Below, one piece after another: positions 1-33,409 of a stretch of 33,409 bases of DNA. The first letter of the stretch is position 1; every line of letters starts with the position of its first letter. The DNA comes from a virus. The notes below the pieces were generated by a model. It ran no database searches. It had not been told where the DNA came from and saw only the letters and a list, made by a program, of their open reading frames with translations. The stretch lies in the IMG/VR virus record IMGVR_UViG_3300007538_000016, positions 1 to 33,409 of that record, one strand, 5' to 3'. Made by a program: the position numbers and the translations under genes.

Positions 1-123
1 GAGTCAGTTGCAAAATCTAATATTTGGGTTCTTACTTGTACGCCTGAAGCTGTAGTTTGATTGAAGTTATTATAAACTCCATTGGCTAATTGCCAACCCG
101 CATCATAAGTATCATAAGATATA
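1..123. repeat. Terminal duplication, left copy
   Basis: Bases 1-123 are identical to bases 33287-33409. An exact direct repeat at both contig ends is what an assembler leaves when it walks round a circular or terminally redundant genome. The unique length is then 33,286 bp. The 851-codon reading frame crossing the junction stays in frame, which supports real continuity. The sequence cannot tell a physical terminal repeat from an assembly overlap. Confidence 0.97.
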
Positions 124-2057
124 AGTTGGTGTGGTTTAGTAGGTCTTTTATACAACGTAATTAAAGGGAGAGTAGGCGTACCAGGAGTGCAAACTACATT
201 CTTGACCGAAGGAAAACTACTCGTAGTGCCGTCACTATCAGTTACTGTAATGTCAGGCAGTATCAATGTACCTCCACTTGCAACCGTGTTTGTATAGCTT
301 TGGTCGCTATTCTCTACTGTTGCGTTTGCTGCTGGACTACAAGTAACGTTTTTAACAGAAGGAAAACTCGAAGTCGAACCGTCGCTATCAGTTACTGTAA
401 TGTCGGGCAGTATCAACGTGCCTCCACTTGCAACCGTATTTAAGTAGCTGCCGTCGCTGTTCTCTACATTAGCATCAGGTGCTAAAACATTGTCAGTTTC
501 TGTGGCTTTTACTAAGTTACTTGATAAAACTGTGCCAAGAGTATTAACCACATTGACAGTTGAATCAGCAACACTATAAACACCAGATCCCTCCGCTGTT
601 ACAGTAGCGCTTGCAATTAAAGTGCCATCACTTTTGTTTATATTTATCGTAGCATCGCCAATAATAATATCTTCACTAACATTACTAGGTATTAACTCGC
701 TTCTTAGTACCGCATTTAAAGTGTTTTTAATCACAGCAGTAGCATCAGGAGCAGTAATAGTCGATGCATCAGTTGCTAAGACGTTTGTGGTAGATAATGT
801 CGTGCCATCTGTGTTGTCTAAAGTGATTACGCTGTCAGGAATTCTAAAATATGCACCTTGTTTTGAACCTATTAATGTGCTTCCGCTCGATTGCCTTACT
901 TCGATGTTTAAAGTTCCGCCTGAAGCTACATTGTCAAAAAATACACTATTTACATTCACCGTACCATCTGCCGCTAAACTACAAACTACATTTACAACAG
1001 AAGCCTGAGTAAACGTACTCCCATCGCTGTCTGTTACTGTAATGTCAGGAAGTATTAATGTGCCACCACTAGCAACGGTACTCGTATAACTACTATCGCT
1101 GTTCTCTACCGTCGCATCCGCAGCAGGAGAGCAGACCACATCTTGAACACTAGGCACATTCCTAGTTGAGCCATCTGAATCAGTTACTTGAATATCAGGC
1201 AACACCAATGTGCCACCACTAGCAACCGTATTCGTGTAACTACTATCGCTATTTCGCACCGCTCCACCACTTCCTGCATCAATCGTGTAGCTGCCGCCTG
1301 AAGGTATTTGCGTGATTAACTGCCCTGAAGGAGTTAATAAGTTTCCAGGAGCGCAAGCCGTGTCAGGAAGCGCTCCGCAATAGCTCAAGACAGGAATACC
1401 AATCAACACTTCGATAGCCGACAAATAAGCAGGCATGATTTGCCTTTCGTCGCCCCCTGAAATCGTTTGCCCCCCTGTTGCGAATTTCGCGTGATTCGTG
1501 CGAGCTACTCTGCCTATCTCTCCTAACAATGGAGAAGCCTTGCAAGCATTGACAAAGGCATCTATTAAATTAGTCAAAGGGTCGAATACCTCCGTGTAAT
1601 GGTCGCTAGTTTCCCAGTCGTTCTGCATAGAATTGAAGAAGTACAACCGAACATCCCCTTCAGAGTCAATCGACGAAAGCTCATCTTCAGGTTGCGAGCG
1701 CTCCAACAACTCGAACATCCAAATCATCGGCATTGAGTCCTTGATGTTCATGGCCGCCACTTGCGCGTGAACGTCCTTGTATTTACCAAAAACAAACGTA
1801 GGCTTGGCAATTGGGTAAACCAACCCGGCCGTTGGTGCAGAAGCCCCTGACAAGGTAAGCGAAGAATTAAAAGTAAACGCCTCTACTCGATAGGTAACAC
1901 CGTCAATAACTACTGTCTTGCCGACGTTCAGGTACTGCGTGTTCTCGCACTCGCAAACGTAATGGCCGTCTGGATTGGTAGTCACCGACTTGAATTTCAA
2001 GTTCAGCGATAACTCGTTTGTAATTACGGTCGAAAGAATGTCCTTTACTTGCCTCAT
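1..2057 (-). CDS. Neck/tail-completion-like protein fused to repeat adhesin and Lcl-like domain, N-terminal part
   Basis: This is the first 685 codons of an 851-residue protein that runs off the left end and resumes at 33286, stopping at 32788. I checked every codon from 2057 to 3 and found no stop. ATG at 2057 overlaps the connector stop (ATGA). Residues 1-240 are globular and resemble proteins found after head-tail connectors in Bacteroidota phages, probably a neck or tail-completion part. Residues about 266-358 and 523-622 hold 50-residue repeats with the core VASGGTLILPDITVTDSDGS. The region between carries a second, looser Ser/Thr/Asp-rich beta repeat. The likely role is a virion adhesin anchored at the neck or tail. 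Structure and repeats are seen; host binding is inferred. Confidence 0.85.
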   Translation of the reverse strand, partial: MRQVKDILSTVITNELSLNLKFKSVTTNPDGHYVCECENTQYLNVGKTVVIDGVTYRVEAFTFNSSLTLSGASAPTAGLVYPIAKPTFVFGKYKDVHAQVAAMNIKDSMPMIWMFELLERSQPEDELSSIDSEGDVRLYFFNSMQNDWETSDHYTEVFDPLTNLIDAFVNACKASPLLGEIGRVARTNHAKFATGGQTISGGDERQIMPAYLSAIEVLIGIPVLSYCGALPDTACAPGNLLTPSGQLITQIPSGGSYTIDAGSGGAVRNSDSSYTNTVASGGTLVLPDIQVTDSDGSTRNVPSVQDVVCSPAADATVENSDSSYTSTVASGGTLILPDITVTDSDGSTFTQASVVNVVCSLAADGTVNVNSVFFDNVASGGTLNIEVRQSSGSTLIGSKQGAYFRIPDSVITLDNTDGTTLSTTNVLATDASTITAPDATAVIKNTLNAVLRSELIPSNVSEDIIIGDATININKSDGTLIASATVTAEGSGVYSVADSTVNVVNTLGTVLSSNLVKATETDNVLAPDANVENSDGSYLNTVASGGTLILPDITVTDSDGSTSSFPSVKNVTCSPAANATVENSDQSYTNTVASGGTLILPDITVTDSDGTTSSFPSVKNVVCTPGTPTLPLITLYKRPTKPHQLISYDTYDAGWQLANGVYNNFNQTTASGVQVRTQILDFATD
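191..490 (-). repeat. Two tandem 150-bp units in adhesin gene
   Basis: Units 191-340 and 341-490 are near-identical direct repeats inside the 851-residue gene. Both contain GTTACTGTAATGTC[AG]GGCAG and CCTCCACTTGCAACCGT in the same register. Each encodes a 50-residue unit ending in a conserved Cys-Ser/Thr-Pro motif. Such repeats can expand or contract by recombination. Confidence 0.85.
984..1260 (-). repeat. Second pair of 50-residue repeat units
   Basis: A second pair of the same repeat (about 984-1133 and 1134-1260) encodes the same 50-residue motif with more nucleotide divergence than the 191-490 pair. It is separated from that pair by about 500 bp encoding a different beta-rich repeat. 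Confidence 0.75.
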
Positions 2058-2563
2058 AACATTGATTGATAGTCGAAGTTGCAGCCGTCAAAGTTAGGGT
2101 AGTCGGTCGGGTTGTCGTCCAAATAAAGCTGAAGATACCTAACGGCCTCGACCGCCCTGTTGTTTACTACTACCGACTTCTTCATTAAGCCTTCTGTGTT
2201 TGCAGCCTCCTGATTGATTGACTTGTTTCCGGTGCTTATGTTTACAATCGACTGCTGAGAAACAAAGTCGCAGTAAGTGAGATAAACAAGAATGTTTTTT
2301 AAGCCCAAACAATAGAACGGAATGTGATCAACAACAGCCTCAAAGTCGCCCCATATAGTTATCCATTTCGCAGTAGTAGGTACAGCAGGGTCGCCCGTCA
2401 AGTCGTCGATAAACGCCTGCCCTAACTCGTCGCCCATAATGCGCTTGATAATTGAGTAGAGCTTCTTGTCCACTAGGAATGTAGCCAAGTCTGTGTCCGT
2501 GTATTGGTCGGTCGCTATCTTTGTGTAACCGCTCGCAAAATCTGTTGTTTTTAAAATACTCAT
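2054..2563 (-). CDS. Head-tail connector-like protein (169 aa)
   Basis: This helical 169-residue protein lies between the capsid block and the neck/adhesin gene. That is where siphophages of this kind encode the adaptor that docks under the portal ring. Size and alternating amphipathic helices (an ILKTTDFASG start and an internal GDELGQAFIDDL segment) fit such adaptors, but I see no diagnostic motif. It starts 4 nt after a TAACTTTG element, so it may be translated from a leaderless mRNA, and its stop overlaps the next ATG (ATGA). The role is inferred mainly from position. Confidence 0.6.
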   Translation of the reverse strand: MSILKTTDFASGYTKIATDQYTDTDLATFLVDKKLYSIIKRIMGDELGQAFIDDLTGDPAVPTTAKWITIWGDFEAVVDHIPFYCLGLKNILVYLTYCDFVSQQSIVNISTGNKSINQEAANTEGLMKKSVVVNNRAVEAVRYLQLYLDDNPTDYPNFDGCNFDYQSML

Positions 2564-2567
2564 AATG

Positions 2568-2575
2568 CAAAGTTA
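2568..2575 (-). promoter_or_regulatory. TAACTTTG -7 element, connector gene
   Basis: The minus strand reads TAACTTTG, matching the Bacteroidota -7 consensus TAnnTTTG, 4 nt before the ATG at 2563. It sits in the T-tract side of the preceding terminator, so termination and re-initiation are packed together. No clear -33 TTTG was found. Confidence 0.55.
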
Positions 2576-2576
2576 C

Positions 2577-2607
2577 AAAAAAGCCCCGACAAATAATCGT
2601 CGAGGCT
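2577..2607 (-). terminator. Intrinsic terminator after the 64-aa gene's upstream junction
   Basis: On the minus strand AGCCTCGAC pairs with GTCGGGGCT (9 bp, one G-T wobble) round an 8-nt loop, followed by six T residues. It ends the transcript of the small gene at 2631-2825 just before the connector promoter. Confidence 0.85.
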
Positions 2608-2630
2608 ACCAATCTAAACACACACAAAAA

Positions 2631-2825
2631 TTATTCTGCTTTATTCTTTCTAGCGCGAGGTTTTTTGGTTGGTTTAGCTTCTTCTGCTTCAGGTGCTTCT
2701 TCTTTGGTTGTGATACCTGATTGAGTTGCCGCACCTTTGGCAATTAAGATTTTCCCTGTTTCCTCGCTTACTTCTTTTTCAACGCCTTTCTTAAGGCTGA
2801 ATTTACCTGTTCCGATTATTTTCAT
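2631..2825 (-). CDS. Small capsid-region protein (64 aa)
   Basis: The N-terminal half (KGVEKEVSEETGKILIAKGA) resembles the short beta-strand plus helix proteins often found next to phage capsid genes (DUF7302-like pattern). The C-terminal half is a Glu/Ala then Lys/Arg-rich tail (KKPRARKN), which could bind DNA or other virion proteins. I take the ATG at 2825. A longer TTG frame to 2843 would run into the TACCTTTG promoter element. It may be a head accessory protein; the function is not established. Confidence 0.6.
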   Translation of the reverse strand: MKIIGTGKFSLKKGVEKEVSEETGKILIAKGAATQSGITTKEEAPEAEEAKPTKKPRARKNKAE

Positions 2826-2840
2826 GATTTCAAATTTTGA

Positions 2841-2848
2841 CAAAGGTA
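2841..2848 (-). promoter_or_regulatory. TACCTTTG -7 element
   Basis: The minus strand reads TACCTTTG, 15 nt before the ATG at 2825. It is the same variant as the one upstream of the major capsid gene (4963-4970). Confidence 0.5.
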
Positions 2849-2853
2849 GAAAA

Positions 2854-3375
2854 TTATTCTTTTTCAGGCTTACACTTCTTTAACCCATCAATCGCTTGCT
2901 CTAATAGCTCAATGGTTTCATCAAAGGCTTTGAACATCCCTAGCGACTCTTGCTTCGGTTGCTCCTTTTTAATAGCGCGCATTTGTTCAAAACCGATATA
3001 AAAATTGTAATAATGTTTGTTTCGGACTACATACCTTTCTTCAAAACTGTTATTAAGGTCGCATATAAACTCGAAGGCTTCCCACTCATGATTATCATTA
3101 TCCCTAACCTCAACCATCTCGCCTCGCTGTGGTGCTAGGAATTCTTCGAGGGTTATTTGTTTAGCACCGTGTTTTATGAATGTTTCTGAACGATTGCCAA
3201 AACTCAAAGCACCAAACTCATCTAAATAAAAAAACCTATCTGTTAAATGTGAGGGTGTCTTTTCACCATCCCTCCAGTTATACCCAAGCTCAAAGGCTCT
3301 TTCCTGAAACTGTTTAGCTTCTCCCCCGTTTCGCGCGTAAAACTTCAAGTCCTGCGCTTTATAGTTGTCTTTCAT
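2854..3375 (-). CDS. Unrecognised protein inserted after capsid gene (173 aa)
   Basis: I do not recognise a family. The protein is soluble, rich in aromatic residues (YNFYIGFEQ; RFFYLDEFGALSFGNR) and ends in a predicted helix with heptad-like spacing (DETIELLEQAIDGLKK). It is bounded by the capsid terminator (3426-3458) upstream and has its own TATATTTG element, the class otherwise used by replication genes. It therefore looks like a separately expressed accessory gene placed in the head region. Alternatively it could be a virion or early host-interaction protein. Confidence 0.55.
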   Translation of the reverse strand: MKDNYKAQDLKFYARNGGEAKQFQERAFELGYNWRDGEKTPSHLTDRFFYLDEFGALSFGNRSETFIKHGAKQITLEEFLAPQRGEMVEVRDNDNHEWEAFEFICDLNNSFEERYVVRNKHYYNFYIGFEQMRAIKKEQPKQESLGMFKAFDETIELLEQAIDGLKKCKPEKE

Positions 3376-3400
3376 AATCTTCCTTTTTAATATTAGACCA

Positions 3401-3408
3401 CAAATATA
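3401..3408 (-). promoter_or_regulatory. TATATTTG -7 element
   Basis: TATATTTG on the minus strand, 25 nt before the ATG at 3375 and just downstream of the capsid terminator. A TTTG on the minus strand (3425-3428) lies 16 nt further upstream, a little short of usual -33 spacing. Confidence 0.55.
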
Positions 3409-3425
3409 TAAATAATTAGATACAC

Positions 3426-3458
3426 AAAAAAAAGCCCCACGAAAATATCGCAGGGCTT
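3426..3458 (-). terminator. Intrinsic terminator after major capsid gene
   Basis: The minus strand has AAGCCCTGCGA pairing with TCGTGGGGCTT (11 bp with two wobble pairs), then a run of T residues. It lies 59 bp after the capsid stop and isolates the capsid transcript from the next gene. Confidence 0.88.
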
Positions 3459-3516
3459 CTTTCGATGAATAAAGAGTACTATCGCTTGAAATAGCCCCTC
3501 CCTTAATTTAATTCAA

Positions 3517-4842
3517 TTAGGGAGTTTCGAGAAGGGTTTTATCAGTAGAAAAGTCGCCTTTCACAAACGCAGTTCTGTCATTATTCTTAACGAAACAAAC
3601 ACCTCTCCATTCTGCGCGAACAGTACGAAGGTTTTTGGTGAAGTCGTCTGAATCCAAACCAACTTCAATGTTGATGTCAGAACGGTCAAGAACAAATGCG
3701 CGGCTAAAATCGCCAATTAAGTACTGGTCTTGAGTTACCAAAGTAGTCGGGATAATTGGTATGCCTGCAAGTGATAATTGGCTACCTACCATGAACAAGT
3801 TTTCAACGTAACGCTTGTCAGTAGCAGAAACCTTTGCCATTTTCAAGCTTGTTACATCCGAAGGGTGCATCAAGATAGCTGTCGGAGCTCCTTGCTCTGC
3901 AATAGCGATTTGGTTGACGGCTACGTTCAGAACGTCAACGATGTTAGCGTTGTCAACTGTTCCTGCAAATGTTCCTCCTGCGAAAGCAGTAGCTACATCG
4001 TAGATACCGTGAAGGTTGTTTCCAGCTCCATCGCCTGAGTAAACACCAAGTTCAACGGCTTTTAACAGCTCACGAAGCAACTCATTGTTGATTTCGCTTG
4101 CCATAAAGTCGATGTCCTCAATCATCTCATCAGTAACTTTGATAAAGGCAGTAGTTTTAACTACATTTTCTAAACCTAAAAGGATGTCAAAGTCGATTTG
4201 ATTTTTAGCTGCACCTTCGCCAGTCTGTCCTGCTGAACCGTCTTTGTTAGCTTGGTAAGCCCACTTAATCAAGTTCGACTGAGTTCTACCACGAGAAACC
4301 AAATCCAACAATCTCACTTGACGTGAAGCGATTGCATTTAGGCCTGGAATTAGCTCTGGTTGTGGAAGCTCTCCAGTCACGTTGCTTGTAATGCTCATAG
4401 TACCTGCTGCTTTAAAAGCAAAGCCTGCTCCTGCAACATCAGTAGATTTGAAAGAACCATCTCGGTTAGCGATAGTCTTCAATTTCTCTGCGTTCTCTTT
4501 TAAGCCCAACTCGATAGCTTCTTTCACGCTTGTCGCTCTGTGGACTTTTTCGCCTTCATGAAGCTTGCGAAGTGCTACTCCTTGCTCCTTCAATGCAGCG
4601 TTCAATGCTGTCATCTGCTTGGCGATGTTCTCATTGATTTCATTCTGAATTGCTTTCAAATCTTCTTTCGAAGCTTTGTTCTCAATCATAGAATCGCGAA
4701 GGTCATTCATACCCTCGTTAAAATCAATCATGTGTTCGGCTTGCTTCTCGGCATCTAGCTCTGAGAAGGTAGTTTCTGTTAAGCCTAAGTGCTTAACGTA
4801 GTCAGCGAATTTAACGCCTGACTTGTACTCAAATTTCTCCAT
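3517..4842 (-). CDS. Major capsid protein, HK97 fold, with N-terminal delta domain
   Basis: The 441-residue protein forms the icosahedral shell. Residues 1-110 are charged and helical (coiled-coil-like, about 30-100), typical of the delta/scaffold domain removed by the prohead protease. The following 330 residues follow the HK97 pattern: VRLLDLVSRGRTQSNLIKW early, a long E-loop region, the spine segment ELLRELLKAVELGVYSGDG, and the late segment DFTKNLRTVRAEWRGVCFVKN. The gene directly follows the protease gene and has a 120-nt leader with its own TACCTTTG element. The identification is firm from both sequence pattern and order portal-protease-capsid. Confidence 0.95.
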   Translation of the reverse strand: MEKFEYKSGVKFADYVKHLGLTETTFSELDAEKQAEHMIDFNEGMNDLRDSMIENKASKEDLKAIQNEINENIAKQMTALNAALKEQGVALRKLHEGEKVHRATSVKEAIELGLKENAEKLKTIANRDGSFKSTDVAGAGFAFKAAGTMSITSNVTGELPQPELIPGLNAIASRQVRLLDLVSRGRTQSNLIKWAYQANKDGSAGQTGEGAAKNQIDFDILLGLENVVKTTAFIKVTDEMIEDIDFMASEINNELLRELLKAVELGVYSGDGAGNNLHGIYDVATAFAGGTFAGTVDNANIVDVLNVAVNQIAIAEQGAPTAILMHPSDVTSLKMAKVSATDKRYVENLFMVGSQLSLAGIPIIPTTLVTQDQYLIGDFSRAFVLDRSDINIEVGLDSDDFTKNLRTVRAEWRGVCFVKNNDRTAFVKGDFSTDKTLLETP

Positions 4843-4970
4843 TTCTTTGTTTTTTAGAGATTATACAATAGATTATTCAAGCGGCTTACTTAAAAGTGCT
4901 TTATGGAGAGTGTAGTATTAACGGCTCTTTATTACTTGGCAGTAAGTGCCTATGTCAAGCTGCAAAGGTA
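4843..4970 (-). promoter_or_regulatory. Capsid promoter element and 120-nt leader
   Basis: TACCTTTG (minus strand, 4963-4970) overlaps the last codons of the protease gene, and 120 nt separate it from the capsid ATG. The leader contains GGCA-CTTAC-TGCC (4938-4950) and, further on, AAGTAAGCC, which could pair alternatively with the first arm. An A-rich stretch (AAAAAACAAAGAA) precedes the ATG, as is common in Bacteroidota. A long leader is unusual here because most other starts are close to their element. Confidence 0.5.
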
Positions 4971-5735
4971 TTAAAACCTTTTCAGGAATAAAGAAGGTTG
5001 TTTCTTAACATTTGTTGGCAACGCCTTGATGTTTTCAATTCCAAGTACAGGAGTCATTACGTTGCTACCGAACAGAACAGCGCTAACCTCAAAGATTTTA
5101 GCTTCCTTAACGGCAAAGAAATAACCGCGTTGTTCAGCTTTTTCTTTGTTAATTACTTGAGGGAAGTACTTGAGCCAGTTCTTGTATTCGTCGCTGTCGC
5201 CTTCCTCATTGATAGCCATGTCTATTTTTACATACTGCAACCCTATCGAATGCTGAGTTACCTCGCCATTCTTGTACATTAGGTACAGCTTCTCGTCATA
5301 TTCACGCTTCGGTTCAAACTCGAATATCAATCCTTCGGCTTGTTTTACTTCACCTTCAGTATAGCCAATGTCAGAGAGAACAATATCTTCTGCATATACC
5401 GCAAGCGTTGTGCCTATCTTAGCTCCTATGCTATGCTCGTGATCGCGAAGCACCGGAATCGAAGTTCCTTTTTCATTGATTGACTTTAGCCAACTTCCAG
5501 GAAGCATCACGTCGTCGTGGCTGTCCATCCAGTTCGCAAGGTTGGCTATCAACTTCACGGAAAACCTATCGCTAACATCTGCTTTATTTGCTGTTGCTTT
5601 GGTCGCAGCTAAAAGCATAGACACATCAGAGAAAATAGGAAGCGCCCTTTTCTCTTTGATTATTTCGTCTTTCTTCTCTCGAAGGTGAGCGAATAACTCT
5701 TGCTTTGTTTCGAATGTTGGGATAGTTACTCTCAT
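4971..5735 (-). CDS. Prohead protease, HK97 (U35-like) family
   Basis: The 254-residue protein is a serine protease that cleaves the delta domain of the capsid protein during maturation. The region PVLRDHEHSIGAKIGTTL (residues 94-111) carries the candidate catalytic His (99 or 101). GEVTQHSIGLQYVKI (157-171) carries the candidate Ser163 in the usual position after a G-x-V/I strand. The 30-residue N-terminal extension is charged. It is translationally coupled to the portal (ATGA at 5732-5735) and followed by the capsid gene. Confidence 0.9.
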   Translation of the reverse strand: MRVTIPTFETKQELFAHLREKKDEIIKEKRALPIFSDVSMLLAATKATANKADVSDRFSVKLIANLANWMDSHDDVMLPGSWLKSINEKGTSIPVLRDHEHSIGAKIGTTLAVYAEDIVLSDIGYTEGEVKQAEGLIFEFEPKREYDEKLYLMYKNGEVTQHSIGLQYVKIDMAINEEGDSDEYKNWLKYFPQVINKEKAEQRGYFFAVKEAKIFEVSAVLFGSNVMTPVLGIENIKALPTNVKKQPSLFLKRF

Positions 5736-7003
5736 TGTTCTTGGTTATTAGTTGTTTCGCCTCGTGAAGTTATTGGTTTGGCTGTGTCGTATTGCTCGCC
5801 TGTTAAAGGCTCGTAGCCGATTTCTTGCCTAGCTTCGTTTGGTGTGATTATTCCTGCCTTCACATCTTCTCTTGCCTGAAGTCTAATTTCTTGTGGAGAA
5901 GGATTTAAGGCTTCAATCTCGGCTGTTTTAATTTTTATTAGATACTTCTTGCCGTCCATTTGTCCCCACCTCGAAAGGAATTTGCGCTTGTAGCCGTAAA
6001 GGAATCGCTTAGCATTAGGGATAAACACATCGTTGTAAAGGGTCTTCACCGCTTCTTCTCTGTTAGCGTGTGTCTTGTTTTCAGGGTCGTTGAACATTTC
6101 AGAAGGCATAAAGTAGGCCGTGCAAAGCTCCCTGAGTAGCTGGCTACCTTGCTCAATCATTTGCATGTCCGAAGCCGCCGCACCTAACTGCTGCACACGC
6201 GCAGGGCTACCGATTGTGATTACTGAATTTGCTCTGTGCGCTCCTCCTAAGTCTTGCCTAGTAGCTTCCTCAACTGCTTTTCTGTCTTTCTCAGTTAAGA
6301 CTAACCCGGTGCTTCCACCTTCTCCGGAGATAAGATTTGACACCCCTCTGTTTTTAAAGTACCACGCTTGAGCAGTCGCTTGGTTGTTCGAAGCTTCTAG
6401 CTTGTTCCAAGCCGCTTGCAATGGAGAAAGTCCATTTCTGTATAGCATCGAATCAACTGAGGGATTGAACATTCTCAGGTGCATAACCTCGTGAGGCATG
6501 AATTTCTGAACGCTGCCTCTGTTTGTGAATTGATAAGAACGCACTTCGCTAAGTAAGTCGTTTTGATTCTCAAGCACTATTTTCATCAATTCAGGAGGTG
6601 TACCGATAAGTCTTTCAGGCATAAATCCAATCTCTGAGGGGGCGATGAAATAAGCCTCACCGTTCAGAAAATAAAAAGCCATTTGGGCTTCGAGGTATTC
6701 TGCGAGCGTTTGGTCTTGGTTTGGATAAAAGACAAGGTCGTAAACCTGTCCTTCGGTGATTTCGATTAATTCTCCATTGCGTTCTTCGTAAAGGCCAAAG
6801 GGAAGAAAAGCTACTCCTTCAGCGGCTTTCTTAACAATAGCGTAGATATTCAGATTACTCATGTAACCTAATTCTACTGCCTGTCTGTCCGAAATTGAGT
6901 TGTACGAAAATGATGTTCCAAGCGGAAGAAAGAAGTTTCTGAATGTCGGCTCTGAGCGTAGTGTTCTCCACCAGTCTTTAAAGCCCCCAAGACGTACCGC
7001 CAT
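5732..7003 (-). CDS. Portal protein, HK97 family
   Basis: The 423-residue protein forms the dodecameric ring through which DNA is packaged. It shows the HK97-portal order: an N-terminal segment with a NIYAIVKKAAEGVAFLPFGLY helix, then QMAFYFLNGEAYF, then the central EVMHLRMFNPS..GLSPLQAA motif, and late SEMFNDPENKTHANREEAVK. It lies between the terminase and the protease and is preceded by TAATTTTG (7017-7024) with a TTTG 21 nt further upstream, the best-formed promoter in the genome. Confidence 0.95.
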   Translation of the reverse strand: MAVRLGGFKDWWRTLRSEPTFRNFFLPLGTSFSYNSISDRQAVELGYMSNLNIYAIVKKAAEGVAFLPFGLYEERNGELIEITEGQVYDLVFYPNQDQTLAEYLEAQMAFYFLNGEAYFIAPSEIGFMPERLIGTPPELMKIVLENQNDLLSEVRSYQFTNRGSVQKFMPHEVMHLRMFNPSVDSMLYRNGLSPLQAAWNKLEASNNQATAQAWYFKNRGVSNLISGEGGSTGLVLTEKDRKAVEEATRQDLGGAHRANSVITIGSPARVQQLGAAASDMQMIEQGSQLLRELCTAYFMPSEMFNDPENKTHANREEAVKTLYNDVFIPNAKRFLYGYKRKFLSRWGQMDGKKYLIKIKTAEIEALNPSPQEIRLQAREDVKAGIITPNEARQEIGYEPLTGEQYDTAKPITSRGETTNNQEQ

Positions 7004-7016
7004 AATATAGTTTTTG

Positions 7017-7049
7017 CAAAATTACAAAAATAAAATGATAGGGTGCAAA
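7017..7049 (-). promoter_or_regulatory. Promoter upstream of portal gene
   Basis: On the minus strand TTTG (7046-7049), 21 nt and TAATTTTG (7017-7024) match the two-part Bacteroidota promoter (TTTG, about 19-21 nt, TAnnTTTG). The start codon is 13 nt downstream. It is one of the few elements here with a recognisable -33 half. Confidence 0.65.
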
Positions 7050-7061
7050 ATGATTATTCTA

Positions 7062-8234
7062 CTACCTCCAAACATTCATTTTTAAAAATGTCACCACATA
7101 GCCGAGCGCGTCAATAGCGTGGTTGTGACTGTCTATTGGTACCTCACCTCTCTTGTCTGCCCATATGTAGTTATTTAGCTCATTCTCTAAGTTCGGGCTA
7201 TCGTCTATAATTATCTGAAAGTCTTGAATCCACTTGATCCGCTCGACAACTATTCCAGGGCGCTTGAAGCACGGGTTCATGTTATACCCCTCATCACGCA
7301 TCGAGTTGATAGTAATCATCTCGGCAATGTCGGCAATGATGAGGTCGTCTTTGGAGCAGTTATGCGCGATCATACGCTTTAGCCAAGACTCGCCTCTGTG
7401 GCCTGTTGGTTCATATACTAGCTCCTTAACGTATAGCAAGCGCTTGTCGTAGTCGGCAGCTACTTTGATTAGAACAAATGGATCTTTAATTCCCCAGTCA
7501 ACACCGAACATGAAAGGCAATGTATCATTAAACGTGCCTTTCTTCCACCTTGTGAATATCGCCCCTTCAAGCGCTGCATATTCCCCAAGACCATAAACCT
7601 TCCACCGGTATTCGTTTGCCGTTCCGTTGGCTATGTTTTCGGGAGTAGGCTCGTAGGATAGTATCTTCTGAACGGTCTTTTCCTCCAAAAAAGGGTTGTG
7701 CTTAAACGTGCTTTTGATTGTTCTCGTTTCTTTCCACCCCTCCATATTTTTGTCAGTTAGCCAAAAAGGACTTGAAGGGTTAAAGTCTGCCCATGCGTGT
7801 TTAGTGGTTCTGACGTAAATAGCGTCGAAAATTTCAAAGGAAATACCATTGACCTCATTGAAAAAAGTAAATTCACGCTTGCCATTCTTCGCGTCTTGCT
7901 CATCATCGTAGGAGTTAAACTCGATTTCACTCCCATTATAAAAGGTAAATATACGGTCCGTCTTGTTGTAGTCTTTTACTATTGACTGAATAAAAGGGCT
8001 TGAGTTGTATATCCTGAAAGCATCCCTGATAGCCCCCTTTTTTAAGTTCGGAATATCTTGACCGATTACTGAAATGGTAACGCCTGGATTCTCCCAAGCT
8101 TTTATAAACAGAACCTGAAGGATTGAGTAAGTCTTTCCTGAAGAAGTACCTCCTCTATTTATCGTCAGCTCACAGCCCTCAGGTATAAGGTAGTTAGCAT
8201 CAAATAACTTACTTGTTCTGAACGGTTGGCTCAT
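7062..8234 (-). CDS. terL: Terminase large subunit (Terminase_3-like)
   Basis: The 390-residue ATP-driven packaging motor and nuclease. Walker A is GGTSSGKT (residues 28-35). A Walker-B-like FTFFNE lies at 122-127. The nuclease domain has the expected acidic residues in VDWG (D246), IIADIAE (D302) and HAIDALGY (D375). The length is typical of compact Terminase_3 proteins. The start overlaps the TerS end by 26 nt. It packages genome concatemers into the prohead through the portal encoded next. Confidence 0.95.
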   Translation of the reverse strand: MSQPFRTSKLFDANYLIPEGCELTINRGGTSSGKTYSILQVLFIKAWENPGVTISVIGQDIPNLKKGAIRDAFRIYNSSPFIQSIVKDYNKTDRIFTFYNGSEIEFNSYDDEQDAKNGKREFTFFNEVNGISFEIFDAIYVRTTKHAWADFNPSSPFWLTDKNMEGWKETRTIKSTFKHNPFLEEKTVQKILSYEPTPENIANGTANEYRWKVYGLGEYAALEGAIFTRWKKGTFNDTLPFMFGVDWGIKDPFVLIKVAADYDKRLLYVKELVYEPTGHRGESWLKRMIAHNCSKDDLIIADIAEMITINSMRDEGYNMNPCFKRPGIVVERIKWIQDFQIIIDDSPNLENELNNYIWADKRGEVPIDSHNHAIDALGYVVTFLKMNVWR

Positions 8235-8667
8235 CGCCTTCGCTGATTATGGTTACTTTGCCGCCCTGAATGTTTACGTTTTGCGTGTTTTCAGTCTTAT
8301 CACCAAACACCTTTGGGTAGAATTTCGCCATTTTCCACTTCAAGGTCTGAACCAATGTATTGTAAGTAGAAGGGTCTATCTCTTTAGTAAGGAGCATATC
8401 CTTGTAGTCGTCCATCTCTTTTTCTAATGCTTCAGCTTTATCTTGATGGCTATTTATATACAATGTTTGTAATTCTTCATGCTCTCTTTTCCACCTTCTG
8501 AATGTACTCCAAGAAGGGAATCTATCGTTACTGTCCAGTATTTGCACAGTATTTCCTCCCTTAGCTATTTCCTCGCATATTTCGAGGCATATATCGTAGT
8601 TATATTCAGTCAGTCTAGCCACTTCACAGAGTTTGCTTACAGCTTGTCCACTTCTTTTGATAAACAT
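8209..8667 (-). CDS. terS: Terminase small subunit-like protein
   Basis: This 152-residue protein directly precedes and overlaps TerL. Residues 1-60 read as a helix-turn-helix region (a helix around LTEYNYDICLEICEEIA, then SWSTFRRWKREH), which suits recognition of the packaging site. A central helix (KAEALEKEMDDYKDMLL) suits oligomerisation. The C-terminus ends in a short beta-rich segment. TerS proteins diverge strongly, so the call combines the HTH-like region, size and position. Confidence 0.8.
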   Translation of the reverse strand: MFIKRSGQAVSKLCEVARLTEYNYDICLEICEEIAKGGNTVQILDSNDRFPSWSTFRRWKREHEELQTLYINSHQDKAEALEKEMDDYKDMLLTKEIDPSTYNTLVQTLKWKMAKFYPKVFGDKTENTQNVNIQGGKVTIISEGDEPTVQNK

Positions 8668-8833
8668 CGTCGTAACCCTGTTGAATGTTACGGCAGTCGT
8701 TTTTTGTCGTGATAACTGTTTCGTTTGTAATTTGGTCAGTTGCTGCGTCGTAATCGTAGCAATAGCAATCCCTTTTAGGGCTGCATGAGGCTATAATAGC
8801 CGCTAAAATGATAATACTTCCTATTGTTTTCAT
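8624..8833 (-). CDS. Small lipoprotein (69 aa)
   Basis: Starting at ATG 8833 the protein begins MKTIGSIIILAAIIASC, a lipoprotein signal with lipobox I-A-S-C and the lipidated Cys at residue 17. The mature part is about 50 residues with three further Cys (DCYCYDY and TKNDC) and a fourth near the end. A start at 8851 would only add six residues before the signal. It overlaps TerS by 44 nt and has TAACTTTG 5 nt upstream. Phage lipoproteins of this size may block superinfection or act as outer-membrane lysis factors; neither is shown. Confidence 0.65.
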   Translation of the reverse strand: MKTIGSIIILAAIIASCSPKRDCYCYDYDAATDQITNETVITTKNDCRNIQQGYDDVYQKKWTSCKQTL

Positions 8834-8838
8834 AGTTG

Positions 8839-8846
8839 CAAAGTTA
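8839..8846 (-). promoter_or_regulatory. TAACTTTG -7 element, lipoprotein gene
   Basis: TAACTTTG on the minus strand starts at the TAA stop of the upstream nuclease gene and ends 5 nt before the lipoprotein ATG (8833). This supports the ATG at 8833 and predicts a leaderless or near-leaderless mRNA. Confidence 0.5.
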
Positions 8847-9326
8847 AGCATATTTCTTGTACCACTCCATAAAGTCGTCTATTGAGCGGATGATGAGGTA
8901 AACTTCTCCGTTAGCTTCAGCTCTAGCCTTCTCCTCGTGTTGATAGTCAGACATCCTATCTTTGCCTACCTTCACTTCAAAGTTTACCATTTTTCCAAAG
9001 ATAAAGCACTTGACATCTGCTCTGCCTTTTTTAACCTTTGCGTTGAATACGTATTTCTTGTTTCCCCTTGCGTCAGTTATGAGTTGTCCGGAATCAACTG
9101 AATTAATCGGGTCGCCTCCAACTTTGCGTAGGGTCTTGACGATAACCGCTTCGATGTATTTTGAAAGATACTGCCGATGCGAAGTATTCTTGTAAAAAGA
9201 CTGCTTTGGCGTAAGCGGATAAGGCTGATTAGGATGCCATTGAATGATAAGTTCTTGCAGCCATTCGTAGGCTTGTAGAGAGCAAATTTGCCCTAGTTTC
9301 GATCGGGATAGTTGCGCTTGTGTCAT
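8844..9326 (-). CDS. VRR-NUC-like nuclease (160 aa)
   Basis: The core follows the VRR-NUC pattern of the PD-(D/E)xK superfamily: E59 in the first helix, GGDPINSVDSG, KKGRADVKC (D104), VNFEVKVGKD (E117, K119) and a downstream Gln (YQ, residue 129). The end reads GEVYLIIRSIDDFMEWY, a usual closing motif. Such phage nucleases act on branched or flapped DNA. Its position between the replication genes and the terminase would suit processing of replication intermediates or packaging concatemers. Confidence 0.8.
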   Translation of the reverse strand: MTQAQLSRSKLGQICSLQAYEWLQELIIQWHPNQPYPLTPKQSFYKNTSHRQYLSKYIEAVIVKTLRKVGGDPINSVDSGQLITDARGNKKYVFNAKVKKGRADVKCFIFGKMVNFEVKVGKDRMSDYQHEEKARAEANGEVYLIIRSIDDFMEWYKKYA

Positions 9327-9703
9327 TTTTGATACGTTTTTGATGATTTTAACATTCTATAATTTTCCTTACTTCAATTTTCACTTTTTGTCAAAAATAG
9401 CCTTTTTTACCCCAAAATGTTACACTAATGTTACACTAATGTTACACCTAATTTTGACGTAACTTACTGATATGTGAACAAAAGTGTAACAATGTTACAC
9501 TGTTACACCTGTTTTGGAATTTTTGAAATTTTCTCTTTGACATTTTTATTTTTTACTAAAACTACTGTAACACTGTAACAATGTTACACCTTTTCTTACA
9601 TATCAATAAGTTAGCTCCATTTTTACTGTAACATTGGTGTAACATTTGGTGTAACATTCCGCGTTTTTTTGATTTGTTAATTTGAGCAATAATGCACACT
9701 TTT
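9327..9703. other. 377-bp non-coding region
   Basis: No gene is visible on either strand. It has AT-rich tracts (CTTTTTGTCAAAAATAGCC and TTTTTATTTTTTACTAAAAC) and the TGTTACAC repeat cluster annotated separately. It separates the primase/helicase stop from the nuclease start. Candidate roles are replication origin, packaging recognition site or a regulatory switch. Confidence 0.7.
9418..9656. repeat. TGTTACAC iteron cluster (candidate origin or pac/operator)
   Basis: Twelve copies of TGTTACA or its complement lie in 240 bp. Three direct TGTTACAC copies start at 9418, 9429 and 9440, exactly 11 bp apart (one helical turn). GTGTAACA-A-TGTTACAC (9484-9500) is palindromic apart from its centre and is followed at once by another copy (9501). 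TGTAACA copies start at 9566, 9574 and 9627, TGTTACAC at 9582 and GTGTAACA at 9637 and 9649, the last two 12 bp apart. AT-rich DNA flanks the array. Helically phased iterons plus palindromes indicate a protein-binding array. Confidence 0.85.
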
Positions 9704-12001
9704 TTAAACTTCATCTTTTAGGTGGCGCATTACTGTCATTCTTGACACTCCTAGCAAGTTTGCTACCTCTGTTCTATTAAAGTCGCTGTTGGCTTTGTAA
9801 ATTGCAAGTACCTGTTCTTTAATACTTTTCTTTGCGTTCTCATCAATTACTTTCTTGTAGTCGCCTATCTCAGTAGAATTAATTTTAATCTTCTGAGCGT
9901 TGGCCACGAAGTAATCTGATAGTCGAATCGCCTTTTTCATACTTTGCTCAGAAATAGGCCTAATTTCGCTCAAGTTGTTTTCAAAGAACAAATCGAAAAT
10001 GTGAATCAAAAGAGCAAAGCGAGGGATGTAGCTTTTTTGTTTCGGGTACATCGACTTCAGGTATTCGTTTTGTTCGTCGTCGTTTTCTTGCGCTGTAATC
10101 GTATTAAAGGCATTAACCCATACTTCCTTCGCTTCTTCAGAAAACGTCAATCTCTGTGGCTGTATTTGCCCCTCATCGTCCCTAATTACGTTCTGCTTCA
10201 TCTTTGAATGAAACGCAGTAATTCGCTCCTTGTACCAATGAATAATATCCTCGTCCATTTCTCGCTCGTTGTAGTTCTCTACTTTCGCATCCGGATAACA
10301 TAGCAGTAAACGGTCTGTGAAACCGTTTTCCTTGTTCTCTTGTGTCGAGAATTGGGAGAATATAGAAGGCTGAATACCACCAAGAACAGGAATAAATGGC
10401 ACGTCAACGAATCCGGACTTTGCAGTCTTACGATTCATAATAGCTGCCTCGCCCGACCAAGTGGATAGCCAAAACTCTAAATCAGATCCCTCGCGATACT
10501 TGTTCATGTCTTTAATCCAGCCTGCAAGCTCATCTTTAAATACTCCTACTGCGTTGTCGCTTTCCTGATGAAGTTCTACTAATGCCTCAAGGGTTATATC
10601 ATTAGCAATAAATTGCTCTTTTACAGGCTTTCGAACCTCAACCACATCTTCGCGTTCTTTCTTTGATAGCGAATTGTATTCTTCCCATTTCTCAAGCTCC
10701 TTGTAGTAACGCTTCACCTGGCGGCCGTTTATCTTTGTCAATGGAAACGTCATGTTTTTCACAGAAGGAGTTTTCCCAATTCCTGCCTTACCTACTAAGC
10801 ATAGCCATAAAGAACCGCGCTCAACCCATGCAGTCTTAACTTGAAGCTCCATTGAGTTACCTACGCAGACGCTTATTAGCCACAACATAGCGCACCCCAT
10901 GTAGTCAATGTTGGAGTTTAGCGTATCATGGCATTCAAGTATGTAGTTTTGTATAGGCTCCGGAAATATCTCCAAAGGAAAATCTAAAGCAGACTGATTA
11001 ATTTTATGTTCCTCAATTAAGTCTTTCTTTGTGCGTATGCGCTTCTCTTGATCATCAACTACCTTCTTTAGCCGATCACCGTAGCCCTCGTGATACAGCT
11101 TCGAGGCTGCTGCCGACATATCTCCATTGTGGTATTTATGAGCGTATGCCGCAAAAGGCGTGATGAGTTTTTCAGCAGGGTATATTGTTCCAGTCGAAAA
11201 TAAAAACATACAGCCTGAATCCTTGTACACATAGCCTGAATGAGCCGAAGTTGCTCCGTGTCGCTTAATTAAGTACTGCCTTTGCAAGTTCCTGACAACC
11301 GTAAAATCGCCTCCTATAACATCCCAAATATCTGTCTTCTCGTTGTAATCCTCCCAAGAAGGCTTTTCGTTGCCTGTGTACTTCTTTCTTGACTTCTTAG
11401 GCTCAGGTATAATCTCCTGCTCGTAATTGTAAAAGCGAGAGCATTCGAATAGAATCTCTCGGTCTTTGTCGCTGATAAAGTCAATCTCAAAATAAGACTT
11501 CTCGCTTACTTGGTTGTCAGGATAAACGAAAACATAGCCACCAGTTCCACGAGTTTCAATGATTGCCCCCTTGTGATTTTTAAGGGTTGCTACTTTTTGG
11601 TTTCCTTCAACGCGCTTAGACTTGTACAGAATGTGATAACCTTCAGACTTCGTTTTGTAAATTGCAAACTTCTTCTCAAAGTCGTAGATATTGTCTTTCA
11701 ATAAAGTGATAAACTCATCCCAAAAATCGCGCTGCTCTGCTGCTGTTGATAAGACTTTTAAATCAACATCAATAACTTCTAAAAAATCATAGCCTGTGAT
11801 GATGCCTATTGCTGTTGTGGCAGGCATCTCGTCACCGTTCTTCTTGATGTAGCCACCGTTGTAGTTAAATCTTCTAGTAAATTCCTGTGGCGTTAGCTTC
11901 TCGGTTTCGTTTTTTTTCCAAGAAAAGTTAGGTACTTTGTTCTCTCCAACTGTTAAAAGCGAAAAATGCTCTAAATACTTAAGTGCTTGATTTAATTCCA
12001 T
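9704..12001 (-). CDS. Bifunctional primase (prim-pol) / DUF3987 helicase
   Basis: The 765-residue replication protein starts with a primase-polymerase-type domain (catalytic pair in FLEVIDVDLK, D78 and D80; later GYHILYKSK). A linker module follows (WDVIGGDFTVVRNLQRQYL to AASKLYHEGYG, 226-307), then a DUF3987-type ATPase with Walker A GKAGIGKT (404-411) and a Walker-B-like GVFKDELAG. The last 30 residues form a helix-turn-helix (NRTEVANLLGVSRMTVMRHL), which could bind the iteron array directly downstream. It synthesises primers and unwinds the phage origin. No separate phage DNA polymerase was seen, so host polymerase is probably used. Confidence 0.88.
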   Translation of the reverse strand: MELNQALKYLEHFSLLTVGENKVPNFSWKKNETEKLTPQEFTRRFNYNGGYIKKNGDEMPATTAIGIITGYDFLEVIDVDLKVLSTAAEQRDFWDEFITLLKDNIYDFEKKFAIYKTKSEGYHILYKSKRVEGNQKVATLKNHKGAIIETRGTGGYVFVYPDNQVSEKSYFEIDFISDKDREILFECSRFYNYEQEIIPEPKKSRKKYTGNEKPSWEDYNEKTDIWDVIGGDFTVVRNLQRQYLIKRHGATSAHSGYVYKDSGCMFLFSTGTIYPAEKLITPFAAYAHKYHNGDMSAAASKLYHEGYGDRLKKVVDDQEKRIRTKKDLIEEHKINQSALDFPLEIFPEPIQNYILECHDTLNSNIDYMGCAMLWLISVCVGNSMELQVKTAWVERGSLWLCLVGKAGIGKTPSVKNMTFPLTKINGRQVKRYYKELEKWEEYNSLSKKEREDVVEVRKPVKEQFIANDITLEALVELHQESDNAVGVFKDELAGWIKDMNKYREGSDLEFWLSTWSGEAAIMNRKTAKSGFVDVPFIPVLGGIQPSIFSQFSTQENKENGFTDRLLLCYPDAKVENYNEREMDEDIIHWYKERITAFHSKMKQNVIRDDEGQIQPQRLTFSEEAKEVWVNAFNTITAQENDDEQNEYLKSMYPKQKSYIPRFALLIHIFDLFFENNLSEIRPISEQSMKKAIRLSDYFVANAQKIKINSTEIGDYKKVIDENAKKSIKEQVLAIYKANSDFNRTEVANLLGVSRMTVMRHLKDEV

Positions 12002-12019
12002 TACTTCTTTTTTGTGGTT

Positions 12020-12041
12020 AAAAAAAGGGCTTTCGCCCTTT
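12020..12041 (-). terminator. Intrinsic terminator before primase gene
   Basis: On the minus strand AAAGGGC-GAAA-GCCCTTT forms a perfect 7-bp stem with a GNRA tetraloop, followed by a T run. It ends the recombination operon (13891-12067). Because TATATTTG (12042-12049) lies just upstream, the primase mRNA would start with this hairpin unless it initiates further down. Confidence 0.85.
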
Positions 12042-12049
12042 CAAATATA
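12042..12049 (-). promoter_or_regulatory. TATATTTG -7 element, primase gene
   Basis: TATATTTG on the minus strand abuts the terminator hairpin and lies 40 nt before the primase ATG. The overlap suggests attenuation: a newly started transcript carries the hairpin near its 5' end. Confidence 0.5.
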
Positions 12050-12066
12050 ATGTTTATGCTTAAAAT

Positions 12067-12333
12067 TTAGATGATTATTTCAAAATCGTTCACGCTGCAA
12101 TAAGTTACTTGTCCGCTATTGGATTGAAAATTCAAAGACAAGCCCTGAATCTTCAATCCTTTAACAGACACACTAACCACATCGTCGAAGTCCTGGCGCT
12201 CAAGCCAAGAATCGATAATCTTTTTTGCGAACATTTTTAAAGCAGGCCAGTTCTTATGCTCGAATGCCAACTGCATCGCCATAGCGTCCTTAGAATGGAA
12301 GGTCATCGTCCTCGTCAATTCCTGACTCAGCAT
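12067..12333 (-). CDS. Small conserved-context protein (88 aa)
   Basis: No family is recognised. The protein has a helical N-terminal part and a C-terminal half rich in beta strands (VVSVSVKGLKIQGLSLNFQS; the end reads CSVNDFEIII). It is the last gene of the recombination operon before the terminator. The start is uncertain: ATG at 12333 overlaps the SSB-like gene by 44 nt, and ATG at 12306 (overlap 17 nt) or 12282 (no overlap) would fit the operon's tight coupling equally well. Confidence 0.6.
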   Translation of the reverse strand: MLSQELTRTMTFHSKDAMAMQLAFEHKNWPALKMFAKKIIDSWLERQDFDDVVSVSVKGLKIQGLSLNFQSNSGQVTYCSVNDFEIII

Positions 12334-12664
12334 TTATTTGTACAGCCTCAGGGCTTGCAGTCGATTGAGCTACTCCGTCAGAGTTAAACAATACCTTTCC
12401 ATTTCCGATGTACGCTTTATCCGCTTTCGCTTCGCGTTCATCCTTTGTCTGCGATAACCACGCAGCCACATCTTGATCAAATTGGTTCTTCTCGTCAAAC
12501 ACCCCGACCGTTGTGTCAAGATATACGCGACCGCCTTTCTCAGCAGAGCCTTGAATTATCCCCCTTTGATTTAATGGGATAAGCAAGCAGGGCGTTCCCT
12601 TTGACGTTTTGTGAATTGCACTTTGGAACTTTGTCAGCTCGATTGATAGTCCTATGATTTTCAT
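12290..12664 (-). CDS. SSB-like single-stranded DNA-binding protein
   Basis: The 124-residue protein has a beta-rich N-terminal half (compatible with an OB fold) followed by a polar linker and the terminal tip DEDDDLPF. That tip closely matches the acidic D-D-D-I/L-P-F end by which bacterial SSB proteins recruit repair and replication partners. The core lacks an obvious standard SSB signature, so it is probably a diverged phage SSB. It sits next to the exonuclease and the annealing protein and would coat single strands during recombination-dependent replication. Confidence 0.75.
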   Translation of the reverse strand: MKIIGLSIELTKFQSAIHKTSKGTPCLLIPLNQRGIIQGSAEKGGRVYLDTTVGVFDEKNQFDQDVAAWLSQTKDEREAKADKAYIGNGKVLFNSDGVAQSTASPEAVQINAESGIDEDDDLPF

Positions 12665-13281
12665 TTGGTAAATTTTGAATAATTAATTTTAATAAATTCG
12701 CGAATGTTCCTTACTCGCTGCTGAAGGTCTGCAATAACTTCTTTGTCATACGCGACTTCAAACGTCTTTACTCGATACTTCTTGTCAAGCTGCTCATATC
12801 TTCTTTCAGGAAGATAAGGAGCAATGTCTTCAGGAGTGTCGAATAAACAATACACAAGCCTTGCTTTGGTCTTTCCAGTCAAGTGCATATACACTTGAAG
12901 TTGATAAAAGTAATCCTTTGTAGGAATTTTATTTTCAAACAAAGGAAAAGTAAAGCAATCCCATGAATTTTTAATGTCAATTACCTCATCGGCCAAAAGG
13001 ATGTCAGGAGTTCCCGTGAAATAATCATCCTCAAAGGTATCTTCGTTTTTCACTACCATTGATAAATCTAGCCAATCAATTACTTGGTCAATAGCGTGCG
13101 ACTCAAGCGCGTTGCCCTTGTCCAAGTACTTCGAATTTATTTCCTTTTGATAGCCGTAAATTTGCTCCTTTAGCCAGTCCTCAACGTATGTCTGAGTCGT
13201 TTTTGAAATCAAATCTGATTTATTTCTAGGGTTAGTCATAACCTTTCCTGAAGCCGAAGCTCTAATTTTAAACTCCTTCAT
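12661..13281 (-). CDS. YqaJ-like recombination exonuclease (PD-(D/E)xK)
   Basis: The 206-residue protein carries the lambda-exo/YqaJ nuclease core: KGNALESHA (E60), GTPDILLADEVIDIKNS (D93, D102, K104) and the QLQVYMHLTG motif with its helix-borne Gln (about 127). It resects double-strand ends to give single strands for the annealing protein encoded just upstream. It overlaps that gene by 14 nt and is coupled to the SSB-like gene by ATGA. Confidence 0.88.
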   Translation of the reverse strand: MKEFKIRASASGKVMTNPRNKSDLISKTTQTYVEDWLKEQIYGYQKEINSKYLDKGNALESHAIDQVIDWLDLSMVVKNEDTFEDDYFTGTPDILLADEVIDIKNSWDCFTFPLFENKIPTKDYFYQLQVYMHLTGKTKARLVYCLFDTPEDIAPYLPERRYEQLDKKYRVKTFEVAYDKEVIADLQQRVRNIREFIKINYSKFTK

Positions 13282-13891
13282 CGCTCAGCATTTTAATTTG
13301 TTCGTCTGAAAGGTCATAATTCTGAGAAAGCTGCTCGACTGTAATAGAGCCTTCCTTTACTGCCTGCACAGCCTTCTTCCATTTATCGCTTCCTACTTCG
13401 ATTGTCGGAGCGATTTTTACTTCGCGAAATTCGTCAGGGTGATATACGTCTTGAGCGATGCCTAGTTCGGCTGCACACTTTTTGAGCGCGTCGGTGGCCG
13501 CAGCCTTCATGTCGTTTCCAATCGACAAAGGCACATCACTTCCCTTGCGAAACATAATGTCTTTGTTGCCATACTGGGTCTTTACAATCGTGCGCCCGGC
13601 GCTTCTGCAAGTCAGCCTACCTTTAACGACAACTTCCTTGCATTCAATCATTACCTTTTCGTCAAGGATCTCAAAATCCCAATCCCAACCGAACATCAAG
13701 TTCAGGCATTTGCGGACATAACTTCCCGACACATAACTCCACTTTCCACCGCCTTTGGCTGGCCGTTGCTTAATATACTGAGAAGGCGTTTTCTTCAAAA
13801 TAAATTGAAGCTGTTTGTCATTGAGGCTAACCTCCTGGCCTACTAAAGTCATGTCAGACTTCTTAATCAGCGCTACTTCGTTTTTATCCAT
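13268..13891 (-). CDS. Rad52-family single-strand annealing protein
   Basis: The 207-residue protein follows the Rad52/Sak pattern: YIKQRPAKGGGKWSYVSGSY (39-58), a central beta sheet (FEILDEKVMIECKEVVVKGRL), and the characteristic GNDMKAAATDALKKCAAELG helix (125-144). It anneals complementary single strands and forms a functional pair with the exonuclease that follows. It has its own TATATTTG element 22 nt upstream and is probably expressed early. Confidence 0.88.
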   Translation of the reverse strand: MDKNEVALIKKSDMTLVGQEVSLNDKQLQFILKKTPSQYIKQRPAKGGGKWSYVSGSYVRKCLNLMFGWDWDFEILDEKVMIECKEVVVKGRLTCRSAGRTIVKTQYGNKDIMFRKGSDVPLSIGNDMKAAATDALKKCAAELGIAQDVYHPDEFREVKIAPTIEVGSDKWKKAVQAVKEGSITVEQLSQNYDLSDEQIKMLSDEGV

Positions 13892-13913
13892 TACTTCTGT
13901 TTTATTGTTTCCA

Positions 13914-13921
13914 CAAATATA
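13914..13921 (-). promoter_or_regulatory. TATATTTG -7 element, recombination operon
   Basis: TATATTTG on the minus strand, 22 nt before the annealing protein ATG (13891). It belongs to the TATATTTG class found on the replication genes. Confidence 0.55.
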
Positions 13922-13932
13922 TAATTATTTTC

Positions 13933-14145
13933 TTACGCATCAATACAAAGAATAGTTTTTGCGCTTTTTCGCAGCAAAGCCCCTGAATATTCCCAAGCAT
14001 TGCACTTGATGCCGTTTACTTCGATTTGAGAAGTAGGTTCTTTTTGCGTGAAATGCGACACACGCGCACGAAAGTAGTTCTTCTTTTCGATTTTTTTGAT
14101 TTGACAGTATTCGCTAACACTTACCCATTCGGTTACTTTAGTCAT
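13933..14145 (-). CDS. Small excisionase/HTH-like protein (70 aa)
   Basis: The N-terminus (EWVSVSEYCQIKKIEKKNYFRA) has the look of a MerR/Xis-type winged-helix start, in which 'VSEYCQI' would begin recognition. The remainder is short and ends ILCIDA. It is coupled to the DnaA-like gene by ATGA. It may be a small DNA-binding regulator. The family assignment is weak. Confidence 0.5.
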   Translation of the reverse strand: MTKVTEWVSVSEYCQIKKIEKKNYFRARVSHFTQKEPTSQIEVNGIKCNAWEYSGALLRKSAKTILCIDA

Positions 14146-14606
14146 GATTTCAATTTTGATATTTGTTTTTGAATTTCGTTTCTTTCCTGAATTAAAGCTT
14201 CGATGCTAAGCTGCTTCAATTCTTCCTGCAATTCCTGCATTCGTTTTTGTATCTTAAGCTTTCGCCTCATCAGCTCATCGTTGAGGTTGTAATACTCATT
14301 TATATAATGAGCAGTTCCTTCGAGGATGTTATACTGCTGCATATTAAACGGCCTACCTTGCTTGTTCAGCAACTTCCATGTTGGTATCACCCGGTCGCGC
14401 GAGTTCATCACAGTAGCATGGTCGCGATTACTTACCCTTCCTATTGCATCAAGAGTAGCTTCTCCTTTAAAGTACTTCCAAGCAAAGTAGTGAAACAAAT
14501 GCCTTGAGCGCACTACTTCTTGTTTTCTTGACTTGCTTTTTACCTCCTCTACTGTTACCGAGTTAAATTCGCAAATCAATTCCATTAATTCTTCCAGTTT
14601 CTTCAT
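14142..14606 (-). CDS. DnaA domain IV-like DNA-binding protein without ATPase
   Basis: The 154-residue protein carries the DnaA C-terminal signature: SKSRKQEVVRSRHLFHYFAW (25-44), then TLDAIGR and NRDHATVMNSRDRV (about 51-73). This corresponds to the R-x-x-x-V-x-x-R helix and the G-x-RDH(T/A)TV recognition motif. No AAA+ domain is present, so it cannot melt an origin alone. Residues 105-154 are a long coiled coil that could dimerise it. It may bind DnaA-box-like sites in host or phage DNA, to direct replication or displace host DnaA. Confidence 0.82.
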   Translation of the reverse strand: MKKLEELMELICEFNSVTVEEVKSKSRKQEVVRSRHLFHYFAWKYFKGEATLDAIGRVSNRDHATVMNSRDRVIPTWKLLNKQGRPFNMQQYNILEGTAHYINEYYNLNDELMRRKLKIQKRMQELQEELKQLSIEALIQERNEIQKQISKLKS

Positions 14607-14610
14607 GTGG

Positions 14611-14618
14611 CAAATATA
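14611..14618 (-). promoter_or_regulatory. TATATTTG -7 element, DnaA-like gene
   Basis: TATATTTG on the minus strand, only 4 nt from the ATG at 14606, so a leaderless transcript is predicted. Confidence 0.55.
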
Positions 14619-14627
14619 ATATTTATT

Positions 14628-14822
14628 TCAAAAGTCATTCAAAAAATCCCAATATCCACCTGGACGCGGCTTTCTTCTTCCAAGCAACCAACTTAGCCAA
14701 TGTGGTCGAGGCTTGTATTTTTTTTCGTTGATGCGCTTCATATGGCATTCTACGATGTTGCTAATTTGTTCTTCTGTCAGCTCTTCTGCGAGCGGCCTGA
14801 ATAGTTCTAGCTTTTCTTTCAT
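14628..14822 (-). CDS. Small basic protein (64 aa)
   Basis: No known family is recognised. The first 35 residues are helical and acidic (LAEELTEEQISNIVECHMKRI); the rest is basic and aromatic (KPRPHWLSWLLGRRKPRPGGYWDF). The Pro/Arg/Trp-rich end may bind nucleic acid or membranes. It is the first backbone gene downstream of the accessory insert and sits on the 3' side of boundary element S1. Confidence 0.5.
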   Translation of the reverse strand: MKEKLELFRPLAEELTEEQISNIVECHMKRINEKKYKPRPHWLSWLLGRRKPRPGGYWDFLNDF

Positions 14823-14895
14823 TCTTGTTGTTTTTAGGCGCGATGCGCTGTTATTGTCTACTTTTGGTTCACATATCCGACGTTGTAAGTAATAC
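14823..14895. repeat. Boundary element S1 (cassette-end-like)
   Basis: GTTGTAAGTAATAC (14882-14895) abuts the stop codon of the 107-residue gene. It is the inverted counterpart of GTACTACTTACAAC (15260-15273) on the other side of that gene (13/14 matches). The rest of S1 has a GCGC-GAT-GCGC mini-hairpin (14839-14849) but no strong central stem and no clear outer GTT core, so this end looks degenerate or mixed with phage backbone. Confidence 0.5.
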
Positions 14896-15218
14896 TACTG
14901 CTCGGCTATACTTTCAGCAATCGCTTTTAATAAGGATTCTGTATCTTCCATATCACATCTAAACACATCATTTTCGTGCGGATATACTTCCCAGTACGGT
15001 TGTCCATAGCACCCTAATCTATCGTAACAATCAAGATATATGCTTACACTTGCATTACCTTTTTTAATCTTAAATCTAACAACCGCACCTGCAAATGGTG
15101 GTATTACTTGCACTTGCCAGTCATTAGGGAATGTTATGTGTGGTATCTCACCGCACCACTTTTTATATTCCATTATTCTTTCTACTTCATAAACCTTATT
15201 AAAATCTTCGTATTCCAT
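14895..15218 (-). CDS. Orphan cassette gene, unknown (107 aa)
   Basis: No family is recognised. This soluble, acidic, aromatic-rich protein (WCGEIPHITFPNDWQVQVIP, DCYDRLGCYGQPYWEVYP) has a mixed alpha/beta look and ends in a helix (TESLLKAIAESIAEQ). It stands alone between elements S1 and S2, has no TAnnTTTG element, and is preceded by an AT-rich leader unlike phage backbone genes. As with many single-gene integron cassettes, the product cannot be assigned. Confidence 0.65.
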   Translation of the reverse strand: MEYEDFNKVYEVERIMEYKKWCGEIPHITFPNDWQVQVIPPFAGAVVRFKIKKGNASVSIYLDCYDRLGCYGQPYWEVYPHENDVFRCDMEDTESLLKAIAESIAEQ

Positions 15219-15250
15219 TTTATTATGTTTTTATTAATTAATTTTAGTTC

Positions 15251-15326
15251 TTTAATCCCGTACTACTTACAACAATGTATAAACCCCATTAAAACGAGGG
15301 TTTATACTCAACGTTATCGCAAATAC
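15251..15326. repeat. Boundary element S2: hairpin with AAC/GTT cores (attC-like)
   Basis: A perfect 10-bp inverted repeat, GTATAAACCC (15277-15286) and GGGTTTATAC (15298-15307), has an 11-nt loop. Outside it are CTTACAAC (15266-15273) and CAACGTTATCGC (15309-15320). The flank TTTAATCCCGTACT (15251-15264) recurs as TTTAATCGTACT at S3. GTTATCGCAAATAC (15313-15326) abuts the IbrA-like stop and is the inverted match of S3's GTACTTGCGATAAC. No T run follows, so it is not a standard terminator. Confidence 0.7.
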
Positions 15327-16537
15327 TAGGAAAGCTCGTGTGCTATCCTTCTTTTTTCCTTGATAGCTTTATATTTTTCATAAGCTTCAGATTTAGGCTG
15401 CGTTTGTCCTAACCCTTTACAGTAGTAGTCATTTCGCAATATACATCTAGCCATTCTCTTCCAACTTGGAGCCCAGCACTTTACTTCTAGTTCATGAGGA
15501 GCCTCATCTGGAATAAATGCATACCCCCTTTTCTTCCATCCAACGATAAATTTTATAAAATTTTGCTTGTAATGTTGTTGCATGGTGACGGGAAGCGACT
15601 TTAAAAGATAATTAACATAGCTCTCCCATGTATGATTTTCGGGTTTAGTAACATCATTATAGCCATTTATATTACCTCTTTCGTTAATATACAAAGAACC
15701 TGAATTTACTCCACTAACTCTATTTAAAAGCTTGTACCATGTATTAGGCTCAAGAATATGATAAAGCCACAAACCCCTCTTCTGGTCATCTCCAAATGGC
15801 TGACAAAGCCTTTGATTGCTTAACTTCACTCCAGCCCTTGTCATCATGTCGTAAATAGTATTGTGAGATAAGTATTTATGTTTAGAGTGAAATACCCAAA
15901 TATCCTCCGTTCTCCAATCGTATATAGGATAAACATTGTAAAGGTTTTTAGACACTAATGTAGTCCACTTGTGATTATCAAACATAAGCCCGCTTTTGTC
16001 AGAAACAATAGCTCTGTATCTATGAAGGCTTTCATCTGCTCTAATTCCAATAAAGCCAGCAGTCAAAGCACCTGCTGAATACCATTTCCCAAAAAGCACC
16101 ATAAATTCTTCAAATTCCATTTTTGGAATGTAAAAATCATATTGGCTTAAATCAGATGCTTCATTTGGTTTATCTCTTACCCATATATCTTTATTCTCTT
16201 CATCCCAACAAACCCATTTAGGTTGAAAATCACTAACAGCATTACGAAGCAATAATTCTCCACAAAACCAGTGTAAATCAATATTATCTTTGTATTCTTC
16301 AACAATTTCTCTCACATGGTCTATTGTATTTTTATATTGAGCCTCTAAGTCTATTATTAATAGCCCAACCTTAACTCCCCTTTTTTTAGCTTCCGCCATT
16401 ACTAGGTGTGTCATAACTGTTGAATCTTTGCCTCCACTAAAGCTAATATAGTATTTATCAAACTTGTCAAATACCTTACTAATTCTTTCTTTTGATGCTT
16501 CTAACACAGTTTTGTCTATGTAATTCTTTGTTGCCAT
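15326..16537 (-). CDS. ibrA: IbrA-like PAPS-reductase-family protein (PP-loop ATP pyrophosphatase)
   Basis: The 403-residue protein has the PP-loop SGGKDST (residues 34-40) of the PAPS reductase/ATP-pyrophosphatase fold, followed by an LLIIDLEAQY segment and the C-terminal region (CWAPSWKRMARCILRNDYYC) typical of DUF3440/IbrA proteins. These enzymes adenylate a substrate and are related to DndC of DNA phosphorothioation, but the IbrA substrate is unknown. In E. coli ibrA and ibrB control eib gene expression. It lies 1 nt downstream of ibrB. Base use looks more A+T-rich than in phage backbone genes. Possible roles are nucleic-acid modification or control of host gene expression. Confidence 0.85.
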   Translation of the reverse strand: MATKNYIDKTVLEASKERISKVFDKFDKYYISFSGGKDSTVMTHLVMAEAKKRGVKVGLLIIDLEAQYKNTIDHVREIVEEYKDNIDLHWFCGELLLRNAVSDFQPKWVCWDEENKDIWVRDKPNEASDLSQYDFYIPKMEFEEFMVLFGKWYSAGALTAGFIGIRADESLHRYRAIVSDKSGLMFDNHKWTTLVSKNLYNVYPIYDWRTEDIWVFHSKHKYLSHNTIYDMMTRAGVKLSNQRLCQPFGDDQKRGLWLYHILEPNTWYKLLNRVSGVNSGSLYINERGNINGYNDVTKPENHTWESYVNYLLKSLPVTMQQHYKQNFIKFIVGWKKRGYAFIPDEAPHELEVKCWAPSWKRMARCILRNDYYCKGLGQTQPKSEAYEKYKAIKEKRRIAHELS

Positions 16538-16538
16538 A

Positions 16539-17666
16539 TTAGTATAATTCTACTTGTCTCCCTTTCAATAGAGCCGTGTTAATATCTATTTCGTTTCTAC
16601 CATTTTCCATAAGCCATTTATTAAGATAAATAAACGCCACTTCATTAGCTTCTTTTTGTTGTTCTTCAGTTAAATCAAACCAAGCACTACTATAAGCTGA
16701 TGGGACTCCGCTATGATAACAAACAGCAGCTTGTCCGAGCCATGCAATTCTATTCATGCTGTTATTTGTAAGATAGTGTTCGCAAGAGTGTTTCCATTCG
16801 TTTATAACTTTTTCTAAAATAGATGCAAATAAATCTACATTTGATAATATTCTAACATATTCTGATTTACACTCTTCATTTGTTAGTCCTTGCTTTTTAC
16901 TGTTGTAAAACCCGTATTTATGGCACTCCCATTTGTCGTATGTGTGAAAAATACGCGAACTATCACCTTCATTTGGTATTTTATATTTATCCATGTATTC
17001 ATCAACATTATCACTAATTTTTTCGTATTCGTGAATAGTATCCGATGATTCCCACGCTTTGCTAAAATCGCTATCTGAAAATAAATGCTCTAGTCCAGAT
17101 ATTTGGCAAAGTCTTAATACTTCTTCTTCATCCATGCCTAGCTGTTTGGCAATTCTATGATTAGTCCAATTCCTATTTTTTAGCTCTATAACAATTTCGC
17201 TCATTGCGTCAACTTGATGCTTGCCTCTAGCTCTATTATGTCTAATAGTTGAAGCTATACGGTCATTTTTTCCAGCCTGCTCGCTTCTTATGTTAACGAT
17301 AGGTAGATAGCCCATAATTCGCTTTGAAACTATTTTAGATTCTTTACCAACTCTATTTCTATGGAATCCATCAATAACCTCAATTTTTTCTTTATCGTCG
17401 TTTTCCCATGTAACAATTGGCTGTGTATAACCATCATTTATAATTGAAATTTCAAGCAATTCCATTTCGGGTGGTGCAACTTTATTTGGGTTGTAGTCAT
17501 TTGATACTACATTCTCATTTAATACCCATTTAACGAAATCTACTGGCTCATTTTTAAATGGAGAATTAACATGAATAAACTCTCTAATTTCATTTATTGC
17601 ATCAATTCTTTTTTTGATGCTGCCATTTTCAATCTGTAATAAAATTTGTTTTTTTAAATTTTCCAT
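16539..17666 (-). CDS. ibrB: IbrB-like ParB/sulfiredoxin-fold protein
   Basis: The 375-residue protein starts with a helical segment and then has a ParB/Srx-type domain: DYNPNKVAPPEMELLEIS, GYTQPIV, KIEVIDGFHRNRVGK (94-108, with the conserved D-G-x-H-R) and the TIRHNRARGKH box (140-150). A helix-turn-helix follows (NWTNHRIAKQLGMDEEEVLRL, 166-186). The C-terminal 150 residues are specific to IbrB relatives. ParB/Srx proteins use nucleotides (CTP or ATP) and often bind DNA. It is co-transcribed with the PAPS-reductase-like gene. No TAnnTTTG element is visible; the AT-rich leader lies in boundary element S3. Confidence 0.83.
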   Translation of the reverse strand: MENLKKQILLQIENGSIKKRIDAINEIREFIHVNSPFKNEPVDFVKWVLNENVVSNDYNPNKVAPPEMELLEISIINDGYTQPIVTWENDDKEKIEVIDGFHRNRVGKESKIVSKRIMGYLPIVNIRSEQAGKNDRIASTIRHNRARGKHQVDAMSEIVIELKNRNWTNHRIAKQLGMDEEEVLRLCQISGLEHLFSDSDFSKAWESSDTIHEYEKISDNVDEYMDKYKIPNEGDSSRIFHTYDKWECHKYGFYNSKKQGLTNEECKSEYVRILSNVDLFASILEKVINEWKHSCEHYLTNNSMNRIAWLGQAAVCYHSGVPSAYSSAWFDLTEEQQKEANEVAFIYLNKWLMENGRNEIDINTALLKGRQVELY

Positions 17667-17683
17667 AATAATATTTGTTTTAA

Positions 17684-17762
17684 TTTAATCGTACTTGCGA
17701 TAACAACAGCTATGAGCAACTCCACTCCGTTCCGCTGCGCATAGCTGCGGGCGTTGTATCGC
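17684..17762. repeat. Boundary element S3: two-stem attC-like hairpin
   Basis: Outer arms GCGATAACAAC (17697-17707) and GTTGTATCGC (17753-17762) pair over 10 bp with one extrahelical A. Inner arms AGCTATG (17708-17714) and CATAGCT (17740-17746) pair perfectly. A one-sided 6-nt spacer GCGGGC (17747-17752) separates the two stems. Outer AAC/GTT boxes, an unpaired spacer, an inner stem, an extrahelical base and a variable terminal loop (17715-17739) correspond to attC topology. The flank TTTAATCGTACT (17684-17695) is shared with S2. Confidence 0.65.
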
Positions 17763-17786
17763 TTAAAATCCGTCACGCATTTTACG

Positions 17787-18098
17787 TCATCGGAATATAT
17801 CGCTTCTGGAGTCATGTCGAATAACCTCTACCTTAGTAACAGCTAAATCCCAGCAGTCTAAAAATGACTCTCTCACGCTTTCAAATAGCGTCCCTGCTTG
17901 CTCCATTTCATAAACAGCTTGGTGTGCTTCGAGTTCAGTCGTTACGTCATAAGGCGACAAAACCTCAACGATTTCTTTTTTGCTAAAAATATCAATACCT
18001 GTGACCTTTACTTTATCTATCCATTGCCAGTCTTTAACCCCATATTCGTAACTTGGGTCTAAATCTTCGTCTGTGAATGCTGCTTGCCAATCGCTCAT
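17787..18098 (-). CDS. Acidic protein of unknown function (103 aa)
   Basis: No family is recognised. The protein is strongly acidic (FTDEDLDPSYEYGVKDWQWID), has a central helix (TTELEAHQAVYEMEQAG) and lacks membrane segments. It is the last backbone gene before the cassette insert. TATATTTG 27 nt upstream separates it from the lysis operon, so it may be expressed early rather than with lysis. Small acidic phage proteins often mimic DNA or inhibit host enzymes; that is only a possibility here. Confidence 0.55.
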   Translation of the reverse strand: MSDWQAAFTDEDLDPSYEYGVKDWQWIDKVKVTGIDIFSKKEIVEVLSPYDVTTELEAHQAVYEMEQAGTLFESVRESFLDCWDLAVTKVEVIRHDSRSDIFR

Positions 18099-18125
18099 TG
18101 TGTTTAGTTTTAATGATTAATAAGG

Positions 18126-18133
18126 CAAATATA
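18126..18133 (-). promoter_or_regulatory. TATATTTG -7 element
   Basis: TATATTTG on the minus strand, 27 nt before the ATG at 18098, in the 74-bp gap after the spanin-like gene. Confidence 0.55.
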
Positions 18134-18172
18134 TAAATATTTACACAGAACGAAAGAAAAATGAAATATTTT

Positions 18173-18562
18173 TTATCTAAGTAGCAAAAGCCCTCCAATC
18201 GCAGCAGCTCCAACTGCGCTTCCTACTTGCCATGCCTTTCGCTTTCGCACTTCCTGGCGATAGGCTTTGTCGGCATAGGCGGCCTGACTTGTAAGCAAGG
18301 CTATTTTTCTTTCGTTCAAATGAGCTTTGTCTTGGTAGGTCTGCATGATTGTTGCTTGATTTTCTATTTGATCGCGCAGTCGTTTAAGTTGATAATTTTT
18401 GAGCTGAAGGATTGAATCCTGAAATTGCACGGTTTCGAGCGCTATCCATACCTTCTTTATTTCCTCGTTAGTTAGGCAATTCGATTGCGCGAAGGAGGGA
18501 GCGGACTGCATTAAGAGCAGTATCAGGATTGCTTTGAGCAATGTCTTGTATCTTCTGTTCAT
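18173..18562 (-). CDS. Spanin-like partner with signal peptide and C-terminal membrane segment (129 aa)
   Basis: An N-terminal signal (basic MNRRYK, hydrophobic AILILLLMQ, probable cleavage near SFA-Q) leads to a periplasmic helix with coiled-coil spacing (residues 30-105) and a final hydrophobic anchor (VGSAVGAAAIGGLLLL). There is no lipobox, so it is not a classic o-spanin. Its frame overlaps the end of the upstream membrane/coiled-coil gene by 95 nt out of frame, the arrangement seen in Rz/Rz1 pairs. It may help fuse or disrupt the outer membrane. The reverse topology (secreted N-terminus, anchored C-terminus) is unusual. Confidence 0.6.
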   Translation of the reverse strand: MNRRYKTLLKAILILLLMQSAPSFAQSNCLTNEEIKKVWIALETVQFQDSILQLKNYQLKRLRDQIENQATIMQTYQDKAHLNERKIALLTSQAAYADKAYRQEVRKRKAWQVGSAVGAAAIGGLLLLR

Positions 18563-18815
18563 GGCGAAGGTATTTAATTTGAATGATTGTATCTGTCTTG
18601 TTCACTTCAGCCGCCAAGCTGTCGTTGATAACCTGGAGGCTTTTAATCTTCGCTTCTTTGGTTTTTATCAAAGCATCAAGCATCATTACTTGCCCCTTAA
18701 TCATGGCTCGCTCTGCTTCGTATTTATTCGCCTTTGGCATTGCAAGATAGACGTTGAGGGCAATAGATAGCACAAGGAAGTGCCAGGCCTTAATCTTTTT
18801 TACTGCTTCTAACAT
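18468..18815 (-). CDS. Rz-like i-spanin candidate (115 aa)
   Basis: One N-terminal membrane segment (HFLVLSIALNVYLAMP, about residues 12-27) is followed by a long charged coiled coil (28-100), the topology of Rz-type inner-membrane spanins. It overlaps the holin-like gene by 26 nt at its start and the secreted coiled-coil gene by 95 nt at its end. Position and topology support a role in the final step of lysis. No sequence motif is specific to the family. Confidence 0.65.
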   Translation of the reverse strand: MLEAVKKIKAWHFLVLSIALNVYLAMPKANKYEAERAMIKGQVMMLDALIKTKEAKIKSLQVINDSLAAEVNKTDTIIQIKYLRHEQKIQDIAQSNPDTALNAVRSLLRAIELPN

Positions 18816-19005
18816 CGAGGCTTTTATCGGAAAACTTGAGTGTAATAGCTACGCCTGTTAGACCTGACACAAGCGCTAAACAAGCAATACTCCCCTCGTT
18901 TAAGAGCGTGTACCACCCTGCGGCCATCGCGTAAGCCACAACAACAACAAACACAAGCCTAGTGCTTGAGAAGTTGCCTTTGTCGTCTTGTAGGAATCCT
19001 GCCAT
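18790..19005 (-). CDS. Holin-like two-membrane-segment protein (71 aa)
   Basis: Two hydrophobic segments (RLVFVVVVAYAMAAGWYTLL, about 16-35, and IACLALVSGLTGVAITL, about 40-56), a short polar N-terminus with the LQDDKGNFSSTR pattern common in phage small membrane proteins, and a charged C-tail (SSKKD) fit a class II holin. It opens the inner membrane at the time of lysis and precedes the spanin-like pair. TAACTTTG lies 4 nt before the ATG. Confidence 0.7.
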   Translation of the reverse strand: MAGFLQDDKGNFSSTRLVFVVVVAYAMAAGWYTLLNEGSIACLALVSGLTGVAITLKFSDKSLDVRSSKKD

Positions 19006-19009
19006 TGTG

Positions 19010-19017
19010 CAAAGTTA
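19010..19017 (-). promoter_or_regulatory. TAACTTTG -7 element, lysis operon
   Basis: TAACTTTG on the minus strand begins with the TAA stop of the phosphoesterase gene and ends 4 nt before the holin-like ATG. Stop codon and promoter share bases. Confidence 0.55.
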
Positions 19018-20025
19018 CACAATTTCCCCGTTAATTATTCGAATGTTCTTCATCCGGTAGTTTCCGTTTTCTTCAAACTTGATATGAGCAAAGCCGTGAT
19101 TCCACTTATTAAACGGGTAGTAATCGGGTTGCAAACCACACAGACTTCCAACCGACCACGTGGTCACTACTTCTCCTGAAAGCGACTTCTCGGAATGCTC
19201 GGAGCTTTGGTGATGGTGTCCAATTACTGAAGATTCTTTAGCCCTCATGTACAGTCCTCTCGCAGCGTTTACAGGGCTGAATACTGAATGGCCAAATTCG
19301 TGACCGTGAAGCAGCGCTAGCTTCCCTGCGTAAGCTATTTGCTTGCTCTCAATAAGTTGAACGCCTTTCTCTCCGAAACGAAGCAGATTTTCAAGCCTAA
19401 CATCAGGTAGCATCGCTAGTTCAGGAGCGTTTGTTCTGAGGTATATTTCTAGCCTGTCCTCATGATTGCCTATTTTATAGTAAATCGGGCAATTCAATTC
19501 TTGCTTCAGGTAATCAAGAAAATCGCGACACATCTCAAACTCTCCATGAAGGTCGCGCATCCGCCTGTCTTTGACAAATCGCGACGCTTGGTACATATCT
19601 AAGGTGTCGCCATTAAGATAAACAGCGTTCACTTTCCTCTCTTTGCCGTAGTCAATAGCCACTTGCAGCGCTTGAATATCATGGTAAGGCAAGTGAATGT
19701 CAGTCAAGAACAGAATGTTGTTGTTACCAATCGGAATGTGAAATGGCTCGACTGGCTCGTAATCTGATTGTGGAAGTTTGTTACTCATAGCTAGTTTTTT
19801 TTCTTCTTCGGTTCTTTTGTACTTTTTTAAATCCTTAAAATCGTAACTATTCCTGCATGATTCATTTCTGACTTTGCGCACAGCGCTTCTGATAGCGCTT
19901 TCGGTAAGAAAAGGAAAGGAATCATTGTGAATGTGTCTTGATACTGTTCGTGTGGGCATTTGGGGATATTTATCAAGCCACTTGCAAACTTCGTCGATGA
20001 GGTCTTGATTTCTTGGTCTTGGCAT
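19015..20025 (-). CDS. Metallophosphoesterase with N-terminal HTH-like region (336 aa)
   Basis: Residues 100-330 form a calcineurin-like phosphoesterase with all metal-binding motifs: TDIHLPYH (D109, H111), LNGDTLD (D140), KIGNHEDR (N187, H188), LLHGHEFGH (H240, H242) and VIGHHHQ (H270, H272). The first 60 residues (DLIDEVCKWLDKYPQMPTRTVSRHI, then ESAIRSAVRKVR) resemble a DNA-binding helix-turn-helix. The activity is probably cleavage of a phosphoester in nucleotides or nucleic acid; the substrate is unknown. It lies between DUF5675 and holin genes. TATTTTTG lies 5 nt before the start. Confidence 0.88.
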   Translation of the reverse strand: MPRPRNQDLIDEVCKWLDKYPQMPTRTVSRHIHNDSFPFLTESAIRSAVRKVRNESCRNSYDFKDLKKYKRTEEEKKLAMSNKLPQSDYEPVEPFHIPIGNNNILFLTDIHLPYHDIQALQVAIDYGKERKVNAVYLNGDTLDMYQASRFVKDRRMRDLHGEFEMCRDFLDYLKQELNCPIYYKIGNHEDRLEIYLRTNAPELAMLPDVRLENLLRFGEKGVQLIESKQIAYAGKLALLHGHEFGHSVFSPVNAARGLYMRAKESSVIGHHHQSSEHSEKSLSGEVVTTWSVGSLCGLQPDYYPFNKWNHGFAHIKFEENGNYRMKNIRIINGEIV

Positions 20026-20030
20026 CGTTG

Positions 20031-20038
20031 CAAAAATA
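20031..20038 (-). promoter_or_regulatory. TATTTTTG -7 element, phosphoesterase gene
   Basis: TATTTTTG on the minus strand, 5 nt before the ATG at 20025, predicts a nearly leaderless mRNA. Confidence 0.5.
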
Positions 20039-20094
20039 GAAATTAAATAAATACGCTGAGATTAAAAATATTTTTATAGGTTTGCCTTGTAATA

Positions 20095-20170
20095 AATATC
20101 TCCGATATTTCTGACAAATTCTTGATTTTTTTTGGATTGATAACAAACCAACTAAAGCGCATTCAATGCG
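20095..20170. promoter_or_regulatory. Two palindromes, candidate operators
   Basis: In the 154-bp gap between the DUF5675 and phosphoesterase genes, AAATATC-TCC-GATATTT (20095-20111) is a perfect 7-bp inverted repeat and CGCATT-C-AATGCG (20158-20170) a perfect 6-bp one. Neither is followed by a T run on the minus strand in terminator fashion, so they look more like protein-binding sites controlling the phosphoesterase/lysis promoter. Confidence 0.45.
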
Positions 20171-20179
20171 ATTTAACCA

Positions 20180-20605
20180 TCAAGCCTTCTGAATTTCCAT
20201 TTTAAACTCGAAGGGAAGCAGCTCATTAAGTTCAGTCATGGTGCTTTTACTCATTGTAACATCGCGAAGGCCGTCACCGTCTATGTCCAAATGCGACTGG
20301 CCGACAAGGATGCAGCCGAGAATATCACGATTATAATTTCCGTGATGGATAAGTATATGGTCGCGACCAGTTACGTGATTGCCGTCTTTCTCCAAGACAA
20401 TAAAATGGTCGCCATACTTCTTGCTCCACCTTTTGCGCACTAAATAACTGCCTTCGGGAATGCAACTCACCCTGCGCTCGTTATTCTTCCAAGCTAACTC
20501 AAGCGTCTTGCAGCTATACTCAACGCCATTTCGCTCGTTGAAAACGTGCATATCGCCCAAAACCTGAGCCTCTTGGTAGTCAAATCGCTTTAGCAGTAGT
20601 TTCAT
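20180..20605 (-). CDS. DUF5675 family protein, probable lysis-related enzyme (141 aa)
   Basis: The pattern VSCIPEGSYLVRKRWSKKYG, then HFIVLE, then HILIHHGNYNRDILGCILVG matches the DUF5675 family common in Bacteroidota phages. The I-H-x-G-N ... G-C-I arrangement (His and Cys about 12 residues apart) recalls the active site of L,D-transpeptidase-type (YkuD) enzymes, which act on peptidoglycan. No other endolysin was seen in the window, so it is the best candidate for the lysis enzyme. That function is inferred from motif and neighbourhood only. Confidence 0.72.
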   Translation of the reverse strand: MKLLLKRFDYQEAQVLGDMHVFNERNGVEYSCKTLELAWKNNERRVSCIPEGSYLVRKRWSKKYGDHFIVLEKDGNHVTGRDHILIHHGNYNRDILGCILVGQSHLDIDGDGLRDVTMSKSTMTELNELLPFEFKMEIQKA

Positions 20606-20717
20606 TTTCTTTTCTAATTAATTGAATAATCGCAGCGCGTTGAATAACGATTTCTCCTTGCTCTTTTAATTGCTTTAGTCGCTTCAAGTTTTTGTCTATT
20701 CTCTCAGCTCTTGTCAT
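20580..20717 (-). CDS. Short coupled gene (45 aa)
   Basis: This frame starts at an ATG overlapping the stop of the 117-residue gene (ATGA) and ends 26 nt inside the DUF5675 gene. It fills an otherwise empty 108-bp gap. The product is a basic amphipathic helix (RIDKNLKRLKQLKEQG, then IQRAAIIQLIRKEN). ATGA coupling is the rule in this genome, which supports it. The function is unknown. Confidence 0.5.
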   Translation of the reverse strand: MTRAERIDKNLKRLKQLKEQGEIVIQRAAIIQLIRKENETTAKAI

Positions 20718-21067
20718 TTCTTTGCGTCGTTAATTAACGTGATGAGCAAGTCGTCCAGCTGCCTTTCAAGCCTTTCAATTTTCTTGGTAACTCCTTCAAT
20801 TTCGCTTACCCTGCTTTTTAAAGCCTCAAGCTCCTTTTGGATGTTTTCGATAAGTTCTTTTGTTCCTTTGATTTGCTCGTCGTGGCTGTCAATCCGAAGG
20901 TTCTGAGCGGCTTCATGCTCTCGGTCTTGGTATTTTTCTTCAATTTCTTTGCTTCCTGAGTTTCGAATGCGAGATACAAACGTCCAAAGAACGCCTGCGG
21001 CAGCGCATAAAGAAGCTAAGAAAGTAATCCAATCGGGTACTTGAGGAATGGCTGAGAGAAGTGTCAT
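20714..21067 (-). CDS. Membrane-anchored coiled-coil protein (117 aa)
   Basis: One N-terminal membrane segment (WITFLASLCAAAGVLWTFV, about 13-31) is followed by a long coiled coil (residues 40-115, ending LERQLDDLLITLINDAKK). It follows the last tail gene by ATGA and precedes DUF5675, so it may be a lysis helper, a second spanin-like protein or an XhlA-type holin partner. The topology is seen; the role is inferred. Confidence 0.6.
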   Translation of the reverse strand: MTLLSAIPQVPDWITFLASLCAAAGVLWTFVSRIRNSGSKEIEEKYQDREHEAAQNLRIDSHDEQIKGTKELIENIQKELEALKSRVSEIEGVTKKIERLERQLDDLLITLINDAKK

Positions 21068-24000
21068 GAGTAAAGTTTTCGTCGGTTATCAAATGCATCT
21101 TTTAAGTTTACGGTAACGTCTGGGTATGGCCTCGCGTTCGCGTAATTCGGTTCGTAACCACCTTGCACTTCTACCACTTGATCCACAAAGCGCCCTGCGT
21201 TTCGGCTATTGTAGTCAGTTATCTTAATCTCATCGGCCATGAGAATGTCATTAACAACCACATCGTGAAGCTCAACTGGAAGCTCTTTAATAATCATTTG
21301 ATATTCTTCAGCGTAACGCTTCTGAACAGTCCTGTTGCGTCCGTTCTGATAGCGCATTTCTTCGGTTTCGAAGCCGCCTGATTTGTAGCCAAAAATAGAG
21401 CGCTTTAACCTGATTTGATTCCACAAGTTAAGTCCTGCGAAGTCGCGAGTTTTGGATTGTGCGCTGTCGCCAATAACGCTATTCCAAAGGTATTTAATCC
21501 TAACTGTTTCGTCGATTGCTATTGCTGAATAAAAGTCAAGGCAATAATCCTCTGAATAGATTGCATCGCTGCCGCTTTCGAATGCTACTCTGTATTTTCC
21601 TGTTCCGAAAGAAGCTAAAACAAGCCTCCAGGAAACATCATATCCAATATATGAGTTATTCCCCTTCTCAGCAAATCCTTGCGCATAATGCGTTCCGTAA
21701 GTGTTCGCAGCAGTCAGGGTTGCTTGGTCTGTCCACGTTCCAGAAACTAACTTCTGCAGCTTCATTGTGATTGTGTATTGCTTTGGAATTATTTTCCAAA
21801 TCGGACTACGGTCGTTCTTCAACTCGTCGGTGTCTGTTAAGTCCGCAAATACTTTCAAGTCATAGCAGCACTTTTTAAAAGGGTTTGCATTAATCGGTGC
21901 GCTTGGTGCTGTAAATACCAACTCCTCCTGCACGGTCACATCTTGCTTAACAATCTCTCCCCAATCGGCAGGAGGTACGCTTGATTTGATGCAGATAGAA
22001 GCTGAAATGGTAAACTCGGTGACACCCTGCGGAATTTTAGTGTAGTCGATTTGGCATTCTGCTGTGTAGTTAAGCCCCGACTTCTGAATGGTAGCTAATC
22101 CCGTAGCAGACGTGAACATAGAAACACTATCTCTATTCCACACAGACGAGAAACTGTCATTGGCGATGTACGTTCCGTTGCCTTTTGGAATTATCCTAAA
22201 CACAACATAGACATCATTCGCAGCAGGTGCTGAACCTGCGCTTCCTGCCCACGTAAATTGAGCGCGAACAGTTGTGTTCTTCTGTGCTGAAGGGTCTAGG
22301 ATGTATGGCGTTCCAGAAATAGCTAAGTTGGTAGCTCCATCAAGGCAGGAAATCGCTTCATTGCTCCAGTTGCTGTTGCTCACGTAGTCCTGAAGGCTTA
22401 AAGTAGTGTCGTCTGTAATTGTCTTCTGCACGTTCTGAGCGCTTACTACGCCTTGAATACGGTAGGCAATACTCCACCCCGAAAGCCCGTCCAATCGCAA
22501 CCATTCATGATTGTAACCGTTAAAGTTTTCCAATGGGTCAAGGAAATCACTAGGCAAAGAAGCTAGGAATAACTGCTCCCAATCTTCCCAACGAATAAGG
22601 AAAGGGTATTGCACTCGATATGCCTTTTGCGTTCCTGTGTCGTCGGCAGTCGAGCGATATACTTTGAGTTCTTTTCTAATTTCAGTCGCGTTGACATTAA
22701 AAGGAGTTTGCTGCGTTTGCGATATAAACCTCACTCCACCAATCTCAGGAAGCTGAGAGAAGTCCACGTCGAATTCTTGCAGGATAGCTTCTTCGCCTGT
22801 CTTTTTTGCCACAAGCTGAATCGAAAGGCTGTCAATCTGCGCGTCCGTAAACGAGCCTTGGTCAAGAAGAATGAGGCTTTCTGCCACCACCTCCGCCTCC
22901 ACTTGAAAGGTAGGCGAAGTAACCGCGCTTGTAAATAAGTTTTGGTCGTGAAAAAATAGCTCGGTAGTCACATCAAATGTGGCATCTGGTATGTTCACTT
23001 CGATTTCTCCGAAGTCTGCGAGCATAGTCACATAGTTAGCGTCCTCTGCCGTTTGCAAATCTGCAACCGCATAGGCTGCGAGTAGGTATCTCTTATTCGA
23101 AAGACCGTCAATGAACGCTTGAACATCTGCCCCAAAGTTTACATCGAAAGAAACTTCCACTTTGCTTGCTCCATTGGTAACCGTTAAGTCTTGAATAACT
23201 TGGTAGCCTGTCAAGTTGTTCAGTCCATTGATTGCAGCAGCTCCTTCCTCTTGGTTTGCCCGATCAAAGCAGAAGTTTTGATATTGAAAGTTCATATTGT
23301 CCTGAATGGTCAACGGGTCTTCAGGAAGCATAATAAACGAAACACAAACATATTTTGCATTTCCTTCTGTGTTAAACGTGGTGTTTACTACGTCAAAAGT
23401 AACTGTAACCGTGTCGTCACGAGTCAAACCGACGCTGTTAGAAAACGCTAAATTCTGAATTTCATATTGAGCGTTGCCACCGTTGTATTCTTCATCAAAC
23501 CAACCAGTGTTTCCTATCTTGTCATCAAAGGCCAATTCCTGAAACACATTCGGGTCTTGCAGTTCCCTGTACGCTCGTACCCTAAACGTATGTTTTAAAG
23601 CCTCTTGCAGTCTGTAATAGAACGGGCTTCTCGGTGGCGTTAATTGGAGTAGTCGTATTTGGTCGGGTAGGTAGAAGAGATGAATATAAAACACTTGACG
23701 AATCTCTAGCACGTAGGTAAATGCAGTCAAGTCCTCTGCGCTACTTACGTCCTTAACTTCCGCGCCTTCGCCCCCTAAACCAATTTGCCATGAGCGTTTA
23801 CCTACGGCAGTCATAGGAGTATAGATGCTAGGTATTGTCGTCGCTGTTCCAAATTCATACCTCATCAGGCTACCTCTAGGCACTCCGTCAACAAGCGAAT
23901 TAAAGCTAATCGCTGCGCTGTTTGGAATCAGTCCGTAATCGTATGTAACTCCCTTTGGTCTTTGGTTTAGCTTAATTGTGCAAGAGTTGTCAAGCGATTG

Positions 24001-24339
24001 AGTCATTCCTGCGTTTAAACGAATAACGCTATCAGATAGTTTTTCTAGGATTGTGTAAGTTCCGTTATTACCTACGCTTGCCGCTCCTGTTATTACAATC
24101 GTATCACCGACATTGAAGTTGGCGAATCTTCCGCCAACTGTGTTATCAGTTACCCAATCAGTCGTTGTATAGAAAGGGTCAGCGAATTGAATTTCCTCAT
24201 CAACAAGCGCGTTTATCCACGTCTGCACACGCACACGAGCCTCAAGGGTTACCTGTTGAAAGATATTTCCCTTTAAGTAATCTACATCTCCTGTGACATT
24301 CTCAGGAGTTAGGGTCAGCGTTTCGAGAAAAATCGGCAT
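21064..24339 (-). CDS. Large beta-rich distal tail protein (1091 aa)
   Basis: The protein is almost wholly beta-rich and Thr/Asn/Asp-rich, with repeated Ig/carbohydrate-module-like stretches (DTVTVTFDVVNTTF; NGASKVEVSFDVNFGADVQAFI; FDVTTELFFHDQNLFTSAV). No catalytic motif was seen. Its position after the tape measure and hub-like genes, as the last tail gene, fits a tail tip, baseplate or fibre component contacting the host. The start overlaps the 77-residue coiled-coil gene by 38 nt. Confidence 0.75.
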   Translation of the reverse strand: MPIFLETLTLTPENVTGDVDYLKGNIFQQVTLEARVRVQTWINALVDEEIQFADPFYTTTDWVTDNTVGGRFANFNVGDTIVITGAASVGNNGTYTILEKLSDSVIRLNAGMTQSLDNSCTIKLNQRPKGVTYDYGLIPNSAAISFNSLVDGVPRGSLMRYEFGTATTIPSIYTPMTAVGKRSWQIGLGGEGAEVKDVSSAEDLTAFTYVLEIRQVFYIHLFYLPDQIRLLQLTPPRSPFYYRLQEALKHTFRVRAYRELQDPNVFQELAFDDKIGNTGWFDEEYNGGNAQYEIQNLAFSNSVGLTRDDTVTVTFDVVNTTFNTEGNAKYVCVSFIMLPEDPLTIQDNMNFQYQNFCFDRANQEEGAAAINGLNNLTGYQVIQDLTVTNGASKVEVSFDVNFGADVQAFIDGLSNKRYLLAAYAVADLQTAEDANYVTMLADFGEIEVNIPDATFDVTTELFFHDQNLFTSAVTSPTFQVEAEVVAESLILLDQGSFTDAQIDSLSIQLVAKKTGEEAILQEFDVDFSQLPEIGGVRFISQTQQTPFNVNATEIRKELKVYRSTADDTGTQKAYRVQYPFLIRWEDWEQLFLASLPSDFLDPLENFNGYNHEWLRLDGLSGWSIAYRIQGVVSAQNVQKTITDDTTLSLQDYVSNSNWSNEAISCLDGATNLAISGTPYILDPSAQKNTTVRAQFTWAGSAGSAPAANDVYVVFRIIPKGNGTYIANDSFSSVWNRDSVSMFTSATGLATIQKSGLNYTAECQIDYTKIPQGVTEFTISASICIKSSVPPADWGEIVKQDVTVQEELVFTAPSAPINANPFKKCCYDLKVFADLTDTDELKNDRSPIWKIIPKQYTITMKLQKLVSGTWTDQATLTAANTYGTHYAQGFAEKGNNSYIGYDVSWRLVLASFGTGKYRVAFESGSDAIYSEDYCLDFYSAIAIDETVRIKYLWNSVIGDSAQSKTRDFAGLNLWNQIRLKRSIFGYKSGGFETEEMRYQNGRNRTVQKRYAEEYQMIIKELPVELHDVVVNDILMADEIKITDYNSRNAGRFVDQVVEVQGGYEPNYANARPYPDVTVNLKDAFDNRRKLYS

Positions 24340-24535
24340 AGCGTTGTTTTACTTTTTCTAGTCTTTCCTTAATCGACTCCATTTCGGGGACGATTTTCTC
24401 TTCCATTTCTTTCACTCCGTTGCCTTGCTTGACTTCCTCCTGCACGATTTTCATCAGTTCAGGAATCGCTTTTAAGCCCTCAAGCATTGACTTTTCTAGG
24501 TGCTTCGATAATTCCTGAATCTTATTAACGTCCAC
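24302..24535 (-). CDS. Small coiled-coil protein, GTG start (77 aa)
   Basis: The protein is almost entirely helical with heptad spacing (IQELSKHLEKSMLEGLKAI; MEEKIVPEMESIKERLEKV). I take GTG at 24535, which overlaps the hub-like gene end by 11 nt. An ATG 16 codons on (24487) would be an alternative. Located between two large tail genes, it may be a trimerisation or chaperone component of the tail tip. Confidence 0.55.
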   Translation of the reverse strand: MDVNKIQELSKHLEKSMLEGLKAIPELMKIVQEEVKQGNGVKEMEEKIVPEMESIKERLEKVKQRYADFSRNADPNS

Positions 24536-26381
24536 TTGGTATCAATTTAACTTCGCTCAAGCTGTTCGCAAATAGCTTTCTTTGGCGAATTACAAAGATA
24601 GCTAATCTGCTCGAAGGATTGTACTCGAAAGTCATCACTTCGCAAACCTCGCCTGTTGATAGCTTGACAAAGCCTTCTCGCATCACGTTCTGCACATCCG
24701 TCAGGTTCATTTCGACATTTTCGTATTGGTATTCGTAACGCTGTGCGCTTTCAGCAGAGGGAGCAAAAGAAGCCGACTTGTGGAATCGGTCGTAAATTGC
24801 CTCTGCTGTCATATCAGTTCTATTCTCGGAAGCTATCTTTGTCTTTGCTGCTACGATGTTTACGTCAAGCATCACTAGCTTCGGTACAGTTATCATGTCC
24901 TGCTCAAGCACGAGTAATCCTATTCGCCCGTCGATTAAGTTGGCAAGTCCAGGGTCTGCCAAAGGCTTGACTTCAGGAATGTCTGCTTTGATTTTGATGC
25001 CTATTACTGCAAGGGCTTTTTTGATAGCGTTTATCGTTTTGACGACTGCGTTTATACCTTTTATCAAAGTGTTTGCGACCTTTACAAGCACACCAATCGC
25101 TACGCCTAGCACATTGAGCAAAACGTCCGCTACTTGTTCAGGTACTGTTAGCTTGGTCTTTTCGGTAGCGCGAGCGAATTTAGTTTGGACTGTTTTAGCT
25201 CCTTTAGTGAGCTGAAGCTGCTTGTCTGTGATGTTATTCGGCTGCAAGATAACCTGAACATTGTTACCTTCCCAGTTGTCAATCGTGTGCTTTTCGACAA
25301 CATCGTATGAAAACGACACTAGGTAGTTTGAAATCATTTCGCTCGCGTTGGTTCTAAAACGAGGGTTATCGTATGGTGGCAATGTGAATGAAGCAGAGGA
25401 AGGAATCTTGTTTGCAGGCAGAATATTTAGCGTGTTTGCTTCAACGCGGATGCGAGCGTTAAACAATGTCTTTACTTCTCGAAGAAGCTCTCCAAATGTT
25501 CCAATAAAGTACCCATTCTGCTCGCGCCTGTCAGGAAGGATAAAACCTTTGATTCGACTATCCGAAGGGTCAAAAGGGTTGGAAAAACTTTCTGGAATAA
25601 CTACAAGTTTATTAAACGGTTTCGATTGAAGAAGCAAACTTTGGTATTGCATTCCTAAAAATTGACATCCTTTCTCAATCAGCTTGTTCAAGCGCATTGC
25701 AGGCTTGTATTTAATAGGCTGAATAATCAGGTTAATCAAGTCAAGGATAAGCTCGACGATTACAATGAGCAAAGTCACTAAATACAGAATCTTAAAAATC
25801 AAGCCAAGCACGCCTGCCGCTGAATCTATACCAGTCACAGACACAGCACCGTCTTTTGTAAGTTCAGATACAATAGCCGTCAACTCCTGAGTGACGTATG
25901 TTATGGTCAACGTAACGACGAAAGTGTCGATGTAATTTGGAATCGAGCTAATCACATACGGCACGTAGATATAATCGCTGTCCGTGATAACCCGAATCGA
26001 GCGCAAATACTCAAAGGTAAACGAATCGGCTACGTCGTTAAGCCAATCTATTCGAGCGCGTGGTACGCTCTCAGTCGTTACTCTATCCCTATCCCATTCA
26101 GCAGTAGTCAAGTCAATGTAGCCGTCAAACAATTCGAGCGACGTTCCGTTTTCTTCTATTTCTATTCTGTGTGGAATCCCCTCGAATACCCCGTTGCCCC
26201 CTGTTGTTCCTGCATTAAATGCAGCTCGAAGAATGTCGTAGTTTTCCTCCACCCACTCAAAGCTAGTCACGTTGACGTTTCGCTCGATATTGTCATTGTC
26301 GTAATTGACCTCAAGCGATAGTTCTTCGTAATTATACGGTGGACGCACAAGGCGACCGTTGATGTAGTGTCGCTGTGTCAT
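24525..26381 (-). CDS. Tail hub/baseplate-like protein with hydrophobic segments (618 aa)
   Basis: It follows the tape measure by ATGA coupling, the place of distal-tail and hub proteins. The N-terminal 120 residues (FEWVEENYDILRAAF; GIPHRIEIEENGTSLELFDG) look like a tail-hub beta domain. Two long hydrophobic segments are unusual for such a protein: 187-221 (VLGLIFKILYLVTLLIVIVE and onwards) and 417-465 (VLLNVLGVAIGVLVKVANTL then alanine/isoleucine-rich helices). They could insert in the host membrane during DNA ejection. The central part (about 240-360) resembles hub proteins of Bacteroidota phages. Confidence 0.7.
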   Translation of the reverse strand: MTQRHYINGRLVRPPYNYEELSLEVNYDNDNIERNVNVTSFEWVEENYDILRAAFNAGTTGGNGVFEGIPHRIEIEENGTSLELFDGYIDLTTAEWDRDRVTTESVPRARIDWLNDVADSFTFEYLRSIRVITDSDYIYVPYVISSIPNYIDTFVVTLTITYVTQELTAIVSELTKDGAVSVTGIDSAAGVLGLIFKILYLVTLLIVIVELILDLINLIIQPIKYKPAMRLNKLIEKGCQFLGMQYQSLLLQSKPFNKLVVIPESFSNPFDPSDSRIKGFILPDRREQNGYFIGTFGELLREVKTLFNARIRVEANTLNILPANKIPSSASFTLPPYDNPRFRTNASEMISNYLVSFSYDVVEKHTIDNWEGNNVQVILQPNNITDKQLQLTKGAKTVQTKFARATEKTKLTVPEQVADVLLNVLGVAIGVLVKVANTLIKGINAVVKTINAIKKALAVIGIKIKADIPEVKPLADPGLANLIDGRIGLLVLEQDMITVPKLVMLDVNIVAAKTKIASENRTDMTAEAIYDRFHKSASFAPSAESAQRYEYQYENVEMNLTDVQNVMREGFVKLSTGEVCEVMTFEYNPSSRLAIFVIRQRKLFANSLSEVKLIPSGR

Positions 26382-29203
26382 ATCCTTCGCGACGGCTTGA
26401 ATTTAACAATCTTTCTAATACCTGCTTCAAACTCCTTGCGAGTTACGAAGCCTTCTGTGTCAATCGAAATATCAATCGACTTGGCTATTGACTTAGATAG
26501 TTTTTGCAGTTGGTTATCTGAGAAAGTAGCAGAGCTAAACGACGGTGCAACTCCCTGCGTTCTGTGGTAGTATGCAATGTTAGCTAGGTCTTCATTTGAC
26601 AAATCCCCCACCATTCTATTCTGCTCGGCAGTCATGATGCGCTCGCCTTTGTGAACGGCAACAAGGTAATCGTCTTTGCCTGTGTTTCTCCACTTTGTGC
26701 CACCGTCTTTCCCGACTTCTTCAGTTCCCTCATGGAAGAACCCTGAAACAGTTTCGGCAATAGCTACTTGCGCGAGGGCTTTCCCTGCTGCTGAGTTAGG
26801 GTCTTGTTTTAAATACTCCGTAAACGCAGTCAGGTAGGCTAATGTTTTCTGCCTTTTCTCGGCTCTTTTTGCCAATCTTTCGCGCTCTGCTTCGAGTTTG
26901 GCTGCCTTCTGCTGCTCGAATGCTAGGGTATTAGCTAGGCCGCGCTCGGCTAGGCGCTGCTGTTGGTCGATGTTTTCTTCAGCTCGGTTAAGTCGGTTAT
27001 CCAATAGCTGTTGTTCTTTCCTGTCTTGCTCATCTAACACTCTACCTATCTGAGGTAAAAACTCAAGCGTTTTGTCAATCAATTCAGCTTGCAGCTCTTT
27101 TAATCTTCGGTACTTTGCTATGAGAACATCAGCTTCTTCAGCTACTTCTTCTTCAGCATCGAATAACCTCCCAAACGGGTCTTCTATTTCGGGGATGTCT
27201 AACTCAGCCCTACCTTCATCAAATGCTTTAAATATATTTGAAGATTCTTGAGCAAGCTTGCGATAATTACGTAGCGTGTCATCAATTATGTCGTTATTTT
27301 CTTGCCATGCTTTTGTATTTGACTCGACGGCTTCTGTGCTTGTTTCAATCGCCTCTGTGTTTTCCTCCGATTCATTAGTCGCTTCTCCTGTATTTGCTGT
27401 TATATCTGCAATGGCTTTTTTAAGCAACTCAATTCTTAATAACTGCTTTTCCTGCAAAACCTCAAGTGTTTTACCATCCCTTCTGGCTTTAGCAGGGTTG
27501 AGAAAAAAATCAAAAACTGTCGGTTTTGCTTCCTCTAATTTTTGCAAAGATTCTTGCGTTTTAGAAATTTCTTCCCGCAGTATTCTAATTTTCTTAAATC
27601 GCAATTCTTCTTTTGCAGTTAAAGCATCGACCTCTTTTTGTATTTGCCCTGCGCTATCTTCTGCAACATCAGCAGCAGTCTGACTTAAATCTTTTAGGTT
27701 GGTCAATAAACTTGTGGTCAACTCAATCGCACCCCTAATTGTCTTGGCAAGTACTCCGTCACCACTTTCAATTGACAAAATAAAACCTTCCCAAGCGGAA
27801 GAAAGAAGCGTGAGCTGCCCGTTAAGCGTGTCAAGTTGGACATCTGCGACTCTTTGAGCTGCTCCTCCTGCATTGTTTAGAGCTTCTTCTAGCTCCTTAG
27901 TTTTTGAAATATTGTTTGCAATTATCGAAGCTGACACAGCAGCACGTTTTCCAAACTCATCATTTGAAGCTGTCAGCTTGTCTGTGCTGTTTGATATTTT
28001 GTCAAGTATATCCTCGTAACTTAACCCCTGCGCAGCCGATTCAATAAATATGTTTCTGAGTGCCGTAGCAGACGAGCTTGCGTCAATACCTGCGTCGGAT
28101 AATTTACCCAATAACGCGACAAGCGTGTTAAATCGAATGCCTGCCGCGTTTGCCGCTCCTGCAACAATCGGAAGCGCAGTTTGTAGCTTCTCAAAATTTA
28201 AAGCTGATTTTTGAGTTGAAACAGTCAGCACATCTAGTATCTTTCCTGAATCCTGAGTTTCTAAATCGTCAAACGTCCGTACAACTGCACCAACTAACTC
28301 CGCAGTTTCATCGAGTTCTGCGTTTAGAGCTATAGAACCTGCAATCGTGCCTTCGGTTAAGTTCAATATTTCTTCCTGAGAAAAACCTAACCTAGCGTAG
28401 GCAATCTGAAGCTTTGTGACTTCACTTGCGCTTTTTGCTGTAATCGCGCCTAGTCTTTCAGCATCTTTGGTCAACGCCTGGACTCCTTCTCTGTTCGTAT
28501 TAAGAACCCCTGCTAACTGAGCGTTTGACTGTTGAAAGTTGGCAATAGTGCTTGCCGCATTTCTTATTGCAGTCGCAAATGCAAAAATACCAGTCGTAAC
28601 TCCAAATGCGCCTAATGTAGTCCTAACTGCCCCTCCTAATCGCTTAAACGCGCTACTATAATTCCCTACATTTCTCTGAAACTGTCCAACCGAAGCATCG
28701 ACGCGCTTTAGCCTTTCGTCTAATTCTACTACGCGCTTTCTTAAATTCTGTGCGGCCTTCGAGCTTTCGCCTTGAGATAAAGCTACGTCTTTGTACCTTT
28801 TTCTAAGCTCAACTAATTTCTTCGCTTGCTTCTCATAAGCCCCAACAAGTCCAAGATTTTCTCTCGCTAATTGCTTGTTGATTTTTGTTTGCTCCTGAGT
28901 TAGGATTTTAACCTCTGCTAGTTTATCAGCTTCGGTTGTGCGTAGTTGCTTTAGCTTTTCTTCCTCTTTTATTCGAGCCTGCTTAACTTTAGAAAGTGCT
29001 TCTTCTGTGCTTTTGACGCTCGCTGTCGCCTTGTTAAACGCCTGCACGTCTGCACCAGTCTTGAACGGGTTGGCCTTGAGGATTTCTTGGTTTGTTTTGA
29101 GAATCTGCTTGAGTACTTCCTCAAGCTTCGTCATGTCCTGAATGATGCCCTCAATCGCGCCCTGTTCGATTAACTGGTCTTTGGAAATTCTCTTTACAGC
29201 CAT
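26378..29203 (-). CDS. Tape measure protein (941 aa)
   Basis: Long coiled-coil N-terminal region (30-180), then a TP901-type tape-measure core: AFATAIRNAASTIANFQQSN, LTKDAERLGAITAKSASEVTKLQ, NFEKLQTALPIVAGAAN and LGKLSDAGIDASSSATALRNIF (about 205-400), then coiled coils (530-610 and 680-800) and an HEGTEEVGKDGGTKWRNTGKDDY segment near the end. It sets tail length; at about 0.15 nm per residue this predicts a tail near 140 nm. It has its own TAATTTTG element 4 nt from the ATG. Confidence 0.93.
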   Translation of the reverse strand: MAVKRISKDQLIEQGAIEGIIQDMTKLEEVLKQILKTNQEILKANPFKTGADVQAFNKATASVKSTEEALSKVKQARIKEEEKLKQLRTTEADKLAEVKILTQEQTKINKQLARENLGLVGAYEKQAKKLVELRKRYKDVALSQGESSKAAQNLRKRVVELDERLKRVDASVGQFQRNVGNYSSAFKRLGGAVRTTLGAFGVTTGIFAFATAIRNAASTIANFQQSNAQLAGVLNTNREGVQALTKDAERLGAITAKSASEVTKLQIAYARLGFSQEEILNLTEGTIAGSIALNAELDETAELVGAVVRTFDDLETQDSGKILDVLTVSTQKSALNFEKLQTALPIVAGAANAAGIRFNTLVALLGKLSDAGIDASSSATALRNIFIESAAQGLSYEDILDKISNSTDKLTASNDEFGKRAAVSASIIANNISKTKELEEALNNAGGAAQRVADVQLDTLNGQLTLLSSAWEGFILSIESGDGVLAKTIRGAIELTTSLLTNLKDLSQTAADVAEDSAGQIQKEVDALTAKEELRFKKIRILREEISKTQESLQKLEEAKPTVFDFFLNPAKARRDGKTLEVLQEKQLLRIELLKKAIADITANTGEATNESEENTEAIETSTEAVESNTKAWQENNDIIDDTLRNYRKLAQESSNIFKAFDEGRAELDIPEIEDPFGRLFDAEEEVAEEADVLIAKYRRLKELQAELIDKTLEFLPQIGRVLDEQDRKEQQLLDNRLNRAEENIDQQQRLAERGLANTLAFEQQKAAKLEAERERLAKRAEKRQKTLAYLTAFTEYLKQDPNSAAGKALAQVAIAETVSGFFHEGTEEVGKDGGTKWRNTGKDDYLVAVHKGERIMTAEQNRMVGDLSNEDLANIAYYHRTQGVAPSFSSATFSDNQLQKLSKSIAKSIDISIDTEGFVTRKEFEAGIRKIVKFKPSRRI

Positions 29204-29207
29204 ACTG

Positions 29208-29215
29208 CAAAATTA
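29208..29215 (-). promoter_or_regulatory. TAATTTTG -7 element, tape measure gene
   Basis: TAATTTTG on the minus strand, 4 nt from the tape measure ATG, directly after the terminator at 29219-29246. Confidence 0.55.
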
Positions 29216-29218
29216 CAC

Positions 29219-29246
29219 AAAAAAAAGGGAGCGTTATTACTCCCTT
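29219..29246 (-). terminator. Intrinsic terminator before tape measure gene
   Basis: On the minus strand AAGGGAG pairs perfectly with CTCCCTT round an 8-nt loop, followed by eight T residues. It closes the transcript of the small genes 30090-29259. Confidence 0.92.
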
Positions 29247-29258
29247 GAATTTTCGTTT

Positions 29259-29600
29259 TTACTCGACCCGATCCGCTCCCTCAAGCGGCTTAAACTTTTC
29301 GTACATATACCGCTCGTTGACTTCAATGTGCTTGAATCGTTTGATTTGATTGCATTCCCGGCACAGCTCTTTATGCCAATCCAGAAGCTGTTCGTAGAGC
29401 GTGTCATAACTTGCGTTGGTGCTTGAGAACAATAGCTCGATAAATAGCGCTTCGTTCTTTGTCATTTCAGCAAGGTAGAAGTGAATTTCCTTGTTTGCTG
29501 CTCTGCGCTCTGTTCGGTTCTTGTAGCGATTCTTGATTTTAAAGGCTGTTTCCATTGCTGTTGTTTTAGTTGTTTCCATTTTGGAAATAGGTGCTACCAT
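29259..29600 (-). CDS. Small tail-region protein (113 aa)
   Basis: No family is recognised. The protein is helical and charged (NRYKNRTERRAANKEIHFYL; LLDWHKELCRECNQIKRFKH) with a C-x-x-C pair and a nearby His that might bind metal. It is the last gene of a small operon ending at the 29219 terminator and overlaps the preceding gene by 7 nt. An ATG seven codons later would also be possible. Confidence 0.55.
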   Translation of the reverse strand: MVAPISKMETTKTTAMETAFKIKNRYKNRTERRAANKEIHFYLAEMTKNEALFIELLFSSTNASYDTLYEQLLDWHKELCRECNQIKRFKHIEVNERYMYEKFKPLEGADRVE

Positions 29601-29875
29601 AACCGCCCCTGTGAATTATACTGTTTCATCCGCCTGTTCGCGCTGTCAAGTTCGCGCCTCAAGTCTTCATTCTCCTTTCGCAAGTCAAGCACTTCTGCGA
29701 GCAACTGCCACCGCTTTACCGTGTCATGGTTTAGTACTCGATGCTCCTTCGTTTCCTCACAGTAAATGTCGTGCGTGTGGGCAGGATAACTGCGAGTTCC
29801 TGTTACTCTGTACGTCTTGTCGTTTACCTTAAACGGCTGCACGTGGACTTCTAACCATTGCTGTTCTGCTGTCAT
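29594..29875 (-). CDS. Small protein with C-terminal coiled coil (93 aa)
   Basis: Beta-rich N-terminus (QPFKVNDKTYRVTGTRSYPA, then HTHDIYCEETKEHRVL) and C-terminal coiled coil (LLAEVLDLRKENEDLRREL). I use ATG 29875, which forms ATGA with the preceding gene. A longer TTG frame to 29899 is less likely. No function can be assigned. Confidence 0.55.
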   Translation of the reverse strand: MTAEQQWLEVHVQPFKVNDKTYRVTGTRSYPAHTHDIYCEETKEHRVLNHDTVKRWQLLAEVLDLRKENEDLRRELDSANRRMKQYNSQGRLW

Positions 29876-30090
29876 ACCGCGTGTATTTTGCGTTCCCAAA
29901 TAAAAATATGTCCCTTATGCACTGTCCTAGGGTTGCATACCCCTACTGGACGCTCTATAAGCTTCTCCACCGTTGCATCCCTTTCTGATAGCTTCTGGGC
30001 TAACTTCGCAGCCTCATACTTTGCTTCTTGGTCATTGCGAGCGTATATGTCTAGCTCAAGCGTGACCGTGTATCTTTTGTGTTTAGTCAT
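29872..30090 (-). CDS. Small basic protein (72 aa)
   Basis: No family is recognised. A beta strand (KRYTVTLELDIYARN) is followed by a helix (DQEAKYEAAKLAQKLSER) and further strands, a compact alpha/beta fold. The ATG at 30090 is preferred: a TTG frame to 30111 would start inside the TATATTTG promoter element 18 nt upstream. First gene of a three-gene operon. Confidence 0.55.
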   Translation of the reverse strand: MTKHKRYTVTLELDIYARNDQEAKYEAAKLAQKLSERDATVEKLIERPVGVCNPRTVHKGHIFIWERKIHAV

Positions 30091-30108
30091 TGTTTTGTGT
30101 TTAGAAAA

Positions 30109-30116
30109 CAAATATA
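30109..30116 (-). promoter_or_regulatory. TATATTTG -7 element
   Basis: TATATTTG on the minus strand, 18 nt before the ATG at 30090, directly after the 149-residue gene. No terminator separates it from the upstream operon. Confidence 0.55.
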
Positions 30117-30131
30117 TAAATATATTATTAC

Positions 30132-30581
30132 TTACTTCTTTTCTCGCAAATGTTTTTTTGCTTCCAACTTTAGAAGCCTCAAATGCGTGTAATACCTTCT
30201 CACGCTCATTTTCTTGTCGTCAATCGCAAATTTCAAACTGCGCTCCAATATGGCAATACTTTCATCGTATTTGAATTCTCCCTTCGGGCGCAAGCTTCTT
30301 TCGTTTTCCTCTGCGCGTAGGTAGATTCTATTCAGCGCATTTGGTTCAACGGCCACCTCTGCCTTCAGCGCGTAGTATTCCGCCTCCTTGCGTAGCTCCA
30401 AAACGTAGTCTTCATCTTCGACTAGCATATCGCAAAATTCAAGCTCTATCTGCTCCCACGCCTTTTGCAATTCTTTAGGCGGCACATCGCCTTCGATTAT
30501 CAAATGCTTCAAGTCGCCTGTTTCTGTTATTCTCCAATAGTGATGAATAGGCAGATTGTCGATGCTATCGTAGTGCTTCAT
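30132..30581 (-). CDS. Conserved-type tail-region protein, helical (149 aa)
   Basis: The N-terminus (YDSIDNLPIHHYWRITETGD) has a pattern I associate with uncharacterised proteins of Bacteroidota phage tail regions. The rest is helical with charged heptads (ELQKAWEQIELEFCDML; LRLLKLEAKKHLREKK). Lying before the tape measure, it is a candidate tail assembly chaperone, but no frameshift site was found. It is coupled to the upstream gene by ATGA. Confidence 0.55.
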   Translation of the reverse strand: MKHYDSIDNLPIHHYWRITETGDLKHLIIEGDVPPKELQKAWEQIELEFCDMLVEDEDYVLELRKEAEYYALKAEVAVEPNALNRIYLRAEENERSLRPKGEFKYDESIAILERSLKFAIDDKKMSVRRYYTHLRLLKLEAKKHLREKK

Positions 30582-31003
30582 GCTAACAAAATCTCCAAAA
30601 TATACTTTCTCACAGTCGGCAGCACTTCGTCAATCAAGCGCTGAAGGTTCTCGTCGTTTAGCCCTAAAATAGCTCCGTAGTCGGCAAGGTCTTTGTCTTC
30701 CTTCTCTGAGTCTGCTGTTATCGTCAGACCTTCGGGCGTGATGTTTACGACTTGGAAAGACTCGTAAAATTCTCCTGTGTCCTTTAACGTCCACCTAGTG
30801 TTCGGTTTTCCGTACACTTTTTGAGAAACCTCTGAGTAAAAAGGCAGCACAGTGTCATTAGCCAATTCTCCTAGCTCAAGTTGAAACTCTTGGTTTAGCT
30901 GAATAATTAAACCCTTGTTTCTGTCCTCCGAGAAGGTAAGCACAAACACTCTGCCTGCTGAGAGCTTCTTTGCGTTGCGAATAAGTCGGTCAATCCCTTC
31001 CAT
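30578..31003 (-). CDS. Minor tail/virion protein candidate (141 aa)
   Basis: The signature RWTLKDTGEFYESFQVV (about residues 70-86) followed by LTITADSEKEDKDLADYGA is the kind seen in small tail-region proteins of Bacteroidota phages and loosely resembles tail-completion proteins. The N-terminal half is helical and the end is a helix (LIDEVLPTVRKYILEILLA). It starts in a TAATG overlap with the upstream gene. The role is inferred from pattern and position. Confidence 0.6.
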   Translation of the reverse strand: MEGIDRLIRNAKKLSAGRVFVLTFSEDRNKGLIIQLNQEFQLELGELANDTVLPFYSEVSQKVYGKPNTRWTLKDTGEFYESFQVVNITPEGLTITADSEKEDKDLADYGAILGLNDENLQRLIDEVLPTVRKYILEILLA

Positions 31004-31269
31004 TATAGCTGCACAACTATTGGTTCATTCGTGTCCATGTGAACGCAAATAAGACTCTCCTGCGCTCCTTCTTTCATAAGAGCTATAATTCTATGCTTTG
31101 GAGTAGCGCAAAAGCCTGTGCATAATTCTCCGTCCACTAGGTAAACTAAATCCTCTTTGAACAAAACGCGGCTTCGCTTATACTTCCCTGATCGGGTCAA
31201 GAATATAGGCCTTGCTAGTATGGCCATTGCTATTTCGGTTTGCGTGGGCAATTTGATATATTGAAACAT
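31003..31269 (-). CDS. Small tail-region protein, unknown (88 aa)
   Basis: No family is recognised. The protein is basic at the start (TRSGKYKRSRVLFKED), has two Cys close together (ELCTGFCATPKH) and ends in a beta-rich segment. I take ATG 31269 because the longer TTG frame to 31293 would start within the TATATTTG element. First gene of the operon 31269-30132. Confidence 0.55.
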   Translation of the reverse strand: MFQYIKLPTQTEIAMAILARPIFLTRSGKYKRSRVLFKEDLVYLVDGELCTGFCATPKHRIIALMKEGAQESLICVHMDTNEPIVVQL

Positions 31270-31290
31270 TGTGTCAAGTTTAGAATAAAG

Positions 31291-31298
31291 CAAATATA
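31291..31298 (-). promoter_or_regulatory. TATATTTG -7 element
   Basis: TATATTTG on the minus strand, 21 nt before the ATG at 31269 and just after the terminator at 31326-31353, opens a new transcription unit in the tail region. Confidence 0.55.
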
Positions 31299-31325
31299 TA
31301 AATTATTAGTTTGTGTTTAAAATAG

Positions 31326-31353
31326 AAAAGCCCCCGAAAGAATCAGGGGCTTA
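31326..31353 (-). terminator. Intrinsic terminator after tail tube unit
   Basis: On the minus strand AAGCCCC pairs with GGGGCTT round a 13-nt interval that can shorten by one further G-C pair, followed by TTTTC and T-rich sequence. It ends the tail tube transcript after the 62-residue gene. Confidence 0.82.
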
Positions 31354-31378
31354 ACCATTGGATAGAAGTAACGGAAGA

Positions 31379-31567
31379 TTACTTTTTTATGCGCTTTCGC
31401 GCAGTCTTTTTGGCTGTTGGTTTTGCCTTACAGTAGTTGTCCCAATGCAAATCAAAGTCCTTTCTAATACCATTCTCAGCGAGTAGCTTGCAAAAAGACC
31501 TCTTTTGGTTTAAGCTAAACTTTTGCAGGCAAACTCCTAAACTTCCTATGTAATAGTGACTACTCAT
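31379..31567 (-). CDS. Small basic protein after tail tube (62 aa)
   Basis: The C-terminal third is strongly basic (KAKPTAKKTARKRIKK). The N-terminal part has a helix with two Cys. Its ATG overlaps the tail tube stop (TAATG), so it is made with the tube protein. It might bind DNA or act as an assembly factor; no family is recognised. Confidence 0.6.
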   Translation of the reverse strand: MSSHYYIGSLGVCLQKFSLNQKRSFCKLLAENGIRKDFDLHWDNYCKAKPTAKKTARKRIKK

Positions 31568-32493
31568 TACGGAGTGTCAATATCAACATTAGCCAAGTTA
31601 GTGTCATCGTAGCCTGTTGTGGCAGCAGCAATACTTAAAGAGTGCTTGTCGCCCGATGCTACTGGAGTAGTGTACGTAAAATTGTACACGCCATCCGAAG
31701 CCTCAACTACGGTAAAAGCTTCTGTTCCAGGAGTCGGGCTTACCTCGTTTAACGCAAAGTTTGCAGCAACTAACCCTGTGACTTTTTCGCGATTTAAAAC
31801 ACTACCGTAATCAGTAGTGATAGTCATTGTGAAGCCTGTGGTAGCTTCGTTAGATACAGCCCCGAACAAATCAACCAATCCACGAATGGTCAATAAATTC
31901 ACGCCTGTCCAATCAGAAGCAGTTAGCATTCTCAAGTTCGCATCATCAAAATCCAAATCCCATTGGAAGCTGATTTGAATTTGAGGCACAGTCGTGTCGG
32001 TTGTTTCAATGTAGCGAGCATCCCAAGTAGGGCTGTTCACAGGAATAGGCTTCAAGAATCCTGCCTCTGAACCGTCACCAATCAAGTTGCCTTGCTTGTC
32101 CACGATGTAAGCTGAAAAATCAGTACACGCCCATCCGTCTAGCTTGCGCTTGAAGTCGGGAGTTTGTTTTGCGATGATGCCAGTAAAGTTCTTAACACCG
32201 TCACGCACTTTAAGCGCTGAACCATCGTTAAATTCCTGACGAATAGGGTCTTCTCGCAGGTTCTCTACGTTGAGAAGTTCTCCAACAGGAAACCAACGCT
32301 CTTTAGGTTCGGCATTGTTCAAAGCAGCCGTTACGTAGGCAGCGTTGAGCGTGTCGGTCAAATCAATTTTGTTCTCTGTTCCGTCTGCTTTTAGCGCCGA
32401 AACTAGGATAAGTTGACGCGCAACCCCCATAACAGGGAAGCATCCTGGTCGCCCTGTGTTAGAAAGTGAAACGTCGCAAGTACATACAGCCAT
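31567..32493 (-). CDS. Major tail tube-like protein with C-terminal Ig-like domain (308 aa)
   Basis: Residues 1-210 form a beta-rich domain (NFTGIIAKQTPDFKRKLDGW; IQISFQWDLDFDDANLRML) with the size and position of tail tube proteins upstream of the tape measure. Residues 220-308 read like a bacterial Ig-like module (FTMTITTDYGSVLNREKVTG; DGVYNFTYTTPVASGDKHSL), a frequent surface decoration of tail tubes. It has TAACTTTG 22 nt upstream and is followed by a coupled 62-residue gene and a terminator, as expected for an abundant protein. Confidence 0.78.
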   Translation of the reverse strand: MAVCTCDVSLSNTGRPGCFPVMGVARQLILVSALKADGTENKIDLTDTLNAAYVTAALNNAEPKERWFPVGELLNVENLREDPIRQEFNDGSALKVRDGVKNFTGIIAKQTPDFKRKLDGWACTDFSAYIVDKQGNLIGDGSEAGFLKPIPVNSPTWDARYIETTDTTVPQIQISFQWDLDFDDANLRMLTASDWTGVNLLTIRGLVDLFGAVSNEATTGFTMTITTDYGSVLNREKVTGLVAANFALNEVSPTPGTEAFTVVEASDGVYNFTYTTPVASGDKHSLSIAAATTGYDDTNLANVDIDTP

Positions 32494-32515
32494 GATAGTC
32501 GTTTTTAAATTTATG

Positions 32516-32523
32516 CAAAGTTA
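32516..32523 (-). promoter_or_regulatory. TAACTTTG -7 element, tail tube gene
   Basis: TAACTTTG on the minus strand, 22 nt before the tail tube ATG, with an AT-rich leader (TTTAAAAACGACT). Confidence 0.55.
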
Positions 32524-32548
32524 AACATTTTCTTCGATAGTAATCGTT

Positions 32549-32791
32549 TTAAATTATTTCACTTCCTTTCGCCCATTCGAGCTTCATTATTTCTGTTTCG
32601 GCTCTGTCAGGCAGCCAAGCCTCGTTGCACTCAAACGTGAAAATTCTGGAATGCCAATAGTGTGTTTCTTTCGCCCACACTTCTACGTTGGCGATGTTGT
32701 TCTGCCAATCGTAACTTACTCCTTTAATGAACCAAGTGAAATCTTTTAGTTCAATGTCTGCAAAGGTTTTTATTCCTGTTTGTTTTCTCAT
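32549..32791 (-). CDS. Small virion-region protein (80 aa)
   Basis: ATG 32791 overlaps the stop of the 851-residue gene (ATGA). A TTG start at 32827 is less likely. The product alternates short strands (DFTWFIKGVSYDWQNNIANV; WHSRIFTFECNEAWL), suggesting a small beta-barrel, and ends in a charged helix. It lies between the neck/adhesin gene and the tail tube gene and may be a tail terminator or accessory; no motif proves this. Confidence 0.6.
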   Translation of the reverse strand: MRKQTGIKTFADIELKDFTWFIKGVSYDWQNNIANVEVWAKETHYWHSRIFTFECNEAWLPDRAETEIMKLEWAKGSEII

Positions 32792-33409
32792 GGATTTGGT
32801 GTTATTGGTTGTGGTAATATAGCGCAAACAACGGCAAAGTTTCTAAAATCGTTTCCAGATTTTTGGAAAAATGATACCTGCGCTCTATTTCTAAGAGCTA
32901 CTCTATAAAACCAAAGTGTATAATTAACTCCAGTTGTAGATGAAATAAACCAATGATTCCCAGTAAAGCCGTTAGGTGTTAAAGCTGCTGTATATTCAAT
33001 GGTCGAACCATTAAAGTCTATTATCGGTAAAGTCATAATAATTTCACGCGGAGGCACATAATAATCCGAATTGCCTAAAGGGTCTGTATATGCTACTGCA
33101 TCGCTTAATAAGGTACTATAAAGTTTTAAGTCGTTTCTGAAGTTTATATCCTGTATATCGTGAACCCACCTAATACCACTTAAATTATCAATTGCGACAT
33201 TATTACCATAAATTTGAAGTCCGTTTTCGTCAGTCCATCTGTCTTTATTTCCGAATGGATTATTGTACATAAGAGTATTACCTGTGGAGTCAGTTGCAAA
33301 ATCTAATATTTGGGTTCTTACTTGTACGCCTGAAGCTGTAGTTTGATTGAAGTTATTATAAACTCCATTGGCTAATTGCCAACCCGCATCATAAGTATCA
33401 TAAGATATA
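32788..33409 (-). CDS. Neck/adhesin fusion protein, C-terminal part with Lcl/DUF1566-like domain
   Basis: This continues the gene that starts at 2057. Bases 33287-33409 duplicate 1-123, so the part unique to this end is 33286-32788. Residues about 723-845 of the full protein follow the DUF1566/Lcl pattern: SGIRWVHD (usual tGLxW), DYYVPPREIIMTL (usual dWRLPtxxEL), HWFISST (usual yWSSST) and FRNFAVVCAI (usual yRVRCV). This fold is C-type-lectin-like and used for surface binding, so this end is the likely receptor-contacting part. The match is by eye and some usual residues are replaced. Confidence 0.82.
   Translation of the reverse strand, partial: ISYDTYDAGWQLANGVYNNFNQTTASGVQVRTQILDFATDSTGNTLMYNNPFGNKDRWTDENGLQIYGNNVAIDNLSGIRWVHDIQDINFRNDLKLYSTLLSDAVAYTDPLGNSDYYVPPREIIMTLPIIDFNGSTIEYTAALTPNGFTGNHWFISSTTGVNYTLWFYRVALRNRAQVSFFQKSGNDFRNFAVVCAILPQPITPNP
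33287..33409. repeat. Terminal duplication, right copy
   Basis: Exact copy of 1-123. See the left copy for interpretation. Confidence 0.97.

Follow-up and report, generated by a model that had tools for sequence, protein, structure and literature searches.

The window analyzed here is a 33,409-nt stretch of viral DNA that encodes TerS, TerL, a major head protein, and a tape measure protein. Within it, the presumed replication initiator (9704–12001, minus strand) is a 765-aa protein in which a domain search identified Prim-Pol (PF09250, residues 6–170), a DUF3987 helicase-like ATPase (residues 365–705), and a C-terminal HTH (HTH_8, PF02954, scoring at the family cut-off, about residues 727–763), and no Toprim domain. 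This combination of an AEP-type primase, DUF3987, and a C-terminal HTH/WH is that of the AEP primase-helicases with DUF3987 (the PrimQH/all3500-like groups), and a profile search of solved structures gave nothing convincing. Upstream of the initiator gene lie an SSB-like ORF (12290–12664), so classified from its acidic tail, and, in the same replication module, a recombination exonuclease (12661–13281, minus strand) and a Rad52-like annealing protein (13268–13891, minus strand). On the other side of the intergenic region that concerns us are a nuclease-like ORF, a small lipoprotein-like ORF, and the TerS and TerL genes, the last two at a distance of 1–2 kb, a gene context that agrees with an earlier note made on this DNA.

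The intergenic region contains twelve TGTTACA/TGTAACA heptamers at 9418–9656 (nine as perfect TGTTACAC octamers, the other three as TGTTACAG), 47 bp from the stop codon of the initiator gene, and the perfect octamer does not recur in the rest of the window. The same number had been given in the earlier note, which judged the array too ordered for chance; indeed, the 7-mer occurs twelve times in 239 bp, whereas dinucleotide shuffling of this flank (100 rounds) gave 2.9 on average and never more than 4. The copies form four triplets around a single dyad, with the orientations (+++)(−++) core (−−+)(−−−). Outer triplet A (9418–9447, plus strand) consists of TGTTACAC at 9418, 9429, and 9440, which is the exact 11-bp spacing previously described, while inner triplet A (9484–9508), with sites at 9484 (−), 9493 (+), and 9501 (+), holds the 17-nt palindrome GTGTAACA-A-TGTTACAC at 9484–9500. 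Inner triplet B (9565–9589) has sites at 9565 (−), 9573 (−), and 9582 (+) and includes the second of the two palindromes already noticed, TGTAACA-A-TGTTACA at 9574–9588. Outer triplet B (9626–9656, minus strand) has sites at 9626, 9637, and 9649, phased at 11–12 bp. Each of the twelve sites has an oppositely oriented mirror partner, at approximately 116, 105, 93, 48, 40, and 32 bp from the dyad center (p = 0.002 for the layout, which is the floor of 400 shuffles).

The inner triplets enclose a 58-bp AT-rich core (9508–9565, dyad center at ~9537), a putative DNA-unwinding element whose central 50 bp are ~84% AT compared to 58% for the whole record. AT-rich flanks had been described before, and AT-rich sequence is indeed present, but its important part is the core and not the flanks only; both the core and the dyad of the whole array had been overlooked. 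The two spacers that separate outer from inner triplets are inverted copies of each other. Spacer B carries TATCAATAAGTTA (9601–9613, plus strand), which perfectly matches the E. coli IHF consensus WATCAANNNNTTR, and spacer A carries the IHF-like element TATCAGTAAGTTA (9460–9472, minus strand), with one mismatch to it.

Arrays beside relatives of the primase

At least 80 relatives of the primase were found in IMG/VR. Clustering at 85% identity gave 20 groups, 17 of which could be tested because both flanks were readable. An array is present in 16 of these 17 non-redundant relatives (40–56% identity), within ~1.3 kb or less of the gene; the sole exception, L004, has none in 9 kb of sequence. 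Each of the sixteen arrays contains 7–14 copies of one 7-mer within at most 320 bp, the shuffle maxima being 4–5. Among GTDB genomes, an alignment-based scan identified two good primase relatives, one in a Bacteroidota MAG and one in a Saprospirales MAG, where a first scan with the single primase protein as query had found none. More distant DUF3987/Prim-Pol proteins in cultured phages (Cellulophaga phi40:1 and gut scaffolds) have no comparable array, except for an AACTGCA cluster in L232, and blastn of the array region against cultured phages gave no match.

The iteron sequence varies among the relatives, while the layout is largely kept. The window and L123 share GTGTAACA, L011 and L129 GTGTAACC, L010 and L018 GTGTAAAC/GTGTACAC, and L163 and L167 GTTTAAAA, whereas single loci have GTGTACAC (L201), GTGTAAAA (L020), GTGTGAAA (L122), GGTAAACT (L007), TACTGTAAA (L006), GTGTACAA (L078), AAAGTGTG (L198), and GTGGGACA (L005). 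The common layout runs from an outer cluster over a 35–45 bp spacer and an inner cluster to an AT-rich core of ~50 bp, and is then mirrored. Considering positions only, the mirror symmetry of the sixteen arrays gives a combined p of 1.9 × 10−5 against shuffled gaps, with the poorest fits in L005, L201, and L078. An orientation-sensitive version of the test is not significant when combined over the relatives, though it is for the window alone; the window and L084 are exactly symmetrical in orientation, and L129, L011, and L006 are not. The core is 76–96% AT in 14 of the 16 representatives and exceeds the locus average in all except L201, for which the center derived from positions alone is probably wrong.

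The spacers are enriched in IHF-consensus sites. Perfect matches to the E. coli consensus number eight over the sixteen arrays, compared to 0.14 expected (maximum of 3 in 2000 shuffles), a count that was not blind, as the idea came from eyeing the window and some of the relatives beforehand. These sites are spread over seven arrays (the window, L129, L122, L020, L167, L198, and, with two sites, L007), while eleven control zones of equal length contain zero or one match each. Another 23 arrays, retrieved separately, contain four perfect sites compared to 0.20 expected.

Some of these loci have additional features. In L010, L018, L073, and most of their clade, a second array (TAGTGGAA/TAGTGTAA) lies upstream of the primase at a distance of ~3 kb; its copies in L073 (2400–2816) have nearly a single orientation, in contrast to the mirrored array, and it is possibly an operator or an accessory replication site. 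Directly 5′ of the mirrored array in the same three loci is a ~151-aa protein (5216–5671 in L073) with several HTH-like units, whose gene overlaps the array at its 3′ end and which may be a regulator of the origin. In L005, a GIY-YIG-like protein (5281–5739) with what reads as its own C-terminal HTH lies between array and primase.

Probable replication origin and competing explanations

The array is very likely the replication origin of the phage, of the theta type and probably bidirectional. Copies of the primase-helicase would bind the twelve iterons via their C-terminal HTH, the outer triplets being phased at 11–12 bp so that the bound copies would line up on the same helical face. Each spacer may then be bent by an IHF/HU-type protein such that the outer triplet meets the inner one, and the mirrored half-sites would carry two oppositely oriented assemblies, resulting in melting of the AT-rich core, loading of two helicase rings in opposite directions, and priming of synthesis by the Prim-Pol domain. 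IHF or HU aids opening at oriC, pSC101, and R6K gamma (PMC5043065), and a C-terminal winged helix has been proposed to recognize the origin in AEP primase-helicases, including DUF3987 fusions (PMC5862659). Of the three functions that the earlier note had considered for the array, an origin bound by the primase HTH is the one that comparative evidence supports well: arrays accompany the primase relatives and share the mirrored layout, the AT-rich core, and the IHF-type sites, from which we infer the binding. What speaks against the model is that the position of the array relative to the primase gene varies, that L004 lacks an array, that orientation symmetry is inexact in some relatives, and that arrays with the TGTTACA core also occur beside non-homologous helicases. 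GC skew, proposed earlier as a check, is negative nearly throughout the window and is uninformative because nearly all genes are on one strand.

As judged from sequence, the primase HTH is the most economical candidate for the iteron-binding element, since it is always present, lies next to the array, and belongs to the type that one would expect. HTH-family matches are spread over the 20 family members scanned, and HTH-like sequence is found at the C-terminus of every representative in which the C-terminus is intact. A partial Mantel test of iteron against HTH sequence, corrected for the helicase domain, is not significant (r = 0.12, p = 0.15, n = 16), and gives the HTH no independent support as the iteron reader. 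A narrower covariation, in which GTG is mostly found in the iterons of members whose recognition helix begins with SR, was discarded as post hoc and based on few lineages; the GTG pattern is missing from the iterons of L163 and L167 (SL at the helix start) and L007 (TK). The Mantel result leaves room for an origin that is mainly recognized by another factor, either the Prim-Pol/helix-bundle part acting on single-stranded priming sites or a host protein. NrS-1 polymerase does recognize 8-nt template sites without a zinc motif (PMC8775771), and the presence of TGTTACA arrays beside different helicases suggests a common recognition domain or a common host factor. We nevertheless consider this unlikely, since the iterons lie outside the meltable core and are helically phased like double-stranded sites, the HTH-like sequence is so consistently present, and the variation of the iterons between relatives fits a single host factor poorly.

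It is quite improbable that the array is an operator or promoter region for the flanking transcription units without origin function. It does occupy the gap ahead of the nuclease-TerS-TerL genes, and self-repression by the initiator is conceivable, as the array is located just 5′ of the primase in most relatives. However, it switches sides while keeping its mirrored layout: four arrays (those of the window, L011, L129, and L123) are 3′ of the gene and the remaining twelve are 5′ of it, always on one side only and never with a second one opposite. Twelve sites over 240 bp, together with an AT-rich core and IHF-type sites, are also more than an operator needs. Of the operator proposed in the earlier note, then, the sole role is unlikely, and a regulatory role added to origin function is possible.

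The same note had also suggested a packaging site recognized by TerS, and a pac or cos site would suit the proximity of the terminase genes, the frequent use of repeats as TerS targets, and L087, in which a GTGTAGTA array directly follows TerL. This reading is very improbable and fails on L084, a close relative with a primase that is 97% identical over partial sequence, a TerL that is 94% identical, and an array nearly identical to that of the window, including the perfect IHF-consensus site. The 122-aa TerS of L084 (1945–2313) is unrelated to the window TerS (8209–8667) save for the last 30 residues. As TerS has been exchanged with the array unchanged, the array stays with the replication module and does not co-vary with the TerS DNA-binding domain, as a TerS packaging site would. 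Moreover, the array of L011 is 3.5 kb from the terminase ORFs, TerL relatives at 57–72% identity have no TGTTACA array near TerL, and in L111 the GTGTAGTA array comes after a VapE helicase, 2.5 kb from TerS. The near-identity of the L084 array is all the more telling for the origin model because a 176-aa methyltransferase-like ORF with a DPPY motif (326–856), absent from the window, has been inserted between primase and array.

A partition or centromere-like site for the ParB-like protein (16539–17666), or a site for a DnaA_C-like protein (14142–14606), is hardly credible: both proteins have DNA-binding domains and partition sites can consist of iterons, but no ParB-like homologue was found in the remaining loci with arrays (each covering up to 14 kb), only 3 of the 12 array-containing virus records have a DnaA_C domain, two of them below the cut-off, and the array contains no DnaA box TTATNCACA. 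Nearly all other array loci lack the DnaA_C-like protein and a 70-aa protein of the window. The former is a 154-aa protein with an HTH resembling DnaA domain IV (PF08299) at its N-terminus, the rest of DnaA being absent, and has a 67% identical homologue in L003. The ParB-like gene is adjacent to a PAPS reductase/DUF3440 gene in a segment (15326–17666) with low GC content (33–35%) and strong skew that looks like a recently acquired cassette.

Known origins and arrays beside other helicases

The closest parallels to the presumed origin come from mobile elements. In the origins of PICIs and SaPIs (SaPIbov1 and EcCICFT073), two iteron sets flank an AT-rich region beside the initiator gene (PMC6092414, PMC7581432), and the iterons are bound by the C-terminal domain of SaPI Rep, as they are by that of SCCmec Cch2 (PMC7581432). 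The window shares with them an initiator with a helicase core and a C-terminal DNA-binding domain, as well as an array immediately 3′ of the initiator gene, although it is 5′ in 12 of the 16 representatives. Unlike them, it has a Prim-Pol/DUF3987 initiator and an outer and an inner cluster per side with an IHF-type site in between, and the element, a tailed phage rather than a satellite, encodes its own capsid, portal, terminase, and tail proteins. By analogy, the window origin would work like a PICI-type origin in an element that is not itself a PICI. SCCmec Cch2 with CCPol-MP is similar in that the C-terminal domain of the initiator helicase attaches to short repeats, as we infer for the window, with the repeats directly downstream of the operon and priming at the same site; it differs in having separate polypeptides and three AAGTG repeats, no mirrored four-cluster array being reported (PMC7581432). 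The pRN1 protein ORF904 also combines Prim-Pol, helicase, and a C-terminal winged helix, with the origin adjoining the gene, but its helicase is of the SF3 type instead of DUF3987 (PMC4234260). As cited in the same source, the P4 alpha protein binds origin repeats with a winged helix and, like the window initiator with its HTH, unites primase, helicase, and a C-terminal DNA-binding domain in one polypeptide, the P4 primase being of the Toprim type rather than an archaeo-eukaryotic Prim-Pol, a comparison made at the protein level (PMC4234260). The sequences suggest an origin of a known type that occurs in a new setting, has a more elaborate layout, and uses a new class of initiator.

For most uncultivated tailed phages no origin is known, and the array provides a recognizable and testable signature: mirrored iterons, an AT-rich core, and IHF-type spacers beside a Prim-Pol/DUF3987 gene, in a family that occurs in Bacteroidota bins and in numerous virus contigs from the environment. 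It would also tie uncharacterized DUF3987 proteins to origin firing, and the presence of such a layout in full phages bears on the source of PICI origins.

Similar arrays are found beside other helicases. A primase-blind search, in which viral contigs were scanned for GTGTAACANNNGTGTAACA and arrays with at least seven TGTAACA sites were kept, gave at least 28 arrays, at least 23 of them distinct, among the matches listed. The accompanying initiators are Prim-Pol/DUF3987 (L255, and with fewer sites L251 and L281), VapE-like (L313, with a VapE match in L252), D5_N/DUF5906 (L286, L248, L257, and L265), DUF5906/VapE (L296, L245, and L260), and Toprim_3 with AAA (L267); L297 has a DUF5906 match below the threshold, and for several arrays no initiator was found in the part of the contig covered. 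Because the same TGTTACA core occurs beside non-homologous helicases, the iteron sequence is not specific to the Prim-Pol/DUF3987 initiator. One of these loci, L267, even carries the same 13-mer, TATCAGTAAGTTA, as spacer A of the window. We therefore raise, tentatively and at somewhat short of even odds, the possibility that the origin with mirrored iterons acts as a portable module serving non-homologous initiators (Prim-Pol/DUF3987, VapE, D5_N/DUF5906, and Toprim-AAA) in phages with helicase relatives from different bacterial phyla, and comprising a nearly constant TGTTACA/TGTAACA array, outer and inner clusters, an AT-rich core, and sometimes IHF-type spacers. If so, the layout that has been considered unique to PICIs would be common among phage origins, and the module and the helicase core would be swapped independently of each other.

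Among cultured phages, related helicases are encoded by phages of Gordonia, Paenibacillus, and staphylococci. No array was found near the related helicase gene of Gordonia phage Pherobrine. Paenibacillus phage LincolnB has, 3′ of its primase, an AT-rich stretch flanked by five copies of TAACAGA, and Staphylococcus phage PI-Sepi-HH2 has one 3′ of the related gene, flanked by nine copies of TAAGACA. Sparse GTGTAGTA arrays of four to five copies with an AT-rich center are located at 400–700 in L111 and at 1990–2250 in L087.

Follow-up and report, generated by a model that had tools for sequence, protein, structure and literature searches.

Gene Content and Cassette Units of the Window

The window, i.e., the whole 33,409-nt stretch analyzed here, is the IMG/VR virus record IMGVR_UViG_3300007538_000016, and its terminase, portal, head protease, major capsid, and tape-measure genes identify it as a tailed phage; a RecE-type exonuclease gene is also encoded, and an Rfam scan of the window matched no family. 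Two gene units are found on the minus strand (Table 1), one with the IbrB and IbrA genes (17704-15313) and the other with a gene for a 107-aa protein (15273-14882). The first-pass annotation, in which these units were described as integron-type cassettes running from GTT to AAC inside a phage genome devoid of an integrase gene, proved exact in the unit sequences and coordinates; the phage setting was equally borne out, and no member of the array-linked recombinase family described below was detected in a search of the whole window.

The start of the IbrB/IbrA unit, GTTATCGCAAGTAC (17704-17691), pairs with its own end, GTATTTGCGATAAC (15326-15313), and the start of the 107-aa unit, GTTGTAAGTAGTAC (15273-15260), with GTATTACTTACAAC (14895-14882), with 13 of the 14 positions being complementary in both cases (GTTATCGCAAGTAC vs. 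GTTATCGCAAATAC and GTTGTAAGTAGTAC vs. GTTGTAAGTAATAC, respectively); as had been claimed, the stems differ while the flanks follow this own-end rule in both units. In a scan of every GTT..AAC pair with a spacing of 250-2600 nt on the window's minus strand, 17704/15313 and 15273/14882 were the only pairs reaching 13/14, compared with a mean of 0.28 and a maximum of 2 such pairs in 40 dinucleotide shuffles, and both also adjoin hairpins, S3 before the IbrB/IbrA unit and S2 before the 107-aa unit. Joining a unit to itself creates a junction whose fold is that expected of an attC site, with a stem of 15 bp followed by a small bubble and an inner stem (z -6.6, -6.3, and -4.4). A second IMG/VR contig (L082, 4677 bp), identical to the window, covers S2 and S1 and confirms both junctions, and a homologue of the 107-aa protein with 89% identity is present in the phage contig L162, where the similarity to the unit ends at ...ACTTACAA.

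The folding proposed in the first-pass annotation holds for S2, with a stem of 10 bp, and for S3, with a stem of 8-9 bp plus inner pairs, whereas S1 forms no hairpin (z +1.0); a further difference in detail is that the S3 left arm, GCGATACAAC, pairs in part with the S3 right arm. S1 does not match the attI-like consensus TATnATATAT.

Table 1. Features of the cassette region and of the adjoining phage genes in the window.
Feature	Positions	Strand	Evidence or remark
103-aa gene upstream of the array; backbone or older unit	17787..18098	-	No family match (Pfam/PHROG)
S3, attC-like hairpin AAC-GCCCG-CAGCTATG...CATAGCTG-TT-GTT	17702..17755	-	R1 20.9 bits, E 0.0066; fold
Mobile unit 1 (S3 hairpin + IbrB + IbrA)	15314..17753	-	Putative limits, AA|C to AA|C, by analogy with shared units elsewhere
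IbrB-like ParB/sulfiredoxin-type protein, 375 aa	16539..17666	-	PHROG 2159, E 2e-64
IbrA-like PAPS reductase/DUF3440 protein, 403 aa	15326..16537	-	Pfam PF11922/PF01507, PHROG 2302
S2, attC-like hairpin AAC-GTTGA-GTATAAACCC-TCGTTTTAATG-GGGTTTATAC-ATT-GTT	15271..15315	-	R1 53.8 bits, E 5.5e-11
Mobile unit 2 (S2 hairpin + 107-aa gene)	14883..15313	-	Putative limits; L162 homology end
107-aa protein, cassette cargo	14895..15218	-	No Pfam/PHROG match
S1, hairpin-less 37-nt end module AACGTCGGATATGTGAACCAAAAGTAGACAATAACAG	14848..14884	-	Found in L204 and L462/L466 after other genes
64-aa backbone gene downstream of S1	14628..14822	-	Common to L204
DnaA C-terminal-domain protein, phage backbone	14142..14606	-	PF08299, E 5.5e-15

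The Hairpin Family and Its Arrays

Hairpins of the S2 type with compensatory stem changes occur in L086 and in about 20 further phage or Flavobacteriales loci, the loop TCGTTTTAATG being conserved and the stems variable. In L086, the top of the stem is GG/CC where S2 has CC/GG, and this locus is also an array, in which IbrB/IbrA homologues are followed by a DNA methyltransferase unit with ends matching at 13/14. A loop-based pattern is present in at least 120 viral stretches, and a contig of 122.6 kb (L301/L322) carries ~15 or more tandem hairpins, with many of its units obeying the own-end rule. Among 108 consecutive pairs of strong hairpins, chosen without regard to their ends, complementarity of at least 8 nt to the own end was found in 61 (mean 4.4, maximum 13 in 1000 shuffles), with a peak in match length at 10 nt, vs. 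only 4 with complementarity across the element; ORFs in the arrays run away from the upstream hairpin by 90:5. In the window, S2 and S3 both display the pattern AAC-(4-6)-stem-loop-stem-(1-3)-GTT of this phage-borne family, and both units the start/end complementarity (13/14). No tRNA was detected by ARAGORN in four array regions.

The intergenic position of the hairpins and the recurrence of their loop would also suit transcription terminators or REP-like repeats between genes; this explanation is highly improbable, since it does not account for the own-end complementarity, the exact gain or loss of units, or the linkage to a recombinase and an attI-like site (see below), S2 is not followed by a T-run, and the 61 own-end pairs and the extra unit of the Polaribacter phage P12002S contradict it. 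Likewise, the inverted ends of each unit could be taken as the 14-bp terminal inverted repeats, specific to each unit, of small transposons, but the ends vary between units, no transposase was found, and the units are arranged head to tail with one hairpin in common between neighbours; this reading was rejected on these grounds, its probability being close to nil.

Two site models were applied to the hairpins. R1, for which recombinase-linked arrays were the sole training material, recognizes S2 and S3 as the only significant matches in the window; outside it, the model recognizes several P12002L sites and one site in the Flavobacteriales genome G352, and none of the class 1 attC sites. As the contigs were collected via the S2 loop, the high R1 score of S2 is partly obtained by construction; the loop of S3 differs from the one used for collection, and its score reaches only E 0.0066. 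R2, a small class 1-type attC model that recovers class 1 sites, also outside its training set, gave a best E of 0.87 in the window, with none at S2 or S3. The support anticipated from attC models in the first-pass annotation was, hence, not provided by the class 1-type model, and the attC status of the two hairpins of the window, which are accompanied by no recombinase, is model-dependent, R1 matching them and R2 not.

Unit Breakpoints and Cassette Exchange

The homology of units shared by different contigs extends from the AAC in front of the upstream hairpin to the AAC at the unit end, with identities of 100% (L414/L360), 90% (L413/L375), 94% (L316/L296), 89% (L379/L369), and 75% (L421/L004); the exceptions are pairs among L380, L390, and L414, which have a gene in common but not the upstream hairpin. 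Over 5 kb around one array, the Polaribacter phage isolates P12002L and P12002S match at 99.7% identity. P12002S has one additional unit there, a hairpin with a methyltransferase gene, lying between ...GCAGGTAAC and the hairpin that begins the next unit; this next unit is 98.6% identical in both isolates. One P12002S unit breaks the own-end rule. In class 1 integrons, the cassette consists of a gene followed by attC. The alignments from the upstream AAC to the end AAC, together with the extra unit of P12002S, show at the sequence level that the mobile unit is the opposite, that is, the upstream hairpin plus its gene. The units, therefore, behave as expected of cassettes excised and inserted at GTT/AAC cores, as originally proposed, but the travelling element is the upstream one and not the 3' one; with the site moving in this way, the parallel with integrons drawn earlier, from genes pointing to the element on their 3' side, is misleading. 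In the window, S3 would travel with the IbrB/IbrA unit and S2 with the 107-aa unit.

The first-pass annotation also suggested looking for related phages with other genes at these sites. Loci collected via the phosphoesterase were not syntenic with the window, and BLAST of S1-S3 against the first 80 of them returned no relatives; the search via the primase led to L204, the backbone of which is 84% identical to that of the window over 4.75 kb. L204 meets the window backbone exactly at S1, with the end of a DNA methyltransferase in place of the 107-aa gene. In L462/L466, the S1 37-mer is located behind a different gene, and L166 and L462 have a gene in common with homology ending at AAC, after which an S2-type hairpin is found in L166 and S1 in L462.

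These breakpoints are also informative about the possibility that the units are relics in which a site-specific recombinase no longer plays a part, their movement being due solely to homologous recombination of phages (RecT/exonuclease) between modules with hairpins. The RecE-type exonuclease gene and the absence of a recombinase in the window, as well as the patches of similarity common to the P12002L and P12002S methyltransferase genes, are in line with such a process; nevertheless, the same AAC marks the breaks in contexts that are otherwise unrelated, homology being absent beyond it, and this possibility is judged improbable.

The Array-Linked Recombinase and Its attI-Like Site

A tyrosine recombinase of about 270 aa is located beside the array in all six large records carrying it, with one copy per record, at the gene-3' end of the array and on the same strand. 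A site of the AAC|TA(n)ATATAT type is found 54-84 nt upstream of the recombinase gene in 12 of 13 viral loci, several of which are near-copies of each other. This site, AAC|TAnnATATAT, has no hairpin, directly follows the last unit, and is variable before AAC and conserved after it; such one-sided conservation is the anatomy expected of attI, and the site may be regarded as attI-like. The position of a recombinase gene next to the long arrays of these related viruses suggests that phages themselves run an integron-like gene capture.

Phage genes accompany the recombinase on several records: a terminase is encoded on the recombinase-bearing records G407 (310 kb), G797, G807, and, weakly, G412, a head maturation protease on G409, and a phage-type helicase, nuclease, and sigma factor on G414 and G408. 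Recombinase and attI-like site are also present in 2 of 396 Flavobacteriales genomes, in prophage-like surroundings, with RecT-, SbcC-, and hydrolase-like phage genes as neighbours in G089 and a phage-type primase nearby in G352.

The recombinases keep all the catalytic residues (R-K-H-R-H-Y) and, in alignment with IntI1, do not have its I2 insert. Their closest profiles are XerA-like and TIGR02249, both under the cut-off (129-156 bits for TIGR02249, cut-off 265), and the closest folds of the modelled protein (pLDDT 82, pTM 0.60) are IntI4 (Z 19.4) and XerA (Z 19.3), a tie by which the best structural match cannot separate IntI from Xer. In the phylogenetic tree, they form a single clade (support 100/99) that excludes the other Flavobacteriales recombinases as well as IntI1, the sole IntI representative, so that an independent origin is not established by this topology.

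A search of Bacteroidota genomes for these hairpins next to intI had been recommended to accompany the cassette interpretation; among the 396 Flavobacteriales genomes, with up to five candidates scored in each, no IntI (TIGR02249) was found at 1e-60, a search in which plasmid positive controls were recovered at 1e-153. A recombinase of ~417 aa in G003 turned out to be an ordinary weak match.

The alternative of ordinary integron cassettes, with attC 3' of the gene, derived from a bacterial IntI integron and left as a CALIN in the phage, has to be weighed against these data. Phage CALINs have been published, including that of P12002L, for which recombination of one attC site with IntI1 has been demonstrated (PMC9892861), and the sites of the window are similar to those of P12002L. 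This origin is, however, unlikely, in view of breakpoints that place the hairpin upstream of the gene, the negative IntI search, the lack of a class 1 attC model match at the window sites, and the linkage of the arrays to a different, non-IntI recombinase. The most likely source of the cassettes is a phage-borne system with its own recombinase rather than an ordinary IntI integron of Bacteroidota. The linked recombinase is absent from the window and S1 differs in sequence from the attI-like site, both of which are present in the relatives. The window array is an orphan similar to the arrays of this family, with cassettes that would either have been moved in trans or be relics.

Proposed Mechanism and Relation to Known Systems

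The cassette region of the window is, with good probability, an array of two site-specific gene cassettes carried by a tailed phage of flavobacterium type and moved by a phage-borne XerA/IntI-like recombinase. Each mobile unit would comprise an attC-like hairpin site and then its gene. Cleavage would occur at AA|C, which corresponds on the bottom strand to the integron G|TT, and the unit would leave in circular form, its ends folding into a long, imperfect hairpin; a XerA/IntI-like tyrosine recombinase of ~270 aa, encoded beside the attI-like site by related, often larger, phages and prophages, would insert and remove units at the AAC/GTT cores, presumably acting on single-stranded hairpins. 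The window phage may have gained its cassettes by the action of this recombinase in trans, with a co-infecting phage, a prophage, or the host as its provider; recombination with a phage of this kind is the other possible route. The anatomy of the units, their breaks at AAC, the exchange at S1 in L204, and the linkage of arrays with the recombinase and the attI-like site can be read directly from the sequences, and the recombination events, in the window as in its relatives, are deduced from them.

On a broader level, the balance of the data favors the view that the tailed phages of Bacteroidota have a complete gene-capture system of their own, integron-like but distinct from IntI integrons and composed of a XerA-like recombinase without I2, an attI-like site, and reversed hairpin+gene arrays, of which the window would be an orphan array. 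The phage arrays share with class 1 and chromosomal integrons (IntI + attI + attC) the head-to-tail cassettes, the R stem/bubble/L stem architecture, the AAC/GTT core, and a recombinase adjoining the attI-like site and transcribed away from the array; they differ in that the genes run towards attI, the unit is not of the gene-then-attC type, an IntI with I2 is lacking, and the class 1 attC sequence model (R2) does not match their hairpins. Treponema integrons, too, deviate from the usual arrangement of recombinase, attI, and cassette genes relative to one another, although there intI is transcribed toward attI (PMC3607928), whereas the phage recombinase is transcribed away from it and the cassette genes are reversed instead. 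With XerA, XerC, and XerD, the phage recombinase shares sequence, fold, size (~270 aa), and the lack of I2, the closest solved relatives being XerA-like proteins and IntI4, but it is linked to cassette arrays and not to dif sites. The nearest known mechanism without I2 is the integration of CTXphi by XerCD at a folded single-stranded phage site (PMC4792948), which differs in having no cassette array and a recombinase supplied by the host.

Taken alone, the window would be one more phage CALIN, and the earlier assertion that cassette arrays are rarely described in phages needs correction, as such clusters have already been published, among them that of P12002L, a close relative in terms of its hairpins (Qi et al. 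2023, PMC9892861). The P12002L CALIN belongs to the same hairpin family, with R1 matches and the loop TCGTTTTAATG, and is likewise located in a flavobacterial tailed phage without an integrase gene; it carries DNA methyltransferase cassettes, unlike the IbrB/IbrA and 107-aa cargo of the window. Beyond its published description, the unit can now be defined as hairpin plus downstream gene, and the family traced to arrays with a non-IntI recombinase and an attI-like site. These three elements, the recombinase, the attI-like site, and the reversed unit, appear undescribed in the open-access literature, where searches for integrons of Bacteroidota or phages that have cassettes in reverse or a recombinase other than IntI found none.

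The I2 domain is thought to be necessary for the handling of folded single-stranded sites by integrons. The phage system may have arisen independently of integrons or may correspond to a stage in their history that preceded I2; a viral origin of integrons has only been speculated about (PMC4792948). With a phage recombinase that lacks I2 and is linked to long arrays and an attI-like site, both the need for I2 and the viral origin can be tested directly. The cargo of the window cassettes probably helps against host defence, since neighbouring cassettes are DNA methyltransferases, and the system would also account for the exchange of DNA methyltransferases and similar cargo as precise cassettes among flavobacterial phages.

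Hairpin-less modules, candidate sites and group II introns

Short modules without a hairpin are located at array 3′ ends, including that of the window (S1), and recur after differing cassettes and ahead of differing backbones; they may represent attI sites now orphaned or, alternatively, attC sites that have been stripped. Intergenic repeats of the AACCTACCGCAGATAAGATT type, found in the same phage contig (L162) as the homologue of the 107-aa protein, are similar to AACGTTATATGTGTAAGATTAGTTGCG of Polaribacter phage P12002L and of L166, a contig that shares a gene with L462, and are possibly a second site type lacking a hairpin.

In the Flavobacteriales genome G089, the attI-like site is adjoined by group II introns, and at two junctions, inspected by eye, a GTT core is interrupted, which recalls the attC-targeting introns of class 1 integrons.

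Table. Positions of hairpin-less modules, intergenic repeats and introns
Feature	Locus	Position	Remarks
68-nt module, two copies	L196 (P12002L)	37265-37198; 29239-29172	
37-nt S1 module	window	14848-14884	
Array-end module	L462	near 3068	reverse strand
AACCTACCGCAGATAAGATT-type repeats, three	L162	1773-2345	intergenic, at gene ends
Group II intron, three copies	L460 (G089)	2601-8808	Rfam RF02001/RF00029

Cargo and duplicate records

Small proteins of several array units in L301 and L322 have in common an MSKEMRxxIDKFK-like N-terminus, and constitute a recurring cargo family in these arrays. The IMG/VR contig L082 is 100% identical to the window across all 4677 bp; therefore, the window population was assembled twice. 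L172 and L183, taken as one 44,947-bp contig from their equal length and same site, are recorded both as an IMG/VR virus and as part of a Salinimicrobium MAG in the genome collection.
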